Of a stretch of 64,000 nt of DNA, positions 1 through 64,000 are shown piece by piece. Origin of the DNA: Methylacidiphilum kamchatkense Kam1 (GTDB taxonomy: Bacteria; Verrucomicrobiota; Verrucomicrobiia; Methylacidiphilales; Methylacidiphilaceae); assembly GCF_007475525.1 (NCBI RefSeq), contig NZ_CP037899.1:310001-374000 (forward strand). The letters are read 5' to 3'. Below the pieces are notes generated by a model. It did no database searches. It had not been told where the DNA came from and saw only the letters and a program-made list of their open reading frames with translations. The stretch's first letter is position 1, and the number at the start of each line of letters is the position of its first letter. Made by a program: the position numbers and the translations under genes.

Positions 1-42
1 TTTTAATCCTATAAGATGCCTACATCAAACCTTAATAAAAGC

Positions 43-846
43 TTAAGGAGATAACAAGACCAGACAGTTAAGCTTCCGCAGTAAGTCCTTCAAAGTGGCT
101 TTTTTTAAGTCGATGCCACTCATAGAAAAAATCAGCAAGCCTATTTTTTCTTCAGCAATAGTAGAGGCAAGAGCCATTGGATCTTTCCCTAAGCCTTCAA
201 TAACGGAGAGTTGAGCCATGTCGCTAGCCAGCGCTTCGACATAATTTTTTTGGGCTGAGGACAGAGTCCCATTGAAGACAAAGAGGGTTAGGCCGCCGTT
301 GAACTTTTTTGCGAGGTTTGCGGCAAAAGTAAGAATGGGAAGGAAATCTTTGGAAGGATTGATCAACACTCCAAAAGGCGGTCCCAGGGGTTTGTCAGAT
401 GGAAGGAAAAGCACGGGTTTTTTGGCTTCTTCTAGCAATTGAAAAAGGGGGTCTTCATAAAAAGATAGAAAATTAGAAAAGGGTCCTTTTTGAGAGACGA
501 TGATAAGATCACAGTTTTTTGCTGCTTCGATGAGTTCCATCCAAAGAAAACCCCGGGCGGTCTGAAAGGACCAGGGGATGTTGAGTTCTTTGGCAATGGC
601 CGCTATTTGTTGTTCCATTTGGCTTGCCATTGTTCGAAATCTTCTAAGAAGGGATTCTGGTTCTAGGGATCTTGTTAGAGCCGAATGGATCTCTGTTTCA
701 AAGGCAAAAGGCAGAGAGCTAAGCCTTAGAAGATTGACATCCTCAATGAATAAACCTAACAGTTCTGCTCTAAGCTTAGAGGCCAGCAATGCTGCCATTC
801 TAAGTGAAAACGGTACGTTTTCGAAAAGAAGGATTTTACTTATCAT
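43..846 (-). CDS. Universal stress protein (UspA-like), double-length
   Basis: A 267-residue soluble protein. Its N-terminus (KILLFENVPFSLRMA) is the usual Usp beta-strand followed by a helix, and residues of the middle part (DLIIVSQKGP) resemble the end of one Usp unit. A second, weaker unit follows (FGVLINPSKDFLPILTFAA to GLLIFSMSGID). The length is about twice a single Usp domain (about 140-150 residues), so a tandem arrangement is likely. I do not see a clean G-2x-G-9x-G(S/T) ATP-binding motif, so nucleotide binding is uncertain. It overlaps the end of the upstream Lon-like gene by 11 bp on the same strand, which suggests co-transcription and a shared stress role (inference). Confidence 0.7.
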   Translation of the reverse strand: MISKILLFENVPFSLRMAALLASKLRAELLGLFIEDVNLLRLSSLPFAFETEIHSALTRSLEPESLLRRFRTMASQMEQQIAAIAKELNIPWSFQTARGFLWMELIEAAKNCDLIIVSQKGPFSNFLSFYEDPLFQLLEEAKKPVLFLPSDKPLGPPFGVLINPSKDFLPILTFAANLAKKFNGGLTLFVFNGTLSSAQKNYVEALASDMAQLSVIEGLGKDPMALASTIAEEKIGLLIFSMSGIDLKKATLKDLLRKLNCLVLLSP

Positions 847-3283
847 TTTTTTCTTCTGCAGCTATGCTCTCAGCTTTTTGGTCTGGAGAAGTAAATTTTT
901 GAGCCCGTTTTGCAAATTGAGATAACTTTGCTTCGACTTTACCATTGATACTTTCTGGTGGATATTTTCCTTGTGCGTCTCGTTCTCCGGCCGGTATTCC
1001 AGTAAGAATTTCCATCGCCTCATCAATTGTTTTCACCGCATATATCTTAAAGAGTCCTTTTTCCACAGCCTCCAGTACCTCCTCTTTCAACACAAGGTGT
1101 TGAAGGTTCGACCATGGAATAATGACTCCATTGTTCCCATCGAGTCCCCTAGCAGCGCAGGTATCAAAGAATCCTTCGATTTTTTCATTCACCCCTCCAA
1201 TAGCTTGGATTTCTCCAAGTTGATTGATTGACCCGGTAATAGCAATGGATTGGTAAATGGGATACTCGGAAAGAGCAGAAAGAAGAGCACAAAGTTCTGC
1301 TGCTGAGGCACTGTCCCCTTCTACAAGGGAGTAGGATTGTTCGAAAGCAAGTGTCGCACTCAACGATAGAGGTTCCTCAGGCAAATACCTGCCTGCCAGA
1401 AAGCCAGATAGAATAAGAACTCCTTTGGAGTGGATAGGACCACTCAATTTGACTTCTCTTTCTATATCAATGACATGCCCGTTGCCAAATCTCACTCTGG
1501 CTGTGATTTTCGTTGGATAGCCAAACATAAAATTGCCCATATCTATAACGGCTAGACCATTGATTTGTCCTACCTTGCTTCCTTTGGTCTCAACGAGTAG
1601 GATTTGGCGCTGGATCGATTCCTTTAATTGTTCCTCTATCCGGTTGATCCTTCTATAAGAAGATACAATAGCTGATCGCACATGTCCTGCAGAAATTAAC
1701 TGAGCGTTTTCTTTTTTTCTCCAGTACTCACTTTCTTCTAAAAGATCCAGAATTTTTCGTATATTTAGGGAAAATTTCTTTGCATCTTGAGAAAATCTTA
1801 AGCTCTGCTTAACAATAAGCCGAAGGGCTGACTTTTCGAGGGGAGCTATGCCATGGCTATGGCAGAGGGAAGCAATTAGTTGACAGTAGGGAAGAAGATT
1901 TTGAGGAGAGGCATCGAATTCTTCGCTAAAATCAGCGGTGATTTTGAAAAGGTCTTTGAACTCAGGATCAAATTGATAGAGCAGGTAATAGATCAACCGA
2001 TCCCCGATCAGAATAACCTTTAGATTTAAAGGAATAGGCTGTGGTTCCAGGGATACCGTGCTCAATAATCCTAAAGCTTCTCCTAAAGGCTCTATTTTAA
2101 TCTGTTGGCTGCGTAAGGCCCTTTTTAGTCCTTCCCAAGAATAAGGATGGGAAAGAACCCGTAAAGCATCCACAATAAGATAGCCTCCATTGGAACGGTG
2201 TAAGGCTCCAGGACGGATCAGTGTGAAATCCGTGAGGAGGGCGCCCATTTGAGCAATGTGTTCAATTCGGCCGATGATGTTTACAAAGGTAGGATTATCT
2301 TCGAAGACGATGGGGATGCCCTTGGATTTAGAATGATCAACGATAACGTTCACCTTATAGCGCTTAAGAAAAAATTCCATCGATTGGCTTGGTCCAGACA
2401 TACCGGGAATGGGAGGGATTTCAGATTCCCGGGGCAGACGGAAATTTTCAGCGTTTTTTAAAACATCTTTTTGGATTTCCTCTAGATGAAGTAACACTGC
2501 CTCCATTTTTTTGTACTTCGCTTTCAGCTCCTCAAACAAACTGGAAACCAACCCCTGAATATAACTCCGGTTGAGTTCTCGCAGTTTGTTTTGAGCTTCT
2601 TTCCTCCACTTTGGAATCTGTCTGAGAATAGCCGTGAGTTCTTCTTGCAGCTTTCGAATGGCTGCTTCTATCCTTCTTTTTTCTTCTTCAGGCAACGCAT
2701 TGTATTTCTCTGGATCAAGCACTTCTCCCCCCTTAAAAGGAGCAAAAGCAATACCAGCTGGGGTCTGCAGAAGGGCGATCCCTTCTTTTTGAGCTTTTTC
2801 TCTCAGTTGATTGAGGGCTTCTTCCCGTCGATCAAGAAATTCTTGTTCGATTTCTTGGGCTCTCGTTCTATATTCGTCGCTTTCAAAGATAGAGGGAATC
2901 CCTATTTTTAGATCGTCGACAAGTCTAGCCATATCTTCAGCAAATTCTGAAGCTTTCCCAGCTGCAAAAGCTATGGCTTTGGGCTTGTTTTCCTCTTCAA
3001 AATTAAACACATAACACCAATCGGAAGGCAGAGGCCCTGTTGCAGCGCGTTCTTGCAAAATCTTTTCTAAAAAGGCTTTTTTACCTATTCCGGGAGGTCC
3101 CATGACAAAAATGTTATAACCCGGTTTAGAAACGGATAACCCAAAGTCAAAGGCATCGTAGGCCCTTTGTTGTCCAATGAAATGGATCTCAACAGGCATC
3201 TCAGCTGTTGACTCATAGGGAATGTGTTGAAAATCTAACTGTGTGTCTATTTGGTCTCTAGTAAGGGGGGCTGGTGAGGACAT
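836..3283 (-). CDS. Lon-like ATP-dependent protease (AAA_32/LonB type)
   Basis: An 815-residue soluble protease. A Walker A motif (GPPGIGKKAF) lies near residue 62, followed by a long charged, helical insertion (residues about 110-290). The second half of the ATPase follows (SNGGYLIVDALRVL, about 370). The C-terminal S16 protease domain carries the catalytic Ser in EGDSASAAELCALLSA (about 655) and the catalytic Lys in GGVNEKIEGFFD (about 700). This order, with no N-terminal Lon substrate domain, is that of the AAA_32/LonB-like family rather than classical LonA. It probably degrades damaged or regulatory proteins in the cytoplasm. It is the first gene of a pair with the Usp-like gene and starts 101 bp from a divergent secreted-protein gene. 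Confidence 0.85.
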   Translation of the reverse strand: MSSPAPLTRDQIDTQLDFQHIPYESTAEMPVEIHFIGQQRAYDAFDFGLSVSKPGYNIFVMGPPGIGKKAFLEKILQERAATGPLPSDWCYVFNFEEENKPKAIAFAAGKASEFAEDMARLVDDLKIGIPSIFESDEYRTRAQEIEQEFLDRREEALNQLREKAQKEGIALLQTPAGIAFAPFKGGEVLDPEKYNALPEEEKRRIEAAIRKLQEELTAILRQIPKWRKEAQNKLRELNRSYIQGLVSSLFEELKAKYKKMEAVLLHLEEIQKDVLKNAENFRLPRESEIPPIPGMSGPSQSMEFFLKRYKVNVIVDHSKSKGIPIVFEDNPTFVNIIGRIEHIAQMGALLTDFTLIRPGALHRSNGGYLIVDALRVLSHPYSWEGLKRALRSQQIKIEPLGEALGLLSTVSLEPQPIPLNLKVILIGDRLIYYLLYQFDPEFKDLFKITADFSEEFDASPQNLLPYCQLIASLCHSHGIAPLEKSALRLIVKQSLRFSQDAKKFSLNIRKILDLLEESEYWRKKENAQLISAGHVRSAIVSSYRRINRIEEQLKESIQRQILLVETKGSKVGQINGLAVIDMGNFMFGYPTKITARVRFGNGHVIDIEREVKLSGPIHSKGVLILSGFLAGRYLPEEPLSLSATLAFEQSYSLVEGDSASAAELCALLSALSEYPIYQSIAITGSINQLGEIQAIGGVNEKIEGFFDTCAARGLDGNNGVIIPWSNLQHLVLKEEVLEAVEKGLFKIYAVKTIDEAMEILTGIPAGERDAQGKYPPESINGKVEAKLSQFAKRAQKFTSPDQKAESIAAEEKNDK

Positions 3284-3384
3284 AGCTATTCAATAGATGC
3301 ATGGAGTATAAAAGAAAGAGAAAAATCATAAAAATTTTTTTACTTTTATCTTTTCTAGATTGGTTTTTTTCATTACAAAGTATC

Positions 3385-3795
3385 ATGCTAAAATCAAGAG
3401 AAATACAAAAGCTTAGTTTTATCTTTTTTAGTCTTCTTCTTTTGAGCTCGCCGGTTCTAGCCAAAACAAGTTTTTTCCCGGCTCCGAAGCCTGAACGTCA
3501 TGGCCCGGGGACTGTTCGATCAAAACCTCAAATCCTCTCCATCGTGGTAGATGGGAAAACAGTTCCCGTTGAGGTCTGGGTTGACTCTCAGCCCAATTAT
3601 CCTTACAGGGTTTTGGGATTGATTGAAACCAATAGGCAACGGAAGCATGCAGCCAGGGTGGCCGTTGAACATGGAGCTGATGGGATCATCTTGATAAAAC
3701 GCCAAGAGCTCCCTTATGTTCCTAGATGGGTTGGTAGACATCGGGGAACACTGAGGTTCAGTGAATTTCGCTATTGGTGGGCTATAAAGAAATAA
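3385..3795 (+). CDS. Secreted protein of unknown function
   Basis: I chose the internal ATG at 3385 because it gives a clean Sec signal peptide: a short charged start, the hydrophobic run FIFFSLLLLSS, and cleavage after PVLA near residue 26. The open frame extends upstream to 3301, but that start would lie only 17 bp from the divergent protease gene and would put an odd basic stretch ahead of the signal. The mature part is about 110 residues and basic. It contains ILSIVVDGKTVPVEVWVD and a segment AVEHGADGIIL that resembles the small alpha/beta lipoprotein folds in which a tyrosine or isoleucine strand follows an Ala-rich helix. I do not recognise the family. It is probably periplasmic. Confidence 0.6.
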   Translation: MLKSREIQKLSFIFFSLLLLSSPVLAKTSFFPAPKPERHGPGTVRSKPQILSIVVDGKTVPVEVWVDSQPNYPYRVLGLIETNRQRKHAARVAVEHGADGIILIKRQELPYVPRWVGRHRGTLRFSEFRYWWAIKK

Positions 3796-4369
3796 AAAAC
3801 CATTTTGGATCCTCAATAACACTGTAGCCTAAAAAAGGCAACAGAACAGCCAGCAAGCAATGTGCTCCTATAATTCTTCTTTAAAGCTTCATTCTTAACG
3901 GTAGGTAGTCAAGTTCTCCAGTTAGTGAACCTGTTGCAATCCTTTAAACGAAAGCAGCAGAGCTCTGTGGATTGCCCTAAAGGTATTTGCTTTCCTTTCT
4001 TTTAGATTATTCTCAAGTTCTTCTAAGCTCATTCCCTTCATAGAGGCAAGCTTCCTATTCTCTTTAAGAAAGAAGACAGGCGCCTCCATTCACATTGGAA
4101 ATAAGCATTCAAAGCATTGTTCTTTTTAGAAAACTCTGTTCTTTTGCAACTGCTCGATCAGCTTCTGCTCTACCGCCTTTGCACTACTTGAGTCTGCAGA
4201 CTATAGGCCTTGAAAACCAATGTTAGTAATAGATTTAAAGGATAAAGAGTTTCTTATTGTTTGAAGGATATTAGAAAAAAATTAATAATTTTGTTTTTAA
4301 ATAAACTTTTTTACATAATCTATTGATAAAATTTATTGACTTTTAGTTTAAAAAAAAAATTATATTATT
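3796..4369. other. Gene-poor interval, possible decayed ORF
   Basis: About 570 bp without a convincing gene. The last 120 bp before the LysR gene are extremely A+T-rich, as expected for a promoter region. On the minus strand, 3922-4089 encodes a 55-residue open frame with plausible amino-acid composition (for example MSLEELENNLKERKANTFR), directly preceded in frame by a stop codon. A neighbouring frame upstream also reads as protein-like. This could be the tail of a decayed gene, but I cannot name it. Confidence 0.25.
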
Positions 4370-5386
4370 ATGGAAAATGATAATGACTTTATTTTTCAGA
4401 AAATCCAGGGAGCAGATACAGTAGAGCTTAATCCCAATCACTTATTAACGCTCTTAAAAGTCATACGAGAAAAAAGTGTTACGCGGGCTGCAGAGCTCTT
4501 AAATCTTGGCCAGCCAGCCATTTCTGCGAGGCTTCGACAACTGAATATGGCTGTCGGCGAGCCTTTATACCGTAGAAAAGGGCATGAAGTGGTTCTTACT
4601 CCTGCGGGCGAAGGGCTAATGGTATTTGCTGTTGCCCTTGAAGAGAACATGAAAAAAGCCGAAGGATATATCCGAAGGTTGAGAGGATTGTCCGCTGGCA
4701 CATTGCGTATTGGGGCTACGGTGACTGCATCTAATTATTATATTCCACTTTCTTTGGTGGAATTTCAAAAAAAGTTCCCAGGCATTCGTATTTCTGTTGA
4801 AACCGCTCCAACGCATGAGCTGTTCCGTAGAATGAGTGATTTGGATTTGGGTTTTGTAGAAGATCCTATCGAGGAGGAAGTCCCTGAGACTTTTCAAGTT
4901 AGAAGATGGTGGAAGGATCAGATTGTGTTGATTTACTGGAAGGATCATCCAAAGGCGGATCGGTGGAAAAATGGGGTAATGCTAGAAGAAGTGGTTGATT
5001 ATCCAATTATATGGAGGGAGCCTGAATCTGGAGTAAGGAAAACGATTGAAAGAGAAATAGAAAAAAAGGGATTGCGATTTAAGTTATGTTTTGAAGTTAG
5101 TGGAGCAGATGCCGTAAAGGAAGCTGTCAGAGCAAAGATGGGCATTGGGTTTGTAGCTCGGCGTGTGCTTGAACATAGCAATTCAGATCTTCTCTTTAGT
5201 GAGATCAATCCTCCACACGGAGTAGAATGGTGGATAAACATCATTGAGCCTAACGACAAAATGAAAAGTCGTGCCACTCAAGCGCTTGTGGATCTTTGCA
5301 TGAAGATGTCCAATAGGATTTCTGAAACTTCCGAGCAGAAAACTAAAAATCAATCACTAAAAAATGCTGTTGGAAAGACTGCTTAA
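4370..5386 (+). CDS. LysR-family transcriptional regulator
   Basis: A 338-residue LysR-type regulator. The winged helix-turn-helix occupies about residues 20-80 (LLKVIREKSVTRAAELLNLG, then QPAISARLRQLNMAVGEPLY and RRKGHEVVLTPAGEGL). A substrate-binding domain follows from about residue 105 (GTLRIGATVTASNYYIP). The length is slightly above the usual 300, with about 25 polar residues added at the C-terminus. Usual LysR regulators act on a divergent or adjacent gene. Here the only close neighbour is the radical SAM gene 18 bp downstream on the same strand, so the target is unclear. The inducer is unknown. Confidence 0.9.
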   Translation: MENDNDFIFQKIQGADTVELNPNHLLTLLKVIREKSVTRAAELLNLGQPAISARLRQLNMAVGEPLYRRKGHEVVLTPAGEGLMVFAVALEENMKKAEGYIRRLRGLSAGTLRIGATVTASNYYIPLSLVEFQKKFPGIRISVETAPTHELFRRMSDLDLGFVEDPIEEEVPETFQVRRWWKDQIVLIYWKDHPKADRWKNGVMLEEVVDYPIIWREPESGVRKTIEREIEKKGLRFKLCFEVSGADAVKEAVRAKMGIGFVARRVLEHSNSDLLFSEINPPHGVEWWINIIEPNDKMKSRATQALVDLCMKMSNRISETSEQKTKNQSLKNAVGKTA

Positions 5387-5403
5387 ATGGTCAATAATAG
5401 GTT

Positions 5404-6468
5404 GTGGAAGATACTCCTCTAAAAATTGAGCGTGGGTGGCATGGCAGAGCAGCACTTTCGAATCCCTCTAACCGATTTGATTCGCTCAAGTTAGTCTGGG
5501 AAGAGGAATATACAGTAGGTCGAAAGGTACAAAAGACCCTCTTTTATGAAGATCCAACTTCTGAAATTCTATCGTATAACCAAAGTCCAGACTTAGGATT
5601 TGAAATTAGCCTTAATCCTTATAGAGGTTGTGAACATGGCTGCATTTATTGCTATGCACGACCGACTCATGAGTATTTGGGTTTTTCTTTAGGGGTAGAT
5701 TTTGAAAGCAGGATCCTTGTTAAAACAAAAGCCCCATTGCTATTGGAAAAAACTCTACGCTCTCCTAAATGGAGGCCTAGAGTGGTTATGGTCAGTGGGG
5801 TCACCGATTGTTATCAACCTTGCGAGGCCCATTTTAAGTTGACCCGAAGCTGTCTAGAGGTATTTCTTAAATATCATAATCCACTCACTATCATCTCTAA
5901 AAGTAGGCTTGTGTGCAGAGATCTGGACATCCTCAAAGCCTTAGCAAAAGAAAATCTGCTAAGTGTTTTTCTCTCCGTCACAACTCTTGATCCAAAATTG
6001 GCAGCCATACTAGAGCCGCGAGCAAGCTCTCCTGCTCTGAGACTTGAAACAATCTCTTCTCTGGCTCGCGCGGGCATCCCAGTGGGGGTCATGGTAGCAC
6101 CTATAATTCCCGGATTAAATGACTTTGAAATGCCTATGATTTTAAAGTCGGCTGCTGAAGCTGGAGCTTCATATGCCGGCTACTCCCTATTGAGGTTGCC
6201 ATGGGGAGTGCGTGATCTCTTTTTGGAGTGGCTTGCTTACCATTATCCTGAAAAAAAGGAAAAAGTCCTGTGTCGAATCAAAGACTTTAGAGAAGGAAAG
6301 CTAACGGATAGTAATTTTGGGTCAAGATTTTCTGGCAGCGGTAAAATAGCCGCTGAATTTAGCCAATGGTTTGGTTGTTTTTTACGCAAATATGGATTGA
6401 CCGAAAAATACAAAGCCATTCAACAGCAAAAGCCTGATGCAGGAATGGATTTGTTTGCATCCTTATAA
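5404..6468 (+). CDS. Radical SAM protein, PA0069 / SPL-like family
   Basis: A 354-residue radical SAM enzyme. The cluster motif is CEHGCIYCYA (CX3CX2C, about residues 76-83), directly followed by RPTHEYLG, the signature of the PA0069-like group related to spore photoproduct lyase. The barrel continues with VMVSGVTDCYQPCE, ISKSRLVCRDLDIL, LSVTTLDPKLAAILEPR and GVMVAPIIPGLND. The start is GTG at 5404, because no ATG lies upstream in frame and the cluster motif fixes the N-terminus. The substrate is not established for this family. The short gap (18 bp) suggests co-transcription with the LysR gene. Confidence 0.85.
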   Translation: MEDTPLKIERGWHGRAALSNPSNRFDSLKLVWEEEYTVGRKVQKTLFYEDPTSEILSYNQSPDLGFEISLNPYRGCEHGCIYCYARPTHEYLGFSLGVDFESRILVKTKAPLLLEKTLRSPKWRPRVVMVSGVTDCYQPCEAHFKLTRSCLEVFLKYHNPLTIISKSRLVCRDLDILKALAKENLLSVFLSVTTLDPKLAAILEPRASSPALRLETISSLARAGIPVGVMVAPIIPGLNDFEMPMILKSAAEAGASYAGYSLLRLPWGVRDLFLEWLAYHYPEKKEKVLCRIKDFREGKLTDSNFGSRFSGSGKIAAEFSQWFGCFLRKYGLTEKYKAIQQQKPDAGMDLFASL

Positions 6469-6488
6469 TTTAGTCTGTTCCCGTCATG

Positions 6489-7043
6489 TTACCACCACCA
6501 ACCTGGACCCCATCCCCATCCCCAGCCCCAGCCAGGGCCCCAACCCCAACCCCAGCCTGGACCCCAAAAATAGCCTGGAGGATAATAATATCCTGGATAA
6601 TAATAGGATTCTGACCAAAGATGAATCTGAGTGGCTTCAATGACTGGATAGTTATACGATCTTTTCCCGATCACTCCGGGCTGTAGGCCACGCACCTTTC
6701 CTACCACGGTAATGGCTCTATCCTTGCTGTAGATGGAAGGATCAAGAAATTTGGATGTAGCTACAAGGAATCTTCCCCCACTGCGATCTGTGTCCAGAGG
6801 CCTATCAGAGGAACTATCTAAGGGCTTTTGAATGACTTCAATGAGCGTTAAGTTTTTCATGTTTTTTGTTTGAGCGATTGTGCCACCAAACATAACGACT
6901 CGGCCTTTGTAGGCCTGAGGGTTCCTTAAAAGCTGAGAGAAAGAGGGCTGACCGCGAGTTTCTTTTTTGACGGTACTTGAAAAGGGACTGCACGAGATTA
7001 AGAAGACTATGGGAAAAAAAATGAGGAATTTAAGATACTTCAT
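6489..7043 (-). CDS. Slp-family outer-membrane lipoprotein with Gly/Trp-rich tail
   Basis: A 184-residue lipoprotein. The signal peptide ends in a lipobox (VFLISC, Cys at about residue 18). The body matches the Slp/YeaY family: SFSQLLRNPQAYKGRVVMFG, then LTLIEVIQKPLD and GRFLVATSKFLDPSIY. The last 35-40 residues are a low-complexity run of Tyr, Pro, Gly and Trp (GPGWGWGWGPGWGWGWGWG), absent from the Escherichia coli proteins. This tail may be a surface-binding or intrinsically aggregating segment (inference). It converges with the radical SAM gene, with 20 bp between their ends. Confidence 0.8.
   Translation of the reverse strand: MKYLKFLIFFPIVFLISCSPFSSTVKKETRGQPSFSQLLRNPQAYKGRVVMFGGTIAQTKNMKNLTLIEVIQKPLDSSSDRPLDTDRSGGRFLVATSKFLDPSIYSKDRAITVVGKVRGLQPGVIGKRSYNYPVIEATQIHLWSESYYYPGYYYPPGYFWGPGWGWGWGPGWGWGWGWGPGWWW
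6492..6566. repeat. Short-unit C-rich repeat encoding the Gly/Trp tail
   Basis: On the + strand this is a run of related units such as CCCCATCCCCAT, CCCCAGCCCCAG and CCCCAACCCCAAC. It encodes the WG/GPGWGWG tail of the Slp-like lipoprotein on the minus strand. Units of 6 bp change copy number easily, so tail length may vary among strains. Confidence 0.7.
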
Positions 7044-7246
7044 TTTTAAAGGATGAACCTTTTTTGAACAAAATTGTTCTACACATCTTTAAAGCTAATG
7101 CGCAAGGAAAAAGATCTATAAGCAGAAAAATCTAAAAGGCCATGGGCTTCCTATTCCCAGGACCATCTCATCTCCAGACCTCTGCTCCTAGCACTTACTC
7201 TATAAATTTTTAGCGATGAGATTTGTTCTTGGGCTAAATAGCCATT

Positions 7247-7648
7247 ATGATAAAGAAAAGAATGAAAAAAGTGGGGTATGTTCTGATCTTTTTTGCATTG
7301 GTTTGGATTGGTGGAGGTCATTTATTGATTCTTCAGTCCATAGCCTGGAGTAAAATGTTTTGTTATTATTCCCAAAAAGTTTCTTGGCCTAAAGCCATAC
7401 AAAAGACCTTAGCGGGTAAAGGAAATTGCCAGATTTGTGAAAAAATTCCTAGATCTTTTGATAATGGGCCTTTTCAGTCCAATCAAACCTCTTCTTTAGA
7501 AAAAGAAGTTCTTTTTGTTTCTTCTCTATTTCTAGTTTTTGGAAAGCATCACTCGTTGGATTCTTATCTACCTTATCTCGAGTTTTCCTATTTTTCTTCC
7601 TATAGGGAATCTCCACCAACTCCTCCCCCAAAATACCTGTTTGTATAA
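7247..7648 (+). CDS. Small membrane protein with CxxC motif, TonB-associated
   Basis: A 133-residue protein with an N-terminal membrane segment (about residues 9-32). It then has LQSIAWSKMFCYYSQ and a conserved-looking GKGNCQICEKI segment (CxxC, about residues 65-68). A second hydrophobic stretch lies near residue 90, and the C-terminus is proline-rich (ESPPTPPPKY). From memory, small proteins with this LQ-AW-M and C-x-x-C layout occur beside TonB genes in Verrucomicrobia, and the next gene here is TonB-like. A role in metal handling or in the TonB system is inference. The function is unknown. Confidence 0.6.
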   Translation: MIKKRMKKVGYVLIFFALVWIGGGHLLILQSIAWSKMFCYYSQKVSWPKAIQKTLAGKGNCQICEKIPRSFDNGPFQSNQTSSLEKEVLFVSSLFLVFGKHHSLDSYLPYLEFSYFSSYRESPPTPPPKYLFV

Positions 7649-7734
7649 ATATTGTTGAGCGTCAATCGCTGCAATGAAACCTTGCAGCTGTATTTTTTTT
7701 ATTTCTTAACAAAAAAAATAAATGAATTAGCATT

Positions 7735-8427
7735 ATGATCGCATTGGGGGGCAAAGAAAGTATGGAAATAAGGAAAAAGGGGATTATTGGATTTATTTTC
7801 TCGATTCTGTTGCATGCATTCGTTTTGTTTGGTTTTGGATCATTCTTCTATCAAAAAGCACAGTATGCTATGGGCGGGGCTGTTGGTTTTTCTCAGGTAG
7901 AGCTAGTAGAAGGGGCCTCAGGAAAGCCTGAAGAAAAACCAGAACATCCTCAAGATCCGGTGCAGCCTAAAATGGAAGAAGTGCAGAAGAGAGAAGATTT
8001 TTCGTTGCTAGAAAACAAAAAAGAAGAGACAAAAGCTGCTACTCCACTTGCTAAAGCCGCTTCAAATTATGGGAAAGGTACTGTAGGAAAAGGAAAAAAC
8101 GCAAGAAACCTGGTTCGTGGGAATACGAGTGGGGGAGGAGGGACTAGTTGTTCTGCTTCTCCTGATTTCCTGCATAATCCTATTCCGCCTTATCCTGAAG
8201 AATGTCGCTGTCGAGGACAAGAAGGAGTGGTTGTGTTAAAAGTTTGTGTGTCTCCAGAAGGTAGACCAGTAAGTGTCCAATTGACCAAAAGCTCAGGTTT
8301 CCTTCCCATGGATAGATCAGCGTTAGAAACCGTTCAACGGTGGAAGTTTAATCCTGCAAAGATGGGAGGCATACCCGTTACTTCTTATGTAATCGTTCCA
8401 ATAAGATTCAAACTTGTAAATGATTAA
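7735..8427 (+). CDS. TonB-family energy transducer
   Basis: A 230-residue protein. It has an N-terminal membrane anchor (KKGIIGFIFSILLHAFVLFG), a Pro/Glu/Lys-rich periplasmic spacer (KPEEKPEHPQDPVQPK), and a C-terminal TonB box-binding domain. That domain reads PYPEECRCRGQEGVVVLKV, PEGRPVSVQLTKSSG, LETVQRWKFNPAK. This is the classical TonB layout. TonB couples the proton gradient to outer-membrane receptors, but no ExbB, ExbD or receptor gene lies in the window. The start at 7735 or the internal ATG at 7762 would both fit. An unusual Cys pair (ECRC) sits at the start of the C-terminal domain. Confidence 0.85.
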   Translation: MIALGGKESMEIRKKGIIGFIFSILLHAFVLFGFGSFFYQKAQYAMGGAVGFSQVELVEGASGKPEEKPEHPQDPVQPKMEEVQKREDFSLLENKKEETKAATPLAKAASNYGKGTVGKGKNARNLVRGNTSGGGGTSCSASPDFLHNPIPPYPEECRCRGQEGVVVLKVCVSPEGRPVSVQLTKSSGFLPMDRSALETVQRWKFNPAKMGGIPVTSYVIVPIRFKLVND

Positions 8428-8480
8428 TTAAAGTACATCAAAAACGCTTTCTCCATTTTTTTTCTTCCGTATTGTAAAGT

Positions 8481-9494
8481 ATGAATTTCGAACAGCTCTT
8501 GACTCAATGGAATGATCTTGTCCCCACGCTTCAAACTTTAAACCTTGCCTATCTTGGAGTAACCACTGGCGTTTTTGACGCTTTACATACCCACAGAAAG
8601 CTCTCCATAGAAAGTCTAGAAGAAAAAACCGGAATCGAATCTGAATATTTAAAGAGATTTTGTATGGCCGCATATGCTTTTGGATTTCTCGATAAAACGG
8701 AAGCTCTCTATTCTCTTTCTTCGTTGGGGCAGCTCTTTGTCGATGAAAATACCAAGCAGAAGGTGCTTCCTGCTGTGTTTCAATCCGTTTTCTATCCTTT
8801 GATGACTTCTCAAATCTTGAAGTTCGCCAAAACAGGAGGACATCTCCACACCTTTCCGCCATTTGAAGATCCTGGGGTTTTTCCATGGATGTGGGCCATG
8901 ATGGAGCATAAGTTTTCTTCTCTCTTCCTGAATGAAGTGCTGCCGAAGATTCCTTTTATTGAAGAGATTGACCGGCAGGGAGGGGTGGTTGTGGATATTG
9001 GCTGTGGCAATGGGTGGCTTTTAAGAAGCCTTGCAAAAAGATTTTCAAAACTCAAAGGGATTGGTATCGATGTAAGCAGAGAAGGAGTGGAGCAAGCACA
9101 GGCACTTTCTGCAGGGCAAAAAGAAAGACTCCAATTTATTTTTGCAGACTTTTTTGCATGTTCTTTGCCTCCAAAAGTTTCTTTGTTTACTTTTAGCCGT
9201 ACCCTGCACCACTTGTGGTCAGAAAAAAGTCGGCTCGTTGAAAAATTAGCTGCCCATCTAGATTCAGATTCGAAGGTTTTGGTTTGGGAACCTCTTTGGC
9301 CAGAAAAACTGGATTACCTTAAGCAAGAAAAAATAAAACCCATTGCTTTTCAAAATTTGCATGAAAATGTGGAAGGGAATCGATTACTTGGAGCGAACGA
9401 AATAGAAGGATTTCTGGAAGCATGCGGGTTGTCTGTTAAAAAATTCCTGCTGGAAAATGGCCTAGATGCAATCTTCATTGGGACTAAGGATTGA
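8481..9494 (+). CDS. SAM-dependent O-methyltransferase-like protein
   Basis: A 337-residue class I methyltransferase. Residues about 10-85 resemble the winged-helix dimerisation domain of small-molecule O-methyltransferases (LAYLGVTTGVFDALHTHRKL, then LSSLGQLFVDE). The SAM-binding motif I VVDIGCGNGWLLRSL is near residue 170, followed by GIGIDVSREGVEQA and FTFSRTLHHLWSE. The substrate is unknown. The glucokinase gene starts 3 bp after its stop, so the two are probably co-transcribed. Confidence 0.8.
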   Translation: MNFEQLLTQWNDLVPTLQTLNLAYLGVTTGVFDALHTHRKLSIESLEEKTGIESEYLKRFCMAAYAFGFLDKTEALYSLSSLGQLFVDENTKQKVLPAVFQSVFYPLMTSQILKFAKTGGHLHTFPPFEDPGVFPWMWAMMEHKFSSLFLNEVLPKIPFIEEIDRQGGVVVDIGCGNGWLLRSLAKRFSKLKGIGIDVSREGVEQAQALSAGQKERLQFIFADFFACSLPPKVSLFTFSRTLHHLWSEKSRLVEKLAAHLDSDSKVLVWEPLWPEKLDYLKQEKIKPIAFQNLHENVEGNRLLGANEIEGFLEACGLSVKKFLLENGLDAIFIGTKD

Positions 9495-9497
9495 ATC

Positions 9498-10490
9498 ATG
9501 ATACTTGTTGGAGATATAGGAGGAACGCATATCCGACTTGCGCTTTTTGAGTCTGTCGATTCTAAAGAATCTCTTTGGCATGTTGAGTATTTCAAGAGTA
9601 AAGAGGTGTCCGATTTTCAACAGCTCGTGGGAGAGTATTTAAAAAAGACGAAGGTTGTGCCGCAAGCGGCCTGTTTTGGTTTTCCTGGTCCTGTCATCGA
9701 TGGGAAAGTCCAGCTGACGAATTTACCCTGGTCGATTGAAATCGAAAAGCTCAGCGAAGTCTGTGGGACAAAGCATACTTTTCTAATAAATGACCTAGAA
9801 GCTGCTGCTTATGGAATCACTGTTTTAGGGGCTAAAGATAGCGTTATTATTCAGGATGGAAAAGCCTCCAGCAAAGGTTGTAAAGCATTGATTGCACCTG
9901 GCACAGGCCTTGGAGAAGCAGGCTTAAGATGGGAAAATGGACGGTATGTCCCTTTCCCTTCTGAAGGCGCGCATGTTGATTTTGCTCCAAGGAATGAATT
10001 AGAAATTGGCTTGTTTAGGTATTTGCATCGTCTCTTTGGACATGTGAGTTATGAAAGGGTGCTTTCAGGACCTGGTCTTTTAAATATTTATCGCTATTTG
10101 CAATCAACTGAAAGGGAATATTTGCAAAAAATAGATGAAGAGATAGAAAAGAGTGAAGATCCTCCCCAATCTATCACTTCTCATGGTCTGGCCAAGGATT
10201 CTTCTTTGTGCGTTCAAACTCTCGATCTTTTCGTATCCTTACTTGGGGCTGAGGCTGGAAATTTAGCTCTGAAATTCTTAGCCTCTGGGGGAGTTTACAT
10301 TGCTGGGGGCATAGTCCCCCATATGGTAGAAAAATTAAAAGAACCTCTTTTTATCGAATCATTCTGTGATAAAGGACGACTTTCTTATTTTCTGAAGACT
10401 ATACCAATCATTGTGGTAGTTACGCCCTTTTTAGGAATCTATGGGGCCTTACGTTATGTGCAAGAAACTGCTCTCTTAAGACCGATCTAA
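9498..10490 (+). CDS. glk: Glucokinase
   Basis: A 330-residue protein of the bacterial Glk (PF02685) family, which phosphorylates glucose to glucose-6-phosphate with ATP. Visible motifs are the phosphate-1 loop VGDIGGTHIRLALF at residues 4-17, the catalytic Asp in FLINDLEAAAYG, IAPGTGLGEAGL, SEGAHVDFAP, GPGLLNIYRYL and the adenosine motif GGVYIAGGIVPH. The length matches the family (about 320). In a one-carbon organism it probably serves glycogen and trehalose turnover, consistent with GlgE and maltokinase 7 kb away (inference). Confidence 0.9.
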   Translation: MILVGDIGGTHIRLALFESVDSKESLWHVEYFKSKEVSDFQQLVGEYLKKTKVVPQAACFGFPGPVIDGKVQLTNLPWSIEIEKLSEVCGTKHTFLINDLEAAAYGITVLGAKDSVIIQDGKASSKGCKALIAPGTGLGEAGLRWENGRYVPFPSEGAHVDFAPRNELEIGLFRYLHRLFGHVSYERVLSGPGLLNIYRYLQSTEREYLQKIDEEIEKSEDPPQSITSHGLAKDSSLCVQTLDLFVSLLGAEAGNLALKFLASGGVYIAGGIVPHMVEKLKEPLFIESFCDKGRLSYFLKTIPIIVVVTPFLGIYGALRYVQETALLRPI

Positions 10491-10745
10491 CACTTTGTGA
10501 AAGTCCTTTTAGCGCTCGTTTCCCTTTGCTTGAAGAATAGATTTACTCAGATCCGAAAACTGGTGCTTGATGAGAAGGAATGATTGGCTAGGATCCTCAA
10601 ACTGTTGTAGCCTGTAGCCTGGAGCTAAAAGTAACCCATGATGTATAGCCAGTTGCCACTTATAGTTTGCTTCTCTGCTAGAAAACCATTTTTTCTGCAG
10701 CTATGAAAATACCAACTTGGACAGACAGTTTGTTGATTCTATTCA

Positions 10746-11460
10746 TTAGTGACAATGTGCGCATGTCCAATAACTGCCCCCTCCATCCCGTATGTCGACA
10801 GCAGAAAAACCTGTCCCATATCTTAATACTATTTCTAGTTCTTCTTTGGCATAGAAATAATGCCAATGAGTTTTTTTCCCAGTAATTTGGCGTTTTATTT
10901 CCTCGAACCATTTTTCTTGATTCATTTCTTGAAGCACAAAACTTTGAAAGGAAAAGATCTGAAAAATGGCAAAGCCCGAAGGCTTAAGAAGGCGTTTGAT
11001 TTCAAAAAATAAATTATAAACAAACGGTTTAGGAATATGTTGTAGTGCTGCAACACTAAAGATAAGATCGATGCTTTGATCAGGAAGAGGGATATGGACT
11101 CCATCATAGTGAAGGAAGCAAAAGGGTGGTTTTTTTCTGTAGCCTTTTTTCTGCCTTAGCAATCATGTTTTGAGCAATATCTAGCCCTATAATAGATTGG
11201 GCAGGAGTGGAGTGGGCTAGCAATGCCCGATGCAGTGCTTCCATAATATACCCAAGGCCAGATCCAATCTCGAGGATGACGCCATTTGTAGGAAACTGGA
11301 TATAAGGAAAAAGATTGAAAGCAATATTTACATAGCTATCCGCCCGCTCAGTAAGTTTCTCTTTTGGAACTCCATCGTGAATGCGTGCTTCGACACTTTC
11401 CATAGACTCATTTGGATCATCCCAAACAGCAGCAGCTTTTCTTAAAAGTTCATTGCTCAT
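10746..11460 (-). CDS. SAM-dependent methyltransferase, interrupted by a frameshift
   Basis: Two overlapping minus-strand frames (11460-11104 and 11162-10746) make one class I methyltransferase of about 237 residues. The first carries the SAM motif ILEIGSGLGYIMEALH and IIGLDIAQNMIAKAEKR. The second continues with FLHYDGVHIPLPDQSIDLIF and LQHIPKPFVYNLFFEIKRLL, the expected motif II/III region. The switch falls at a run of seven T (11130-11136 on +, seven A in the gene). Removing one base makes a single frame. This is a sequencing error, a recent mutation or a slippage site. It resembles small methyltransferases such as UbiE/Methyltransf_11, and the substrate is unknown. Confidence 0.7.
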
Positions 11461-11481
11461 TGTCCCACCCCTCTTTTATAC

Positions 11482-11505
11482 CATAGCTATGATGCCATAG
11501 TTATG
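11482..11505. promoter_or_regulatory. Paired 10-bp palindromes upstream of methyltransferase
   Basis: CATAGCTATG (11482-11491, a perfect palindrome) and CATAGTTATG (11496-11505, one mismatch) are repeated in direct register 14 bp apart. They lie 22 bp upstream of the methyltransferase start. The paired layout resembles an operator for a dimeric regulator. No regulator can be assigned. Confidence 0.3.
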
Positions 11506-11598
11506 AAAAAATTGAAACTCATTAGCAAGCACTGGGGCCACTTTACATTCTGCTCTTCAATGGAGGTGGATTTCGAGGTAGACTTTGGAAGAAAAAAC

Positions 11599-11684
11599 TG
11601 CCCTCGGCGGGACTCGAACCCGCACGAACCTATTCGGTTCACAGGATTTTAAGTCCTGTGCGTCTGCCATTCCGCCACGAGGGC
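11599..11684 (-). tRNA. tRNA-Leu(UAA)
   Basis: An 86-nt class II tRNA on the minus strand. The acceptor stem GCCCTCG/CGAGGGC pairs perfectly and the discriminator is A. The anticodon stem is CAGGA/TCCTG with loop CTTAAAA, giving anticodon UAA. A long variable arm follows, and the T arm is CGGGTTCGAGTCCCG. CCA is not encoded. Confidence 0.95.
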
Positions 11685-11812
11685 TATGAAAATGTTCTTC
11701 TCAGAAGTTATTTATTTTGCTTTTATACCCAATCGATTACAACCAAAATTTCTAGAAAAGGCTCTTTCCTTTTTCATGTATCAAAATTGGTTTTTTCAAA
11801 ATCCCCCTCTTC

Positions 11813-12292
11813 CTATTTGGTACTCTTTGTATTGAATGTGGCGTAGCGTTGCCAGGATTTGATTAGGGTGATTTTATCTGGCAGGGTTTGCAAAATCCTT
11901 TTTCTTGTCTCATCAACGTCAAGCAAGGGTTCTTTTCTTGCAACTGCCACTTCTTGAGTTGTGTATTTTTGAAATTTTCTTTTAGTCTGACCAAAATTCA
12001 AAATAAGCCAGTTTAACAGCTCTGCAAGGGCATCATCGGGTATTGAAGAAAAAGCAACCCCAGGAACTTGGATGACATATTTTCTGCCCTCAGGACTTAG
12101 GAGGAAAAAGTCGATCGTTTGGGCAATTTGAGGAGAGACCCCAGCGATTCCTTCTCCTTTTAATCCATGACAGCCTGCACAGTGAAGGAAATATAGTGCC
12201 TGTTCTCTTGGTATGGCTAACAACATTTGTGAGGAAATGGAAAAAAAAGCTAAAGCAGAAAAAAATACAATAGGCAATAAACTCCTCGCCAT
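11813..12292 (-). CDS. Monohaem cytochrome c of the methylamine dehydrogenase operon
   Basis: I place the start at the ATG at 12292. It has GAGG just upstream and opens a good signal peptide (ARSLLPIVFFSALAFF, cleavage after MLLA). The frame is open up to an ATG at 12367, which overlaps the mauA stop by 4 bp and is the alternative. The haem motif is CAGCH, followed by GLKGEGIAG. Downstream, where class I cytochromes have the Met ligand, it reads PGVAFSSIPDDALAELLNW with no Met, so the distal ligand is unclear. It occupies the place normally held by mauC (amicyanin), so it probably accepts electrons from MauAB (inference). Confidence 0.75.
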   Translation of the reverse strand: MARSLLPIVFFSALAFFSISSQMLLAIPREQALYFLHCAGCHGLKGEGIAGVSPQIAQTIDFFLLSPEGRKYVIQVPGVAFSSIPDDALAELLNWLILNFGQTKRKFQKYTTQEVAVARKEPLLDVDETRKRILQTLPDKITLIKSWQRYATFNTKSTK

Positions 12293-12363
12293 GTCCTCAT
12301 GGAAGATTCCATACCATTTAGAGGGATACCATCGAAAAGGCAAAAAGAAGGCATTTTTCCTAT

Positions 12364-12906
12364 TCATTCATTAGGAGAATCTTGAGCTATTCCTAAGATG
12401 GAAGCTCCAGTACAATGATACATCATGTTCGGTGCTCCAAAACACCAGATCGTATCGTTATTCCGGTTGATTTGATAAACAGGCATTTCTGCTTCATTGG
12501 TCTGTCGACAGTAGCACCTCCCGCAGAATCCCTTTCCACAGCAATCCCTATACGAAATCAGATACTGTTTGCCATCCTGTGGATTTCTGCAGCTTCCGAC
12601 CCAGTGGGTTGGAGAAGGGAAGGTTCCCGGTGGGCAGGCCGTGACTCCTCCGCCACAACAGCTGCAAAGAAATCCGTCGATACTACAATATCTCCAGTAG
12701 GAGCAGGAAGACTCATTGTTTGTACTCTCTGTCAGTTCCTTCGTTTCTGGATCGGTGCTTTGTTTTTGAGTGCGTTCTATGGGAGCTGGTAGGAGTTTGC
12801 AGGCTGCTCCCAAAAATAAAGCCAAAGAAGTCAGAAAGCCCCGCCTTGAACCACGTAGGGCAAGACGGCGTGACCAGAACTCGACAAGCCGATCGATCCA
12901 ATTCAT
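12364..12906 (-). CDS. mauA: Methylamine dehydrogenase light chain (TTQ subunit)
   Basis: A 180-residue precursor of the small subunit of the periplasmic enzyme that oxidises methylamine to formaldehyde and ammonia. A long leader with a twin-arginine-like stretch (RRGFLTSLALFLGAA, residues 21-35) precedes the mature chain. The two Trp that form tryptophan tryptophylquinone are identifiable by comparison with the Paracoccus subunit: W102 in SPTHWVGSC and W154 in DTIWCFGA. The matching Asp residues are D77 (CSIDGF) and D121 (SYRDCCG). There are 14 Cys in the mature part, against 12 in Paracoccus from memory. It overlaps mauD and the next frame by 4 bp on each side. Confidence 0.93.
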   Translation of the reverse strand: MNWIDRLVEFWSRRLALRGSRRGFLTSLALFLGAACKLLPAPIERTQKQSTDPETKELTESTNNESSCSYWRYCSIDGFLCSCCGGGVTACPPGTFPSPTHWVGSCRNPQDGKQYLISYRDCCGKGFCGRCYCRQTNEAEMPVYQINRNNDTIWCFGAPNMMYHCTGASILGIAQDSPNE

Positions 12907-13559
12907 GCTGGTTGATTGGTGTTTTTATAGTCTGGGGATCTCGAAAAGCCTTTTTTGGAAAGGGACAGCTCTAGGCCTTCCTTTGATTCTTCTCTCTGAT
13001 TTTGAGCATGATGGAGCAATCCTTCTAGCTGCTCTAAATTGTTCACAAGTCCTTTTGCCATAACTTTCCCTTCTGCGTCAAGATAAATCGCGTAGGGCAG
13101 GGCACTCACTCCGAAGGCAACCCCAAGTTCTCTTGAAAGGACATAAGGGAATGGGGATAGGAATGTGGAGGCTCTGTACTGTTGATGGGCAGCAAGACTG
13201 TCTCCATCACTGGCAAAGATGATATCTAAATTGTGGAAGGATCGACTCAAAGAAGCTACACCTGGTAGAAGCTTCTTACAAATTGGACAGGAAGGAGAAA
13301 CAAATAATAGGAGGCTATTTTTTTTTAGAGGATGTTCCCCTCCGATTCGTACTTGAGGTCGATTCTGATCCACGTCTTTTAATTCGAACAATGGAGACTT
13401 TTCCCCAACCTTGATTCCTCCCTGAAATGACAAGGCCCCTAGTGGGGCGATCCTTTCGTGAAGGATGCCAATCTGTCGAGCAAGGGCAAGAACAACGAGG
13501 GCTAAAAAGCCGATTGCCACCCACGAAAGAATAAGAGAACCAATAAGCAGTTCAGTCAT
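12903..13559 (-). CDS. mauD: MauD, thiol-disulphide protein for MauA maturation
   Basis: A 218-residue protein with one N-terminal membrane anchor (LLIGSLILSWVAIGFLALVV) and a periplasmic thioredoxin-like domain. The active-site motif is CPICKKLLPG (CxxC). Then come FASDGDSLAAHQQYR and the cis-Pro segment GVSALPYAIYLDAEG. MauD is needed to form the many disulphides of MauA. It overlaps mauE by 8 bp and mauA by 4 bp, so translation is probably coupled. Confidence 0.9.
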   Translation of the reverse strand: MTELLIGSLILSWVAIGFLALVVLALARQIGILHERIAPLGALSFQGGIKVGEKSPLFELKDVDQNRPQVRIGGEHPLKKNSLLLFVSPSCPICKKLLPGVASLSRSFHNLDIIFASDGDSLAAHQQYRASTFLSPFPYVLSRELGVAFGVSALPYAIYLDAEGKVMAKGLVNNLEQLEGLLHHAQNQREESKEGLELSLSKKGFSRSPDYKNTNQPA

Positions 13560-14094
13560 AAAGCATCTTTTTTTTCAATAAAGGTTGAGCAGCATTGGTA
13601 ATGATTTGGTTCCAACCTGAAAAAATGATGAAAAAAACAGTACCCATCCAAAAAGAAAATATTCGTTCCCAGAATGTGGGAAACCGAGGAGCTAAAGGAA
13701 GAAGATAGAGAAGGACCAAGATACTGCATAAAATAAAATTTCTAGCAAGAATCATCCATGAGTAGGCCTCTGTTGAAGGGCCAAAACAGCCGCAATCGAT
13801 CGTTTTATGTCCCCGAAGCAGATTAACTAAAACAGCTAATGAAAAGCTTATTAAAAGGCCGAGTGCTAAAGAAACACCAGCTTGCTTAGGGATAAAAAGA
13901 AAAGAGCCGGCTGCTCCCATTTCAAAGAGGAGAATGAGGATCGATAAAGGAACGACAAGGTACCTTGGCAAAAGTTGGTAGCCTTCTACGGATCGAGTAA
14001 AAGGAGAAAAATGGAGCATCTTTTGGATGGCAGAATACAGAAAAAGGTCAAAGAAAAAATACTCAATAGTATTTTGTAGGATGGGATTATTCAT
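13552..14094 (-). CDS. mauE: MauE, membrane partner of MauD
   Basis: A 180-residue integral membrane protein with four or five hydrophobic segments. The signature GHKTIDCGCFGPSTEAYSW carries the conserved CGCFG Cys pair of MauE/DoxX-like proteins, which are thought to hand reducing or oxidising equivalents to MauD. The gene lies 5 bp after mauB and overlaps mauD by 8 bp, matching the mauB-E-D-A order of methylotrophs. Confidence 0.88.
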   Translation of the reverse strand: MNNPILQNTIEYFFFDLFLYSAIQKMLHFSPFTRSVEGYQLLPRYLVVPLSILILLFEMGAAGSFLFIPKQAGVSLALGLLISFSLAVLVNLLRGHKTIDCGCFGPSTEAYSWMILARNFILCSILVLLYLLPLAPRFPTFWERIFSFWMGTVFFIIFSGWNQIITNAAQPLLKKKMLYD

Positions 14095-14099
14095 TTTCT

Positions 14100-15197
14100 T
14101 TAGCCATCATAACCTATAAGTAGGAGGGCTTCTTCTCCTAATTCTTCTATCGCTGCGGTTTTGGTTCCATTGCGAAGATCGTAAATATCCAAATAGGCTT
14201 TACGACAAAGACCGCAGAGTAAAGTTTCTTCTTTGGCTACGATGCGAATGGAATCTACCGGTCGGTCTAAAGCTATTTTTCTTTTGACCACCCCATCGGC
14301 TCTTCCAATTTCCCAAACTTCGGTTCCACTGTCCTTATGCTTTCCCTTGGCTGCTTTGTGCATAAGAATGTAAAAATATCTTTCCTCTGGATCGCAACTC
14401 AAAAGCTGCCAACCACAGGGTCTCCAGCCACTACCAGAAGCTATATTCCATTTTTGTTCCCATGTTGCACTTAATCCAGAAAGACTCAAAGACAAAAGCA
14501 TCCCTTCGTAGGAAACGAAATAGTATTGGTTTGTGCTTTTCAGATAGATCCCATGCTCGAATATAGGATCAGCCAAGGAAAAACCAGGGAAAATACGCTT
14601 TTTTTCTTCTACCTGACCTTCTTTGTTTAATGAAAGAAGCAATAGGCCTCCATCCTGTCCAATCATTGCAAAACGTCTAGTTTCATACGGATAAAGCAGA
14701 ACATAACCTGGAGTGGGAATCTCCATAACGAGTTTTTGTTGGTGCAGATCGACCACACTGACCGAACTAGCTGGGCTAATATTGCATACAAGAAGGAAAC
14801 GGTTATCACCACTCAATGCTTGAGTGTTTTTTTTAATCACACAAAGGAAGCGTTTTGGAGGGATTTCTATTTCGTGGAGGACCGATAGAGTTTTCGTATC
14901 ATAGACAGTGATTACATCGGTTCTAATGCCTCTTGTTCCTCTACTATAAAATGTTTCTACAGCATAGAGAAACTTACGGTCAGAACTAAGAACAATATTG
15001 CCCATATAGCCAAGATCGATCATTCCAAGAACTTTTTTCATTGGGACATCGATTAAAAAAGCCTTACGATTGGCTACAGTAAAGAGCTGATCTACTGAAG
15101 GTTGAGGAAGAGAAACAGTGGTGAAAGTTTCTATAGCAAAATCCTTTCTTCTGTCTAAGGTCCCAACTATACTCCTAGGATATATGTATTGGCCCAC
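14100..15197 (-). CDS. mauB: Methylamine dehydrogenase heavy chain
   Basis: A 365-residue beta-propeller subunit that pairs with MauA. Recognisable parts are KVLGMIDLGYMGNIVLSSD, DVITVYDTKTLSVLHEIEIP, the Cys-containing LLVCNISPASSVSVVD, SYEGMLLSLSLSG, WRPCGWQLLSCDPEERYFY and VDSIRIVAKEETLLCGLC. The first start found is a GTG at 15197, and no signal peptide is visible even though the enzyme works in the periplasm. The frame stays open about 15 codons further upstream before a TAA. The true start or an error in the N-terminal region therefore needs checking. It is the first gene of the mau operon. Confidence 0.85.
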   Translation of the reverse strand: MGQYIYPRSIVGTLDRRKDFAIETFTTVSLPQPSVDQLFTVANRKAFLIDVPMKKVLGMIDLGYMGNIVLSSDRKFLYAVETFYSRGTRGIRTDVITVYDTKTLSVLHEIEIPPKRFLCVIKKNTQALSGDNRFLLVCNISPASSVSVVDLHQQKLVMEIPTPGYVLLYPYETRRFAMIGQDGGLLLLSLNKEGQVEEKKRIFPGFSLADPIFEHGIYLKSTNQYYFVSYEGMLLSLSLSGLSATWEQKWNIASGSGWRPCGWQLLSCDPEERYFYILMHKAAKGKHKDSGTEVWEIGRADGVVKRKIALDRPVDSIRIVAKEETLLCGLCRKAYLDIYDLRNGTKTAAIEELGEEALLLIGYDG

Positions 15198-15492
15198 TGT
15201 CTTGACACCTAGGAATCGGTGGGGCAGGTTTCGTTCTTTAATACTTTATTCTACAACTCCTAGCTGCCTCCCTCTATTTTGGATGGTTCCAATGGAAGCC
15301 ACCCTCCATATTCTTAAAACAATTTTTCGTTCTGTCAAAAATATCTTGTTGGAAAAGTAATCACTGCTTTCTACTCACTGAGCTAGTTTAAATCCAGGTG
15401 CCCATCCTACCCTAAGGTTAGTTTCACTTTGGCTGAGTGAATAGAAAAAGATTGCTTTCCATTAAAATATTTGGCAAATAATCAAACCCAGT

Positions 15493-16088
15493 ATGGGTTC
15501 TAGATTCTCTGTTTATCTTTTGGTTGGCATTATCGCTTTTCTTTTTTTAGGTAGAACAGAGCAGCTTTTTGCAAAAGCTTCAAAAGAGCCTTGCAAAAAA
15601 ATTAAATCCTTTACTCCTCCATGTGCCAACAATGTCGTCATTGTTAATAAAAAAGAATTTGAATCGTCTTTACCAAAAAGAAGAAAAACATCAGGGGGAT
15701 GTGTGCTCGGGTAGTCCGCACATGCATTGAAAAACTTATTGGCAGACCATTAGATCGAAAGGATTATGCCAAGGAATATGGAGAAGCATTGGTTAAAACA
15801 GGATTATATAGGGAGCAGTCTCCACAAGCACAGCCAAGGGATTTCGATGTCCATATTCTTTATCCTAGGAAAAAAAGTCATTACGGACACATGGAGATCT
15901 ATTACAAAGGAAAATGGTATTCAGATTTTTATCAGAAAGCTTCCCTTTGGCAACTTTGGCCAAAGGAATATTCGAAGGTGAAACTTTATCGGCTTGCCTA
16001 TGAGAGAGTGGTTATCCCACCACAGAACTCTACCATTCAAAAAAGGAGCAAGCCTTCGACTCGCCTCGCACAATCTCCTGTGTACTAA
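15493..16088 (+). CDS. Secreted CHAP/NlpC-like hydrolase, interrupted by a frameshift
   Basis: Two frames (15493-15714 and 15699-16088) join into one protein of about 198 residues. The first supplies a signal peptide (VYLLVGIIAFLFLG, cleavage near LFAKA). The second supplies an MCARVVRTCIEKLIG segment with the Cys and helix typical of CHAP-like amidases, then the His strand YGHMEIYYKGKWYSDF. A run of five G (15694-15698) at the junction needs one more G to give SGGMCARVV in a single frame. The likely role is cell-wall or peptide hydrolysis in the periplasm. The family call rests on these two segments only. Confidence 0.5.
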
Positions 16089-16136
16089 TTTGTGGATTCA
16101 GGCTTTCTTCCTTTGATCTCCTAGAACTACAATAAA

Positions 16137-16520
16137 CTATGGATTTTTATTATCTTTTGTTTTATTGAAAAAGGGAGGATTTTGAAAAAAGTCTTTTATA
16201 TCTTTTAGCAATGCATCAGCTTTGGCTTTTGTAAAATCTGAACTTAATTCTGCTCTTTTCTTTTTCAAATCGTTTAAGCGCCTCTGATCTTCTTTTTTTG
16301 TTTCTCCCTCTTCTTTTGAAATTTGAGCTTCCAGCTTGTAGATTGCAGCATCGAGTTCGGCAAGAGCGGCTTGTGCTTCTTCTTTGTTTTCTTTTGTCGG
16401 ATTTTGCTTGTATTCTTCAATTTTATTTTTTGCAAAAGAAGCTTGTTGCTCTCCAGTGCATCCGCCTAAAGAAAGGAATGTCAATACTACGAACAGAAAT
16501 ATTTTCCAAAAGAAAGGCAT
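16137..16520 (-). CDS. Small helical lipoprotein
   Basis: A 127-residue predicted lipoprotein: signal peptide IFLFVVLTFLSLGGC with lipobox LGGC (Cys21), then a nearly all-helical, highly charged chain (AQAALAELDAAIYKLEAQIS, KKEDQRRLNDLKKKRAELS) that looks like a coiled coil. The C-terminus is Asn/Lys-rich. I do not recognise a family. It is probably envelope-associated. Confidence 0.65.
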   Translation of the reverse strand: MPFFWKIFLFVVLTFLSLGGCTGEQQASFAKNKIEEYKQNPTKENKEEAQAALAELDAAIYKLEAQISKEEGETKKEDQRRLNDLKKKRAELSSDFTKAKADALLKDIKDFFQNPPFFNKTKDNKNP

Positions 16521-16656
16521 CGAACTTATATGTTTTTTTTGGGTTTACTATATCAATGAAGAAAGAACAAGGGGAAGAATAACGATTTTAGAAAAAAAAA
16601 TAAAAGACGCTTTTAATTATAAATTTATTTCATATCATGAAAGTAAGGAACAAATT

Positions 16657-17091
16657 ATGAAATCGTTTTTAGTGGATTCATATAGCATCGAATTGATTTG
16701 TATAGGCATTGTTAGCTGTGCTGTTCTCTTTTTAGGGTTTAGGTGGTATTTGGAGCATAGGCTTGAGTCTTTTAAAAAACAAATCGATTTTTTGAATCGA
16801 ACATGGACTGAAAATCTCAAATCAGACAGTTCTCAAGATGAGATTCAGTATCTTATGAAATTAGTGCTTGAGCGTATTGACCAGCTTGATCAACACCTTA
16901 ATGAGCGGTTTGATAGAATCGAGCAGAAATTAGAACAGATCGATAGGAAGCTGTCTACTATTCAATTGATTCAAGCAGAAGAAGATTTTTTTGAAGAAAA
17001 TTCTAATACGACTAGCGAAGATTTCGAAAAGGACACAAAAAAGTATCGATTTCGTGGCGAGGATGGACTTTTCCCCTTTGGTCTTTCTTAA
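16657..17091 (+). CDS. Membrane-anchored coiled-coil protein
   Basis: A 144-residue protein starting at the ATG at 16657, which follows an AAGGAA ribosome-binding sequence. The frame is open from 16384, but that part overlaps the opposite-strand lipoprotein and has poor composition. It has one membrane helix (IELICIGIVSCAVLFLGF), then a coiled coil with heptad-like repeats (LVLERIDQLDQHLNERFDR, IEQKLEQIDRKLSTIQ) and an acidic tail. No family is recognised. Confidence 0.6.
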   Translation: MKSFLVDSYSIELICIGIVSCAVLFLGFRWYLEHRLESFKKQIDFLNRTWTENLKSDSSQDEIQYLMKLVLERIDQLDQHLNERFDRIEQKLEQIDRKLSTIQLIQAEEDFFEENSNTTSEDFEKDTKKYRFRGEDGLFPFGLS

Positions 17092-17272
17092 AAAACTCTT
17101 TTTTTAGGAAAGCAAACGATTGGATAAAAAGTCTATTCAATGAGTCGTTCTCTGTTGGTAACATTTTTTAAAGGATAGATTTTTGGCTTGCGATATTGCT
17201 TTCAGCTAACATCCTACGAAGTAAGAAGCGCTTCAATTTATAGCACCTGGAAAAAATGAAGAGACGTTGATC

Positions 17273-19267
17273 ATGAAGAAGAATCTCTCTAGCTATTTGC
17301 TGGACAGAGCTCTCATTCCTACTGATGGCAGAAGAAGGATAGTCATCGATCACATTTTCCCAAGGGTGGATTGTGGCAGTTTTCCTCTCAAAAGAATTAT
17401 TGGAGAAAGGATGACGATCAGAGCCCATGTTTTTGCTGATGGGCATGAAAAGATTTCCGTTCATTTTGCTTTCAAACATATCAATGAGGAACAATGGAAT
17501 GAAATTCCTATGGTGGAATGTGGAAACGACGAGTGGGAGGTGTCATTTCCTCTGAATAAGCTTGGAATTTATGAAGGGAAGGTCATTGGATGGATTGATC
17601 ATTTTCAAAACTGGCTGGAAAAACTCTATAAACTTCCTGAAGACGATAAGGATTTTGAGGTAGAATTATTGATTGGGGTGCAGCTTTTGGAAAAGAATTT
17701 TCTAGCTCTATCGCACAATGAGGAGTTGAAATGGTGGATCGAAGAGCTTAAGAATGAACGGCTGTCTATTTTGCAACGAGTACATTTAGCCAAAAATCCT
17801 GCTCTACAACAACTGGTTCAGAAATATCCAGATAGAAGTTTAGCTTCGGAATCAACGGAACCTTTTTTGATTTTTGTGGAACGACCAAAAGCCCAATTCA
17901 GCAGTTGGTATGAATTTTTCCCTAGATCTTGGAGCGTTGTACCGGGAAGACATGGGACATTTAAAGAATGCGAAAGGCTACTTCCAGAAATTGCTTCCAT
18001 GGGTTTTGATGTTGTCTATTTGCCTCCCATTCATCCTATTGGGAAAAAAGCAAGAAAAGGCAAAAACAATTCTCTTGAACCTACCCCTGAGGATGTCGGT
18101 AGTCCCTGGGCGATTGGATCAGAGGAGGGCGGACATAAAGCGGTTCATCCTGCTTTAGGGACTCTAGAAGACTTCAGGCATTTTGTAGAAAAAGCAGCGC
18201 AGTATGGCATAGAGGTTGCATTGGATATTGCATTTCAATGTTCTCCAGACCATCCTTATGTTACCGAACATCCTTCTTGGTTCAAATGGAGGCCGGATGG
18301 AACGGTGCAATATGCGGAGAACCCGCCAAAAAAATACCAGGACATTATTCCATTTGATTTCGAAACAAATGATTGGGAAGCTTTGTGGGAAGAACTAAAG
18401 AGTATATTCGTTTTCTGGATTCATCAAGGAGTCAAGATCTTCCGAGTGGACAATCCGCATACTAAGCCTTTGGAATTCTGGCGATGGGTCATTTGGGAGC
18501 TCAAAAAAGAGTATCCTGAAACAATTTTTCTTTCTGAAGCCTTCACCAGACCGAAGTTGCTTTATGGACTGGCAAAAAGAGGCTTCTCTCAAAGTTATAC
18601 GTATTTTACCTGGAGATCTACGCCAGCTGAATTAAAGGCTTATATGGAAGAGTTGATTTCCTATCCAATTGTCGAATTTTTTAGGCCTAATTTTTGGCCT
18701 AATACCCCAGATATTTTACCCTGTTACCTTCAATATGCGCCTCCTTCAGTTTTTAAAATGCGCCATGTTTTAGCGGCCACGTTGAGTTCTAATTATGGCA
18801 TCTATGGTCCTGCCTTTGAGCTCTGTGTCAATACTCCTCTTGAACCAGGGAAGGAAGAATATCTAGATTCTGAGAAATACGAGATTAAAAAATGGGATTG
18901 GGACGCTCCTGGGAACATCAAAGATTTTATTAGCAAGGTAAATCATATTCGAAAAAACAATGTGGCTCTCCAGCGAACTGATAATATTCGTTTTGTGCAA
19001 ACGGATAATCCTAGACTTCTTGCTTATGTGAAAGATGCCCCAGCGCATGCTGACCCTCTTCTCATCGTTGTTAACATGAGCAAGAACGTGGAGATGGGCT
19101 GGGTTAATTTTGCTCCTTCTTTGGTTGGATTAGAGGATTCAAAACCTTATGAATTGACGGACCTTCTTGTTGATGTGACCTATACATGGCATGGGGACTG
19201 GAATTTTGTCAAACTTGATCCTGAAATATGTCCTGCTCATATTTTTCGGCTTTCGCAATATGGGTAG
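17273..19267 (+). CDS. glgE: Alpha-1,4-glucan:maltose-1-phosphate maltosyltransferase
   Basis: About 664 residues. It extends linear alpha-glucan using maltose-1-phosphate (GH13_3). Visible motifs: the N-terminal domain with RIVIDHIFPRVDCGSFPLKR, WYEFFPRSWS, GFDVVYLPPIHPIG, IAFQCSPDHPYVTEHPSWF, the nucleophile in KIFRVDNPHTKPLEFW (Asp near 393) and the acid/base in FLSEAFTRPKLL (Glu near 421). The open frame begins at a TTG (17267), but the ATG two codons later has the better-placed GAAGAG. It lies 40 bp upstream of the maltokinase gene, with which it forms the glycogen-building GlgE pathway. Confidence 0.93.
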   Translation: MKKNLSSYLLDRALIPTDGRRRIVIDHIFPRVDCGSFPLKRIIGERMTIRAHVFADGHEKISVHFAFKHINEEQWNEIPMVECGNDEWEVSFPLNKLGIYEGKVIGWIDHFQNWLEKLYKLPEDDKDFEVELLIGVQLLEKNFLALSHNEELKWWIEELKNERLSILQRVHLAKNPALQQLVQKYPDRSLASESTEPFLIFVERPKAQFSSWYEFFPRSWSVVPGRHGTFKECERLLPEIASMGFDVVYLPPIHPIGKKARKGKNNSLEPTPEDVGSPWAIGSEEGGHKAVHPALGTLEDFRHFVEKAAQYGIEVALDIAFQCSPDHPYVTEHPSWFKWRPDGTVQYAENPPKKYQDIIPFDFETNDWEALWEELKSIFVFWIHQGVKIFRVDNPHTKPLEFWRWVIWELKKEYPETIFLSEAFTRPKLLYGLAKRGFSQSYTYFTWRSTPAELKAYMEELISYPIVEFFRPNFWPNTPDILPCYLQYAPPSVFKMRHVLAATLSSNYGIYGPAFELCVNTPLEPGKEEYLDSEKYEIKKWDWDAPGNIKDFISKVNHIRKNNVALQRTDNIRFVQTDNPRLLAYVKDAPAHADPLLIVVNMSKNVEMGWVNFAPSLVGLEDSKPYELTDLLVDVTYTWHGDWNFVKLDPEICPAHIFRLSQYG

Positions 19268-19307
19268 GGGCTGTAGCGACAAAATCAAAAACCCATAAGT
19301 AAAAAAA

Positions 19308-20840
19308 ATGGATTTGCTTTTTTGTCAGACTCCCCAACGGAAAGAGGCTGCAATCAAAGCTCTAAAGGACTACTTACCGCATTGTCGCTGGTTTTCTTCA
19401 AAATCCCAGTCAATCACCCAGTTGGAATTCGAAGAGGAGATTTTTTTAGATCCTTTTAGGAAAGAATTTAGCCTGCTTTTTGTTAGGATAACCTATGACA
19501 AAGGACCTGAAGCTCAAGATCTTTTTCTTTTGCCTCTCCAAAGAAAAAGTCTTCCCGAAGCTCAGCACAGTGGCAGGGAAATATTGTTTTATTGTGAGGA
19601 TCTTGCCCTTTGTTGGGTTGAAGCGACCGCCAATAACCATATTAGCCAACTCTTTTTGGAATTGATTGTGCATGAAAAAGAAAGCAAAGGACGTCGTGGC
19701 AGTATACGAGGGAGTAGCTCGCAGCTTTTCTTTAACCAAAAGGATATTTCCTTTAAGGAGAAAGGACAATTTTTAGGTACTGAACAATCTAATAGCTCCT
19801 ACATTTTCGATCAGAAGTTTTTCTTCAAACTCTACAGGAAGCTTGAAGCAGGAGAGAATCCAGAATCTGAAATCCTTTCTTTTTTAACCGAAAAGACCAC
19901 TTTTGGCAATATTCCAAGCTATCTGGGAAAAATAGAATTCTTCCTCAATGGTAGTAAATATGTCATTGGCTTGTTGACAAAATATGTGCCTAATGAAGGC
20001 AATGGTTGGAAAAGAGCTCTTAGTTGTTTAGAAAGATATCATAAATTTGCCCAAGAAATCCTTAGCAGCAGCGACTTGTCTCATTTTCCTATAGAAATAT
20101 TCCATCAGGATTGTTTTGGTTTGGATGCTATTTATCTTGGAGAAAGAACGGCCGAGCTACACCTTGCTTTAAGCAGTGCTCAAGGCATCGAGGGATTCGA
20201 GCCGGTACCACTACAAAAAACGGATCTAAAAATGCTTTTTGAAGAAGCCATGCAACAGATCGACAAAAAATGGATCAATGCGTCGGCAAATCCTTGGTTT
20301 CAGAAAATCCTATCTCAACGTAACCTTTCATTCCAATCCTTAACGGAGAGAATTTGCCAGAAACTGAAAGAAAAAATAACTGAGCTTGAAGAGGAAACCC
20401 CTTTTAAAATAAGGATCCATGGAGATTATCATCTTGGGCAAGTCTTGTGGACTGGATCAGATTATTTTATCATCGATTTTGAAGGTGAACCCAACCGGTC
20501 GATTGACAAAAGAAAAATGCTCTGGCCTGCCTTAAAAGATGTGGCAGGAATGCTTAGATCTTTCCATTATGCTGCTTACTCTTTTTTTAGTCCAATAGAT
20601 ACCCCTTCTAAGAGGATCTTGGCAGCCTTCTGGTATTCGAAAATAGTCGAAAAATATTTAGACTCTTATAGAAAGAGGGTTCAATCTGGCCCAATATTAC
20701 CTTCAACGGAGAAAAGTTTCGTTGCTTTACTTGATTTCTTCTTAATTGAAAAAGCTGTTTATGAGGTAGGTTATGAGTTAGGGAGTCGACCGGCATGGGT
20801 GCCAATTCCTTTACTTGCTCTTTTGGAGCTTATTGAATGA
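19308..20840 (+). CDS. mak: Maltokinase (Pep2/Mak)
   Basis: A 510-residue kinase that makes maltose-1-phosphate from maltose and ATP, the substrate of GlgE. The N-terminal cap has LPHCRWFSSKSQSI, matching the Pep2 W(F)-x-K motif. The kinase core carries LLTKYVPNEGNGW, then the catalytic loop RIHGDYHLGQVLW and the metal-binding YFIIDFEGEPNRS, followed by LKDVAGMLRSFHYAAYS. The trehalose synthase domain often fused to Pep2 is absent, so maltose must come from elsewhere. A stand-alone treS or a trehalase is not in the window. Confidence 0.88.
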   Translation: MDLLFCQTPQRKEAAIKALKDYLPHCRWFSSKSQSITQLEFEEEIFLDPFRKEFSLLFVRITYDKGPEAQDLFLLPLQRKSLPEAQHSGREILFYCEDLALCWVEATANNHISQLFLELIVHEKESKGRRGSIRGSSSQLFFNQKDISFKEKGQFLGTEQSNSSYIFDQKFFFKLYRKLEAGENPESEILSFLTEKTTFGNIPSYLGKIEFFLNGSKYVIGLLTKYVPNEGNGWKRALSCLERYHKFAQEILSSSDLSHFPIEIFHQDCFGLDAIYLGERTAELHLALSSAQGIEGFEPVPLQKTDLKMLFEEAMQQIDKKWINASANPWFQKILSQRNLSFQSLTERICQKLKEKITELEEETPFKIRIHGDYHLGQVLWTGSDYFIIDFEGEPNRSIDKRKMLWPALKDVAGMLRSFHYAAYSFFSPIDTPSKRILAAFWYSKIVEKYLDSYRKRVQSGPILPSTEKSFVALLDFFLIEKAVYEVGYELGSRPAWVPIPLLALLELIE

Positions 20841-20916
20841 GTTGCTTTTTCTTCCTGTATCCTGATCGAGTATCCCTCTTCCTCTGGCTCAAGCAAAGAG
20901 GATAAAAAAATAGAAA

Positions 20917-21909
20917 TCAGACTTCGACCACAGTCTTTCCTATAGGAGCATTGGTAAAAATGGAGTGAAGGGCCTTTGGAGCATTTTCTAGCCCATGAAA
21001 GACATTTTCTTTATGCTTTAGTTTCTTTTCCTTGACCCAAGCTTCCAATTTTCTAATGGCTTCAGGCCATCTATCTGTCCGATCTCCCACAATGAATCCT
21101 TTGAGAGTGGCCCGTGCAGAATGTAACCGTTCAAAATTTTTTATAGCATATGGAGTTTTTACATTATACTGGGAAATCATCCCACAGATGACTACTCGAC
21201 TATTTTTTCTGAGAAAAAGAAGAGCAGTATCCAACGTTTCTCCCCCAACATTATCATAATAGAGGTCGATACCTTCAGGAACGCATTGCTTAAGTTTTTC
21301 CTCCAAATTTTCTCTTTTTCCATTAATCGCATAATCAAAATTCAATTCCTCAAGGAGGAACCGACACTTTTCTTCTGAATCAGTTATTCCAACAACTTTA
21401 CAGCTATGCATCTTTGCGAATTGTCCTGCAGTCATCCCAACCGTTCCAGCGGCGGCAGATATCAACACCGTGTGTCCCGCTTGCGGCTGTCCATAATCAA
21501 ACATGCCAAGGTAAGCCGTTATTCCAGGCATCCCTAGCACTCCTAAAAAAGCTGGCAAAGAGGCAATCGATGGATCGATTGGCCTCAGATCCCTTTCATT
21601 CGATAGACCATATTCCTGCCATCCTAGATATCCCAAGACGTATTGACCAGGATGAAAAACTGGACTCTTGGATTCCACCACTTCTCCTACAGACCAACTT
21701 TCCATGCGGTTTCCTGGTTTTACTCCTTTGCTAAATGTGGTTGGTTCTTCGGTGAGAAGCCTCAAATAAGGGTCAATCGAAACATAACGATTTTTAACCA
21801 AGACCTCGCCGTCTTTGGGAGAGGGGATGTCGGTAGAGACAATTGAAAAATGGGACTCATCGATGAGGCCTTCGGGTTTTTTTACAAGGACTACCTGTTT
21901 GTTTTTCAT
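20917..21909 (-). CDS. NADP-dependent medium-chain oxidoreductase (CurA/LTB4DH-like)
   Basis: A 330-residue zinc-free MDR reductase. It has the N-terminal catalytic fold (VLVKNRYVSIDPYLR, WSVGEVVESKSPVFHPGQYV), the NADPH-binding SAAAGTVGMTAGQFAK, VVGITDSEEKCRFL and GIDLYYDNVGGETLDTAL. This matches YncB/CurA and leukotriene B4 12-hydroxydehydrogenase-type alkenal reductases. The likely role is reduction of reactive unsaturated aldehydes. The gene lies alone, oppositely oriented to the GlgE pair. Confidence 0.85.
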   Translation of the reverse strand: MKNKQVVLVKKPEGLIDESHFSIVSTDIPSPKDGEVLVKNRYVSIDPYLRLLTEEPTTFSKGVKPGNRMESWSVGEVVESKSPVFHPGQYVLGYLGWQEYGLSNERDLRPIDPSIASLPAFLGVLGMPGITAYLGMFDYGQPQAGHTVLISAAAGTVGMTAGQFAKMHSCKVVGITDSEEKCRFLLEELNFDYAINGKRENLEEKLKQCVPEGIDLYYDNVGGETLDTALLFLRKNSRVVICGMISQYNVKTPYAIKNFERLHSARATLKGFIVGDRTDRWPEAIRKLEAWVKEKKLKHKENVFHGLENAPKALHSIFTNAPIGKTVVEV

Positions 21910-21963
21910 AATGTAAACCTACTGCATGCGAGGAGAAGGACAAGAAGCAGAAATTTCAACTTT

Positions 21964-23406
21964 TTACCAAAACATGTAAGCAACTTCAATGGCGGCAAAG
22001 AAAGCGGGGCCATTGGAAACAGGTACACCAGGAAGCCCCAAAGGTTCCAGGATCACTCCAGCAACGTCTTTTCCCCAGTCCATTCTTCCTTCTGCTCGTA
22101 TCATTAAGTTCTCCCATAGATCAAATCGGAAGGTAAGGGTCGAACTCCAGATATCTGTTCTGCCAATATGCTGGTAGAGTATTTCATTATTGCTTCCTTG
22201 TATCCAATCCTGTCTAAAGGCAATGCTTAAAAATGCTGTTAATTGGTATTTCATCCAAAAGCTTGCTCCGAACCAATCCGAAGAAGCAGGTTGAATGAAG
22301 GGATCATTAGGCAGACTTACCCCCCCATTATAGAAGCCTCCAGTATATTCCATTGCCAGAAGGAGTCTATCTTTGGTTATCTGAGGGATCCATGCCCCAT
22401 AAATGTCACCGAGGAAAAAAGGTGCTGAGCGATTAAATGGGCTTTCTCTGAATACGCCAGTTCCAGGAAAATCTGGATAGAAACCAAAGCCGGGAGGATT
22501 TGCTCCATCCGGACCAAATAGCAAAGAGGAAGTCACTAAGGCATTCTTTTTTGGAGTTTCATATTTTAAAGAAGCAATAAAGAGCGAAGAAAAAGGTTCA
22601 TTGTTCACAAAACCGAAAAAAGGATAGCCGCCTCTAGATGTGTTGAATCCCCCATCGGTTATCCCTAAGGTTAGTTCAAAAGCACTAGACAAAGGATAGA
22701 TAGCCTCGATCCCAACTAAAATTTCGGGGATCAAATTTGAAAATATTAATCCATAAGAAAAGTTGAGGTTTGCGGGTCTTTCCATCAGCTCAAAAGCAAA
22801 AGGCGACATAAATTTCCCCATTTTTATATCTAACCCATTGCCTACTGGAACTCTGAACTGGGCAAAGGCCTGAGCTAAAAGAAAAGAACCTGTATTAAAG
22901 ACAAGACCAGAATTATTCGCAGTGCCTAAACCAGTAATATTGTCTGGCATTCCCATAGATGCAGCATCCTGTCCAATCATAAGATCCGTCCTGAAACCTG
23001 CCTGCCACTCATTCAATTCAGACATTGGTTTTTCGGCTACCAGATAAACCTGATTCAAATTCCATCCGCCGCCCGCAATACTATCGCTTTCCATGCGTGT
23101 GGGAATTTGAGCCGTCATGGCTCTGTTGGCTCCGGAATGAGCCGAAATAAAATTATACGTATAGCTTGTGTCTAAGTAGCCAGTAAGGGAAAGGACTGGA
23201 GGCTTGGTTTCTACAGCAATGCCTCCTTCTTCAAGAGCCTTTTGTAATTCAGCCACACTTCCTGGCTGTAGATCCTCAGAAAAGGCGAAGGGATTTGATC
23301 CAACAAAAAAAGAAATCAAAAGGATAATTGTTCTATAAGTCCTAAAGAAAGAAAAGGCACACAAGAAACTTTGTTGGATATTTGTGCAAGGTATAACCAA
23401 AGGCAA
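21964..23406 (-). CDS. Outer-membrane beta-barrel porin (BBP2-like)
   Basis: A 480-residue porin. The open frame starts at a TTG, which is doubtful, but no ATG precedes the signal-like segment (TIILLISFFVGSNPFAFS). The mature part begins SEDLQPGSVAELQKAL and continues as alternating beta strands ending in a C-terminal aromatic (AYMFW), as in outer-membrane barrels. LSLTGYLDTSYTYNFISA and RTDLMIGQDAA, with FAQFRVPVGNGLDIKMGKFM, match the BBP2 type. It probably admits small solutes or forms part of the outer-membrane scaffold. Confidence 0.8.
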   Translation of the reverse strand: MPLVIPCTNIQQSFLCAFSFFRTYRTIILLISFFVGSNPFAFSEDLQPGSVAELQKALEEGGIAVETKPPVLSLTGYLDTSYTYNFISAHSGANRAMTAQIPTRMESDSIAGGGWNLNQVYLVAEKPMSELNEWQAGFRTDLMIGQDAASMGMPDNITGLGTANNSGLVFNTGSFLLAQAFAQFRVPVGNGLDIKMGKFMSPFAFELMERPANLNFSYGLIFSNLIPEILVGIEAIYPLSSAFELTLGITDGGFNTSRGGYPFFGFVNNEPFSSLFIASLKYETPKKNALVTSSLLFGPDGANPPGFGFYPDFPGTGVFRESPFNRSAPFFLGDIYGAWIPQITKDRLLLAMEYTGGFYNGGVSLPNDPFIQPASSDWFGASFWMKYQLTAFLSIAFRQDWIQGSNNEILYQHIGRTDIWSSTLTFRFDLWENLMIRAEGRMDWGKDVAGVILEPLGLPGVPVSNGPAFFAAIEVAYMFW

Positions 23407-23872
23407 TTTTTTTCCATTAAAAAAATCTATAAGAGCAAAATTTAAATATTGTCTTCAGCTTATGGATTATAAGCAAAAGACATGCCTTGAATAGGATATT
23501 TTTTTTCTCTCATTTGTATCATCTGTAGAAAAATAAATGATGAAGTTTCTTATCTTTTATCAGTAACTTTTCAGTAGCCCTCCCAGCTTCTCCAAGGAGG
23601 CTTGAAAAGCATGAGGCTATTCCCATCTTCTTCTGATAAACGTTTTTATAGAGAGCTTTAGCTTAGGAGAACGTAGGGTAAAGTCGTAAAAACTATTCAA
23701 AAAAAACAATATATATAGGATGGAAAATTTTTTTTATCAGACTATTATTTTATGGATTTGTAATGGACTTTCTTCCTAATACGGCCATTATATAACTCTT
23801 ATTTAGAGCGATGGTAAAGCAATATTGGGAGAAATGGTAGTGGGTATCGGATATGAAGAAAAAAATAAATAG
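23407..23872. other. Intergenic region without a recognised feature
   Basis: About 466 bp between the divergent porin (minus) and glycosyltransferase (plus) genes. It must hold both promoters. The sequence is A+T-rich with long T and A runs. I see no RNA gene, repeat or operator I could defend. Confidence 0.4.
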
Positions 23873-25105
23873 ATGAAAATATGCGATATAACGCAGTTTT
23901 ATTCCCCTCGCAGTGGAGGAGTAAAACGATATCTTTCTGAAAAACAGGATCATATTCGACGCCTTGGGAAAGACGAGCATTTTTTAATTGTTCCTGGTGA
24001 AAATGACTCCCATTATTCAGAGCATTTGGTCCACATCATTACCATTAAATCTCCTAGGCTCGATAAGAACTCCAGATACAGAGCGATGCTCAATTTGCAG
24101 GCCATATCGTTTCTTCTTGAACAGATAAAACCTGATATTATCGAAGTCGGTGATCCCTACCAATTAGCATGGTTTGTCTTAAGAAAAGCAAAAAAGCTTA
24201 AAATTCCTGTAATTGGCTTTTATCATAGCCATTTCCCAGAAGCCTATCTTAGAACTTTTTCTCGCTATGGGGGCAGACTGTTGGAGCAAATGTTTAGAAG
24301 TTTTTCAAAAAGCTACATCCTCGAACTTTTTTCAAAATTTAAATTGACCATTGTCCCTTCTTATAAACTATGTGGGCTTCTTAGAAGTTGGGGATTAGCT
24401 AATTCTGTTCCTCTGCCCTTAGGAGTGGATACGGATATTTTCTGTCCTGGTCCGAAGGATGAAAGCTGGAGAGCGCACTTGGGCATTCCTTCTGATGCTT
24501 TCCTGCTCCTTTATGTTGGGAGACTTTCCAAAGAAAAAAATCTTGTTTTACTTCTTGAAACTTTTCGTTGTCTTCTTGAAGAGAAAGCTGGGAGCGATTA
24601 CTGGCTATTAATCATTGGAGATGGCCCTCTTAGAAGCCTTGTATTAGAGGTTCAGCGGAGAAACCAAAGAATAACCTGGATTCCTTATATTGATTCAAAA
24701 TATGATCTTTGTCGTAGTTATCGCTGTGCAGATCTATTCGTTCATCCAGGCATCGTCGAAACATTTGGTCTGGTTACCATCGAAAGTCAATCCTGTGGGT
24801 GTCCTGTTATCGGGATTCAAGGGACGAATATGGAGGAGCAGATTGAAGGAGGGCTAGAATTCTGGCCGAAAAAAAATTGTCCAAAAGCTTTTGCTGCTGC
24901 AATAAAAGCCTTTCAGGCAATAGACTTAAGAAAGCTGGGGTTGGAATTATCCAGGAAAACTAGAGAAAAGTATGGATGGTCTCAGGTCTTTGACAAGTTG
25001 TGGGGGTATTATCAGCAAGCGATTGATGGAGAAATTCCTGAGCCCGAAAAGCCAAGTATTATAGAATGTTTGCAAAGCCAAGTCGTCGATGAATCTCACC
25101 GCTAA
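23873..25105 (+). CDS. Family 4 glycosyltransferase
   Basis: A 410-residue GT4-type (GT-B) enzyme. The N-terminal domain starts MKICDITQFYSPRSGGVKRY and has the Gly-rich acceptor loop. The C-terminal donor domain shows LLLYVGRLSKEKNLVLLLET, IIGDGPLRSLVLEV and the E-x7-E motif in HPGIVETFGLVTIESQSCG. It probably adds a hexose to a lipid or polysaccharide. It opens a four-gene cluster with a GNAT, a deacetylase-fold protein and the PHP-glycosyltransferase, and its end overlaps the GNAT start by 17 bp. Confidence 0.85.
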   Translation: MKICDITQFYSPRSGGVKRYLSEKQDHIRRLGKDEHFLIVPGENDSHYSEHLVHIITIKSPRLDKNSRYRAMLNLQAISFLLEQIKPDIIEVGDPYQLAWFVLRKAKKLKIPVIGFYHSHFPEAYLRTFSRYGGRLLEQMFRSFSKSYILELFSKFKLTIVPSYKLCGLLRSWGLANSVPLPLGVDTDIFCPGPKDESWRAHLGIPSDAFLLLYVGRLSKEKNLVLLLETFRCLLEEKAGSDYWLLIIGDGPLRSLVLEVQRRNQRITWIPYIDSKYDLCRSYRCADLFVHPGIVETFGLVTIESQSCGCPVIGIQGTNMEEQIEGGLEFWPKKNCPKAFAAAIKAFQAIDLRKLGLELSRKTREKYGWSQVFDKLWGYYQQAIDGEIPEPEKPSIIECLQSQVVDESHR

Positions 25106-25814
25106 AAAAGTAGCTACCGACAATATCGAGCCATCTGATCCAACAAACAAAGTGATCATTCGCAAATATTGTCGCAAAGATAGGGAAGCACTTAGAACTA
25201 TCTGTGCGGATACTGGCTTCCTAGGAAAGCCTATTGACCCAGTATTTGAGGATAGAGAATTGTTTGCCGATTTTCTTACCCGTTACTATACAGACATTGA
25301 ACCGGAATCGGCCTTTGTGTGTGAAATGAATGGAAAAGTTGTTGGTTATCTTATTGGCTGTTGCAAACCTAGATGGAAGTTCTGGTATCATCTGTTGTAT
25401 GATCCTTTACTGTTCTTTAAGGCTTGCTACCGTTATTTCTTTAAGCCCTATAATGCTGCAACCAAAAAATATATCCAGTGGGTGCTCACTAGAGGATGGA
25501 GAGAGACCCCGCCGGCTCCAAAAGATTGCCCTCATTTTCATATTAACCTGTTAGAGTCAGTCAAAAGCCCCACCACGACACGAAGACTGATAGATAGTTT
25601 TTTGGCTTATTTAGTTTCTAAAGGGCATCGAAAAGTCTATGGCCAGATTGTTGTCTTTGGAGATAGACGAAAGCCAGCTCTTTTCCGTCGGTTCGGATTT
25701 GAAGTGATCAATTGCATGGAAGTCACAAAATATAAAGAGCACTATCCTTCGAAAATTTTTCTTTTTACGGTCGTAAAAGATTTAGAGAAAAGGCCTTTGC
25801 TCTATTCGAAGTAA
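25089..25814 (+). CDS. GNAT-family N-acetyltransferase
   Basis: A 241-residue protein. VIIRKYCRKDREALRTICAD is a typical GNAT beta1-alpha1 start, AFVCEMNGKVVGYLIG is strand 4, and a conserved-looking C-terminal half (HFHINLLESVKSPTTTRR, KVYGQIVVFGDRRKPALFRR, GFEVINCMEVTKY) completes the fold with an F-R-R-F-G-F motif A-like end. The fold is clear, the substrate is not. The context suggests acylation of a sugar or glycolipid. Confidence 0.75.
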   Translation: MNLTAKKVATDNIEPSDPTNKVIIRKYCRKDREALRTICADTGFLGKPIDPVFEDRELFADFLTRYYTDIEPESAFVCEMNGKVVGYLIGCCKPRWKFWYHLLYDPLLFFKACYRYFFKPYNAATKKYIQWVLTRGWRETPPAPKDCPHFHINLLESVKSPTTTRRLIDSFLAYLVSKGHRKVYGQIVVFGDRRKPALFRRFGFEVINCMEVTKYKEHYPSKIFLFTVVKDLEKRPLLYSK

Positions 25815-25847
25815 AAAAAGAAAATCCTCTATTATTGATTTAGGGAT

Positions 25848-26597
25848 ATGGCTGAAAATCTGCTTTTCGTCACTCTTCATGATGTGCATCCCATGAACAG
25901 AAAAAAAATTGAGAAACAAAGAGAGACTCTTGCTGCATGGGGAGTCGAAAAGGTGGGGTTACTCATCATTCCCTTTTATCATCATAAAAAATCGATTGTC
26001 GAAGATCCCAGTTTTTGTTCATGGATAAGTTCCTGTGCTAGCTTAGGAGACGAAACAATCGTCCATGGTTTTTATCACGACAGGATGGATAGAACAGATA
26101 AACTCTCTGAGTTATTCTGGACACGAATTTATACTCAGCAAGAAGCTGAGTTTTTAGGTATTGAAAAAAAAGTGGCTTTCAGGCGGCTAGTGGAAGCGAA
26201 AAAAATGTTTATGAGCCTTAGATGGTCTACTAGGGGATTCATTGCCCCAGGGTGGCTTTTTGATGCTTCCTTGCTAGAGTGGCTTCCGGAAGTAGGGTAT
26301 GCGTATACGGTAGCGATTGATCGCATTATTTTATTTGAAAATCCTTCAACTTCTTCTATTTTTTCATTTTCTCATTGCTGGTCCAACAGATCGGCCTGGC
26401 GTCGGGCTGCTTCCATTGTGTGGAACAGCTGGCTAAAACGGGGAAACATTTTGAGTAAAAAACGCTATGTGCGTGTAGGGCTGCATCCAGAAGATAGTGA
26501 TTATCCAGCAATCTGGAAGCAGGTTGAAAAAAGCATTAAGGATTTTCTTGAACTTGGAATGCATCCGGAGACCTATGGAAGCCTGGTCAAAAGTTGA
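25848..26597 (+). CDS. Polysaccharide deacetylase-fold protein (DUF2334-like)
   Basis: A 249-residue protein with the metal-site signature FVTLHDVHPMNRKKIEKQ at its start and LGDETIVHGFYHDRMD at residues about 64-80. RGFIAPGWLFDASLLEWL is near 125. These match the DUF2334 branch of the polysaccharide deacetylase superfamily, which binds a metal through Asp/His-x-His. Its end overlaps the next gene by 23 bp, indicating translational coupling. Its role is probably to de-N-acetylate a sugar in the same glycolipid pathway (inference). Confidence 0.75.
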   Translation: MAENLLFVTLHDVHPMNRKKIEKQRETLAAWGVEKVGLLIIPFYHHKKSIVEDPSFCSWISSCASLGDETIVHGFYHDRMDRTDKLSELFWTRIYTQQEAEFLGIEKKVAFRRLVEAKKMFMSLRWSTRGFIAPGWLFDASLLEWLPEVGYAYTVAIDRIILFENPSTSSIFSFSHCWSNRSAWRRAASIVWNSWLKRGNILSKKRYVRVGLHPEDSDYPAIWKQVEKSIKDFLELGMHPETYGSLVKS

Positions 26598-28988
26598 TCT
26601 GCATCTACATTCAAGTTATTCAGATAGGCCTTCAGAATGGATTTTAAGAAGGATAGGTTTTCCTCAAAGCTGTACGTCTCCCCAAGAACTTCATGGAAAG
26701 CTTCAAAAGGAAGGCATGCGTTGGAAAACTATTACCGATCATAACCGAATTGAGGGATGTCTTGAGCTGATGGAAAGGCATTTGGATGTATTTATGGGGG
26801 TAGAATTATCTACCTTTTTCCCTGACGGTTGTGAGATCCATCTATTGATTTGGCACTTTCCTACGAGTGATTTCAAGAGTATTAAAGAACTAGCCTCGAA
26901 CGTCTACGAGCTTTCCAGCTATCTTCTTAAAAGGAATATTCCCCATGCGGTAGCGCATCCTTTAAAAAGTGTGAATGGCAAACTTACCGTGGAGCATTTC
27001 GAAAAAATGGTTCTTCTTTTTAAAGGATTTGAAGTCTGTAACGGATCATTAGAACCTCTTTCTCAGAAAGTCCTCACCCTTTGTTTAAACGCATTGACTC
27101 CTGAACGCATCGAACAACTCTCCAAGCGGCATTGTCTTATTCCCTTAGTTCCTAATGCCCATGAAAAGATTTTTATTGGGGGCTCCAATGACCATGGAGG
27201 GCTTTCGGTTGGGTCAGCTTGGACGGAAGTGCCAGGAGCTGAAAGTGTGGACACTTTCTTTAACTCCCTTTTTTCTGGAAAGGGAAGGGTCCGGGGGAGC
27301 CAGGGGATCCATTAAAGGTATCCACCGGCTTTTACAATACGTTCTTTAAATTCGCTCAGAGCCGTCTGAAGCAGACAGCTCCCTTAACTGCTGAGCTAAT
27401 TGGAAAGATTGCCGAAAGATTCGTCAAAGGACAAAATCCAACCGCCTTTTCTTTTGCAGAAAAAGTTGGACACATTGCTGAGGCAATTCGCACTGGCCAG
27501 GCCTTTAATTACGTAAGGATAGCGGATGGGGCGTCATTAACCAAACAGTTCATTGATTTCTTGACGGATTCGAAAACCAAAGAAATGCTCGATGCTATTG
27601 TTCATTCTAAGGAAAGCCCCATTAGTCGTTCGTTTCGCATAGCTTCAAAAATAGTGAATGAGCTTTCTTATAGATTCTTCCTTCAATTCGTCACAAGACT
27701 AGAAAAAGGGGATTTTTTGGATGCTTTCCAGTCCTTAGCTGGCTTTTTCCCTTTGGGTTTAGCCGCACTTCCTTATTTCTGGGCTTTTAACGAACAGTCC
27801 ACTGACAAAGCTTTCTTAAGAAAATTGGCAAAGGACTATTTGAATCATCTACCAACGGAGCTTTCGGAGGTCAAAGTGGGATGGTTTACTGATACGATCG
27901 ATGATGTCAACGGGGTGGCTCGAACCATACAAGCTATGGCAAAAACAGCGTTCCAAGCGAAGGCTCAACTGAAGTTGGTTATTTCAAGAAGCAAACTCAA
28001 AGAACTGGATATTCCTGTACAAAATTTTGAGCCAATAGGAGAATTCGAAATTCCAGAATATAAGCTTCAAAAATTAAGTTTTCCCCCTATTCTTGAAATA
28101 ATCGATTATATAAAAAAAGAGGATTTTTCGCATCTGCTCATCAGTACTCCAGGTCCCGTCGGCTTATGCGCCCTCTTTGCTGGAAAACTGCTTAAGATTC
28201 CAATGATAGGTATCTATCATACCGATTTCCCTCAGTATGCCCGTTTTCTTAGTGATGATTCATGGATGGAGACATTGACTTGGAAATACATGGAATGGTT
28301 CTACGGTCAGTTGAATAAAATTCTGGTTAACACTGAATTTTATAAAAACTGCTGGATTCAAAGGGGTGTTCCAGCCGAAAAACTTTCCCTGTTCCCTCGA
28401 GGCATTGATGTGGATAGGTTTAGTCCTTCCTTTTATGATCCATCGTTCTGGAAAAAATATAAGGCTAAAGAGCCGGTGATTCTTTATGTGGGAAGGATTT
28501 CAAAAGAAAAGGAACTTGCCTTTTTAGCCGACGTAGCCCATCATTTGTGGAATAAAGGAAAACAATTTACGCTAGCTTTTGTTGGCGAAGGTCCATTTAG
28601 AGAGGAGCTCCAGAAGTTGCTGCCAGACGCTGTGTTTACTGGGGTCTTGACAGGAATAGAGCTGAGTAAAGCTTATGCCTCTTCTTTTCTGTTTGTTTTC
28701 CCGAGTACCACGGATACCTTTGGAAATGTCGTTCTTGAGGCGATGGCTTCAGGTGTGCCCGCCATAGTTTCAGATATTGGGGGGCCTTCAGAGCTAGTCA
28801 GATCGCTGAATATTGGAAAAGTCTGTAAAGGAAAGGATCTTAAGGCGTGGACTGAAGCCATTGAATTTTACTTGGACAATCCACTCTCATGGAAGACGAA
28901 ACTAGAGATGGCAGAGAAGATAAAACAAGAAAGAAATTGGAACACAGCTTTCCAAAATTTTTGGAAAATATTTAAAATCGAAGATTAA
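26575..28988 (+). CDS. PHP-domain glycosyltransferase fusion, interrupted by a frameshift
   Basis: Two frames (26575-27315 and 27561-28988) read as one protein of about 804 residues. The first has a PHP phosphoesterase domain: KVDLHLHSSYSDRP, TITDHNRIEGC, FMGVELST, IPHAVAHPLKSVNG. Translating the second frame upstream from 27561 gives protein without a stop back to 27288 (for example FFKFAQSRLKQTAPLTAEL), so the parts are continuous. The G5 run at 27293-27297 needs one more G. The C-terminal half is a GT4 transferase (WFTDTIDDVNGVARTIQ, ILYVGRISKEKELAFLA, E-x7-E in STTDTFGNVVLEAMASG). The start at 26575 removes about 26 residues overlapping the deacetylase. Confidence 0.8.
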
Positions 28989-29000
28989 TAGAAGCATACT

Positions 29001-30731
29001 ATGAACGGTACAACGGCATTGAATCTTTCTCCCTACAAACCCTTAGGTTTTCTTGAACCGGGCCAAGACATACTCGAAGCGAACACTCTCCACCGACTAT
29101 TCGATAGGCTTGAGAACGAACTTAAAAACGTAAAGAGCTTGGAAGAACTGAAGCGGTGGATTGGTTATTATGATGAACTGAGGGAAGCACTCGATGAGCA
29201 AAGGGCCATTCGGTATATCTCTATGACTTGTCAGACGGATGACGAAGAAAGAGAAAAAAAATATCTCTATATCATCACGGTAGTCGAGCCATTAAGAAAA
29301 CCTCGCCAGATTGCGATTTTGAAGAAATTAGTTGAAAACCCCTTTTTTAAAGAACTGGACGAGTCTTACGCCGTTTTTAAAAGATCGGTGTTAAGCCAGC
29401 TTTCCATCTATAGGGAAGAGAACGTAGCCAGAGAAATCGAAGAGGAAAAGCTCTGCCAGCAATATCAGAAGATTTCTGCAAGCCTGACGGCTTTGTATGA
29501 AGGGAAAGAATATACGCTAGTTCAATTAAGCCGGTATCTTGAAGAACAGGATAGGGAAAAAAGAAAAAGGGTATGGGAAACCATAGCTCAGAAGAGGTTA
29601 GAGAAAAAAGAGCTTTTTGATGATATTTTTGATAAGTTATTATCTATCCGTTCACAGATTGCTGCATCGGCGGGCTTTGAGAACTTCAGAGATTATATTT
29701 TTCAAAAGTATCAACGCTTTGATTATACCCCAGAAGACTGTTTAAAATTAGGTAGAGCGATAGAAGAGGTGGTATTACCTCTGCAAAAAGAGATCGAAGA
29801 GTGGAGAAAAAAAGCCCTAAATTTGGACCAATTAAGACCTTGGGATTTGTCGGTCGATCCAGAAGGAGCTCCTCCTTTAAGGCCGTTTCATAATGGGAAG
29901 GAACTGTTTGAAAAGGTAGGAAATATTTTCAAGAGGATGGATAGGCGGCTCTGGAATTTTTACAAAACCTTGGGAGAAAAACACCTGATTGATTTAGAAA
30001 ACAGAAAAGGGAAAGCCCCAGGTGGCTACCAAAGCACGCTGCCTTTGGCGCGGCTCCCCTTTATTTTTATGAATGCGGTGGGTACTCATAGGGATTTAGA
30101 AACCCTTCTCCATGAATCTGGACATGCGTTTCATTCCCTAGCCTGCAGGGATCAGTTTCTCTATGATTACCGGTCAGCTCCCTTAGAGTTTTGTGAAGTA
30201 GCTTCCATGTCCATGGAACTCTTTGCTGCATCTTATCTGGATGAATTCTATTCCAGTTCAGAGCTAAAAAGAGCGAATCGAAAACTTTTTGAAGGCATTA
30301 TTCTTTTTTTCCCATGGATGGCCACCGTGGATGGGTTCCAACAGGAGCTTTATGTAAGTTTAGACAAGAGTAGGGAAAGGCGAGGAAGAATCTGGGAGCA
30401 GCTGATGGATAGGTTCGGTGGCACGGTGGATTGGAGAGGATATGAGGAAGTCCGTCGTTATTTGTGGCAGAGGCAACTACATATTTTCGAGGTGCCTTTC
30501 TATTATATCGAGTATGGAATTGCCCAAATAGGGGCTTTGGCGTTTTGGATGGCAGCCAAAAAGGATTTAAAAACCACTCTTGATCGCTACCTTTATGCGT
30601 TGTCTCTAGGAGGCTCAAGACCTCTGAAGGAACTTTTCCAAGCCGCTGGACTGCCTTTTGATTTTAGCGCTCAAACATTGAAACCTTTAGTTGAAGCAGC
30701 TAGAGAGGAATGGTTGCGGTTGAGGCCATGA
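29001..30731 (+). CDS. M3-family oligoendopeptidase (PepF-like)
   Basis: A 576-residue cytoplasmic metallopeptidase. The zinc site HESGHAFHSLACRD (HExxH, about residue 371) is followed by the third ligand region SAPLEFCEVASMSMELF. The N-terminal half is helical (GYYDELREALDEQRAIRYI). Both helix and metal motifs match the M3 family (oligopeptidase F and related). It degrades oligopeptides in the cytoplasm. It lies 12 bp after the PHP-glycosyltransferase and may be read from the same transcript, without any functional link I can see. Confidence 0.88.
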   Translation: MNGTTALNLSPYKPLGFLEPGQDILEANTLHRLFDRLENELKNVKSLEELKRWIGYYDELREALDEQRAIRYISMTCQTDDEEREKKYLYIITVVEPLRKPRQIAILKKLVENPFFKELDESYAVFKRSVLSQLSIYREENVAREIEEEKLCQQYQKISASLTALYEGKEYTLVQLSRYLEEQDREKRKRVWETIAQKRLEKKELFDDIFDKLLSIRSQIAASAGFENFRDYIFQKYQRFDYTPEDCLKLGRAIEEVVLPLQKEIEEWRKKALNLDQLRPWDLSVDPEGAPPLRPFHNGKELFEKVGNIFKRMDRRLWNFYKTLGEKHLIDLENRKGKAPGGYQSTLPLARLPFIFMNAVGTHRDLETLLHESGHAFHSLACRDQFLYDYRSAPLEFCEVASMSMELFAASYLDEFYSSSELKRANRKLFEGIILFFPWMATVDGFQQELYVSLDKSRERRGRIWEQLMDRFGGTVDWRGYEEVRRYLWQRQLHIFEVPFYYIEYGIAQIGALAFWMAAKKDLKTTLDRYLYALSLGGSRPLKELFQAAGLPFDFSAQTLKPLVEAAREEWLRLRP

Positions 30732-30801
30732 ATTGCCAATCCTTTCCGAACGACTCCTTCTTTGCTTGGTTTTGAGGCTTGGGTCTTTGCAATGAGTAGT
30801 A

Positions 30802-30828
30802 CAGTGAGTAGCCCACTGCTACTCACTG
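30802..30828. terminator. Perfect 10-bp hairpin between convergent genes
   Basis: CAGTGAGTAG (30802-30811) and CTACTCACTG (30819-30828) are perfect inverted repeats around a 7-nt loop. They sit between the peptidase (plus) and hpf (minus) stop codons. No T-run follows closely, so a rho-independent terminator is possible but not typical. It could serve both directions. Confidence 0.5.
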
Positions 30829-30869
30829 CTTTCTGTGCCTTGGTAGCTTAGCTCATTTGCTCAAAAGAA

Positions 30870-31217
30870 TTATTTTTCTTTTTCTTTAAACTCTCTGGTT
30901 GTGCTCCTGGATTTGTCCGTTAAATCAGTTTTCCTTTTACGAAGCTGCCTAGCTAGCCTATCGACTATAAGATCGACCGCTTGATACAGATCATGCCCCC
31001 GATCTTCTGCGACAATATCCTTACCAGGAATGTATAATCTAGCTTTTATACAAAAAGCTTGGTGGCTAATGTCGGCCTTAGAAGGTTCATGATGGATATT
31101 CAATTGGGCAGACAGAATCCGATCGTTGATTCGGGTCAATTTTTCAAATTTCGATTCGATATGATTGTGGAGTGCATCGGTCAACTTTAAGGTTGGTGAT
31201 GAAATCATAATTTGCAT
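30870..31217 (-). CDS. hpf: Ribosome hibernation-promoting factor (short HPF/RaiA family)
   Basis: A 115-residue protein. QIMISSPTLKLTDALHNHIE opens the beta-alpha-beta fold, and AEDRGHDLYQAVDLIVDRLA is the conserved helix of the family. Members bind the 30S subunit and hold ribosomes inactive in stationary phase. This is the short form, lacking the C-terminal dimerisation domain of long HPF. The final 25 residues are basic. It is a single gene transcribed away from cimA. Confidence 0.88.
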   Translation of the reverse strand: MQIMISSPTLKLTDALHNHIESKFEKLTRINDRILSAQLNIHHEPSKADISHQAFCIKARLYIPGKDIVAEDRGHDLYQAVDLIVDRLARQLRKRKTDLTDKSRSTTREFKEKEK

Positions 31218-31306
31218 TCTGATAATTTATCTTTTTTTTTGACATATTGTCCAGATCAAATCCTATTTGCTTTCTCTCCAATTTATGAGAAGATTATTTT
31301 TCTACT

Positions 31307-32896
31307 ATGCATACGGCTGCAACAAATCAATTGGTGCTTTATGACACGACCTTAAGAGATGGAGCACAAGGAGAAGATATTCACTTTTCTCTTTCTGATA
31401 AGCTTCGAATTGCCAAAAGGTTGGATGAGTTTGGCATAGCCTACATAGAAGGAGGATGGCCAGGCAGTAATCCTAAGGATTTTTCTTTTTTTAGTCAGGT
31501 AAAAAGTTTGAACTTAAAACAAGCAAAGATTGCTGCTTTTGGTAGTACCAGAAAGGCCAAGCTTTCTGTAGAAGAAGACCAACAGATTAGGCTTTTGTTG
31601 GAAGCACAAAGCCCTGTGGTGACGATCGTTGGGAAAAGTTGGCTTCTGCATGTTTTTGAAGTTTTGAAAACTTCTGAGGAAGAAAATCTTGCTATGATCC
31701 GAGACTCTGTCCAATTTTTAAAATCCCACGGGCGAGAGGTTATCTTTGATGCCGAACATTTTTTTGACGGTTACAAATCGAATAAGGATTATGCCCTGCA
31801 ATGCATTAAAGAAGCCGAGGAGGCAGGGGCGGATTTCATTGTGCTTTGTGATACCAATGGGGGAAGCTTGCCATGGGAAATTGGACAAATTACCTCTGAG
31901 GTCTGTTCAAGTTGTAAGGTACCTATTGGGATCCATACGCATAACGACGGAGAACTGGCTGTTGCGAACGCCCTTTGGGCAATAAAAGCTGGAGCGCGTC
32001 AAGTCCAAGGGACAATCAATGGTTATGGAGAAAGAACTGGTAACTGTAATCTGATTTCTGTGATAGCGAATCTTGAACTGAAAATGGGCCAAAAAGTTCT
32101 TCCAGATGGAAAACTCAAAGAACTCAGAGAACTGTCTTTATTTGTAGATGAAATTGCTAATGTGCGACCCAATCCAAAGGCTCCTTTTGTTGGGAGATCT
32201 GCTTTTGCCCATAAAGGTGGTACACATGTCAATGCCTTGCAGAAACTACTAAGGAGCTATGAACATATTGATCCGGCTCTTGTTGGAAATCATCGGAGGA
32301 TTCTGGTTGGGGAACTTTCTGGTAAATCCAATATTGTCCTCAAGGCAAAGGAGCTTGGAATTGCTTTAGAAGAGAATAATCCTAATATCCAACGGGTGCT
32401 TAATAAAATTAAGGAGTTGGAAGCCAAAGGATATGAATTTGAATCAGCTGAAGCCTCTTTTGCCTTGCTTCTGCGGAAAATCCTTGCTCCTTATCCATCC
32501 TTTTTCCATTTAATGGAATATCATGTGTCGATCCGACAACTGCCTTCAAAGAATTACAAAGTCTGCGAGGCGACCATAAAAATATCAATCCATGGAGAAA
32601 GGGTCTACACCGTTGCTGAAGGAGATGGGCCTGTGCATGCCCTCGATAGAGCCTTGCGTGAGGCATTGGTAAAATTTTATCCTGAAATTGGTCAGCTGCG
32701 TCTGGAAGACTATAAAGTACGGATTATTGATTCAACAGAAGGAACGGCTTCTTCGATTCGCGTTTGGGTAGAATCCACTGATGGCAAAGAGATTTGGTCA
32801 ACCGTAGGCGTTTCTCATGATATTGTTGAGGCTTCCTGGCTGGCTCTCTTCGATAGTATAGAATACTGGTTATTGAAAAAAACTGAAAATGGATAA
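31307..32896 (+). CDS. cimA: (R)-citramalate synthase
   Basis: A 529-residue enzyme that condenses pyruvate with acetyl-CoA to give citramalate, a route to isoleucine that bypasses threonine. The catalytic loop LYDTTLRDGAQGEDI, IHTHNDGELAVANALWAIKA, and QGTINGYGERTGNCNLISVI place it in the LeuA/NifV/CimA barrel family. The length and the C-terminal LeuA-like regulatory domain (VCEATIKISIHGERVYTVAE) fit the citramalate form (about 520 residues). Ile feedback control is expected from the family. Some members of this group are also annotated 2-isopropylmalate synthase, so the substrate rests on family resemblance. Confidence 0.85.
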   Translation: MHTAATNQLVLYDTTLRDGAQGEDIHFSLSDKLRIAKRLDEFGIAYIEGGWPGSNPKDFSFFSQVKSLNLKQAKIAAFGSTRKAKLSVEEDQQIRLLLEAQSPVVTIVGKSWLLHVFEVLKTSEEENLAMIRDSVQFLKSHGREVIFDAEHFFDGYKSNKDYALQCIKEAEEAGADFIVLCDTNGGSLPWEIGQITSEVCSSCKVPIGIHTHNDGELAVANALWAIKAGARQVQGTINGYGERTGNCNLISVIANLELKMGQKVLPDGKLKELRELSLFVDEIANVRPNPKAPFVGRSAFAHKGGTHVNALQKLLRSYEHIDPALVGNHRRILVGELSGKSNIVLKAKELGIALEENNPNIQRVLNKIKELEAKGYEFESAEASFALLLRKILAPYPSFFHLMEYHVSIRQLPSKNYKVCEATIKISIHGERVYTVAEGDGPVHALDRALREALVKFYPEIGQLRLEDYKVRIIDSTEGTASSIRVWVESTDGKEIWSTVGVSHDIVEASWLALFDSIEYWLLKKTENG

Positions 32897-33056
32897 TACC
32901 CTTTTTGCGTGCTTCAAAAGAAAGCAAGGCACGATTGCAGCAGGTTGTGATAGAGCCTATAGGATCTGATGCTTAAATGGCGAAGGGTAAAATCTATACA
33001 GTGGGGGATGAGCTAAGCTGCAACTCCACAACGGGGTGGGTTTAAAAAGAGTTATA

Positions 33057-33233
33057 TCACTTTTTCTCTTCTTTTTTCTCTTCTTTCTTTTCTTTTTTAT
33101 GTTTCTTTGTTTTCTTCTCAGGTTTCGATTCGTCCTGAACTTGTTCGGCTTTGGGCTTTGCAATTCCGCAAATAGGTCCAAAGGCAAGACTCAAAGACAT
33201 GACAACAAACAATATTTTAGTGATATTTTTCAT
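33057..33233 (-). CDS. Small secreted lysine-rich protein
   Basis: A 58-residue reading frame missed by most callers. It has an AAGGAGGT ribosome-binding site about 7 bp before the ATG (33233). The signal peptide is KNITKILLFVMSLSLAFGP with a likely cleavage near ICGIA. The mature part (about 33 residues) is KPKAEQVQDESKPEKKTK followed by lysine/glutamate repeats (KKEEKKEEKK) up to the stop. I do not recognise it. The charge suggests binding to nucleic acid, cell wall or a polyanion. Confidence 0.7.
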   Translation of the reverse strand: MKNITKILFVVMSLSLAFGPICGIAKPKAEQVQDESKPEKKTKKHKKEKKEEKKEEKK

Positions 33234-33434
33234 TTCAATAACCTCCTTGTTAACATTTCAATCATTTTCCACCGTTTAGATTCCCTACCCTTCGCTAAAT
33301 TTAAGCATATATATATTTGCAAACGCTTTATAGATTGCTAATTTGCAGTGATCTTAGTAATAAATACAATGGAAGTCAAAGTGTTTTCAATAAAATGTTA
33401 TTCCTCTTTTAGTTCGCTTTTTATATAAAAACGA

Positions 33435-34274
33435 ATGATTGCTTATTATATTCATCATTTAAGCCCTTTTCTTGTTCAATTCTCTGGGGGGATCGGCATC
33501 CGATATTATGGACTAGCTTATGCCCTTGGTTTTTTATTTCTGTGGATAGGGTTAAGATGGCAGAGGAAAAGGGGGTGGCTAGAGCTTTCTAGCCGTCAAG
33601 TGGATGATTTGGTCTTTTGGATTGCCCTTGGAGGCGTATTAATCGGTGGCCGGCTTGGGTACTGCCTGCTTTACGATTTTGCTCACAGCATCCGTGAGCC
33701 CTGGTCGATTTTTGAAATATGGAAAGGGGGGATGTCAAGTCATGGTGGCATTGTAGGGGTGCTGATCGTCTTTAGCATAGCTTCCTATAAATGGAAAATT
33801 CCTTTTTTCCAAATAGCCGATGCCGCCACATGGTGTGCGCCGATAGGTATCTTTTTAGGAAGACTGGCTAATTTTATAAATGGAGAACTATGGGGAAGGC
33901 CGACTGACGTACCATGGGCAGTGATATTTCCAGAGGCACCTTTAGTCGATGGACAGGCGGTTCCTCGACATCCTTCACAGCTCTATGAAGCCTTCCTGGA
34001 AGGGATTGTGCTCTTTGGACTGTTAACTTATATCCGCTTTCAAATAAAAACAACGGGCTCGGTTTCGATCGGTTTTCTTTTCTTTTATAGTTTGCTACGG
34101 ATCATTGGCGAATGTTTCAGAGAACCCGATGCGCACATTGGCTACTATTTTGGTTTTCTCACACAGGGGCAACTTCTCTCTTTGCTGACGCTACTGCTTT
34201 CTTTTATTCTTTTCTATATGAGAAAAAAGTGGTTAGTAGAGACACAGAAAGAATCGATCGTCAGCAAACATTAA
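33435..34274 (+). CDS. lgt: Prolipoprotein diacylglyceryl transferase
   Basis: A 279-residue inner-membrane enzyme that adds diacylglycerol to the lipobox Cys of prelipoproteins such as Slp and the small helical lipoprotein in this window. It has several membrane helices, the core motif GRLANFINGELWGRPTD and the conserved HPSQLYEAFLEG. Length and order fit the family (about 280). Two regions (IRYYGLAYALGFLFLWIGL and SSHGGIVGVL) carry the expected His and Gly clusters. It reads toward thrS with a gap of about 110 bp. Confidence 0.93.
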   Translation: MIAYYIHHLSPFLVQFSGGIGIRYYGLAYALGFLFLWIGLRWQRKRGWLELSSRQVDDLVFWIALGGVLIGGRLGYCLLYDFAHSIREPWSIFEIWKGGMSSHGGIVGVLIVFSIASYKWKIPFFQIADAATWCAPIGIFLGRLANFINGELWGRPTDVPWAVIFPEAPLVDGQAVPRHPSQLYEAFLEGIVLFGLLTYIRFQIKTTGSVSIGFLFFYSLLRIIGECFREPDAHIGYYFGFLTQGQLLSLLTLLLSFILFYMRKKWLVETQKESIVSKH

Positions 34275-34382
34275 GTATGTTAATTAATGATGCTAACGAA
34301 TGCTGTTGGCAAATGATAGTCCTGAAACCAGGATTATTGGTGCATTGGAGTGTATCAAAAAAGAAGTAAGAAAGTATAAAAG

Positions 34383-36218
34383 ATGAATCCATTGGAAAAG
34401 TTGCGTCATTCTGCTGCCCACGTATTAGCAACGGCCATTTTAGAAATTTGGCCAGAGGCGCAATTGGCAGCGGGCCCTCCTGTGGAAGGAGGATTTTATT
34501 ATGATGTGGAATTAGACCACCGGATCAGCCCAGAGGATTTTCCACTTATAGAAGAAAAGATGCGGCGTATTATTGCCGAAAGACAGCCCTTCAAAAGAAT
34601 TGAAGTTTCAAGAGAAGAGGCTAGAGAATTAGCTTTAAAAGGTAGGTTGGGAGCCTTATCTGAAAGAGCAACCCCAAGCCGTTATAAACTGGATATCCTT
34701 GAATCGATTCCGGAAGATGAGCCAATTACTCTCTATCAAAATGATCATTTTATCGATCTATGCGCAGGTCCGCATGTTGAAGATACAGGGTTGATAAAGG
34801 GATTCAAACTAACCCATGTTTCTAGTGCTTATTACAAAGGGGATGAAAAAAACCCTCAACTCCAACGTATCTATGGAACGGCCTTTTATTCAGAAAAAGA
34901 ATTAGAAGCTTATCTTAAGCAACTCGAAGCAGCTAAACAAAGGGATCATCGTAAGCTTGGCAAAGAACTGGAACTTTTCCTGATAGATGAGGAGGTGGGG
35001 CCAGGGCTTCCTCTGTGGCTGCCTAAAGGAGCCATCATCAGGGCTGAACTTCAAGCCTTTCTTACCGAAGAGTTGCAAAGGCGAGGGTATCAGCTGGTTC
35101 ATACCCCTCACATTGGTTCATTAGATCTCTTTAGGATTTCTGGCCACTATCCTTATTACCGGGACTCTCAGTTTCCTCCGATACTAGAGCCTGCTGAACT
35201 TAAGGAATTTGAACAAAAACAGATGAGTTGTGCAGAATTGGCGAATCGGCTAGAAAAAGGTGAGGTCGATGGCTATCTTTTAAAACCAATGAATTGCCCC
35301 ATGCATATCCGCATTTTTGCTTCTAAGCCACGATCCTATAGAGATTTGCCCATACGGCTCGCTGAATTTGGCACTGTCTATAGATTTGAAAAGTCTGGAG
35401 AGCTTTCAGGGCTGACTCGGGTTCGGGGTTTTACTCAGGATGATGCACATATTTTTTGTATGGAAAGTCAGGTGGAAGCAGAACTTTTAAGCTGTTTGGA
35501 GCTTGTAAAAGTCGTGGTGGAAAAACTGGGGCTGACTGATGCCAAGGCAAGATTGGGATTAAGAGGAGAAGATAAAGAAAAATATGTGGGAAGTGCGGAA
35601 AGTTGGCAGAAAGCTGAAAGGGATCTGCGCAAAGCCGCTGAAGACTCGGGTATCAACTTTGTGGAGGAACCAGGAGAAGCGGCGTTCTATGGGCCGAAAG
35701 TCGATTTTCTTGTCAAAGATGCTATTGGAAGATTATGGCAACTAGGAACGGTGCAATTAGATTACAACTTGCCCTTGCGTTTTTCTCTTTCTTATGTCGG
35801 CGAAGATGGCGATAAAAAGCGGCCTGTAATTATTCACAGGGCTCCCTTTGGATCGATGGAAAGATTTCTTGCCATTTTGATCGAACATTTCGAAGGGCAT
35901 TTTCCGCTTTGGCTGGCTCCCGAACAGGTGCGGGTTATTCCTCTTTCCGATGCTTTTGTCCCCTATGGCCAAAGGGTAACGGAGCTTTTGCAGCAGCATA
36001 AATTTCGAGTTACTTTAGATAGAAAAAATGAAACACTTGGAGCAAAAATTCGTATTGCACAACTTGAAAAAGTGCCTTATATGCTAATCGTTGGGAAAAA
36101 AGAAGAACAAATGAAGAGAGTTTCGGTAAGAACCGCAAGGAAAGGGAATCTTGGAGAGATGGAACTAGAGGCATTTCTTTCTCTCCTCTTAACTGAGTAT
36201 AAAGAGCGAAGAATCTAA
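34383..36218 (+). CDS. thrS: Threonyl-tRNA synthetase lacking the TGS domain
   Basis: A 611-residue class II synthetase. It starts directly with the editing domain: RHSAAHVLATAI (HxxxH) and CAGPHVED (the zinc-editing CxxxH). The catalytic core shows LKPMNCPMHIRIFASKPRSY and ELSGLTRVRGFTQDDAHIF, and the anticodon domain ends the chain. The usual N-terminal TGS domain (about 60 residues) is missing. An in-frame stop lies two codons before the ATG, and only 108 bp separate it from lgt, so it is not simply misannotated. infC follows 17 bp downstream, giving the classical thrS-infC-rpmI-rplT order. Confidence 0.93.
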   Translation: MNPLEKLRHSAAHVLATAILEIWPEAQLAAGPPVEGGFYYDVELDHRISPEDFPLIEEKMRRIIAERQPFKRIEVSREEARELALKGRLGALSERATPSRYKLDILESIPEDEPITLYQNDHFIDLCAGPHVEDTGLIKGFKLTHVSSAYYKGDEKNPQLQRIYGTAFYSEKELEAYLKQLEAAKQRDHRKLGKELELFLIDEEVGPGLPLWLPKGAIIRAELQAFLTEELQRRGYQLVHTPHIGSLDLFRISGHYPYYRDSQFPPILEPAELKEFEQKQMSCAELANRLEKGEVDGYLLKPMNCPMHIRIFASKPRSYRDLPIRLAEFGTVYRFEKSGELSGLTRVRGFTQDDAHIFCMESQVEAELLSCLELVKVVVEKLGLTDAKARLGLRGEDKEKYVGSAESWQKAERDLRKAAEDSGINFVEEPGEAAFYGPKVDFLVKDAIGRLWQLGTVQLDYNLPLRFSLSYVGEDGDKKRPVIIHRAPFGSMERFLAILIEHFEGHFPLWLAPEQVRVIPLSDAFVPYGQRVTELLQQHKFRVTLDRKNETLGAKIRIAQLEKVPYMLIVGKKEEQMKRVSVRTARKGNLGEMELEAFLSLLLTEYKERRI

Positions 36219-36235
36219 GAAGACTACATATAACT

Positions 36236-36862
36236 GTGCATCCTTCATCTCGTTTTCAACATAACAACAAAAAACCATTCGTTAGAATAAACAATGCTAT
36301 TCGGGCAAGGGAAGTACTCGTAATTGATTCGACGGGCAAATCTTTAGGTGTCCTTCCCATTCATGAAGCGCAGCAAAGGGCTCAACAGCAAGGATTGGAC
36401 CTTGTCGAGGTTTCTCCTCATGCCAATCCTCCTGTCTGTAAGATTCTCGATTATGGGAAATATAAATATTCGCTTTCCAAAAAAGAGAAAGATTCAAAAA
36501 AGGGAGCGACAAAGCTCAAAGAAATTCAGCTCCATGTGAATATCAATGAGCATGATTTTCTTATAAAATTAAAGCAGGCTGAATCTTTCATGGCGAAGGG
36601 AATGAAAGTAAAGTTTAATCTTTTTTTAAGAGGCAGAGAAATTACCCATCAGGATCTAGCATTGAATTTGATGAAAAGATTGATTCAAGACTTAGCACAC
36701 ATCGGCCAGACGGATCAGGAACCGAAATTGACGGGAAGAAATATTTCCCTTACTTTTATTCCTTTACCAGCGAACAAAAGACTGCTAAAGTATAACCTCT
36801 CTGAGGTGGAAGCGAATAAGCAAAAACCACAAGAAGAAAAGGATAAAACCGAAAAATCCTGA
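36236..36862 (+). CDS. infC: Translation initiation factor IF-3
   Basis: A 208-residue factor that prevents premature subunit joining and checks the initiator tRNA. N-terminal domain: NNAIRAREVLVIDSTGKSLG and QGLDLVEVSPHANPPVCKIL. C-terminal domain: KEIQLHVNINEHDFLIKLKQ. The start is a GTG at 36236. infC often uses rare start codons for autoregulation, and GTG is mild by that standard. The C-terminus adds about 25 charged residues (EEKDKTEKS) to the usual length. It leads directly into rpmI. Confidence 0.95.
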   Translation: MHPSSRFQHNNKKPFVRINNAIRAREVLVIDSTGKSLGVLPIHEAQQRAQQQGLDLVEVSPHANPPVCKILDYGKYKYSLSKKEKDSKKGATKLKEIQLHVNINEHDFLIKLKQAESFMAKGMKVKFNLFLRGREITHQDLALNLMKRLIQDLAHIGQTDQEPKLTGRNISLTFIPLPANKRLLKYNLSEVEANKQKPQEEKDKTEKS

Positions 36863-36890
36863 AGAAGACAAAGTGTGGAGGTAAATAAAA

Positions 36891-37106
36891 ATGCCCAAAC
36901 CTATAGCTAGAAGAAAAACAAAAAAATCAGTCGCAAAAAGATTTAAGGTATCGGCAAACGGTAAAATTCTTTATTATGGTGCAGGGAGGCGGCATCTAGC
37001 ATCCTCGAAAAATAGGAAAAGAATGAGAAGAATTGGCTCAGTGAGACTAGTAGACAGTTCGGATCAAAAAAGGATTGAAGAAAGTCTCCCTTTTTCGCAT
37101 CGCTAA
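36891..37106 (+). CDS. rpmI: Ribosomal protein L35
   Basis: A 71-residue basic protein: MPKPIARRKTKKSVAKRF, then GKILYYGAGRRHLASSKNRK. This is the L35 pattern at the usual length (about 65). A strong ribosome-binding site (GTGGAGGT) precedes the ATG. It sits between infC and rplT, as in most bacteria. Confidence 0.95.
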   Translation: MPKPIARRKTKKSVAKRFKVSANGKILYYGAGRRHLASSKNRKRMRRIGSVRLVDSSDQKRIEESLPFSHR

Positions 37107-37141
37107 AAGGATTGTGCTAAGAGACGAAGGGAGGAAAGCAT

Positions 37142-37504
37142 ATGGCAAGAGCAACAAATTCAGTAGCATCCCGTAAACGACGCAAAAGGCTGTTACGAAG
37201 TGCGCGTGGGTTTCGTGGGAGAAGGAGTAAACTTTTTAGATATGCCAAGGATGCTCTCTATAAAGCCAGGTATTGGGCTTATAGGGATAGGAAAAGCAGA
37301 AAAAGAGAGTTTCGTGCGCTGTGGATTCAACGCATTAATGCTGCCTGCAGAAACAATGGATTAACTTATAGTCGGTTTATGGAGGCTTTAAAGAAAGCTG
37401 GAATTATAATGAATAGAAAAATGCTGGCAGAACTGGCTGTTCGATCTAGTGAAGATTTCAACAGGTTTTTAGAGGTAGCTAAGGAAGGGAAATCTGCTAG
37501 TTAA
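37142..37504 (+). CDS. rplT: Ribosomal protein L20
   Basis: A 120-residue protein that binds 23S rRNA and is needed early in 50S assembly. SVASRKRRKRLLRSARGFRG and KARYWAYRDRKSRKREFRAL are diagnostic. L20 often represses its own operon by binding the leader of infC or rpmI. I do not see a convincing copy of its binding site here. Confidence 0.95.
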   Translation: MARATNSVASRKRRKRLLRSARGFRGRRSKLFRYAKDALYKARYWAYRDRKSRKREFRALWIQRINAACRNNGLTYSRFMEALKKAGIIMNRKMLAELAVRSSEDFNRFLEVAKEGKSAS

Positions 37505-37539
37505 AAAAATATTATGGGAATTGCTCTTTCCTTCCTTTC

Positions 37540-38700
37540 ATGAGGAAAAAAGTCGTCATTCTAGGTTCAACTGGCTCGATTGGACGAAGTGCTCTGGAAG
37601 TAGCCAGAAAGCTTTCTGAACGTATTGAAATAGTTGGCCTTGCGGCAGGGTCCCAATCAGAATTACTCCGAAAGCAGTGTCATGAGTTTAAACCCAAAGC
37701 CTTTGCTTTGTGGAAAGCTTCTTCCAAACCAGAATGGTTCGATGAGTTGGCAACATCAAAGGGATTATGGGGTCCAAACAGTCTCAACGACCTTATAGAG
37801 GAGGTAGAGGCCGATATTGTGCTTGTTGCTATTGTGGGGACAGGGGGACTAGAGCCAACCTTAAGGGCGATAGATAAGAAAGCTCTCCTGGCTCTTGCCA
37901 GCAAGGAAATTCTTGTAATGGCTGGATCAGTCGTGATGCGAAGAATAAGGGAGAAAGATGTCCAGATCATTCCCGTGGACAGTGAGCATAGTGCGATTTT
38001 CCAGTGCATTCGAGGGGAAGATTGCCGGGCCCTCAAAAGGATTATTCTCACCGCTTCTGGAGGACCGTTTCGAGGCTATACTCTCGAACAACTTAAAAAA
38101 GTGACTGTGGCAGAAGCCTTGAATCATCCCACATGGAAAATGGGCAAAAAAATCACTATTGATTCGGCTTCACTTTTCAATAAAGGGCTTGAGATGATCG
38201 AAGCCCATCATCTTTTCTCTCTTCCTTATTCTCAGATCGATGTCGTTATTCATCCACAAAGCATTGTCCATTCTTTGGTTGAGTTCTGTGACGGCTCTCA
38301 AATAGCCCAGCTTAGCCATTCCGATATGTGCCTTCCTATCCAGTTTTCTTTTACGTTCCCAGAAAGGCTGCCTAGCCCCGTAAGACAATTAAACTTATAT
38401 GAAGTCGGAACCTTGACATTCGAATCTCCCGATCACAAATGTTTTCCGGCTCTTAGACTTGCAAGATTTGCTGGAGAAGCTGCTGGTACTTATCCGTGTG
38501 CATTGAATGCTGCTAATGAAGTGGCGGTGGAAGCCTTTTTGGAAGGCAAAATTTCTTTCTCTCAAATATGGGAGTGCGTTAGCCATGTTCTTGATACCCA
38601 CCGGCAAATACAGAATCCAGGGCTAGATGAAATTATCCAGGCTGATGAGCTTTCAAGAATGGCGGCAAGAGAATGGATAAAAAAAGAAGTTAGACATTAA
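37540..38700 (+). CDS. dxr: 1-deoxy-D-xylulose-5-phosphate reductoisomerase
   Basis: A 386-residue enzyme of the MEP isoprenoid pathway, converting DXP to MEP with NADPH. The NADPH site is VVILGSTGSIGRSALEVARK. ALASKEILVMAG, IIPVDSEHSAIFQC and HPTWKMGKKITIDSASLFNK are conserved catalytic and metal-binding segments, and EAHHLFSLPYSQIDVVIHPQ closes the substrate site. The next genes are rseP and ispG, another MEP enzyme. Confidence 0.95.
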   Translation: MRKKVVILGSTGSIGRSALEVARKLSERIEIVGLAAGSQSELLRKQCHEFKPKAFALWKASSKPEWFDELATSKGLWGPNSLNDLIEEVEADIVLVAIVGTGGLEPTLRAIDKKALLALASKEILVMAGSVVMRRIREKDVQIIPVDSEHSAIFQCIRGEDCRALKRIILTASGGPFRGYTLEQLKKVTVAEALNHPTWKMGKKITIDSASLFNKGLEMIEAHHLFSLPYSQIDVVIHPQSIVHSLVEFCDGSQIAQLSHSDMCLPIQFSFTFPERLPSPVRQLNLYEVGTLTFESPDHKCFPALRLARFAGEAAGTYPCALNAANEVAVEAFLEGKISFSQIWECVSHVLDTHRQIQNPGLDEIIQADELSRMAAREWIKKEVRH

Positions 38701-38735
38701 GCGGTTGTGGAATAAATTTCTTTTTAAGTATTTCT

Positions 38736-40172
38736 ATGGGCTTCAAACCTCTCCTTCATTTTCTTGTCATCCTGTTCGAAGTAATCCTGCTTTTTAACAT
38801 TATGATTGTTGTCCATGAGCTTGGCCATTTTTTGGCAGCAAAATGGAGAGGGCTTGTGGTGGAAAGATTTGGGGTTTGGTTTGGTCATCCCATTTGGAAA
38901 AAAGAGATTGGAGGGGTAACCTATAGTTTGGGATGGATTCCTGCTGGGGGATTTGTAGCCTTGCCTCAGATGATTCCTAACGACAATAAAGAGGAAGAAA
39001 ATGGCCAAGAGAAAATCTCTCTGCCTCCTGTCTCTCCAAAGGATAAAATTATCGTAGCTCTGGCTGGGCCTCTTTTTAGTTTTCTTTTAGCAATCGTCTT
39101 TGCTCTGGTCGTCTATGTCGTGGGTCGTCCGGTCAGTGAAAGCGAAATGACAACGGTTATTGGCTATGTCATGAAAGATTCTCCCGCGTATCGAGCAGGA
39201 TTGAGACCAGGGGATAAAATCATATCAATCGACGGTCATCCTGTTTCTAGATTCCAGGGTATGGATAACGACTCAGTCACCTGGAATATCATTCGAAGCG
39301 AAGGATCGACGATTGCCGTAGAGGTTGATAGAAACGGGAAGAGGTTGCGGTTTAATGTTGTTCCTGTTAAGGAAGAAAAATCAGCCTTCCAGAGGAAAGG
39401 GTTGCGACAAATCTTTATCATGCCGGCTCAAACTCCAACGGTTGCTAAGGTATTTCCTGGGAGTCCTGCCGATGCCGCTTCTATTCAACCAAACGATCAG
39501 ATTCTGGAAGTAGATGGTCAAAAGCTTTACTCGCCCTTTCTTCTCAATGACTATGTAAGTTCTCATCCCCAAAAAGAAATGACATTGTTGATTAAACGGG
39601 GAGATAAGACTTTTTCAGTTCGAATCAAACCCATGCCTCCCGAAGGAGAAAATGTTCCAAGGATCGGTATCCTGTGGGATTTAAATGGCCAGATGACTCT
39701 ATCGCATCCGACTCCTTTAGAGCAACTCAAAGCGAGTGTTTCTGCGATGTTCAATGTTTTGCAAGCCCTTTTATCTCCCAAGTCTGACATCAAACCTCAG
39801 CATTTGAGTGGACCAATAGGAATTATGAGATTTTATTACATGCTCTTTGAAAGCCCTCATGGATGGAGGCTTGCCCTTTGGTTCAGTGTTCTTTTCAATG
39901 TTAATGCTGCTCTGATCAATTTATTCCCTATTCCAGTGCTAGATGGAGGGCATATTCTTTTGGGATTGGTCGAATGGATCCGGGGTCGGCCTCTGAGCCT
40001 TAAGTTGCTAGAAGCTTTGCAAACCGTCTTTGCTACTCTCCTCATTGGCTATATGCTTTATGTTACCTTTTTCGATGTTCAAGAAATTCCTTGGAAATCT
40101 AAAGGAAATATTCCAGAATTAAAATTCCATGCTAAGGAGGGAGAACCGGCTCCCCAGCCTCATTCTCCCTAA
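38736..40172 (+). CDS. rseP: Site-2 zinc metalloprotease RseP
   Basis: A 478-residue intramembrane protease. The zinc motif VVHELGHFLAAKW (HExxH, near residue 28) lies in the first helix. Two PDZ segments follow (DSPAYRAGLRPGDKIISIDG; VFPGSPADAASIQPNDQIL), then the second metal site NLFPIPVLDGGHILLG. RseP cleaves anti-sigma factors or signal-peptide remnants within the membrane. It is placed between dxr and ispG, an arrangement seen in many bacteria (dxr-rseP). Confidence 0.92.
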   Translation: MGFKPLLHFLVILFEVILLFNIMIVVHELGHFLAAKWRGLVVERFGVWFGHPIWKKEIGGVTYSLGWIPAGGFVALPQMIPNDNKEEENGQEKISLPPVSPKDKIIVALAGPLFSFLLAIVFALVVYVVGRPVSESEMTTVIGYVMKDSPAYRAGLRPGDKIISIDGHPVSRFQGMDNDSVTWNIIRSEGSTIAVEVDRNGKRLRFNVVPVKEEKSAFQRKGLRQIFIMPAQTPTVAKVFPGSPADAASIQPNDQILEVDGQKLYSPFLLNDYVSSHPQKEMTLLIKRGDKTFSVRIKPMPPEGENVPRIGILWDLNGQMTLSHPTPLEQLKASVSAMFNVLQALLSPKSDIKPQHLSGPIGIMRFYYMLFESPHGWRLALWFSVLFNVNAALINLFPIPVLDGGHILLGLVEWIRGRPLSLKLLEALQTVFATLLIGYMLYVTFFDVQEIPWKSKGNIPELKFHAKEGEPAPQPHSP

Positions 40173-40191
40173 CGAAAATGGAGGAGCAACC

Positions 40192-41945
40192 ATGTTCTCT
40201 TATAAACGGAATTTTTTTGAATATACACGAAGACCTGTTCGAGAAGTTCGGGTGGGTTCGGTGGGGCTAGGTGGGCATCACCCCATAGTCGTTCAATCAA
40301 TGCTCACCTCTGATACAATGGATACGGATAGCTGTTTGAAAGAAGCTATGGAGCTTGTAGACTGCGGATGCCAAATTGTCCGGATTACGGCTCCTACGGT
40401 AAAGGATGCAGCTAATCTTGAGTTTATTCGTAAGGGCTTAGATCAATTGGGATGTAACGTGCCTATTGTCGCTGATATCCATTTTAAACCGGAAGCAGCC
40501 ATGGAAGCTGCAAAATGGGTGGAAAAAATTAGAATTAATCCAGGGAATTTCTCCGACCGAAAAAAATTTATCATTCGATCGTATACCGACCAAGAGTATA
40601 ATGAAGAACTTCGAAGGATAGAACAAACCTTTCTGCCACTTCTTGAGTTTTGCTCCAAAAGAAAGATTGCGCTGCGTATTGGGACAAATCATGGCTCTCT
40701 TTCCGATAGGATAATGAACCGGTATGGGACAGCCCTCATGGTATGGTCGAAAGTGCTTTGGAATATGCAACGATTTGTAGAAAATACGGCTTTCATGACA
40801 TTGTCTTTTCGATGAAAGCTTCGAATCCTCGAATTATGATTGCCGCTTATCGCCAGCTTGTTGAGCGTCTTGAAAAGCTTGGCGAAGATTGGAATTATCC
40901 TATCCATGTTGGAGTTACTGAAGCTGGGGATGGAGAAGATGGTCGGATCAAAAGCGCCATTGGTATAGGCTCTCTGCTAGCCGATGGCATAGGAGATACT
41001 ATACGGGTATCTTTAACAGAAAGTAGTGTGCACGAAATTCCTGTGGCCAAAAAACTGATTGCCGTGGTTGAGGAGTTGGCAGCCGCTCCTGCTCCAAAAG
41101 TCAATGGATTTTCTTTTAAACCTTCCTTCGAATATAACAGGCGGCCTACGATACAGCTTGATTATGGCATCGCTGTAGGGGGAGAAGCACCAGTGCGAGT
41201 AGCCGTCCCTTTATCCCATTATGATTATCTTAGAAACAATCCGCCTGGTAAAGAATTCCTTGCAGAATTTCCCTATGATCCTTCTGCTGTGATTGAGCTT
41301 GATCTGGATGATATCCAATCGATTTTAGCTTTAAAAGAGGCCCCAACAAAATTAGTGACTATCAAAGATGGCTCGCCTTACCCACCAATTTTCGCTTTTA
41401 GAGCTTTGGCGTCGATCTTAGGGGATCGGCATCCTATCCTTTTGAAAGATACATTTTTCCCGGAGAGAGATCAGAATACCTCCGATAAGGAAAAAAACCT
41501 CCTAGCTTCCAGTCTTCATATTGGCTCTTTGCTTTGTGATGGTATCGGAGATGCCATTCTAATACGACGGGATCCAGATCCTTCCTATGCCCTCGTCTTG
41601 GCCTATTCTATTTTACAGGGGTCTGGCAACCGGATTGTAAAGACTGAGTATGTGGCTTGTCCTTCTTGTGGAAGAACTTTGTTTGATCTTCAATCGACAA
41701 CGGCCCGAATCAAAAAAGCAACAGGCCATCTTAAGGGTCTTAAGATAGCAGTTATGGGTTGTATAGTGAATGGACCTGGAGAAATGGCAGATGCAGATTT
41801 TGGCTATGTAGGGGGAGCCCCGGGAAAGGTTAATTTGTATGTGGGCAAAAAAGCGGTGCGATTTAATATTCCAGAAGCTGAGGCGGTAGAGGCATTGATT
41901 GATTTGATAAAAAAAGAGGGAAAATGGATGGATGCCCCCTCTTAA
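40192..41945 (+). CDS. ispG: 4-hydroxy-3-methylbut-2-enyl diphosphate synthase, long type; interrupted by a frameshift
   Basis: The MEP-pathway enzyme that makes HMBPP with an Fe-S cluster. Two frames (to 40815, and 40743-41945) join at a G3 run (40726-40728); one more G gives RYGDSPHGMVESALEYATIC in one frame and a protein of about 584 residues. I chose the ATG at 40192, which follows GGAGG, over the upstream ATG. Diagnostic parts are VVQSMLTSDTMDTDS, IVRITAPTVKDAANL, VADIHFKPEAAMEAA, EYVACPSCGRTLFDLQ and KIAVMGCIVNGPGEM, with the cluster Cys. The 200-residue insert between barrel and reductase domains matches the chlamydial and plant form. Confidence 0.9.
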
Positions 41946-41990
41946 GTCATTCGATAATTTTGTTCGATTGATAAAAAATTTTTTTTTGAT

Positions 41991-42278
41991 ATGGTTTTTT
42001 CTATGATATTTGCATTTGGTTTGCCATCAGGGTCGGAGTGGTTCTGGATATTTGTCGTGGTCTTTCTTCTTTTTGGGGCCAAGAAATTGCCTGAGCTGGC
42101 GCGTGGGTTAGGAAAAGCTTTAGGAGAATTCCATAAAGCAAAAGAAGAATTTGAAAAAGAAGTAAGACAGGCAGCGAAAGTGGAAACAGAAGAGCCTTCT
42201 CAGAATATTCCAAAGATTGCTTCTCCAGAAGGCACTGTCTCTAGGATCACTGACAAAGAAGTCAATAAAGGTTCTTAA
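41991..42278 (+). CDS. tatA: Twin-arginine translocase subunit TatA
   Basis: A 95-residue protein. It has one N-terminal membrane helix (EWFWIFVVVFLLFGAKKLPE) with the conserved FG-x2-LPELA hinge, and an amphipathic helix (GLGKALGEFHKAKEEFEKEV) with an acidic tail. TatA forms the pore for folded proteins, and both ActB and MauA here have twin-arginine-like signals. No tatB or tatC lies nearby. Two starts (41991 and 42003) are possible. Confidence 0.88.
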   Translation: MVFSMIFAFGLPSGSEWFWIFVVVFLLFGAKKLPELARGLGKALGEFHKAKEEFEKEVRQAAKVETEEPSQNIPKIASPEGTVSRITDKEVNKGS

Positions 42279-42476
42279 TCCAGAAATAACGCACTTTCCT
42301 TTTTAGGCACAGGAAGGATAGTCTACTTTTTTCTAGAGTGGATAAGCGGCCAGGAGCTGATTTTTCTAAGGAAAAGGTTTCTCAAAACCTTTTAAGGTTT
42401 TTTCTGAATATTTCTATAGAAAAAAACACTATGGCATTGACTTTCTTTTTGTTCTTTTTTATGCTCCCTGTTCACT

Positions 42477-43484
42477 ATGGTGCCTTTATCTCAAGTTTGG
42501 ACTGTCGCCAGTTACGTTATTGGGAAAAAACTCAAAGGGGTCAAAAGATATCCCCTTGTGTTAATGCTAGAGCCGCTTTTCCGATGTAATCTGGCTTGTG
42601 CAGGTTGCGGGAAAATTCAATATCCGGATCATATTCTTAATCGAAGGCTGACGCCGGAGCAGTGCTGGGCGGCGGCTGAAGAATGTGGCGCTCCCATTGT
42701 CAGTATTGCTGGAGGAGAGCCACTCGTCCATAAGGAAATCGATCGGATCGTCGAAGGGTTAATTAGAATGAAAAGATATGTTTATCTTTGTTCCAATGCC
42801 CTTCTGTTGAAGAAAAGGCTGGATCTATTCAAACCAAGCAAGTATTTGACTTTTAGCATACATCTGGATGGGCTCAAAGAAGAGCATGACGAATCGGTTT
42901 GTCGGGAGGGAGTCTATGAAACAGCAGTCGAAGGAATAAAGGAAGCGGTGAAAAGGGGCTTTCGAGTTACAATCAATTCCACCCTTTTTGATGGGGCCAA
43001 TCCAGAAAGAGTGAGAGCTTTTTTCGATGAAGCCATGCGGTTGGGAATAGAAGGAATAATGGTTTCGCCAGGGTACAGCTATCAAAAAGCACCCGATCAA
43101 GAACATTTTCTACAAAGGAATAAAACTAGAGAGCTTTTTAAACAAATTTTAAAAGACAGAAAAAAAAGTTGGAAATTCAATCTTTCGCCTCTTTTTCTGG
43201 AATTTCTTCAAGGAAATATTGAGTATGATTGCACACCTTGGGGAAATCCTACTTATAATGTTTTTGGTTGGCAGAAGCCTTGCTATCTTCTCCAAGATGG
43301 ATATGCCAAAACCTTTAAGGAGCTTATAGAGTCCACTCCTTGGGAAAAATATGGTTTTCGGAGTGGCAATCCAAAGTGCGCTAACTGTATGGTGCATTCT
43401 GGCTATGAGGCAACAGCAGTGAACGATACCTTTGGATCTTGGAGAGGCTTTGCTAAGACAGTTAAAGCTACACTATCTTTGTAA
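42477..43484 (+). CDS. hpnH: HpnH, radical SAM adenosylhopane synthase
   Basis: A 335-residue radical SAM protein. [20 protein letters not shown] leads into the cluster motif [30 protein letters not shown] is the SAM-binding GGE region, and [19 protein letters not shown] and [14 protein letters not shown] follow. The C-terminus ([19 protein letters not shown]) carries further Cys. All fit HpnH, which joins adenosyl to diploptene, the first step to extended hopanoids. It occurs here without the other hpn genes. An upstream open frame (42338-42589) lacks coding character and is not part of it. Confidence 0.9.
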
Positions 43485-43500
43485 AGTAGTAGAGCAGAGT

Positions 43501-43875
43501 ATGGGGAAAGAAAAAAAGGTGTTAAGCGGAGAAAAATTCGTGTTTTCAAACGATAGTCAAAAGATCGAAATTCTTGAAGCAGCCTTTGATTATCGGGGGG
43601 ATGTGACTCTTGAACTTGTTCAGGGGCAGACGATCGAAGGCTATCTTTTTAATAGGCAATTGACCGAAGCTCCATTTTTTGTCGAAATGCTTGTTCCTGG
43701 AGAGGAGTCGGCTCGTCGTATTCCTATCGAGCAGATCTGTGCCGTGACGTTCAGCGGAAAAGATCCAGCAGATGGAAAATCCTATGAAGCATGGAAGGCT
43801 AAAAAAGAAAAAGAAAGACGTGAAGAAGCCAAAAAAATTGAGTCAGAAATGAAGCAGGCAGGCCTGCTGGATTGA
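43501..43875 (+). CDS. Conserved hypothetical protein beside hpnH
   Basis: A 124-residue protein starting at the ATG at 43501, 17 bp after hpnH. The frame stays open upstream into hpnH but with poor composition. It has two short beta-rich stretches (ILEAAFDYRGDVTLELVQG; TIEGYLFNRQLTEAPFFVEM) that resemble a small barrel such as an Sm-like fold, and a charged helical tail (KAKKEKERREEAKKIESEM). No membrane segment. Function unknown. Co-transcription with hpnH is likely. Confidence 0.6.
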   Translation: MGKEKKVLSGEKFVFSNDSQKIEILEAAFDYRGDVTLELVQGQTIEGYLFNRQLTEAPFFVEMLVPGEESARRIPIEQICAVTFSGKDPADGKSYEAWKAKKEKERREEAKKIESEMKQAGLLD

Positions 43876-43931
43876 TGACTTCTAGCTTTTGCATGCGGAC
43901 ACGGTCCTGAGATTAATCCTGACAATATTAT

Positions 43932-44573
43932 CTATAGTGGCTGTTTGAGGAGGACTGCCCACATTCTCCCTGTATTCCCTTTTTCGGCTCTATAAGAAAA
44001 ATATCGATCGAGATTACAGGCTGTGCAGCTGCCTGCATCGAAAATCTGCTCCACTCCTTCTGATTGAAGTTGATGGATTATATCGGAGAGAAAATCAATT
44101 TCATAATGAGGAAACCGAATGCACGGACTTATCTGGACAATTAGATCGCTTGGCTTCGAACCGAAAATGTTTGTCATTTGTCGGAGGGCTTTTCTTACGA
44201 TTTCTAAGTGCGTGCCTTTTTTGCCGGCATGCACAAGCCCTATTGCTGTAGAATGAGGATCGTAGATATACAGAGCCGCACAATCCGCCACACGGATGCA
44301 TAGAAGAAGGTTGGATTGGTCAGTTAGTAATCCATCGGCTTGCGGAAAGAACAGTTGGTCCCTGCTTTTTACGACAGCAATACCATCTCCATGTGGCTGT
44401 CCAGCTGTGACTATAGGAATGGATTCGTCAAGGCCAAGAGCCTTCAGAGAAGGTCTTAAAAGATACTCTTCTTTTGCCGATTGGTTTGGGTCTCTTGGGT
44501 ATCGAAGAGAAAAGCCATGCTTCAGCGGCAAAACAGTCAAGGCTGGGAAAAACTCCCATTGCAATATAGGCAT
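43932..44573 (-). CDS. pgeF: Polyphenol oxidase / purine nucleoside phosphorylase family (YfiH/LACC1)
   Basis: A 213-residue protein with the family's His-Cys-His metal site: TAGQPHGDGIAVV, CIRVADCAALYIYDPHS, IGLVHAGKKGTHLEIV. The conserved final part (ISPCIRFPHYEIDF, CNLDRYFSYRAEKGNTGRMW) is also present. Members act on purine nucleosides and, through PgeF, on mis-incorporated amino acids in peptidoglycan precursors. Which role applies here is unknown. The end lies 22 bp before tRNA-Pro on the same strand direction. Confidence 0.85.
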   Translation of the reverse strand: MPILQWEFFPALTVLPLKHGFSLRYPRDPNQSAKEEYLLRPSLKALGLDESIPIVTAGQPHGDGIAVVKSRDQLFFPQADGLLTDQSNLLLCIRVADCAALYIYDPHSTAIGLVHAGKKGTHLEIVRKALRQMTNIFGSKPSDLIVQISPCIRFPHYEIDFLSDIIHQLQSEGVEQIFDAGSCTACNLDRYFSYRAEKGNTGRMWAVLLKQPL

Positions 44574-44594
44574 TGAGGCTATCCTGTTAGTTTT

Positions 44595-44668
44595 TCGGGC
44601 TGCAGGGATTTGAACCCTGGACCTCTTGGTCCCGAACCAAGCGCGCTACCAGTCTGCGCTACAGCCCG
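44595..44668 (-). tRNA. tRNA-Pro(CGG)
   Basis: A 74-nt tRNA on the minus strand. The acceptor stem is CGGGCTG/CAGCCCG with discriminator A. The anticodon stem CTTGG/CCAAG encloses TTCGGGA, so the anticodon is CGG. The T arm is CAGGGTTCAAATCCCTG. No CCA encoded. It lies just left of the TnpB relic. Confidence 0.95.
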
Positions 44669-44740
44669 GAGAAAATTAATATGGCAGTTTATAATTAATT
44701 GGGAAAGTTTTTTCTCCCAGAACATTGTGCAACAAAAAGA

Positions 44741-45580
44741 GTGCAACGGAAATCGCCCTTTGTCCGACACCAGAGCAAGCAGGCCGATTCCTTTAAGCGC
44801 GTCTGCGGCACGGCTCGGCGCGTCTGGAATTGGGCACTGGAGGAGTGGAACAGACAGGATGCAGCAGGACGCAAGTCGAATGCAATGGTGCTTAAAAAAG
44901 CAGTTCAATGCCATCTAATACACCGACCTAAAGTGGCTTGAGGAGAATGGGCAGGCCGTGGCTGAGCGGCGTCCACCGGGATGCGCACGCTTGGCCGTTT
45001 ACGAATTTAGCCAAGGCGTGGCGCTGCTGCTTTGCCAGCCTCAAGGATGGCAATCAGGCGCATGCGCCGCAGTTTATCCTCTGCGACGTTGGCAAAGCTA
45101 CATGCCCGCATTGCCAATGTCCGAGCGGATTGCGTGCATAAGCTCACCATTCTGCTCTGCTGAGAAAACCAAGCGGTGTGGATCGAGGACCTCCACGTCA
45201 AAGGAATGCTGGCGCACGACAAACGCGCCCGCGCCATCAGTAGGTGGGCTTTGGCATGTTTCGCTCGCAGATAAAGTACAAGGCCAGGAGCTACGGTACT
45301 CGGCTTGTCATCGCTGATCGGGGTATCCGAGCAGCAGACTGTGTTCGGCCTGTGGCTGGAAGAACGAAGCGTTGACGCTGAAAGATTGGGAATGGAACTG
45401 CCCGAAATGTGCGGTGCAGTCCACGACCGCAACCTGAACACAGCACTCGAACTTAAACGGCTGGCAACCATAACTGCCCTACCCGTGTCGAGTCCATCCG
45501 GTAACGGTGGCGCCGCGGCAGAGAGGGGCTCTGCCATAGTCGGGAAAGTCACGCCTTTCAGATACAGATACGGTCAGTAA
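44741..45580 (+). pseudogene. tnpB: Decayed TnpB (IS200/IS605-type) gene
   Basis: Fragments of one TnpB lie in order but in different frames. They are: LCPTPEQAGRF (about 44765); FKRVCGTARRVWNWALEEWN (44790); GRPWLSGVHRDAHAWPFTNL (44950); LAKLHARIANVRADCVHKLT (45090); ENQAVWIEDLHVKGMLAHDK (45165); the zinc finger CSACGWKNEALTLKDWEW with NCPKC (45340-45400); and CGAVHDRNLNTALELKRLAT. Compared with intact relatives from memory, about 100 residues between HAPQF and the LHARIANVRAD helix are missing, including the RuvC-I Asp region. At least four frameshifts and a stop are present. GC is visibly higher than in the flanks, so it came in by transfer and has decayed. Confidence 0.85.
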
Positions 45581-45741
45581 GACGCGTCGGGGTAGGAAGA
45601 AAACTGTGCGTACGATTGTGCATGTTTTTGATAGCAGGGAATCAATCAAATAGTTATTGAAAAATGAACTATTTTTATACATCATGCCTAAAAGAATTGG
45701 TAATAATGCTTATAGAAAAAAATATAATTAATTACTTTAAT

Positions 45742-45813
<72 letters not shown>

Positions 45814-45950
45814 ATTCTTCTAAATTGCCTCAATTGTTAGATAAGATATAGAAAAAATGTAGAACCAATTTTCATTTTTCCTTTTTTATTTAAAGATGAT
45901 TGGCAATAAAGAAATAGAAGTTTATCTAATCTGATCAATTCTTATTATCA

Positions 45951-46607
45951 ATGGGTAATATATTTAACCGGCAGTCCAACGATTTGCCTCCTAAAATCCT
46001 TTTAGGGATTGTAGTCCTGGGTTTTTTATTTGTGATGGGTATAAGCTATTATTTTACGCCTAAATACTCGAGGGTCGGCTACATGCCAACACAGCCGATA
46101 CCATTCGATCATTCTCTCCATGCCAATCAACTTGGTTTGGATTGCCGTTTTTGTCACAGTTATGTAGAAAAAAGTGGCTTTTCTAATATTCCGACTACAC
46201 AAACTTGTATGAACTGTCATAGGCAAATTAAAATGGACAGTCCTAAATTGGCTCCACTCCGAGAAAGTTGGGAAACAGGAAAGCCTATAAAGTGGGTAAG
46301 GATACACCAATTGCCTGATTATGTTTATTTTGATCACTCCGCCCATGTCAACCGAGGAATAAGTTGTGTGAGCTGTCATGGGAAAGTAAATCACATGCAG
46401 AAGGTCTATCACGACCAACCTTTAAGCATGAGCTGGTGTTTGGATTGCCATAGAAACCCTGAATACTTTGTGAGGCCACCGGATAAAGTATTTGATTTGG
46501 ATTGGAAGCCAGAGAATGAAGGGGAAACCCAACTGCTCCTTGGCAAAAAACTAGTAAAAGAAATGGGAATACATCCACCAGAAAATTGTGATGCCTGTCA
46601 TAGGTAA
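45951..46607 (+). CDS. actA: ACIII subunit A, pentahaem cytochrome c
   Basis: A 218-residue protein with an N-terminal membrane anchor (LLGIVVLGFLFVMGISYYF) and five CxxCH motifs: CRFCH, CMNCH, CVSCH, CLDCH and CDACH. It is the periplasmic electron-exit subunit of alternative complex III, the quinol:cytochrome c reductase that replaces bc1. Five haems match the family. It opens the act operon 138 bp after the CAU tRNA, with actB 76 bp downstream. Confidence 0.93.
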   Translation: MGNIFNRQSNDLPPKILLGIVVLGFLFVMGISYYFTPKYSRVGYMPTQPIPFDHSLHANQLGLDCRFCHSYVEKSGFSNIPTTQTCMNCHRQIKMDSPKLAPLRESWETGKPIKWVRIHQLPDYVYFDHSAHVNRGISCVSCHGKVNHMQKVYHDQPLSMSWCLDCHRNPEYFVRPPDKVFDLDWKPENEGETQLLLGKKLVKEMGIHPPENCDACHR

Positions 46608-46683
46608 TTACATGTATTATAGCATTAAGGTCTTCAATAAAAACAGCTCTTAAGAGGAAAAGAGGGCGAGAGGTTTTATAATT

Positions 46684-49600
46684 ATGGATGCGATGAAAGA
46701 AGAAGGGAAGATGAACCGCAGGACTTTTTTGAAGACTGTGTCGGCGGCGGCTATGGCGACTGGATCAATAGCAGCGACTGGATGCCGACGTCCAGAGGCA
46801 TTTCTAGTGCCCTATACTAATAGCCCTGAATGGATTATACCAGGAAAAGCTTTGTTTTATGCTACTTCAAGACCGACTCGAAACGGTGCCGAGCCCATCC
46901 TTGTAGAATCTCACGAGGGAAGGCCTACCCATATCCATCCTAACCCTTATTTTTCTGATTACGGAGTCTCTACGCAAACGCAAGCTTCTATCCTAGATCT
47001 CTACGATCCGGATAGGGACGGGCGTATTACCCGAAATGGAGAGGTGGTATCCAAAAAAGACTTTATCGAATTTTTTAAATCTCAAGTGCAACAATGGATT
47101 GATAGGAAAGGGGCAGGGGTAGCGATACTTTCTTTTCCTGTGATTTCTCCTACGTTTGATCGGCTAAAAACGGAGTTTTTGGAAAAATGTCCTCATGCGA
47201 CTTTTGCCTTTTATGATCCAGTGGGTAATGAGAACAGAAAAGAGGCTATCAAGCGATTTTATGGAGTTTCCTTAAGCCCTGTTTTCCAATGGGACAAGGC
47301 CGATGTCATTCTTTCTGTAGGATGCGATTTCTGTTCAGCTGAAGAGGGGGTAGAAGCCATCCGTGGTTTTGTGAAGTCAAGAAAACTAAAAGAAAGCTCC
47401 AGTTCGATGAATCGACTTTATGTAGTCGAAAATCGGATGACGGTGACTGGGGCGATGGCCGATCATCGGCAGGCTCTAAAAGTCTCTGATTATGAGCTAT
47501 TTTTGTTGACCTTATGTTACTTCTTGGCCCAAGAAAAAGGCTTTGAAAATTTAAAGCCTGCCATTGCTTCCTTTAGCATTCCAGCAGACTGGAGTGCGGA
47601 GCTGATCAGTTGGATAAAAGTATTGGCTAATGATTTGGCCACTGCAAACGCGCCACTGGTAGTGATTAGCCGGATGGCTCCAGTATCGCAGCAGCTATTG
47701 GTTCTTGCCATCAACGAAGCCTTTGGAGTAAGAAAGGCAGTGCGGTTGATCCCCCAGCTAGAATCCGAAGGCGCTAGCTTTCTAGAACTCTGTGAAATGA
47801 TTAAAAAAGAAGAAATCAAAGATCTTCTTATCATTGGGGCTAACCCAGTGTATAATGCTCCGGGAGATAGCCATTGGCCTGAATTACAGCGCAGCCTTCC
47901 TTCTGTTATTCATTTTGGGCTATTAAACGATGAGACAGCTGCCTATGCGAATTGGCATATTCCTCTAAGTCATTACCTAGAATGCTGGGGAGATTCGAAA
48001 ACCTCCAGCGGACTCTATGTTAGTCAACAGCCTCTGATCGAACCACTTTTTGGATCTATTGGGTTGTTGGAACTTTTTGCTTTTATGAACGGGACGTGGG
48101 AGGCTTTGGAAGAGTCTGAACCAACTCCTCCCTCTATGTTGGCTCAGCCGCCAGTGGCAGGAGCCCCTCCCTTTATTCCTCTGCCTCTTGGATTGCGTTT
48201 AGTCCGAGATACTTTTTTCAAACTTTTCCCTGCCGCAGACTCTGATAAGGATCTTGTTTGGAGAAAACTATTGCACGATGGATTTTACAAAGAGTCTTCG
48301 CCTCCATTTGTCAATGCTGTTCCAAAGTGGGAAGAATGGAGCAAGAGTGTCGAACATCTTAAGGTTCAGAGAATCAACAAAGAGCAATTGGAACTTGTTT
48401 TCTATCCTTGTCCTAAAGTCGATGAAGGCAGTTTGGCTAATAATGGCTGGCTGCAAGAATTGCCTGATACCGTGACCAAGCTCTGCTGGGACAACGCTCT
48501 GTTAATGAGTCCTAATACGGCTAAGCGGTATGGCATTTTTGCTCGAAAAGCGGATTCGAGAAAGGCAGAAATCGTACGCATTGTCTCTGGGGGAAAATGG
48601 ATTGAGGTGGCTACCTTAGTCGTTCCTGGTCATGCTGACAATTCCTTATCTTTAGCCCTTGGATATGGTCGTAAAAAAGAATTAAGAGTGGCCGCAGGGG
48701 TGGGTTTTAATGCTTATCCACTTACCAAAACGGAACACTTTTGGTGGGTTGATGACTGTTCAATCCAAAAAACAAATCGTTTTTATGATTTGGCTAAATC
48801 TCAAGAACATCAATTGATGCATGGAAGACCGCTAGTCAAGATAGCTTCCCTTGAGTATTTCCGAAAGCATCCCGATTTTATTTCAGAGCAGGGGACTGAA
48901 GAGATCCCAGAAGTCTCCATTTATGAAAATCCTTATTCTGGTCAGAAAGAAAAAGGCCCCGCCTATAAGGGAGGGGTTTGGGGAGGGCCCTATCAATGGG
49001 GCATGGTCATTGATTTGGGAAGCTGTGTGGGATGTAATGCTTGCGTTGTGGCCTGTCAGAGCGAAAACAATATTCCGATTGTAGGTAAAGGGCAAGTGAT
49101 GCGCGGTCGGATTATGCAGTGGATTAGGATAGATAATTATTATCAGGGGAGCGATGAAAATCTGCAGATGTTTTTCGAACCTATGCTTTGCCAGCAATGT
49201 GAAAATGCTCCCTGCGAGGCGGTCTGCCCAGTCTATGCAACAGTCCATAGTAAAGATGGGTTGAATGTGATGGTTTATAACCGTTGTATTGGCACACGAG
49301 CCTGTGCAGCTAACTGCCCTTATAAGGTCAGGCGATTTAATTTTTTTGATTACAATAAAAGAGATGTGTTGAAGAAAAAGAAGATTGGGCCCTTTGAAAT
49401 AGAAAATTTGTATTTGGGTCCTTTTGGTGATCTGGGTTCTCCTTTGACCATTCAGCTACAGAGAAATCCTAATGTCACCGTAAGGATGCGGGGAGTCATG
49501 GAGAAGTGCACTTTTTGTGTCCAACGGATTGAAGAGGCAAAAATAACGGCGCTGGCAAAGTCCAAAGGCACAGAGCCTAAAACGATCCCTACCGATTCTG

Positions 49601-49821
49601 TGAAAACGGCTTGTCAGCAGGCTTGCCCAGCTGGAGCTATCATATTTGGGAATCTGATGGATCAACAGAGCACGGTCTCTAAATGGAAAAAGAATGAGCG
49701 AGCGTATCGTATTTTGCAAGAGCTGAATACTAGACCTAGGATCACTTATTTGGCAAGGATCAACAATCCAAATCCTTCGATTGCTCCTCAAACCCAATTC
49801 GAAGGTAAAAAAGAGAACTAG
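46684..49821 (+). CDS. actB: ACIII subunit B, molybdopterin-like and Fe-S protein
   Basis: A 1045-residue subunit. A twin-arginine signal with lipobox-like Cys (MNRRTFLKTVSAAAMAT, then AATGCRR) opens it; that Met (46711) may be the true start. The large domain resembles molybdopterin oxidoreductases but is known to carry no cofactor in this complex. The C-terminal 250 residues hold the Fe-S Cys groups: GSCVGCNACVVACQSENNIP (about 780), CQQCENAPCEAVCPVYAT, RCIGTRACAANCPYKVRR, CTFCVQRIEEAKI and VKTACQQACPAGAIIF. It passes electrons to ActA and ActE. actC follows 6 bp later. Confidence 0.93.
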   Translation: MDAMKEEGKMNRRTFLKTVSAAAMATGSIAATGCRRPEAFLVPYTNSPEWIIPGKALFYATSRPTRNGAEPILVESHEGRPTHIHPNPYFSDYGVSTQTQASILDLYDPDRDGRITRNGEVVSKKDFIEFFKSQVQQWIDRKGAGVAILSFPVISPTFDRLKTEFLEKCPHATFAFYDPVGNENRKEAIKRFYGVSLSPVFQWDKADVILSVGCDFCSAEEGVEAIRGFVKSRKLKESSSSMNRLYVVENRMTVTGAMADHRQALKVSDYELFLLTLCYFLAQEKGFENLKPAIASFSIPADWSAELISWIKVLANDLATANAPLVVISRMAPVSQQLLVLAINEAFGVRKAVRLIPQLESEGASFLELCEMIKKEEIKDLLIIGANPVYNAPGDSHWPELQRSLPSVIHFGLLNDETAAYANWHIPLSHYLECWGDSKTSSGLYVSQQPLIEPLFGSIGLLELFAFMNGTWEALEESEPTPPSMLAQPPVAGAPPFIPLPLGLRLVRDTFFKLFPAADSDKDLVWRKLLHDGFYKESSPPFVNAVPKWEEWSKSVEHLKVQRINKEQLELVFYPCPKVDEGSLANNGWLQELPDTVTKLCWDNALLMSPNTAKRYGIFARKADSRKAEIVRIVSGGKWIEVATLVVPGHADNSLSLALGYGRKKELRVAAGVGFNAYPLTKTEHFWWVDDCSIQKTNRFYDLAKSQEHQLMHGRPLVKIASLEYFRKHPDFISEQGTEEIPEVSIYENPYSGQKEKGPAYKGGVWGGPYQWGMVIDLGSCVGCNACVVACQSENNIPIVGKGQVMRGRIMQWIRIDNYYQGSDENLQMFFEPMLCQQCENAPCEAVCPVYATVHSKDGLNVMVYNRCIGTRACAANCPYKVRRFNFFDYNKRDVLKKKKIGPFEIENLYLGPFGDLGSPLTIQLQRNPNVTVRMRGVMEKCTFCVQRIEEAKITALAKSKGTEPKTIPTDSVKTACQQACPAGAIIFGNLMDQQSTVSKWKKNERAYRILQELNTRPRITYLARINNPNPSIAPQTQFEGKKEN

Positions 49822-49827
49822 AGATCT

Positions 49828-51269
49828 ATGATAAGCAAATTTGGGCCAGAGAAGAACCTTTCTGAAGAAAAAAAAGCGTTGTTGCTCGAGCAATTAGAGA
49901 GGCCTCCTCTTGTACTGAACAAGAGGAACTACGGCTGGTTAACCGAAGCGATCTGTTCTATTGTCGAAAAGCCAGCGAAATTAGAATGGTGGATTGCTTT
50001 TATACTTTCTTTTCTTCTTTCGCTGTTGCTTCCACTAACAATTGTTTATTTTATCAGTACAGGACTTGGAGTATGGGGACTGAATAGTCCTGTATTCTGG
50101 GGGCTAGCGATTCTGAATTTTGTTTTTTGGATTGAAATTGGTCATGCGGGCACTCTGATTTCAGCCATCCTTCTTCTTACTAGACAAAAGTGGAGAAACT
50201 CTGTGAACAGAGCGGCTGAAGCCATGACGATTTTTTCTGTTCTCTGTGCAGCGGTCTTCCCTCTGTTTCATATTGGTAGGCAGTGGATGTTTTGGTATTT
50301 GGTTCCTGTTCCAGAGTCATATGCGGTATGGCAAAATTTTAGAGCGGCATTACTCTGGGATGAATTTGCTGTGGGCACCTATTTTACGGTTTCCTGTTTG
50401 TTCTGGTATTTCGGATTGATCCCGGATATTGCTGTTTTAAGAGATAGAGCCGAGAAAGGTTGGAAAAAACGGCTTTATCATATTCTTTGTTGGGGATGGA
50501 GCGGTTCGGCTGCTGAATGGCACAACTATGAACTTGGTTATCTTTGTTTAGGTGGCATTGCCACGATTTTAGTCGTTTCGGTAGCTTCCGTCGTCTCTAC
50601 TGATTTTGCGACAACGATTTTACCAGGATGGCATGAAACGATTTTTCCTCCTGATTTTATTACGGGTGCGATTTTTAGTGGTTTTGCAATGATCGCCACT
50701 TTATTGATTCCTTTACGAGCCTTATACCCGCAGCTCAAAGATGTGATCACTCCAAAACATATCGATAATATGGCTAGAATCATGCTGGCCACGGGTTCCA
50801 TGGTAGGCTATTCCTATATCATTGAGCTATTTGTAGCCTGGTATAGTGCTAATGTTTACGAAAAGTATTTGTTTTTGAATCGTATTTTTGGTCCCTATGC
50901 TGTCGCCTATTTTTTAATGTTCGGTTTTAATGTTTTCTTGCCTCAACTCTTTTGGTGGAAAAAATAAGGTCTAGTCCGTGGGCGGTCTTTTGCATTTCGA
51001 TTCTTATTAATGTGGGGATGTGGTCGGAACGCTTTGTCATCGTTGTTACTGCCCTCTCGAGGGACTTTCTGCCTGGATCCTGGAGGATGTATTATCCAAC
51101 TTGGGTGGATATTGGATTGTTCGTAGGAACTGTGGGATTTTTCTTTATGCTATTCCTTCTTTTTACGCGGTTTTTTCCTGTGATATCGATCGCTGAAGTA
51201 AAAACTTTAGTCTATGAAATGGAGCGCAAAGAATATGATTTGAAGAAAGGAACCTCTTATGGAGCATGA
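49828..51269 (+). CDS. actC: ACIII subunit C, NrfD-like quinol-binding protein; interrupted by a frameshift
   Basis: The gene is cut into 49828-50967 and 50952-51269 at an A6 run (50959-50964). With one more A the sequence reads FLPQLFWWKKIRSSPWAV in one frame, giving about 480 residues, the normal length of this NrfD-like subunit. The N-terminal part has membrane helices (WWIAFILSFLLSLLLPLTIV, IEIGHAGTLISAILLLTRQK). The C-terminal part supplies SILINVGMWSERFVIVVTAL and the loop DFLPGSWRMYYPTWVDIGLF. It is the membrane subunit that binds quinol near ActB. It overlaps actD by 11 bp. Confidence 0.88.
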
Positions 51270-51855
51270 GAGAAGCAAGGATATTTATGGATTAGGAGCA
51301 GAATTTGATTCCATCCATAAACTAATGGCTGCGGCCATGGAGCTTTCTAAATTGGGTTATACCCAATGGGAAGTTTATTCTCCATTCCCAATCCATGGAA
51401 TAGCGCATGTAAGGAGACTTGGCAAATCGAAAGTTTCTCTCTTTAGTTTGGTGGGAGGCTTGATTGGCTTGACTATTGCCCTAGTAATGGTAACTGCTAT
51501 CTCTGCTCCTAGACCCTCATTCTTTAAGGAGGTGTTAAGTAGTCATCTCCAAGGCCTTTTTTATCCTTTGGTGGTCCAAGGTAAGCCATATCTAGGATTT
51601 CAAGCTTTTGTTCCCGTTCTGATTGAAATGACGATTCTTTTTGCTTCTTTCAGCACGGTTATCGGTGTGTTCTTTTTTAACCGTATGCCTTCTCCTTATA
51701 AATCGGTCTGGAATTGGGAACGATTATCGCAAAAAGCGATGGATGATCGCTTTTTTTTGGTAGTGGAAAATTCTGATCCACATTTTTCAGAAGATAAAAC
51801 AAAACTTATTTTAAAAGAATTAGGAGCCCAAGCCGTTGTAAGCATTTGGAGATAA
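51259..51855 (+). CDS. actD: ACIII subunit D
   Basis: A 198-residue membrane protein of the DUF3341 type that accompanies ActC. GAEFDSIHKLMAAAMELSKL and YTQWEVYSPFPIHGI, with the motif SPFPIHG, are characteristic. Two central membrane helices follow (LFSLVGGLIGLTIALVMVTA and FVPVLIEMTILFASFSTVIG). The C-terminal domain (VVENSDPHFSEDKTKLILKE) faces the cytoplasm. It overlaps actC and sits 4 bp before actE. Confidence 0.88.
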   Translation: MEHERSKDIYGLGAEFDSIHKLMAAAMELSKLGYTQWEVYSPFPIHGIAHVRRLGKSKVSLFSLVGGLIGLTIALVMVTAISAPRPSFFKEVLSSHLQGLFYPLVVQGKPYLGFQAFVPVLIEMTILFASFSTVIGVFFFNRMPSPYKSVWNWERLSQKAMDDRFFLVVENSDPHFSEDKTKLILKELGAQAVVSIWR

Positions 51856-51859
51856 ACCA

Positions 51860-52480
51860 ATGCGGTATTTCTTTTATATTTGTTTTCTTTTAGTGATTAC
51901 GGTGATAGCCACAGCGGGGCTACGAGGATGGAAAAGTCCAAAGCCTCCATTGGAAATTTTTCCTGACATGGTCAGGCAGTTGAAAGTCAAAGAACAGGCC
52001 TATAGCATCTTTTTCCCAGATGGTATGGCAGCCCGAATGCCAGTCAGTGGAACGGTATGTTGGGAGGAGCCGGTGGAAAACCCCTATCTTTCTACAGGAA
52101 TTATTGGAGAACAGTGGGGAGAAGGATTCCCCATTGCCTTGTCGATCGATACGCTTAAAAAAGGAAAAGAGAACTTCGAAATTTATTGCTCGGCTTGCCA
52201 TGGATTGGCTGGCTATGGTAATGGAATAGCAACGCGGTTTAATCTTTTTGGGGTTCCAAACTATCATCAGGATCATACAAGAGAGTTACCCGATGGCCAG
52301 ATTTTTTATATTATTTCTCATGGCCAGGGAATGATGCTGGGCTATGGAGCCAATCTGTCTGTGGAAGAAAGATGGGCTATTGTTGCCTACATTAGGGCCT
52401 TGCAAAAAAGCCAAAACGTTCCTTTTGATTTATTGCCTGAGGAAAAAAAACAAATTCTGAAGGAGATCCAGCATGAATGA
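51860..52480 (+). CDS. actE: ACIII subunit E, monohaem cytochrome c
   Basis: A 206-residue membrane-anchored cytochrome. The N-terminal anchor (YFFYICFLLVITVIATAGL) carries no clear lipobox, unlike some family members. The haem motif is CSACHGLAGYGNG (about residue 110). The later stretch ISHGQGMMLGYGANLSVEER supplies a Met pair, one of which is the likely distal ligand. It overlaps actF by 8 bp. Confidence 0.88.
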   Translation: MRYFFYICFLLVITVIATAGLRGWKSPKPPLEIFPDMVRQLKVKEQAYSIFFPDGMAARMPVSGTVCWEEPVENPYLSTGIIGEQWGEGFPIALSIDTLKKGKENFEIYCSACHGLAGYGNGIATRFNLFGVPNYHQDHTRELPDGQIFYIISHGQGMMLGYGANLSVEERWAIVAYIRALQKSQNVPFDLLPEEKKQILKEIQHE

Positions 52481-53675
52481 TGCCAGCTACTTTATTCATC
52501 AACGGACTATGCTTCCTAAGGAAAAACTCAAAGGTGTTATTCGAGTCTTAGGAATAGCTGGTAGCATAGTGCTGTTGATTTCGTTGTTGGGTCTCTTGGT
52601 CAACAAATCTGAATTTTTCCATGCCTGGCTTTTTTCTTTTTTGTTTTATTTTGGTCTATGTACCGGGTCACTGTTTTGGGTTATCCTTCATTATGTCACG
52701 AATGCAGGCTGGGATACCCTTTTACGAAGACAGGTGGAAAATGTAGCTGCGCTATTCCCATTAGTTGTTTTATTCGCTCTACCGATCTTGTTCGATATTT
52801 TTTCCACCCATTATCTTTACGAGTGGACAAGACCAGAAGTCCAAAAACTCAAAGAATATTTGGAAAAAGCTTCCTATCTTAATGTCCCATTTTTTAGCCT
52901 CCGAGCGGTTCTTTATTTTTGTTTTTTTAGTATCGTGAGCTGGTTTTTTCGCAAGCAGTCCTGTATTCAAGACGGAGATGGCAACCCATTGCATTCACTC
53001 AAATTAAAACGCACCGCTTATCCCGTTGCTGTCCTCTTTGGCTTTCTGTTCACTTTTTTTGCTATCGATTGGGCAATGTCTCTTGAGTTTAGGTGGAGTT
53101 CCACCGTTTGGGCCTTTTATCTTTTTACAGGCGCAGCGGGCGCCAGTTTAAGTCTTTGGATTCTTATTCTTCTTGGTCTTCGAAAGTTTGGTTATCTCCT
53201 CCAAATGAATGCTGAGCATTATCATCTGCTTGGTAAATTGCTCTTTGCTTTTACAGCTCTGTGGGCCTATCTCGCATTCAGTCAGTACATGTTAATTTGG
53301 TATGGGAATATTCCTGAAGAAACGTATTTTTTCATAAAAAGAAACTACGATGGATGGTTTTACGTTTCTTTGTTACTAGTAGTTGGTCGATTTGCTTTGC
53401 CTTTTCTATTTCTTCTTCCTCAAGCTACAAAGAAAAACGAACGGTTTTTGGCAATGGTTGCTAGTTGGGTGTTGTTTATGCAGGCTGTGGAGTTGTATTG
53501 GATTGTGATGCCTATGGAGTTTGAGAAAAATCTGGTTGTTGGCTGGATGGAAATATCGATCGTGGTGGGTATGGGATTGGTGTTTTTGTCTGGTTATCTG
53601 CGAAATGCTAGCACAGTGTGTTTATATCCAATCCATGATCCAAGGCTGCAGGAATCGATAGAAGTCTATAACTGA
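52473..53675 (+). CDS. actF: ACIII subunit F, NrfD-like membrane protein
   Basis: A 400-residue membrane subunit with about ten helices (VLGIAGSIVLLISLLGLLVN, SLFWVILHYVTNAGWDTLLR, AYPVAVLFGFLFTFFAIDWA). DWAMSLEFRWSSTVWAFYLF and LGKLLFAFTALWAYLAFSQY are family segments. It is the smaller NrfD-like partner of ActC. It ends the ACIII core and is followed 22 bp later by a small accessory gene. Confidence 0.88.
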   Translation: MNDASYFIHQRTMLPKEKLKGVIRVLGIAGSIVLLISLLGLLVNKSEFFHAWLFSFLFYFGLCTGSLFWVILHYVTNAGWDTLLRRQVENVAALFPLVVLFALPILFDIFSTHYLYEWTRPEVQKLKEYLEKASYLNVPFFSLRAVLYFCFFSIVSWFFRKQSCIQDGDGNPLHSLKLKRTAYPVAVLFGFLFTFFAIDWAMSLEFRWSSTVWAFYLFTGAAGASLSLWILILLGLRKFGYLLQMNAEHYHLLGKLLFAFTALWAYLAFSQYMLIWYGNIPEETYFFIKRNYDGWFYVSLLLVVGRFALPFLFLLPQATKKNERFLAMVASWVLFMQAVELYWIVMPMEFEKNLVVGWMEISIVVGMGLVFLSGYLRNASTVCLYPIHDPRLQESIEVYN

Positions 53676-53696
53676 AGGAAGGAGGTAAAAGAAAAA

Positions 53697-54068
53697 ATGA
53701 AAACCCAGGAGATGGATCAGGAACAACAGACAAAAAAGCCTCTCATTTTTGAGGATCTGCTTGGACTCTTTGGAATCAGCATTCTTTTCCTTTTGGGGCT
53801 TTTATTCTCCTTCCTCTATGCTTCTTCTATGCAGAATAAGCAAGCTTTGGCAGAAAAAAAGAAAGCTGAAGAAATAAGAAAAATGCGGCTTACCGATCAG
53901 TTAGAAGCAAAGAAAAAGCTTTCATCTTATGGATGGATTGACAAAGAAAAGCGGATTGTTCATATCCCAATCGAGGAGGCAATGGAAAATGTACTCAAGG
54001 AGGAGGCATCGAAAAAACCAAAGGCTTCAGGAGTATATTTGCCTGGGATACAAAGGCCTGAAAAATAG
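53697..54068 (+). CDS. Small membrane protein of the respiratory operon
   Basis: A 123-residue protein with one membrane helix (LLGLFGISILFLLGLLFSF), a charged helix (NKQALAEKKKAEEIRKMRL), and the segment SYGWIDKEKRIVHIPIEEAM followed by an acidic tail. From memory, small proteins with a Y-G-W-x-D ... V-x-I-P-I-x-x-A-M motif occur in ACIII/cox operons of Planctomycetes and Verrucomicrobia. Their role is not known. It lies between actF and the CcoN-like gene. Confidence 0.65.
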   Translation: MKTQEMDQEQQTKKPLIFEDLLGLFGISILFLLGLLFSFLYASSMQNKQALAEKKKAEEIRKMRLTDQLEAKKKLSSYGWIDKEKRIVHIPIEEAMENVLKEEASKKPKASGVYLPGIQRPEK

Positions 54069-54082
54069 GAGAAAGCAAACCG

Positions 54083-55528
54083 ATGAGCAATCCAATGGTA
54101 GAATCTCAGGAGTGGATGGAGAGTGGAGTCTCTAGACCAGTCTCTCTCGACAGATCCTTTTTCATTCCTGTGATATTTACGCTTTTTGCCGCCTTTTTTT
54201 GGCTTTTGGTATCTATGGGATTTGCTCTTCTGGGTGCCGGCAAAATAGTAATTCCAAGCCTGCTTGGATCGTGGGGATGGTTAACTTTCGGTAGGATCGG
54301 ATTGGCTTCTTTTCTTGTATTTTCTTACGGTTGGGGAATGAACGGTGGGCTAGCCTATGCGCTTTATCTCATAGGAAAGAATGCTCAGGAGCCCTTTAAG
54401 GGCAGCGGCTATTTTCTTTGCTCTGCTCTTTTTTGGAATCTAGCCATTTTTATTGGTATGATGGCTGTTCTCATTGGGGATATTCCTTCTCTATCCTGGG
54501 CGGGCTGGCCTGATTTTGTCTTATTTCTGCTTCTTTTGAACTATTCCTTAATGAATTATTGGATTGTAAAGAAATTGATTGTTAGTGGGAATTTTTTGAG
54601 AAACCTTTCCCATAGCTATCTTCTAATAGCTTTATTGTGGTTCCCATGGGCAGTTGGCAGTCTTTTTGTCTTTTTCCACTGGTTAGTTATTCGAGGTGTT
54701 TCTTTTGCAAGTATGGAATGGTGGTTTAATGAAGGGTTTTTGCATCTTTGGCTGGCCCCTGTTGGTTTGTCCATGCTCTATGATTATGTGGAAGGGAGGA
54801 ACGATCAACGATCTTCGAGTTTTCTTGGCTGGTTGGGCTTAATCCTATTTTTTATATGTTCTAATTTTGCAAGTGCTTCTCACCTGGTTGGGGCTCCTTT
54901 CCCTCTTTGGATCGTAGGTCTTGGTATTGCAGCTCGCCTCTTACTCATCCTGGGAGCCGTTGCCATTGGAATCGATCTATTGCAAAGGCTTAAAAAAAGA
55001 ATACAAACCAGTAAGCAGAACATCTTCTCAAGATATTTTTTGATTGCCTTCTATTGTTTTTTGATTGCAATTATTGGGGATGGATTGATTGCTTTGCCAC
55101 CCATTAGCCGGCTTGTTCATTTTAGTTTTGTAGAAATTGCTTTTCTTGTCCTTTTTATCTATGGCTTTTATTCTTTTGTTCTCATAGGGATGGCGCATTA
55201 TCTCTATTCAAATTATTTTAGAAAACCGTGGCTATCGGAGACCTTTTTAAAGATCACATTTTGGACAAATATGTATGGGATAAGCTTTCTTTTTGTATTT
55301 TTGTGTCTGGGAGGGATCATCCAGAGCGTGGAATTGGAAAATGCTGAGCTTCCTTTCTCTCAAGTAATAGAATCTGTTTTGCCCTATCTGAGAGGAGCTG
55401 GCATGTCTGCTACTCTGATACTCTTCTCCCAGCTTACCTATTGTTTTCTTTTGCTACTCATGTCCCTAATGCCAGTAGAGAAGGAGGGAATCGAAAAGAA
55501 TGAAAAAAATTTATCGAGATCTATCTAA
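54083..55528 (+). CDS. CcoN-like oxidase subunit I homologue, metal ligands degenerate
   Basis: A 481-residue membrane protein with about twelve helices, aligned by eye to cbb3 oxidase subunit I. It is followed by a CcoO-like cytochrome. The key ligands look lost. There is no His in the first 176 residues, so the first low-spin haem ligand is absent. The WWY-G-H-N-A site reads MEWWFNEGFLHLWLA, with Glu in place of the CuB His. The HH pair reads ASHLVGAP, keeping one His. The haem ligand block reads LVHFSFVEIAFL instead of x-H-x-H. If this alignment is right it cannot reduce oxygen and may be structural. Weaker alternatives are a quinol-binding or proton-channel protein. Confidence 0.6.
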   Translation: MSNPMVESQEWMESGVSRPVSLDRSFFIPVIFTLFAAFFWLLVSMGFALLGAGKIVIPSLLGSWGWLTFGRIGLASFLVFSYGWGMNGGLAYALYLIGKNAQEPFKGSGYFLCSALFWNLAIFIGMMAVLIGDIPSLSWAGWPDFVLFLLLLNYSLMNYWIVKKLIVSGNFLRNLSHSYLLIALLWFPWAVGSLFVFFHWLVIRGVSFASMEWWFNEGFLHLWLAPVGLSMLYDYVEGRNDQRSSSFLGWLGLILFFICSNFASASHLVGAPFPLWIVGLGIAARLLLILGAVAIGIDLLQRLKKRIQTSKQNIFSRYFLIAFYCFLIAIIGDGLIALPPISRLVHFSFVEIAFLVLFIYGFYSFVLIGMAHYLYSNYFRKPWLSETFLKITFWTNMYGISFLFVFLCLGGIIQSVELENAELPFSQVIESVLPYLRGAGMSATLILFSQLTYCFLLLLMSLMPVEKEGIEKNEKNLSRSI

Positions 55529-55554
55529 CTCATAATCCATTGTAAAGGTAGTCA

Positions 55555-56150
55555 ATGATAGCACGAATTGTTTGGGTTTTAGGCATCTTTCTCTGTTTTC
55601 TGCTTGGATGGTTTGTCTATGTCATTATCCCCTCGCAGGTGTTAGATCCTTCGCCTGAAGGAGAGGAAACCCCCCGCCTAATTTTGGGCTTGTGGAAGTT
55701 GGACAGCAAGTATACGGAGCTAATGGCTGTTCAGGCTGTCATACGCAGGTAGTCAGACCAGCCAATATGGGATCGGATATTGCCAGAGGATGGGGAAGCC
55801 GAAGAACCTTCCCAGTGGATTATTATCATGAGACCAATCCTTTTCTAGGGATTGTGAGAATAGGACCAGATCTTTCTAATATTGGTAAGAGGAAAAAAGA
55901 TACAAGCTGGTTTTATATCCTTTTATATGAGCCCAATCAAATATTTCCTGGAACGATTATGCCGCCTTACAAATATCTTTTTCGTAAAGTCAGAGCGGAA
56001 GGAAAAAGGAATCCGGAAGCTCTACCCCCAGAACTTGATAGAACCCTTCCCAAAGGCATGCAAATCATGCCCTCACCGGAAGCTGTAGCTCTGGTAGCAT
56101 ATCTGCTTTCTCTAGATAGATCGTATCCTACCCAACCCAAAAAGCAATGA
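55555..56150 (+). CDS. CcoO-like monohaem cytochrome c, interrupted by a frameshift
   Basis: Two frames (55555-55752 and 55692-56150) join at a C6 run (55670-55675). One more C gives EETPPPNFGLVEVGQQVY in one frame and a protein of about 198 residues. It has an N-terminal membrane anchor (ARIVWVLGIFLCFLLGWF), the haem motif CSGCHTQVVRP (about residue 60), then RGWGSRRTFPVDYYHETNP and GPDLSNIGKRKKDTSWFY. All of this is the CcoO/FixO pattern, with IMPPYKYLF near the distal Met. The next gene overlaps it by 4 bp. It probably relays electrons toward the aa3 oxidase. Confidence 0.8.
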
Positions 56151-56785
56151 CAGAAAACGAAAAGAATCCACAAGAGACCGTGACACCGCAACCTGCTCTA
56201 GGGGAAGAATCGAATAGAAAAATACCTAGTTGGTTTTGGCTCCTATCCATTATTATTTTATTAGTGGTATTGTATATCTTGGTATTTGAAACAGGGGGAT
56301 GGCGTTCGACTGTCTTCGATGCCTCTAGCCTATTTTGGGGATATGTACCAAAAGAAAAACCAAAAGAGAAGGTTTTGCAAAAGACTCAACCTGTTACTGC
56401 TGATCCTATGGCCATTGGGCAGGAGCAGTACCAAGCCATGTGTGCAGCCTGTCATCAGCCAAGTGGTATGGGTATGGCTGGGCAATATCCTCCGCTGGCA
56501 AATTCGGAGTATGTCATTGGGAGTAAGGCAAGATTGGCGGCCATATTGTTAAACGGTCTTTCTGGAGAGCTTAAGATCAATGGACAGAATTATAATGGGG
56601 TAATGCCAGGATGGAAAACTGCCTTAAACGATGAAAAGCTTGCCGCCATTATGACGTATATTCGCAATTCTTGGGGCAATCATGGAGATAAGGTGGAGGC
56701 CAGTGAAGTCAAACAGTTCAGAGAAAAATATGGGAAAAAAGAGGGAGCGTGGAAGACAAGTGAGTTATCCACCCTTGGAGAATAG
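56147..56785 (+). CDS. Membrane-anchored cytochrome c
   Basis: A 212-residue protein: one membrane helix (WFWLLSIIILLVVLYILVF), then the haem motif CAACHQPSGMGMAGQYPPLA and LLNGLSGELKINGQNYNGVM, with VMPGW giving the distal Met. It has the single-haem half of a CcoP-like or coxB-fused cytochrome. The 4-bp ATGA overlap with the CcoO-like gene implies coupling. It is a candidate donor to CuA of subunit II (inference). Confidence 0.78.
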   Translation: MTENEKNPQETVTPQPALGEESNRKIPSWFWLLSIIILLVVLYILVFETGGWRSTVFDASSLFWGYVPKEKPKEKVLQKTQPVTADPMAIGQEQYQAMCAACHQPSGMGMAGQYPPLANSEYVIGSKARLAAILLNGLSGELKINGQNYNGVMPGWKTALNDEKLAAIMTYIRNSWGNHGDKVEASEVKQFREKYGKKEGAWKTSELSTLGE

Positions 56786-56919
56786 AAAGCAGAAAAAATC
56801 GCATTGAATTTTAAATCAAATCAATTTTATTAATAAGAAAAAGCACGCATTTTGTGGATTGCTTAAAAAGAGAAAATGAATAGTGTATACATGTTATAAC
56901 AATTAATGGGAGAACGCGT

Positions 56920-58767
56920 ATGGATTCTGAAATGTCTATGACTTCTCAGGCAGCACATGGTCATCATGAAGGCCATGAAGAAATCTCTTGGATAAGGAAG
57001 TATGTTTTTTCTACCGATCATAAAATGATCGGTTACCAATACATGGTGACCTCTCTGTTTGTCGCCCTTTTTGCCTTTTTCTTGATGGTGTTGATGCGCT
57101 GGCAACTTTCTTTTCCTGGAAAACCGATTCCTATTTTTGGGCCTATTCTTGAAAAATTGTTAGGCTCATCAATGGCTCCAGGTGGGGTGATGACACCTCA
57201 GTTGTATAACTCGTTTGGGGCGATGCACGGTACCATGATGATATTTATGGCGTTGGTGCCAGCGCTTTTTGCTGGATTTGGCAATTTTGTGGTTCCCTTA
57301 CAGATTGGAGCACCCGATATGGCCTTTCCCCGGCTGAATATGGCCAGTTTCTGGCTGTTTTTTGTGGGGGTGCTCATTATGATGGTCAGTTTTTTTGTTC
57401 CTGGAGGAGCAGCGAAATCGGGATGGACTTCATATACGCCACTGGCTGATTTTGCTGACATGGGGCCGGGTTTTCACCCCATTTTTAATGGCCAAACCCT
57501 TTGGCTTATCGGTATGGCCTTTAATATCACGGGAAGTCTGCTGGGCTCAGTGAATATCATTACCACCATCATTCAGTTAAGAACAAAAGGGCTCAGCTGG
57601 ATGCGTCTGCCTGTTTTTGTGTGGAGTGAATTAGTCACAGCCTTTTTGTTGCTCCTTGCTTTCCCACCATTAGAATCGGCAGCGATCATGCAGCTAATGG
57701 ATAGGCTTTTTGGAACAAGCTTCTTTTCTCCTGAAGGATTAATTATAAATGGCAAGCATGCGGATATTAGTGGGGGAGGTTCCTCGATTCTGTGGCAGCA
57801 TCTTTTCTGGTTTTTGGGGCATCCTGAAGTCTATGTTCAGATTCTTCCTACCATGGGAATTGTGGGTGAGATCTTTGCGAACAATACCAGAAAACCGCTT
57901 TGGAGTTATAAGGTATTCGTTTATTCGCTTTTGGCTATTGGCTTTTTATCGATGATTGTTTGGGCCCATCATATGTATATGACGGGCATGGGACAGGCAG
58001 TAACATCGTTCTTCCAGATCTTTACAACCATCATCTCCATTCCTTCGGTTCTTTTAGGAACGGTCTTGCTTCTTTCACTCTGGGGAGCTTCTATCCGCTT
58101 TAATGTCCCGATGCTTTTTGCCCTTGCCTGGCTACCAATGTTTGGCATAGGAGGATTAACGGGTTTGCCCCTAGGATGGACAGCTTCCGATGTGGTCCTG
58201 CATGATACTTATTATGTGATCGGACATTTCCATTACATGATGGCACCAGCATCCCTGCTTGCTCTCTTTGCGGGTATTTACTACTGGTTCCCAAAGGCTA
58301 CGGGCAGATATATGAATGAATTTCTTGGTAAAATTCATTTTTGGCCCACGTTTATATTTTTCAATGGCATCTTTTTCCCAATGCTTGTGCAGGGGTTTGC
58401 GGGCGTTCATAGAAGATGGTATGACGGAGGTGCGGGCTGGCAGATGGCTCAAAATGTCTTGTGGTTGAATCAGGTGATGAGTTTTTCTGCCTGGGCTCTA
58501 GCGATTGCTCAAATTCCCTTTATTATTAACTTTTTCTGGAGTTTGTTTGCAGGCAAAAAGGTAACCGATGATAATCCCTGGCAAGCAACAACCCTTGAAT
58601 GGGCAACTCCCACGCCTCCAGGACATGGAAATTTTCTACATCCTGTAGCGGTTTATAGGGATCCTTACGAGTATAGTGTCCCGGGATACAAACAGGATTA
58701 TTTACCGCAATGGGAACCGGACGAAAGACTAAGTAAAGAAGGAAAATTGTCCCAGGTTCCTTTTTGA
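56920..58767 (+). CDS. ctaD: aa3-type cytochrome c oxidase subunit I
   Basis: A 615-residue subunit that reduces oxygen at haem a3-CuB. Core ligands are visible: the first haem a His in YNSFGAMHGTMMIFMALVPA, the CuB His/Tyr pair in WFLGHPEVYVQILP, CuB HH in WAHHMYMTGMGQA, and haem a3/a His in HDTYYVIGHFHYMMAPAS. The GHPEVY glutamate marks A1-type proton uptake. About 12 helices. The His-rich cytoplasmic start (AAHGHHEGHEE) is unusual. It is separated from the cytochrome gene by 134 bp, so it may have its own promoter. Confidence 0.95.
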   Translation: MDSEMSMTSQAAHGHHEGHEEISWIRKYVFSTDHKMIGYQYMVTSLFVALFAFFLMVLMRWQLSFPGKPIPIFGPILEKLLGSSMAPGGVMTPQLYNSFGAMHGTMMIFMALVPALFAGFGNFVVPLQIGAPDMAFPRLNMASFWLFFVGVLIMMVSFFVPGGAAKSGWTSYTPLADFADMGPGFHPIFNGQTLWLIGMAFNITGSLLGSVNIITTIIQLRTKGLSWMRLPVFVWSELVTAFLLLLAFPPLESAAIMQLMDRLFGTSFFSPEGLIINGKHADISGGGSSILWQHLFWFLGHPEVYVQILPTMGIVGEIFANNTRKPLWSYKVFVYSLLAIGFLSMIVWAHHMYMTGMGQAVTSFFQIFTTIISIPSVLLGTVLLLSLWGASIRFNVPMLFALAWLPMFGIGGLTGLPLGWTASDVVLHDTYYVIGHFHYMMAPASLLALFAGIYYWFPKATGRYMNEFLGKIHFWPTFIFFNGIFFPMLVQGFAGVHRRWYDGGAGWQMAQNVLWLNQVMSFSAWALAIAQIPFIINFFWSLFAGKKVTDDNPWQATTLEWATPTPPGHGNFLHPVAVYRDPYEYSVPGYKQDYLPQWEPDERLSKEGKLSQVPF

Positions 58768-58816
58768 AAGCAAAAAACATATATAAGAAAGAAAAGAAAG
58801 AGGAGAGGTTTTTAAC

Positions 58817-59608
58817 ATGGAGATCCCTTATACAGTGACTGCAAGACCGGATACCGGTCTTTATAATGCAAAGGTCGGTATTTGGTTGTTTTTAGCTTCT
58901 GAGGTTATGCTTTTTGGAGGCCTTTTTTCAGCCTATATTTTTCTTCGGCTAGGTGCTACCCATTGGCCGCATCACATCCTTAATGTTCCAATGGGGCTCT
59001 TTAATACCATGGTGCTTATTAGTTCGAGTATCACCATGGTTATGGCATGGAGTTCCTTAAAGATGCGGCAATTTTCTAGTTATAGAAAATGGCTCGGGAT
59101 CACTCTTTTTTGTGGGGTGTTGTTTCTCAGCGTTAAATCTGTTGAATATAAAGATAAGTTCCATCATTACGGAATCATCTTGAATAGTGGACAGGAAATT
59201 ACAGGCCATTTGGCAATGACAGAAGAGGAAGCCATCCATTCCGATGTATTAAAAATTAAGCCTGATCCTGAAAATGCCGGAGATTTTCTTTTTCAATTAA
59301 AATCCATTTTTTCTAAACCTGAGGGAGAAGAAAAAGTCCTAGAGATCCCTAAAAAGGAAATTCGCTGGTGGTCTAATTTCGTTCCAAAGTATAACACTTA
59401 TCTGGCCACCTATTTTACGATGACTGGGATTCATGCGCTTCATATTTTAGGCGGTTTACTAGTCTTGGGTTATTTTTGGGGACCAGGAGCAGCCTTATAT
59501 AGAACAAATCCAGAACATTTAGCCAATAGGGTCGAAGTAGCAGGGCTTTTCTGGCATTTTGTCGATCTAGTGTGGATCTTTCTTTTCCCAACACTCTACC
59601 TGTTTTAA
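58817..59608 (+). CDS. ctaE: Cytochrome c oxidase subunit III
   Basis: A 263-residue membrane protein: KVGIWLFLASEVMLFGGLFS opens it, STYFTMTGIHALHILG-like TYFTMTGIHALHILGGLLV is near residue 200, and EVAGLFWHFVDLVWIFLFP ends it, all subunit III landmarks. Between the third and next helices there is an insertion of about 80 mostly hydrophilic residues (GHLAMTEEEAIHSDVLKIK, KEIRWWSNFVPKYNTY), absent from typical subunits. It supports proton uptake and stability of subunit I. Confidence 0.9.
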   Translation: MEIPYTVTARPDTGLYNAKVGIWLFLASEVMLFGGLFSAYIFLRLGATHWPHHILNVPMGLFNTMVLISSSITMVMAWSSLKMRQFSSYRKWLGITLFCGVLFLSVKSVEYKDKFHHYGIILNSGQEITGHLAMTEEEAIHSDVLKIKPDPENAGDFLFQLKSIFSKPEGEEKVLEIPKKEIRWWSNFVPKYNTYLATYFTMTGIHALHILGGLLVLGYFWGPGAALYRTNPEHLANRVEVAGLFWHFVDLVWIFLFPTLYLF

Positions 59609-59644
59609 TGAGGATTACCGGTTTATATAAAGGAGAAGGATACA

Positions 59645-59941
59645 ATGAGTGAAGAAATTCATACGGAAAAAAAGAGAATTAAGTCTTATTTTGTCGTGTT
59701 TGGATTTTTGGTAATTCTAGCTTTGGTCAATGTCGCCGTTTCATATCTTCATTTAGGGGGAATGAATATTGCTGCAGGATTAGTCATTGCTGGCGTACAG
59801 GCATTGTTGGCTTTAGGGATCTTAATGCATATTTTCTGGGAGAAAAAGACTATCCATCATCTTATCGGCCTTGCGATCCTCTTCGTTTTGGCTTTATTAT
59901 TATTATTAGTAGCTTCTTATTTTGATTCTATAGGAAAATAA
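59645..59941 (+). CDS. ctaF: Cytochrome c oxidase subunit IV
   Basis: A 98-residue protein with three membrane helices (YFVVFGFLVILALVNVAVSY, GVQALLALGILMHIFWEKKT, LIGLAILFVLALLLLLVASY). The layout matches bacterial small subunit IV (CtaF/CoxD) and it follows subunit III by 36 bp, preceded by a good GAAGGA ribosome-binding sequence. Confidence 0.85.
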   Translation: MSEEIHTEKKRIKSYFVVFGFLVILALVNVAVSYLHLGGMNIAAGLVIAGVQALLALGILMHIFWEKKTIHHLIGLAILFVLALLLLLVASYFDSIGK

Positions 59942-59956
59942 AAAAAGGAAAAAGAT

Positions 59957-60163
59957 ATGTCCCTTCGACAATTCCACTTGGTGTTTATAACGCTAGCCAC
60001 ACTTTTGTTCCTCATGTTTGGAGCTTGGTCTATATACAGCTATATACAAAGTCATGAGCTCTTGTATGTATGGTTGGGAGTAGGGTCTTTTCTGTTTGGC
60101 ATTTTGGCTGTTATCTATGGGATATGGTTCCTCTTAAAGATGAAGAAAATGAAAATTTATTAA
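59957..60163 (+). CDS. Two-helix membrane protein of the oxidase operon
   Basis: A 68-residue protein with two membrane helices (VFITLATLLFLMFGAWSIY; LGVGSFLFGILAVIYGIWFL) and a basic end. It lies 15 bp after ctaF, with a GGAAAAAG site ahead of the ATG. No family recognised. It is probably an oxidase assembly or small subunit. Confidence 0.6.
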   Translation: MSLRQFHLVFITLATLLFLMFGAWSIYSYIQSHELLYVWLGVGSFLFGILAVIYGIWFLLKMKKMKIY

Positions 60164-60168
60164 ACCTG

Positions 60169-60297
60169 ATGAAAATACACTACCAGAATAGGAAAAATAA
60201 GAAAAATAAGAAAAACTATCTCTTAGCCTCTACTGCTGTTGTCCTTTTTTGCTTTATTTTCAATCACTGGGTAATGATCAAAAAATATTTTCCATGA
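60169..60297 (+). CDS. Tiny single-helix membrane protein
   Basis: A 42-residue frame with a basic start (NRKNKKNKKN) and one membrane helix (YLLASTAVVLFCFIFNHWV). Its TGA overlaps the ATG of the next frame (ATGA, 60294-60297), which supports translation. No family recognised; confidence is limited by size. Confidence 0.45.
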   Translation: MKIHYQNRKNKKNKKNYLLASTAVVLFCFIFNHWVMIKKYFP

Positions 60298-60491
60298 CAG
60301 GGGTAACGAGGGGTTTTGAAAAAGAGGATTGGGCTGGATTCTTTCTGGTAACTATTGTTTTTGTTGTGTGGGCAGCTCTTGGGGTTTTTATTTACTATCT
60401 TTTTAGAAAATCAAAAGCGCCTCCTCCCGATTACGCTGAATTCTTGGATCTACAAGAAGACAATGAAGAAGAAAGAATGTGGAAAAATTAA
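60294..60491 (+). CDS. Small membrane protein of the oxidase operon
   Basis: A 65-residue protein starting at the ATGA overlap with the preceding tiny gene. One membrane helix (AGFFLVTIVFVVWAALGVFI), then a proline-containing acidic tail (KAPPPDYAEFLDLQEDNEEE). It resembles the small CcoQ/CoxD-like subunits in layout only; I cannot assign it. Confidence 0.55.
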   Translation: MTGVTRGFEKEDWAGFFLVTIVFVVWAALGVFIYYLFRKSKAPPPDYAEFLDLQEDNEEERMWKN

Positions 60492-60557
60492 AAAATATAA
60501 AAAGCCATTTTTGGGTGTAACAGGAAAAAATAAGCAAACTTAACGAGGAGTTGTCGA

Positions 60558-60842
60558 ATGAAATGCGGGATTTTTGGATCTGTAGGGTTACTGTTAGCTC
60601 TTACTATAGACAAAGCTTTTTCTTGTGGCATTTGCTCAGTTCCCAACTCTCCAGCGACGAAAGGGATGTTACCAGCAGTCCTTTTTCTCCTAGGGTTATT
60701 GGGGTTAGTCTTTGGACTTTTCATTTCGTTTTTTATAAAAATGAATAGAAAAGAAGCGGCTTTGGAGCGAGAAAGACAAGCTGAAGATGCCACTAAACCT
60801 CAAGAAACAAGCCCTCAGTTTAGTGTTGAACGCGGAATATAG
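60558..60842 (+). CDS. Small Cys-containing membrane protein of the oxidase operon
   Basis: A 94-residue protein: signal-like start (IFGSVGLLLALTIDKAFS), CGICSVPNS with a CxxC pair near residue 23, then one membrane helix (LPAVLFLLGLLGLVFGLFIS) and a charged tail. An AACGAGGAG site precedes the ATG. The CxxC could be in copper handling for CuA, since subunit II follows by 9 bp (inference). Confidence 0.6.
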   Translation: MKCGIFGSVGLLLALTIDKAFSCGICSVPNSPATKGMLPAVLFLLGLLGLVFGLFISFFIKMNRKEAALERERQAEDATKPQETSPQFSVERGI

Positions 60843-60851
60843 AAAGGAATT

Positions 60852-61646
60852 ATGATCGCACTTTTGTTGGAACTTACAGGTATTTCACCAAATGCTGCTG
60901 AACATGGACACCAAGTAGATCAATTCATGGAGTTGATCTTATGGTTTATGCTTATTCTTTTTGTTATTTGGTCTTCGTTTTTTGTTTATTCTTTGGTGAA
61001 GTTTAGCAGCAAAAAGCATCCCAAAGCCAGTTATGAAGGGTTGAAAGCCGATTGGCCGAAGCATTTGGAATGGGGTGTCATTTTTGTTGAGATGGTTTTA
61101 CTCTTTGGCTTTTCCATTCCACTATGGGGAAAACGGGTTTTGAATCCACCATCGGTTGCTGAGGCGATTGTAGTGGAGGCGATTGCTCAACAATTTGGAT
61201 GGCTTTTCCATTATCCTGGAGCTGATGGTAAGCTGGGGAAGCGGGATAATTTTCTTATTGATCCAATGAATCCCATAGGCCTCGATAAAAATGATCCGGC
61301 AGCTAAAGATGATATTGTTACAATGAACGAAATGCATGTACCTGTGGGAAAACCTTTACTGGTTCAGATTGGTTCGAAGGATGTGGTCCATAATTTCTAT
61401 ATTATTCAAATGCGAATTCAGAGAGATGCGATCCCTGGATTGACTATACCACTGTGGTTTACTCCCATCAAAACGGGAAGATTTGAGATCGCCTGTGGTC
61501 AACTTTGTGGAGTCGGCCATTTTGCCATGAAAGGCTATCTTGTAGTTGAGTCTCAGGAGGAGTATAATAACTGGCTCAAACAGATGGCAGAAATGAATGC
61601 AGAGTCTAACAATCATGCTCAACCTTCTGTAGCGGCTAAAAACTGA
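60852..61646 (+). CDS. ctaC: Cytochrome c oxidase subunit II (CuA)
   Basis: A 264-residue subunit that takes electrons from cytochrome c. Two N-terminal membrane helices (FMELILWFMLILFVIWSSFF; WGVIFVEMVLLFGFSIPLWG), then the cupredoxin domain: VEAIAQQFGWLFHYPGADGK, SKDVVHNFYIIQMR, and the CuA site IACGQLCGVGHFAMKGYLVV (Cys-x3-Cys-x3-His-x2-Met). The common Glu before the second Cys is Gln here. Placing it last, after subunits I, III and IV, is unusual; most operons start with it. There is no C-terminal haem domain. Confidence 0.93.
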   Translation: MIALLLELTGISPNAAEHGHQVDQFMELILWFMLILFVIWSSFFVYSLVKFSSKKHPKASYEGLKADWPKHLEWGVIFVEMVLLFGFSIPLWGKRVLNPPSVAEAIVVEAIAQQFGWLFHYPGADGKLGKRDNFLIDPMNPIGLDKNDPAAKDDIVTMNEMHVPVGKPLLVQIGSKDVVHNFYIIQMRIQRDAIPGLTIPLWFTPIKTGRFEIACGQLCGVGHFAMKGYLVVESQEEYNNWLKQMAEMNAESNNHAQPSVAAKN

Positions 61647-61726
61647 TCAATTCGAATTCATGTTGGCCTACGGCTCCTCTCATATAGTTAATTCTAAAGC
61701 CGACTCGAAACGAATTTCTAGAGAAG

Positions 61727-62176
61727 ATGGATTATGATCCTTTCGATTTAACACAACATCCCCCAAGAAGTCCAAGAGTTCGATTAGGCGGGTTCGTACT
61801 GCTCCCTAGAGTGATTGATAAAGGGAGAGCATTGCTCAAAGGAAAGATTGGAGAGTATAAGTTCAATTGTCCAATGGATCAAAAGCTCTTTTCTTTCCTT
61901 CAGATTAATGAAAAACAGTTTTTGGAGATTCTCTCTAAAACTTCATCTGATAAAGAAGTTTTGAGAGAAATTTTAAAAATATCTCCTCCTTCACTAGCTT
62001 CTTGGCAAATTGAAAACTGGTCTAGTTTTCTGCAGCAAAGCGGCCCTTCAGATCTTGAATCAAAAAAATTTTTTGTATCCTCTCTTGAGCAAATTGCTCC
62101 TGAGCGAGAGGATATAGTCAGTTGGTTTGATCTTTTGGATCTAGACGATTATGTCAGCTTTGGAGGAAAGCCTTAA
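61727..62176 (+). CDS. DUF5069-family protein
   Basis: A 149-residue soluble protein. DLTQHPPRSPRVRLGGFVLL followed by PRVIDKGRALLKGKIGEY is the diagnostic start of DUF5069, common in Verrucomicrobia. Function unknown. It lies 80 bp after subunit II on the same strand. Confidence 0.75.
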   Translation: MDYDPFDLTQHPPRSPRVRLGGFVLLPRVIDKGRALLKGKIGEYKFNCPMDQKLFSFLQINEKQFLEILSKTSSDKEVLREILKISPPSLASWQIENWSSFLQQSGPSDLESKKFFVSSLEQIAPEREDIVSWFDLLDLDDYVSFGGKP

Positions 62177-62270
62177 TTCTGAACAAGAAAAGCGTTCCAC
62201 CGGTTTCATTAAGGATACGCAAAATAAATTCGACTAGAGCCTTTGCCAAAGTAGTTTATAAGATTCCCTA

Positions 62271-63002
62271 TCAATCGGCTTGTTGCCTTGCTTCCTCTAA
62301 AGAATTTCTTATAACATTGACTAAGGGTTCTAATTTAGCATGATTAAAATTGAAATTTTTATCGGATTCTTCCAGATAATAACGTAACGATTTATTAGGA
62401 TCTTTTGGATATGTAGAAGCTATAAAACATTGTACATAGGCCTTATCTTTTTGTTCTATTGACCAAGTTTCAAAAGTATTAGTACATTTGGCATATTTTC
62501 TTATACACTCATCAATTTCTGGATTCTTTTCTTTCAATACGCTATAACAAAGAGTTTCCAGTGCGCCTTTTTCATTGCAGTTCGGCAGGAGGTGAATTTT
62601 TACAGCTGGATATCCTTCATTAGAAGCAATTTCACAGCAACTCTGCGGAAAATTTAAACTTTTTTTTTTAATTCCGACACTCAGTTGGCCTACAATATTT
62701 TTTAAAGTCTTATTCGGATCTGGTCCTGCATCTGCAATAAGCAATATAAGATGGGGCTTTTTATTGATAAGAAAATTCGCAACGCCGGCATCAAATTTTG
62801 TAGGAAAATTATTTATACCACCTGCACTCCATACTTCATATTCATTGATCTGGTTATACTGTCCTAATTTTTCCAGAAACACTTTGTCTGCCTTTCCTTC
62901 GCAAATAATAAGAACATCTTTTTCTGTGAGAGGGATATTTTTTCGATTCTCCGAATTATTCACTTTACTAGTAAATAGGGGATTATCTTTTGCTTTACTC
63001 AT
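62271..63002 (-). CDS. TOPRIM-like protein (DUF3226/OLD-nuclease type)
   Basis: A 243-residue protein. VLIICEGKADKVFLEKLG carries the TOPRIM Glu and the K-x-D helix; HLILLIADAGPDPNKT carries the Asp pair (D-x3-D), as in DUF3226 and OLD/AriB-like nucleases. The C-terminal half (KAYVQCFIASTYPKDPNKS) is conserved-looking but unassigned. It overlaps the AAA ATPase upstream by 4 bp (ATGA, 62999-63002), so the two are coupled. AAA plus TOPRIM pairs often form defence systems, in which the nuclease is released to stop the infected cell (inference). Confidence 0.7.
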   Translation of the reverse strand: MSKAKDNPLFTSKVNNSENRKNIPLTEKDVLIICEGKADKVFLEKLGQYNQINEYEVWSAGGINNFPTKFDAGVANFLINKKPHLILLIADAGPDPNKTLKNIVGQLSVGIKKKSLNFPQSCCEIASNEGYPAVKIHLLPNCNEKGALETLCYSVLKEKNPEIDECIRKYAKCTNTFETWSIEQKDKAYVQCFIASTYPKDPNKSLRYYLEESDKNFNFNHAKLEPLVNVIRNSLEEARQQAD

Positions 63003-64000
63003 CGTATTTCTAGCCGAGATCTGATGGCTGATTCAGCAAATTCTCCAGGTATTACGGATGCCGAAAACCTATTAGTTTTAGCGTCCTTTTTTGCATGAAT
63101 AATTGTAAATTCAGTTTCTTTTGCGGATTCCTTCATGACATCGACAAAACTTTCAAGGCATTCGTAGCTGTGAGTTGTTGCAAAAACCTGTATTTGTCTT
63201 TGAGTGGTAAACTTGTTTAACAATCGCCAGAAACTCTTCATTCTGCTCCAGTGAATACCATTTTCTATTTCATCAACCAGAATGATCCCTTGTGAGAATC
63301 TAGAATCGGAAGCTATGAGAAAAATAGTAAGTGATTTGTGAGTACCAGAAGAATAAAGGGTCGAGGGAATTATTAAATCTTGACCCTCTATCTCAAAGAA
63401 AACAGCTCCTCTTGGAAAGTCTGGGGGTATCAATGGAAAAATATCTTTGATTTCAGGATATTCTTTTTTAAAAGCATCTAAAAAAACGCTCTCTTCTTTT
63501 TTTTCTTTAAGAGACGACAAAATTTTGGCAGACTCGGATGGATCATAAGTGACTGAGGAGCCAAAAAAGAATGTATAGGGCACAATTTCTTTGACCCCTT
63601 CTTGAATCATATCAGTATCAGTAAATCCCATCCAGTTTATTTCTTCAGTTTTATTATCTTCTTGGATATGCAATTCTAACCGAGGAAATACATGATCCGG
63701 ATTGTACACTTTCCTCACCTTAAGATTTTCAGGAGTATTTGGGGTAGAAATAGCATGTTCTTGAAAAGCAGCTGCATAGGGAAGAATGCTGGAATCAGGT
63801 GAAGGGTAAAATTTCAGCTCTACCCTCCAGTAAGCCGAATTTTTTTTATTAACCAGAAAAACAATATTAGAACTCGGGTCATTAAAATAGCGTTTTACAG
63901 AACTGGCAAAATAATCTTTTTGTAAGAATGATGGAGGAATGCGTTGCGGTGTTAACCACTCTATTGCTCTTGGGTTAGGCTTACAAGCAATATAAATAGC
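62999..64000 (-). CDS. AAA ATPase (AAA_21/15-like), partial at window end
   Basis: The C-terminal third of an ABC-type ATPase. FRLELHIQED-like and FFFGSSVTYDPSESAKI precede TLYSSGTHKSLTIFLIASD (signature-like S-S-G-T-H-K-S), the Walker B IILVDEIENGIHWSRM and the switch His in VFATTHSYECLESF. The apparent GTG start at 63718 is internal: the same frame reads without a stop to base 64000 (VNKKNSAYWRVELKFYP). The N-terminus with the Walker A site lies outside. It drives the TOPRIM partner by a 4-bp overlap. Confidence 0.75.
   Translation of the reverse strand, partial: AIYIACKPNPRAIEWLTPQRIPPSFLQKDYFASSVKRYFNDPSSNIVFLVNKKNSAYWRVELKFYPSPDSSILPYAAAFQEHAISTPNTPENLKVRKVYNPDHVFPRLELHIQEDNKTEEINWMGFTDTDMIQEGVKEIVPYTFFFGSSVTYDPSESAKILSSLKEKKEESVFLDAFKKEYPEIKDIFPLIPPDFPRGAVFFEIEGQDLIIPSTLYSSGTHKSLTIFLIASDSRFSQGIILVDEIENGIHWSRMKSFWRLLNKFTTQRQIQVFATTHSYECLESFVDVMKESAKETEFTIIHAKKDAKTNRFSASVIPGEFAESAIRSRLEIR

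Follow-up and report, generated by a model that had tools for sequence, protein, structure and literature searches.

A compact TTQ amine dehydrogenase operon in Methylacidiphilum kamchatkense Kam1, with an apparent AUA start for its heavy subunit and no evident MauG

Methylacidiphilum is a heat- and acid-loving, methane-eating bacterium, and the presence in its genome of genes resembling those of methylamine dehydrogenase (MADH) raises the question of which enzyme these genes encode. The window analysed here, to which all coordinates refer, is a stretch of 64,000 nucleotides spanning positions 310001-374000 of the 2,202,032-base single-contig genome of M. kamchatkense Kam1. The operon that it contains is real and has already been reported, and the name is only half supported by its anatomy. 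The original prediction, of a methylamine dehydrogenase operon in a verrucomicrobial methanotroph, holds for a TTQ amine dehydrogenase operon, which a 2008 publication (PMC2474590) had already described, but identity as a strict MADH is not established. In that paper, Hou et al. identified a five-gene operon, mauBEDA-moxG (Minf_1997-2001), in Methylacidiphilum infernorum V4, with a distant MauG homologue (Minf_1905) elsewhere in the genome; it is the same operon, with the same gene set, in the same genus. Growth of strain V4 on methylamine was tried and failed, and a reviewer disputed the substrate for this reason (PMC2474590). No later methylamine growth test, and no report of enzyme activity or protein from the operon, was found in the papers searched. 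Expression in strain SolV, tabulated in 2012 and 2017, was low (in the 2017 set 108-450 RPKM for mauA and 99-235 RPKM for mauB), in media without amines.

The operon lies on the minus strand and comprises mauB-mauE-mauD-mauA followed by a gene for a monoheme c-type cytochrome. The mauB-like heavy-subunit gene (14100-15134, stop codon included) encodes a beta-propeller protein of 344 amino acids from a proposed ATA start, and is separated from mauE by a 5-bp gap (14095-14099). A membrane redox-associated protein is encoded by mauE (13552-14094; Pfam PF07291, E 1e-24) and a membrane-anchored thioredoxin-like protein by mauD (12903-13559; Pfam thioredoxin-like, E 8.5e-8). Both proteins keep their redox cysteines, as C-x-C in MauE (Cys101, Cys103) and as a CPIC motif in MauD, which matches TIGR02661 with an E-value of 1.7e-47, albeit under the model cut-off. 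The mauA-like light-subunit gene (12364-12906; PF02975, E 7.2e-47) precedes that of the cytochrome, which carries a signal peptide (11813-12367; Pfam Cytochrom_C, E 1.9e-4). Overlaps join mauE to mauD (8 bp), mauD to mauA (4 bp) and mauA to the cytochrome gene (4 bp). Thus, the four mau genes had been placed correctly and on the correct strand, but the fifth gene was omitted, and the predicted overlaps of 4-8 bp apply to mauE-mauD and mauD-mauA but not to the mauB/mauE junction. A promoter scan gave no excess over shuffled sequence.

That the operon belongs to the TTQ family is evident from both subunits. The PDB matches of MauA are the light chains of MADH and of aromatic/aralkylamine dehydrogenase (AADH), and alignment with these shows that D77, W102, D121, W154 and T166 are kept, with D77 and D121 aligning with Asp32 and Asp76 of MADH; the claim that both TTQ tryptophans (W102, W154) and both aspartates survive is therefore confirmed. 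In addition to the two Trp and the Asp pair, MauA has 14 Cys following a twin-arginine leader (SRRGFLTSL), aligned with those of MADH and AADH light chains, in keeping with the minimum of six disulfide-forming Cys pairs expected of a TTQ-superfamily light chain. In the nearest named relative, Methylacidiphilum sp. Yel, MauA is 94% identical. MauB matches the heavy-chain beta-propeller family PF06433 (E 1.7e-43), its closest solved chains are AADH and MADH heavy chains, and an AlphaFold2 model from the ATA codon gives a complete propeller (mean pLDDT 89.6, first five residues disordered), for which the best Foldseek matches are MADH/AADH heavy chains (TM 0.86-0.91). Nevertheless, both subunits fall below the cut-offs of the NCBIfam equivalog models (TIGR02658, 164 of 454 bits; TIGR02659, 167 of 197 bits).

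The MADH reading, put forward by Hou et al. and again by the original prediction, would make this a true MADH that has lost its satellite genes, with methylamine as substrate, the genomic PF03150 peroxidase acting as MauG and the cytochrome replacing amicyanin. We consider this unlikely, although the light chain speaks for it. Around the second TTQ Trp, MauA reads T-I-W-C-F-G-A ... M-Y-H-C-T, where MADH has I-I-W-C-F-G-A ... T-Y-H-C-T, with I153, F156 and Y163 as MADH-like pocket residues, whereas aau-like light chains have N-W-C-[MLI]-[AG] at the same stretch. As the light-chain pocket is MADH-like, methylamine or another small amine stays a plausible substrate. The heavy chain argues the other way. 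Changing alphaPhe55 reportedly shifts MADH toward longer amines. The N-D-P-A-H-F segment, which we take to end in alphaPhe55 of Paracoccus denitrificans MADH, counting the mature chain (a channel role being given by the title of PDB entry 1mg2), is a gap in the alignment of all Methylacidiphilum MauB. The failed growth of strain V4 on methylamine also counts against MADH (PMC2474590).

The genome does encode one MauG-family protein, but this sole PF03150 protein, encoded at about 407.5-408.5 kb of the genome, has Met at the column of the MauG axial Tyr, and its strongest alignments are with bacterial cytochrome c peroxidases (E about 1e-101, compared with 1e-27 for MauG), which are also its closest PDB relatives. 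It is an ordinary Met-ligated peroxidase. Moreover, the same protein occurs in sister genera without mauA and mauB, and the draft genome of strain Yel (90 contigs, 99% complete) has the operon but gave no PF03150 match. The peroxidase scores under the NCBIfam MauG equivalog cut-off; this model was dropped as an arbiter because it also misses the MauG of P. denitrificans. Among 43 proteobacterial genomes with an operon of the same plan (genome completeness not stated), 13 likewise gave no PF03150 match. The apparent lack of any credible MauG in Methylacidiphilum was not found to have been reported before. The other mau partners were sought as well. Amicyanin is absent from the locus, and no PF00127 copper protein was matched in the 2.2-Mb genome, in a search that detected its positive controls; MauF is absent from the locus and, in a search run without a positive control, the genome gave no match to MauF of P. 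denitrificans. As a separate observation, Gammaproteobacteria OFTM106 (L126, the genome of L014) encodes both a BEDA-cytochrome operon and a MauG closely resembling its P. denitrificans counterpart (ILFYNKYT).

The gene order points to a different group of amine dehydrogenases. The comparison took in 80 loci that encode a relative of MauA, together with ten plasmid loci that were already annotated. In four of these (two Paracoccus, Methylobacterium and Indioceanicola), mauF and mauJGMN flank BEDA, and three of the four have amicyanin. In the other complete loci, small c-type cytochrome genes come after BEDA and the mau satellites are all missing, a layout common to Methylacidiphilum and about 85 loci, one of which is annotated aauB/aauA. 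The order B-E-D-A-cytochrome c is thus aau-type and not classical mau (mauFBEDACJGMN). The predicted classical order stands for BEDA itself, but mauF, mauC, mauJ, mauG, mauM and mauN are missing from the locus. Compared with the mau clusters of P. denitrificans and Methylobacterium, Methylacidiphilum shares the BEDA core, the TTQ residues and the light-chain pocket, but has none of these six genes, and its MauB lacks both a leader and the alphaPhe55 segment. With the aau clusters (P. aeruginosa plasmid LT969519.1; the Alcaligenes faecalis AADH structures) it shares BEDA, small c-type cytochrome(s) and the absence of satellites. The A. faecalis aau cluster presumably has the same plan, without mauF, G, L, M and N, and the monoheme c-type cytochrome gene following BEDA in Methylacidiphilum, likewise with no mauF/G/L/M/N, is what an aau-type system has. 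The operon cytochrome is of the same family as those downstream of at least 15 proteobacterial aau-like operons, with which it aligns through shared motifs (YxLxCxGCH ... GRxxxVxVPG ... YTxxEV). A tandem arrangement was observed in a Halieaceae MAG (L019, 5749-10635), with two heavy- and two light-chain genes, the first pair without intervening mauE/mauD.

A strict AADH, with tyramine, phenylethylamine or similar amines as substrates, would account for the layout and the aau-like cytochrome, for the 14-Cys light chain, as in A. faecalis AADH, and for the AADH heavy chains being the best PDB sequence matches of MauB. This reading is nonetheless improbable. The MauA pocket is IWCFGA instead of the NWC[ML]A of AADH-type light chains (N-W-C-M-A in the aau clusters), and MauB has no leader and is only about 29% identical to the heavy chains of AADH and of MADH alike; identity is 32-36% to uncharacterised gammaproteobacterial forms. 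In addition, the trees put Methylacidiphilum outside the AADH clade. In the MauA tree it joins the mau clade (support 97/93), as it does in the four-protein concatenated tree (99/98), but in the MauB tree it lies among the aau-like group (80/89), and placement inside AADH is not supported, with the MauA, MauB and concatenated trees disagreeing on attachment. The concatenated position beside the mau clade is a further point for the MADH reading and would favour an MADH-like ancestry. However, the tree program flagged the meeting of long branches (long-branch attraction) and unusual composition, and with the mau rows removed Methylacidiphilum is left as an isolated long branch without a near neighbour. 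We conclude that the operon represents a deep, separate lineage which, so far as sampled, is confined to Methylacidiphilum. Elsewhere in the phylum, two genomes (L006, L007) gave PF02975 matches that are weak and do not reach the cut-off (E 1e-4 and 3e-4); one of them has an in-frame TGA.

The start of the heavy-subunit gene is also unusual. The original prediction began mauB at a GTG at 15197, which can be discarded: its position is not conserved, and in relatives the frame is closed by a stop codon downstream of it. The only start-like mauB codon conserved across the five Methylacidiphilum genomes is an ATA (15132-15134, minus strand), preceded at a distance of 7 nt by a Shine-Dalgarno-like AAAGGA (15142-15147), with GAAAGGA kept in otherwise diverged DNA. 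In strain Yel, in a SolV-like genome and in a further Methylacidiphilum species (G072), there is no in-frame ATG, GTG or TTG between the upstream stop and the start of the conserved domain, and in Yel the ATA is the only one of the seven table-11 start codons found between these limits. Coding conservation begins exactly at the ATA, with 40-41 of the 60 nucleotides that follow it identical to two diverged genomes, against 17-18 of the 60 that precede it. Furthermore, among 24 conserved Ile columns in mauB, no other has ATA in each of the three diverged lineages. The gene therefore seems, from these comparisons, to begin at the very rare start codon AUA. An annotation or sequencing error behind the missing start is ruled out because five separate genomes agree.

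A hydrophobic leader is also absent from every Methylacidiphilum MauB, whereas nearly all other full-length MauB scanned have one (the exceptions being L024, cut at a contig end, and L096, which gave no score). A signal peptide supplied from another frame by frameshifting was rejected, as the aligned genomes have no conserved hydrophobic frame upstream, the V4-like genome being read in its own frame only. The AUA start and the missing MauB export signal, both conserved in the genus, were not found to have been reported before; the available part of Hou et al. 2008 (PMC2474590) mentions neither of them, and is likewise silent on the aau-like gene order, the absence of the Phe55 segment and the Met-type ligand in the MauG homologue. 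Non-canonical AUA/AUU starts are known elsewhere, e.g. infC and ccpN in Staphylococcus aureus, where AUA starts with a strong Shine-Dalgarno give about a tenth of the AUG yield (PMC13009471). The Methylacidiphilum start is alike in combining a weak start codon with a strong conserved Shine-Dalgarno, an arrangement that in S. aureus holds expression low, but here the gene is that of an enzyme subunit in Verrucomicrobia and the evidence is comparative only.

Decay of the operon, with the MauB start codon and leader lost and no active enzyme made, might be suspected from the lack of canonical starts in three of the five genomes, the low expression in SolV and the frameshifts in neighbouring genes of this genome, but it is very improbable given the strong selection on MauB, the gene for which is more conserved than any other in the operon (dN/dS 0.049 in comparison with the SolV-like genome). 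This gene is kept in each of the five Methylacidiphilum genomes, measures exactly 1035 nt from the ATA, without indels, in the four in which it was measured, and keeps the AUA and Shine-Dalgarno themselves.

The preferred reading is that of a functional TTQ-dependent primary-amine dehydrogenase of the compact BEDA-cytochrome c kind, which, with the following steps taken as a whole, is on balance probable. MauB would be translated at low yield from the AUA, placed by the strong Shine-Dalgarno, would fold in the cytoplasm, and would be carried out by the Tat system together with MauA, the bearer of the twin-arginine leader; TatC is encoded in the genome. Both AUA initiation and this hitch-hiking on Tat are inferences from sequence, and a novel cytoplasmic maturation route would also explain the missing MauB leader. 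MauE and MauD would form the MauA disulfides, and the two MauA tryptophans would be converted to TTQ by a route that probably does without MauG. In the periplasm, the alpha2-beta2 enzyme would then oxidise a small primary amine, releasing aldehyde and ammonium and passing electrons to the co-encoded cytochrome c, which is the likely acceptor, and not to amicyanin. Its use is likely to be the acquisition of nitrogen from, or the removal of, environmental primary amines, and not growth on methylamine alone. Participation of the cytochrome in TTQ formation is speculation, conceivable because it is the one extra gene common to all of these operons. A more ambitious proposal can be made only tentatively, namely that Methylacidiphilum carries a third lineage of TTQ amine dehydrogenases, with MauG-free TTQ formation and a leaderless, AUA-start heavy subunit exported on its Tat-tagged light subunit.

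To our knowledge, the MauG system is the only one for which TTQ synthesis has been worked out in detail. A two-subunit dehydrogenase without a credible MauG, here and in the 13 proteobacterial genomes, would need another route if the enzyme is active; if BEDA-cytochrome c enzymes carry TTQ, a MauG-free route therefore exists and, if this is true, MauG-independent TTQ formation becomes testable in a 2.2-Mb genome. The Methylacidiphilum version could also provide a simple test case for the control of expression by AUA and for export of a heavy subunit without a signal of its own. These considerations bear on the 2008 dispute over methylamine use, in that the missing activity may reflect the wrong substrate having been tested.

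The surroundings of the operon merit brief description. A tRNA-Leu (taa) gene lies immediately downstream of the cytochrome gene (11599-11684, minus strand). Further on, at 10746-11460 (minus strand), a methyltransferase gene is split into two overlapping frames; in strain Yel it is intact and encodes 237 amino acids. On the other side of the operon, at 15466-16088 (plus strand), another gene is split by a one-base difference beside a G run (about 15694-15699), for which either a genuine frameshift or an error in the sequence may be responsible. In four relatives this gene is intact and encodes a protein of about 200 amino acids with a signal peptide and a conserved CARVVRTCIEKLIGRP.
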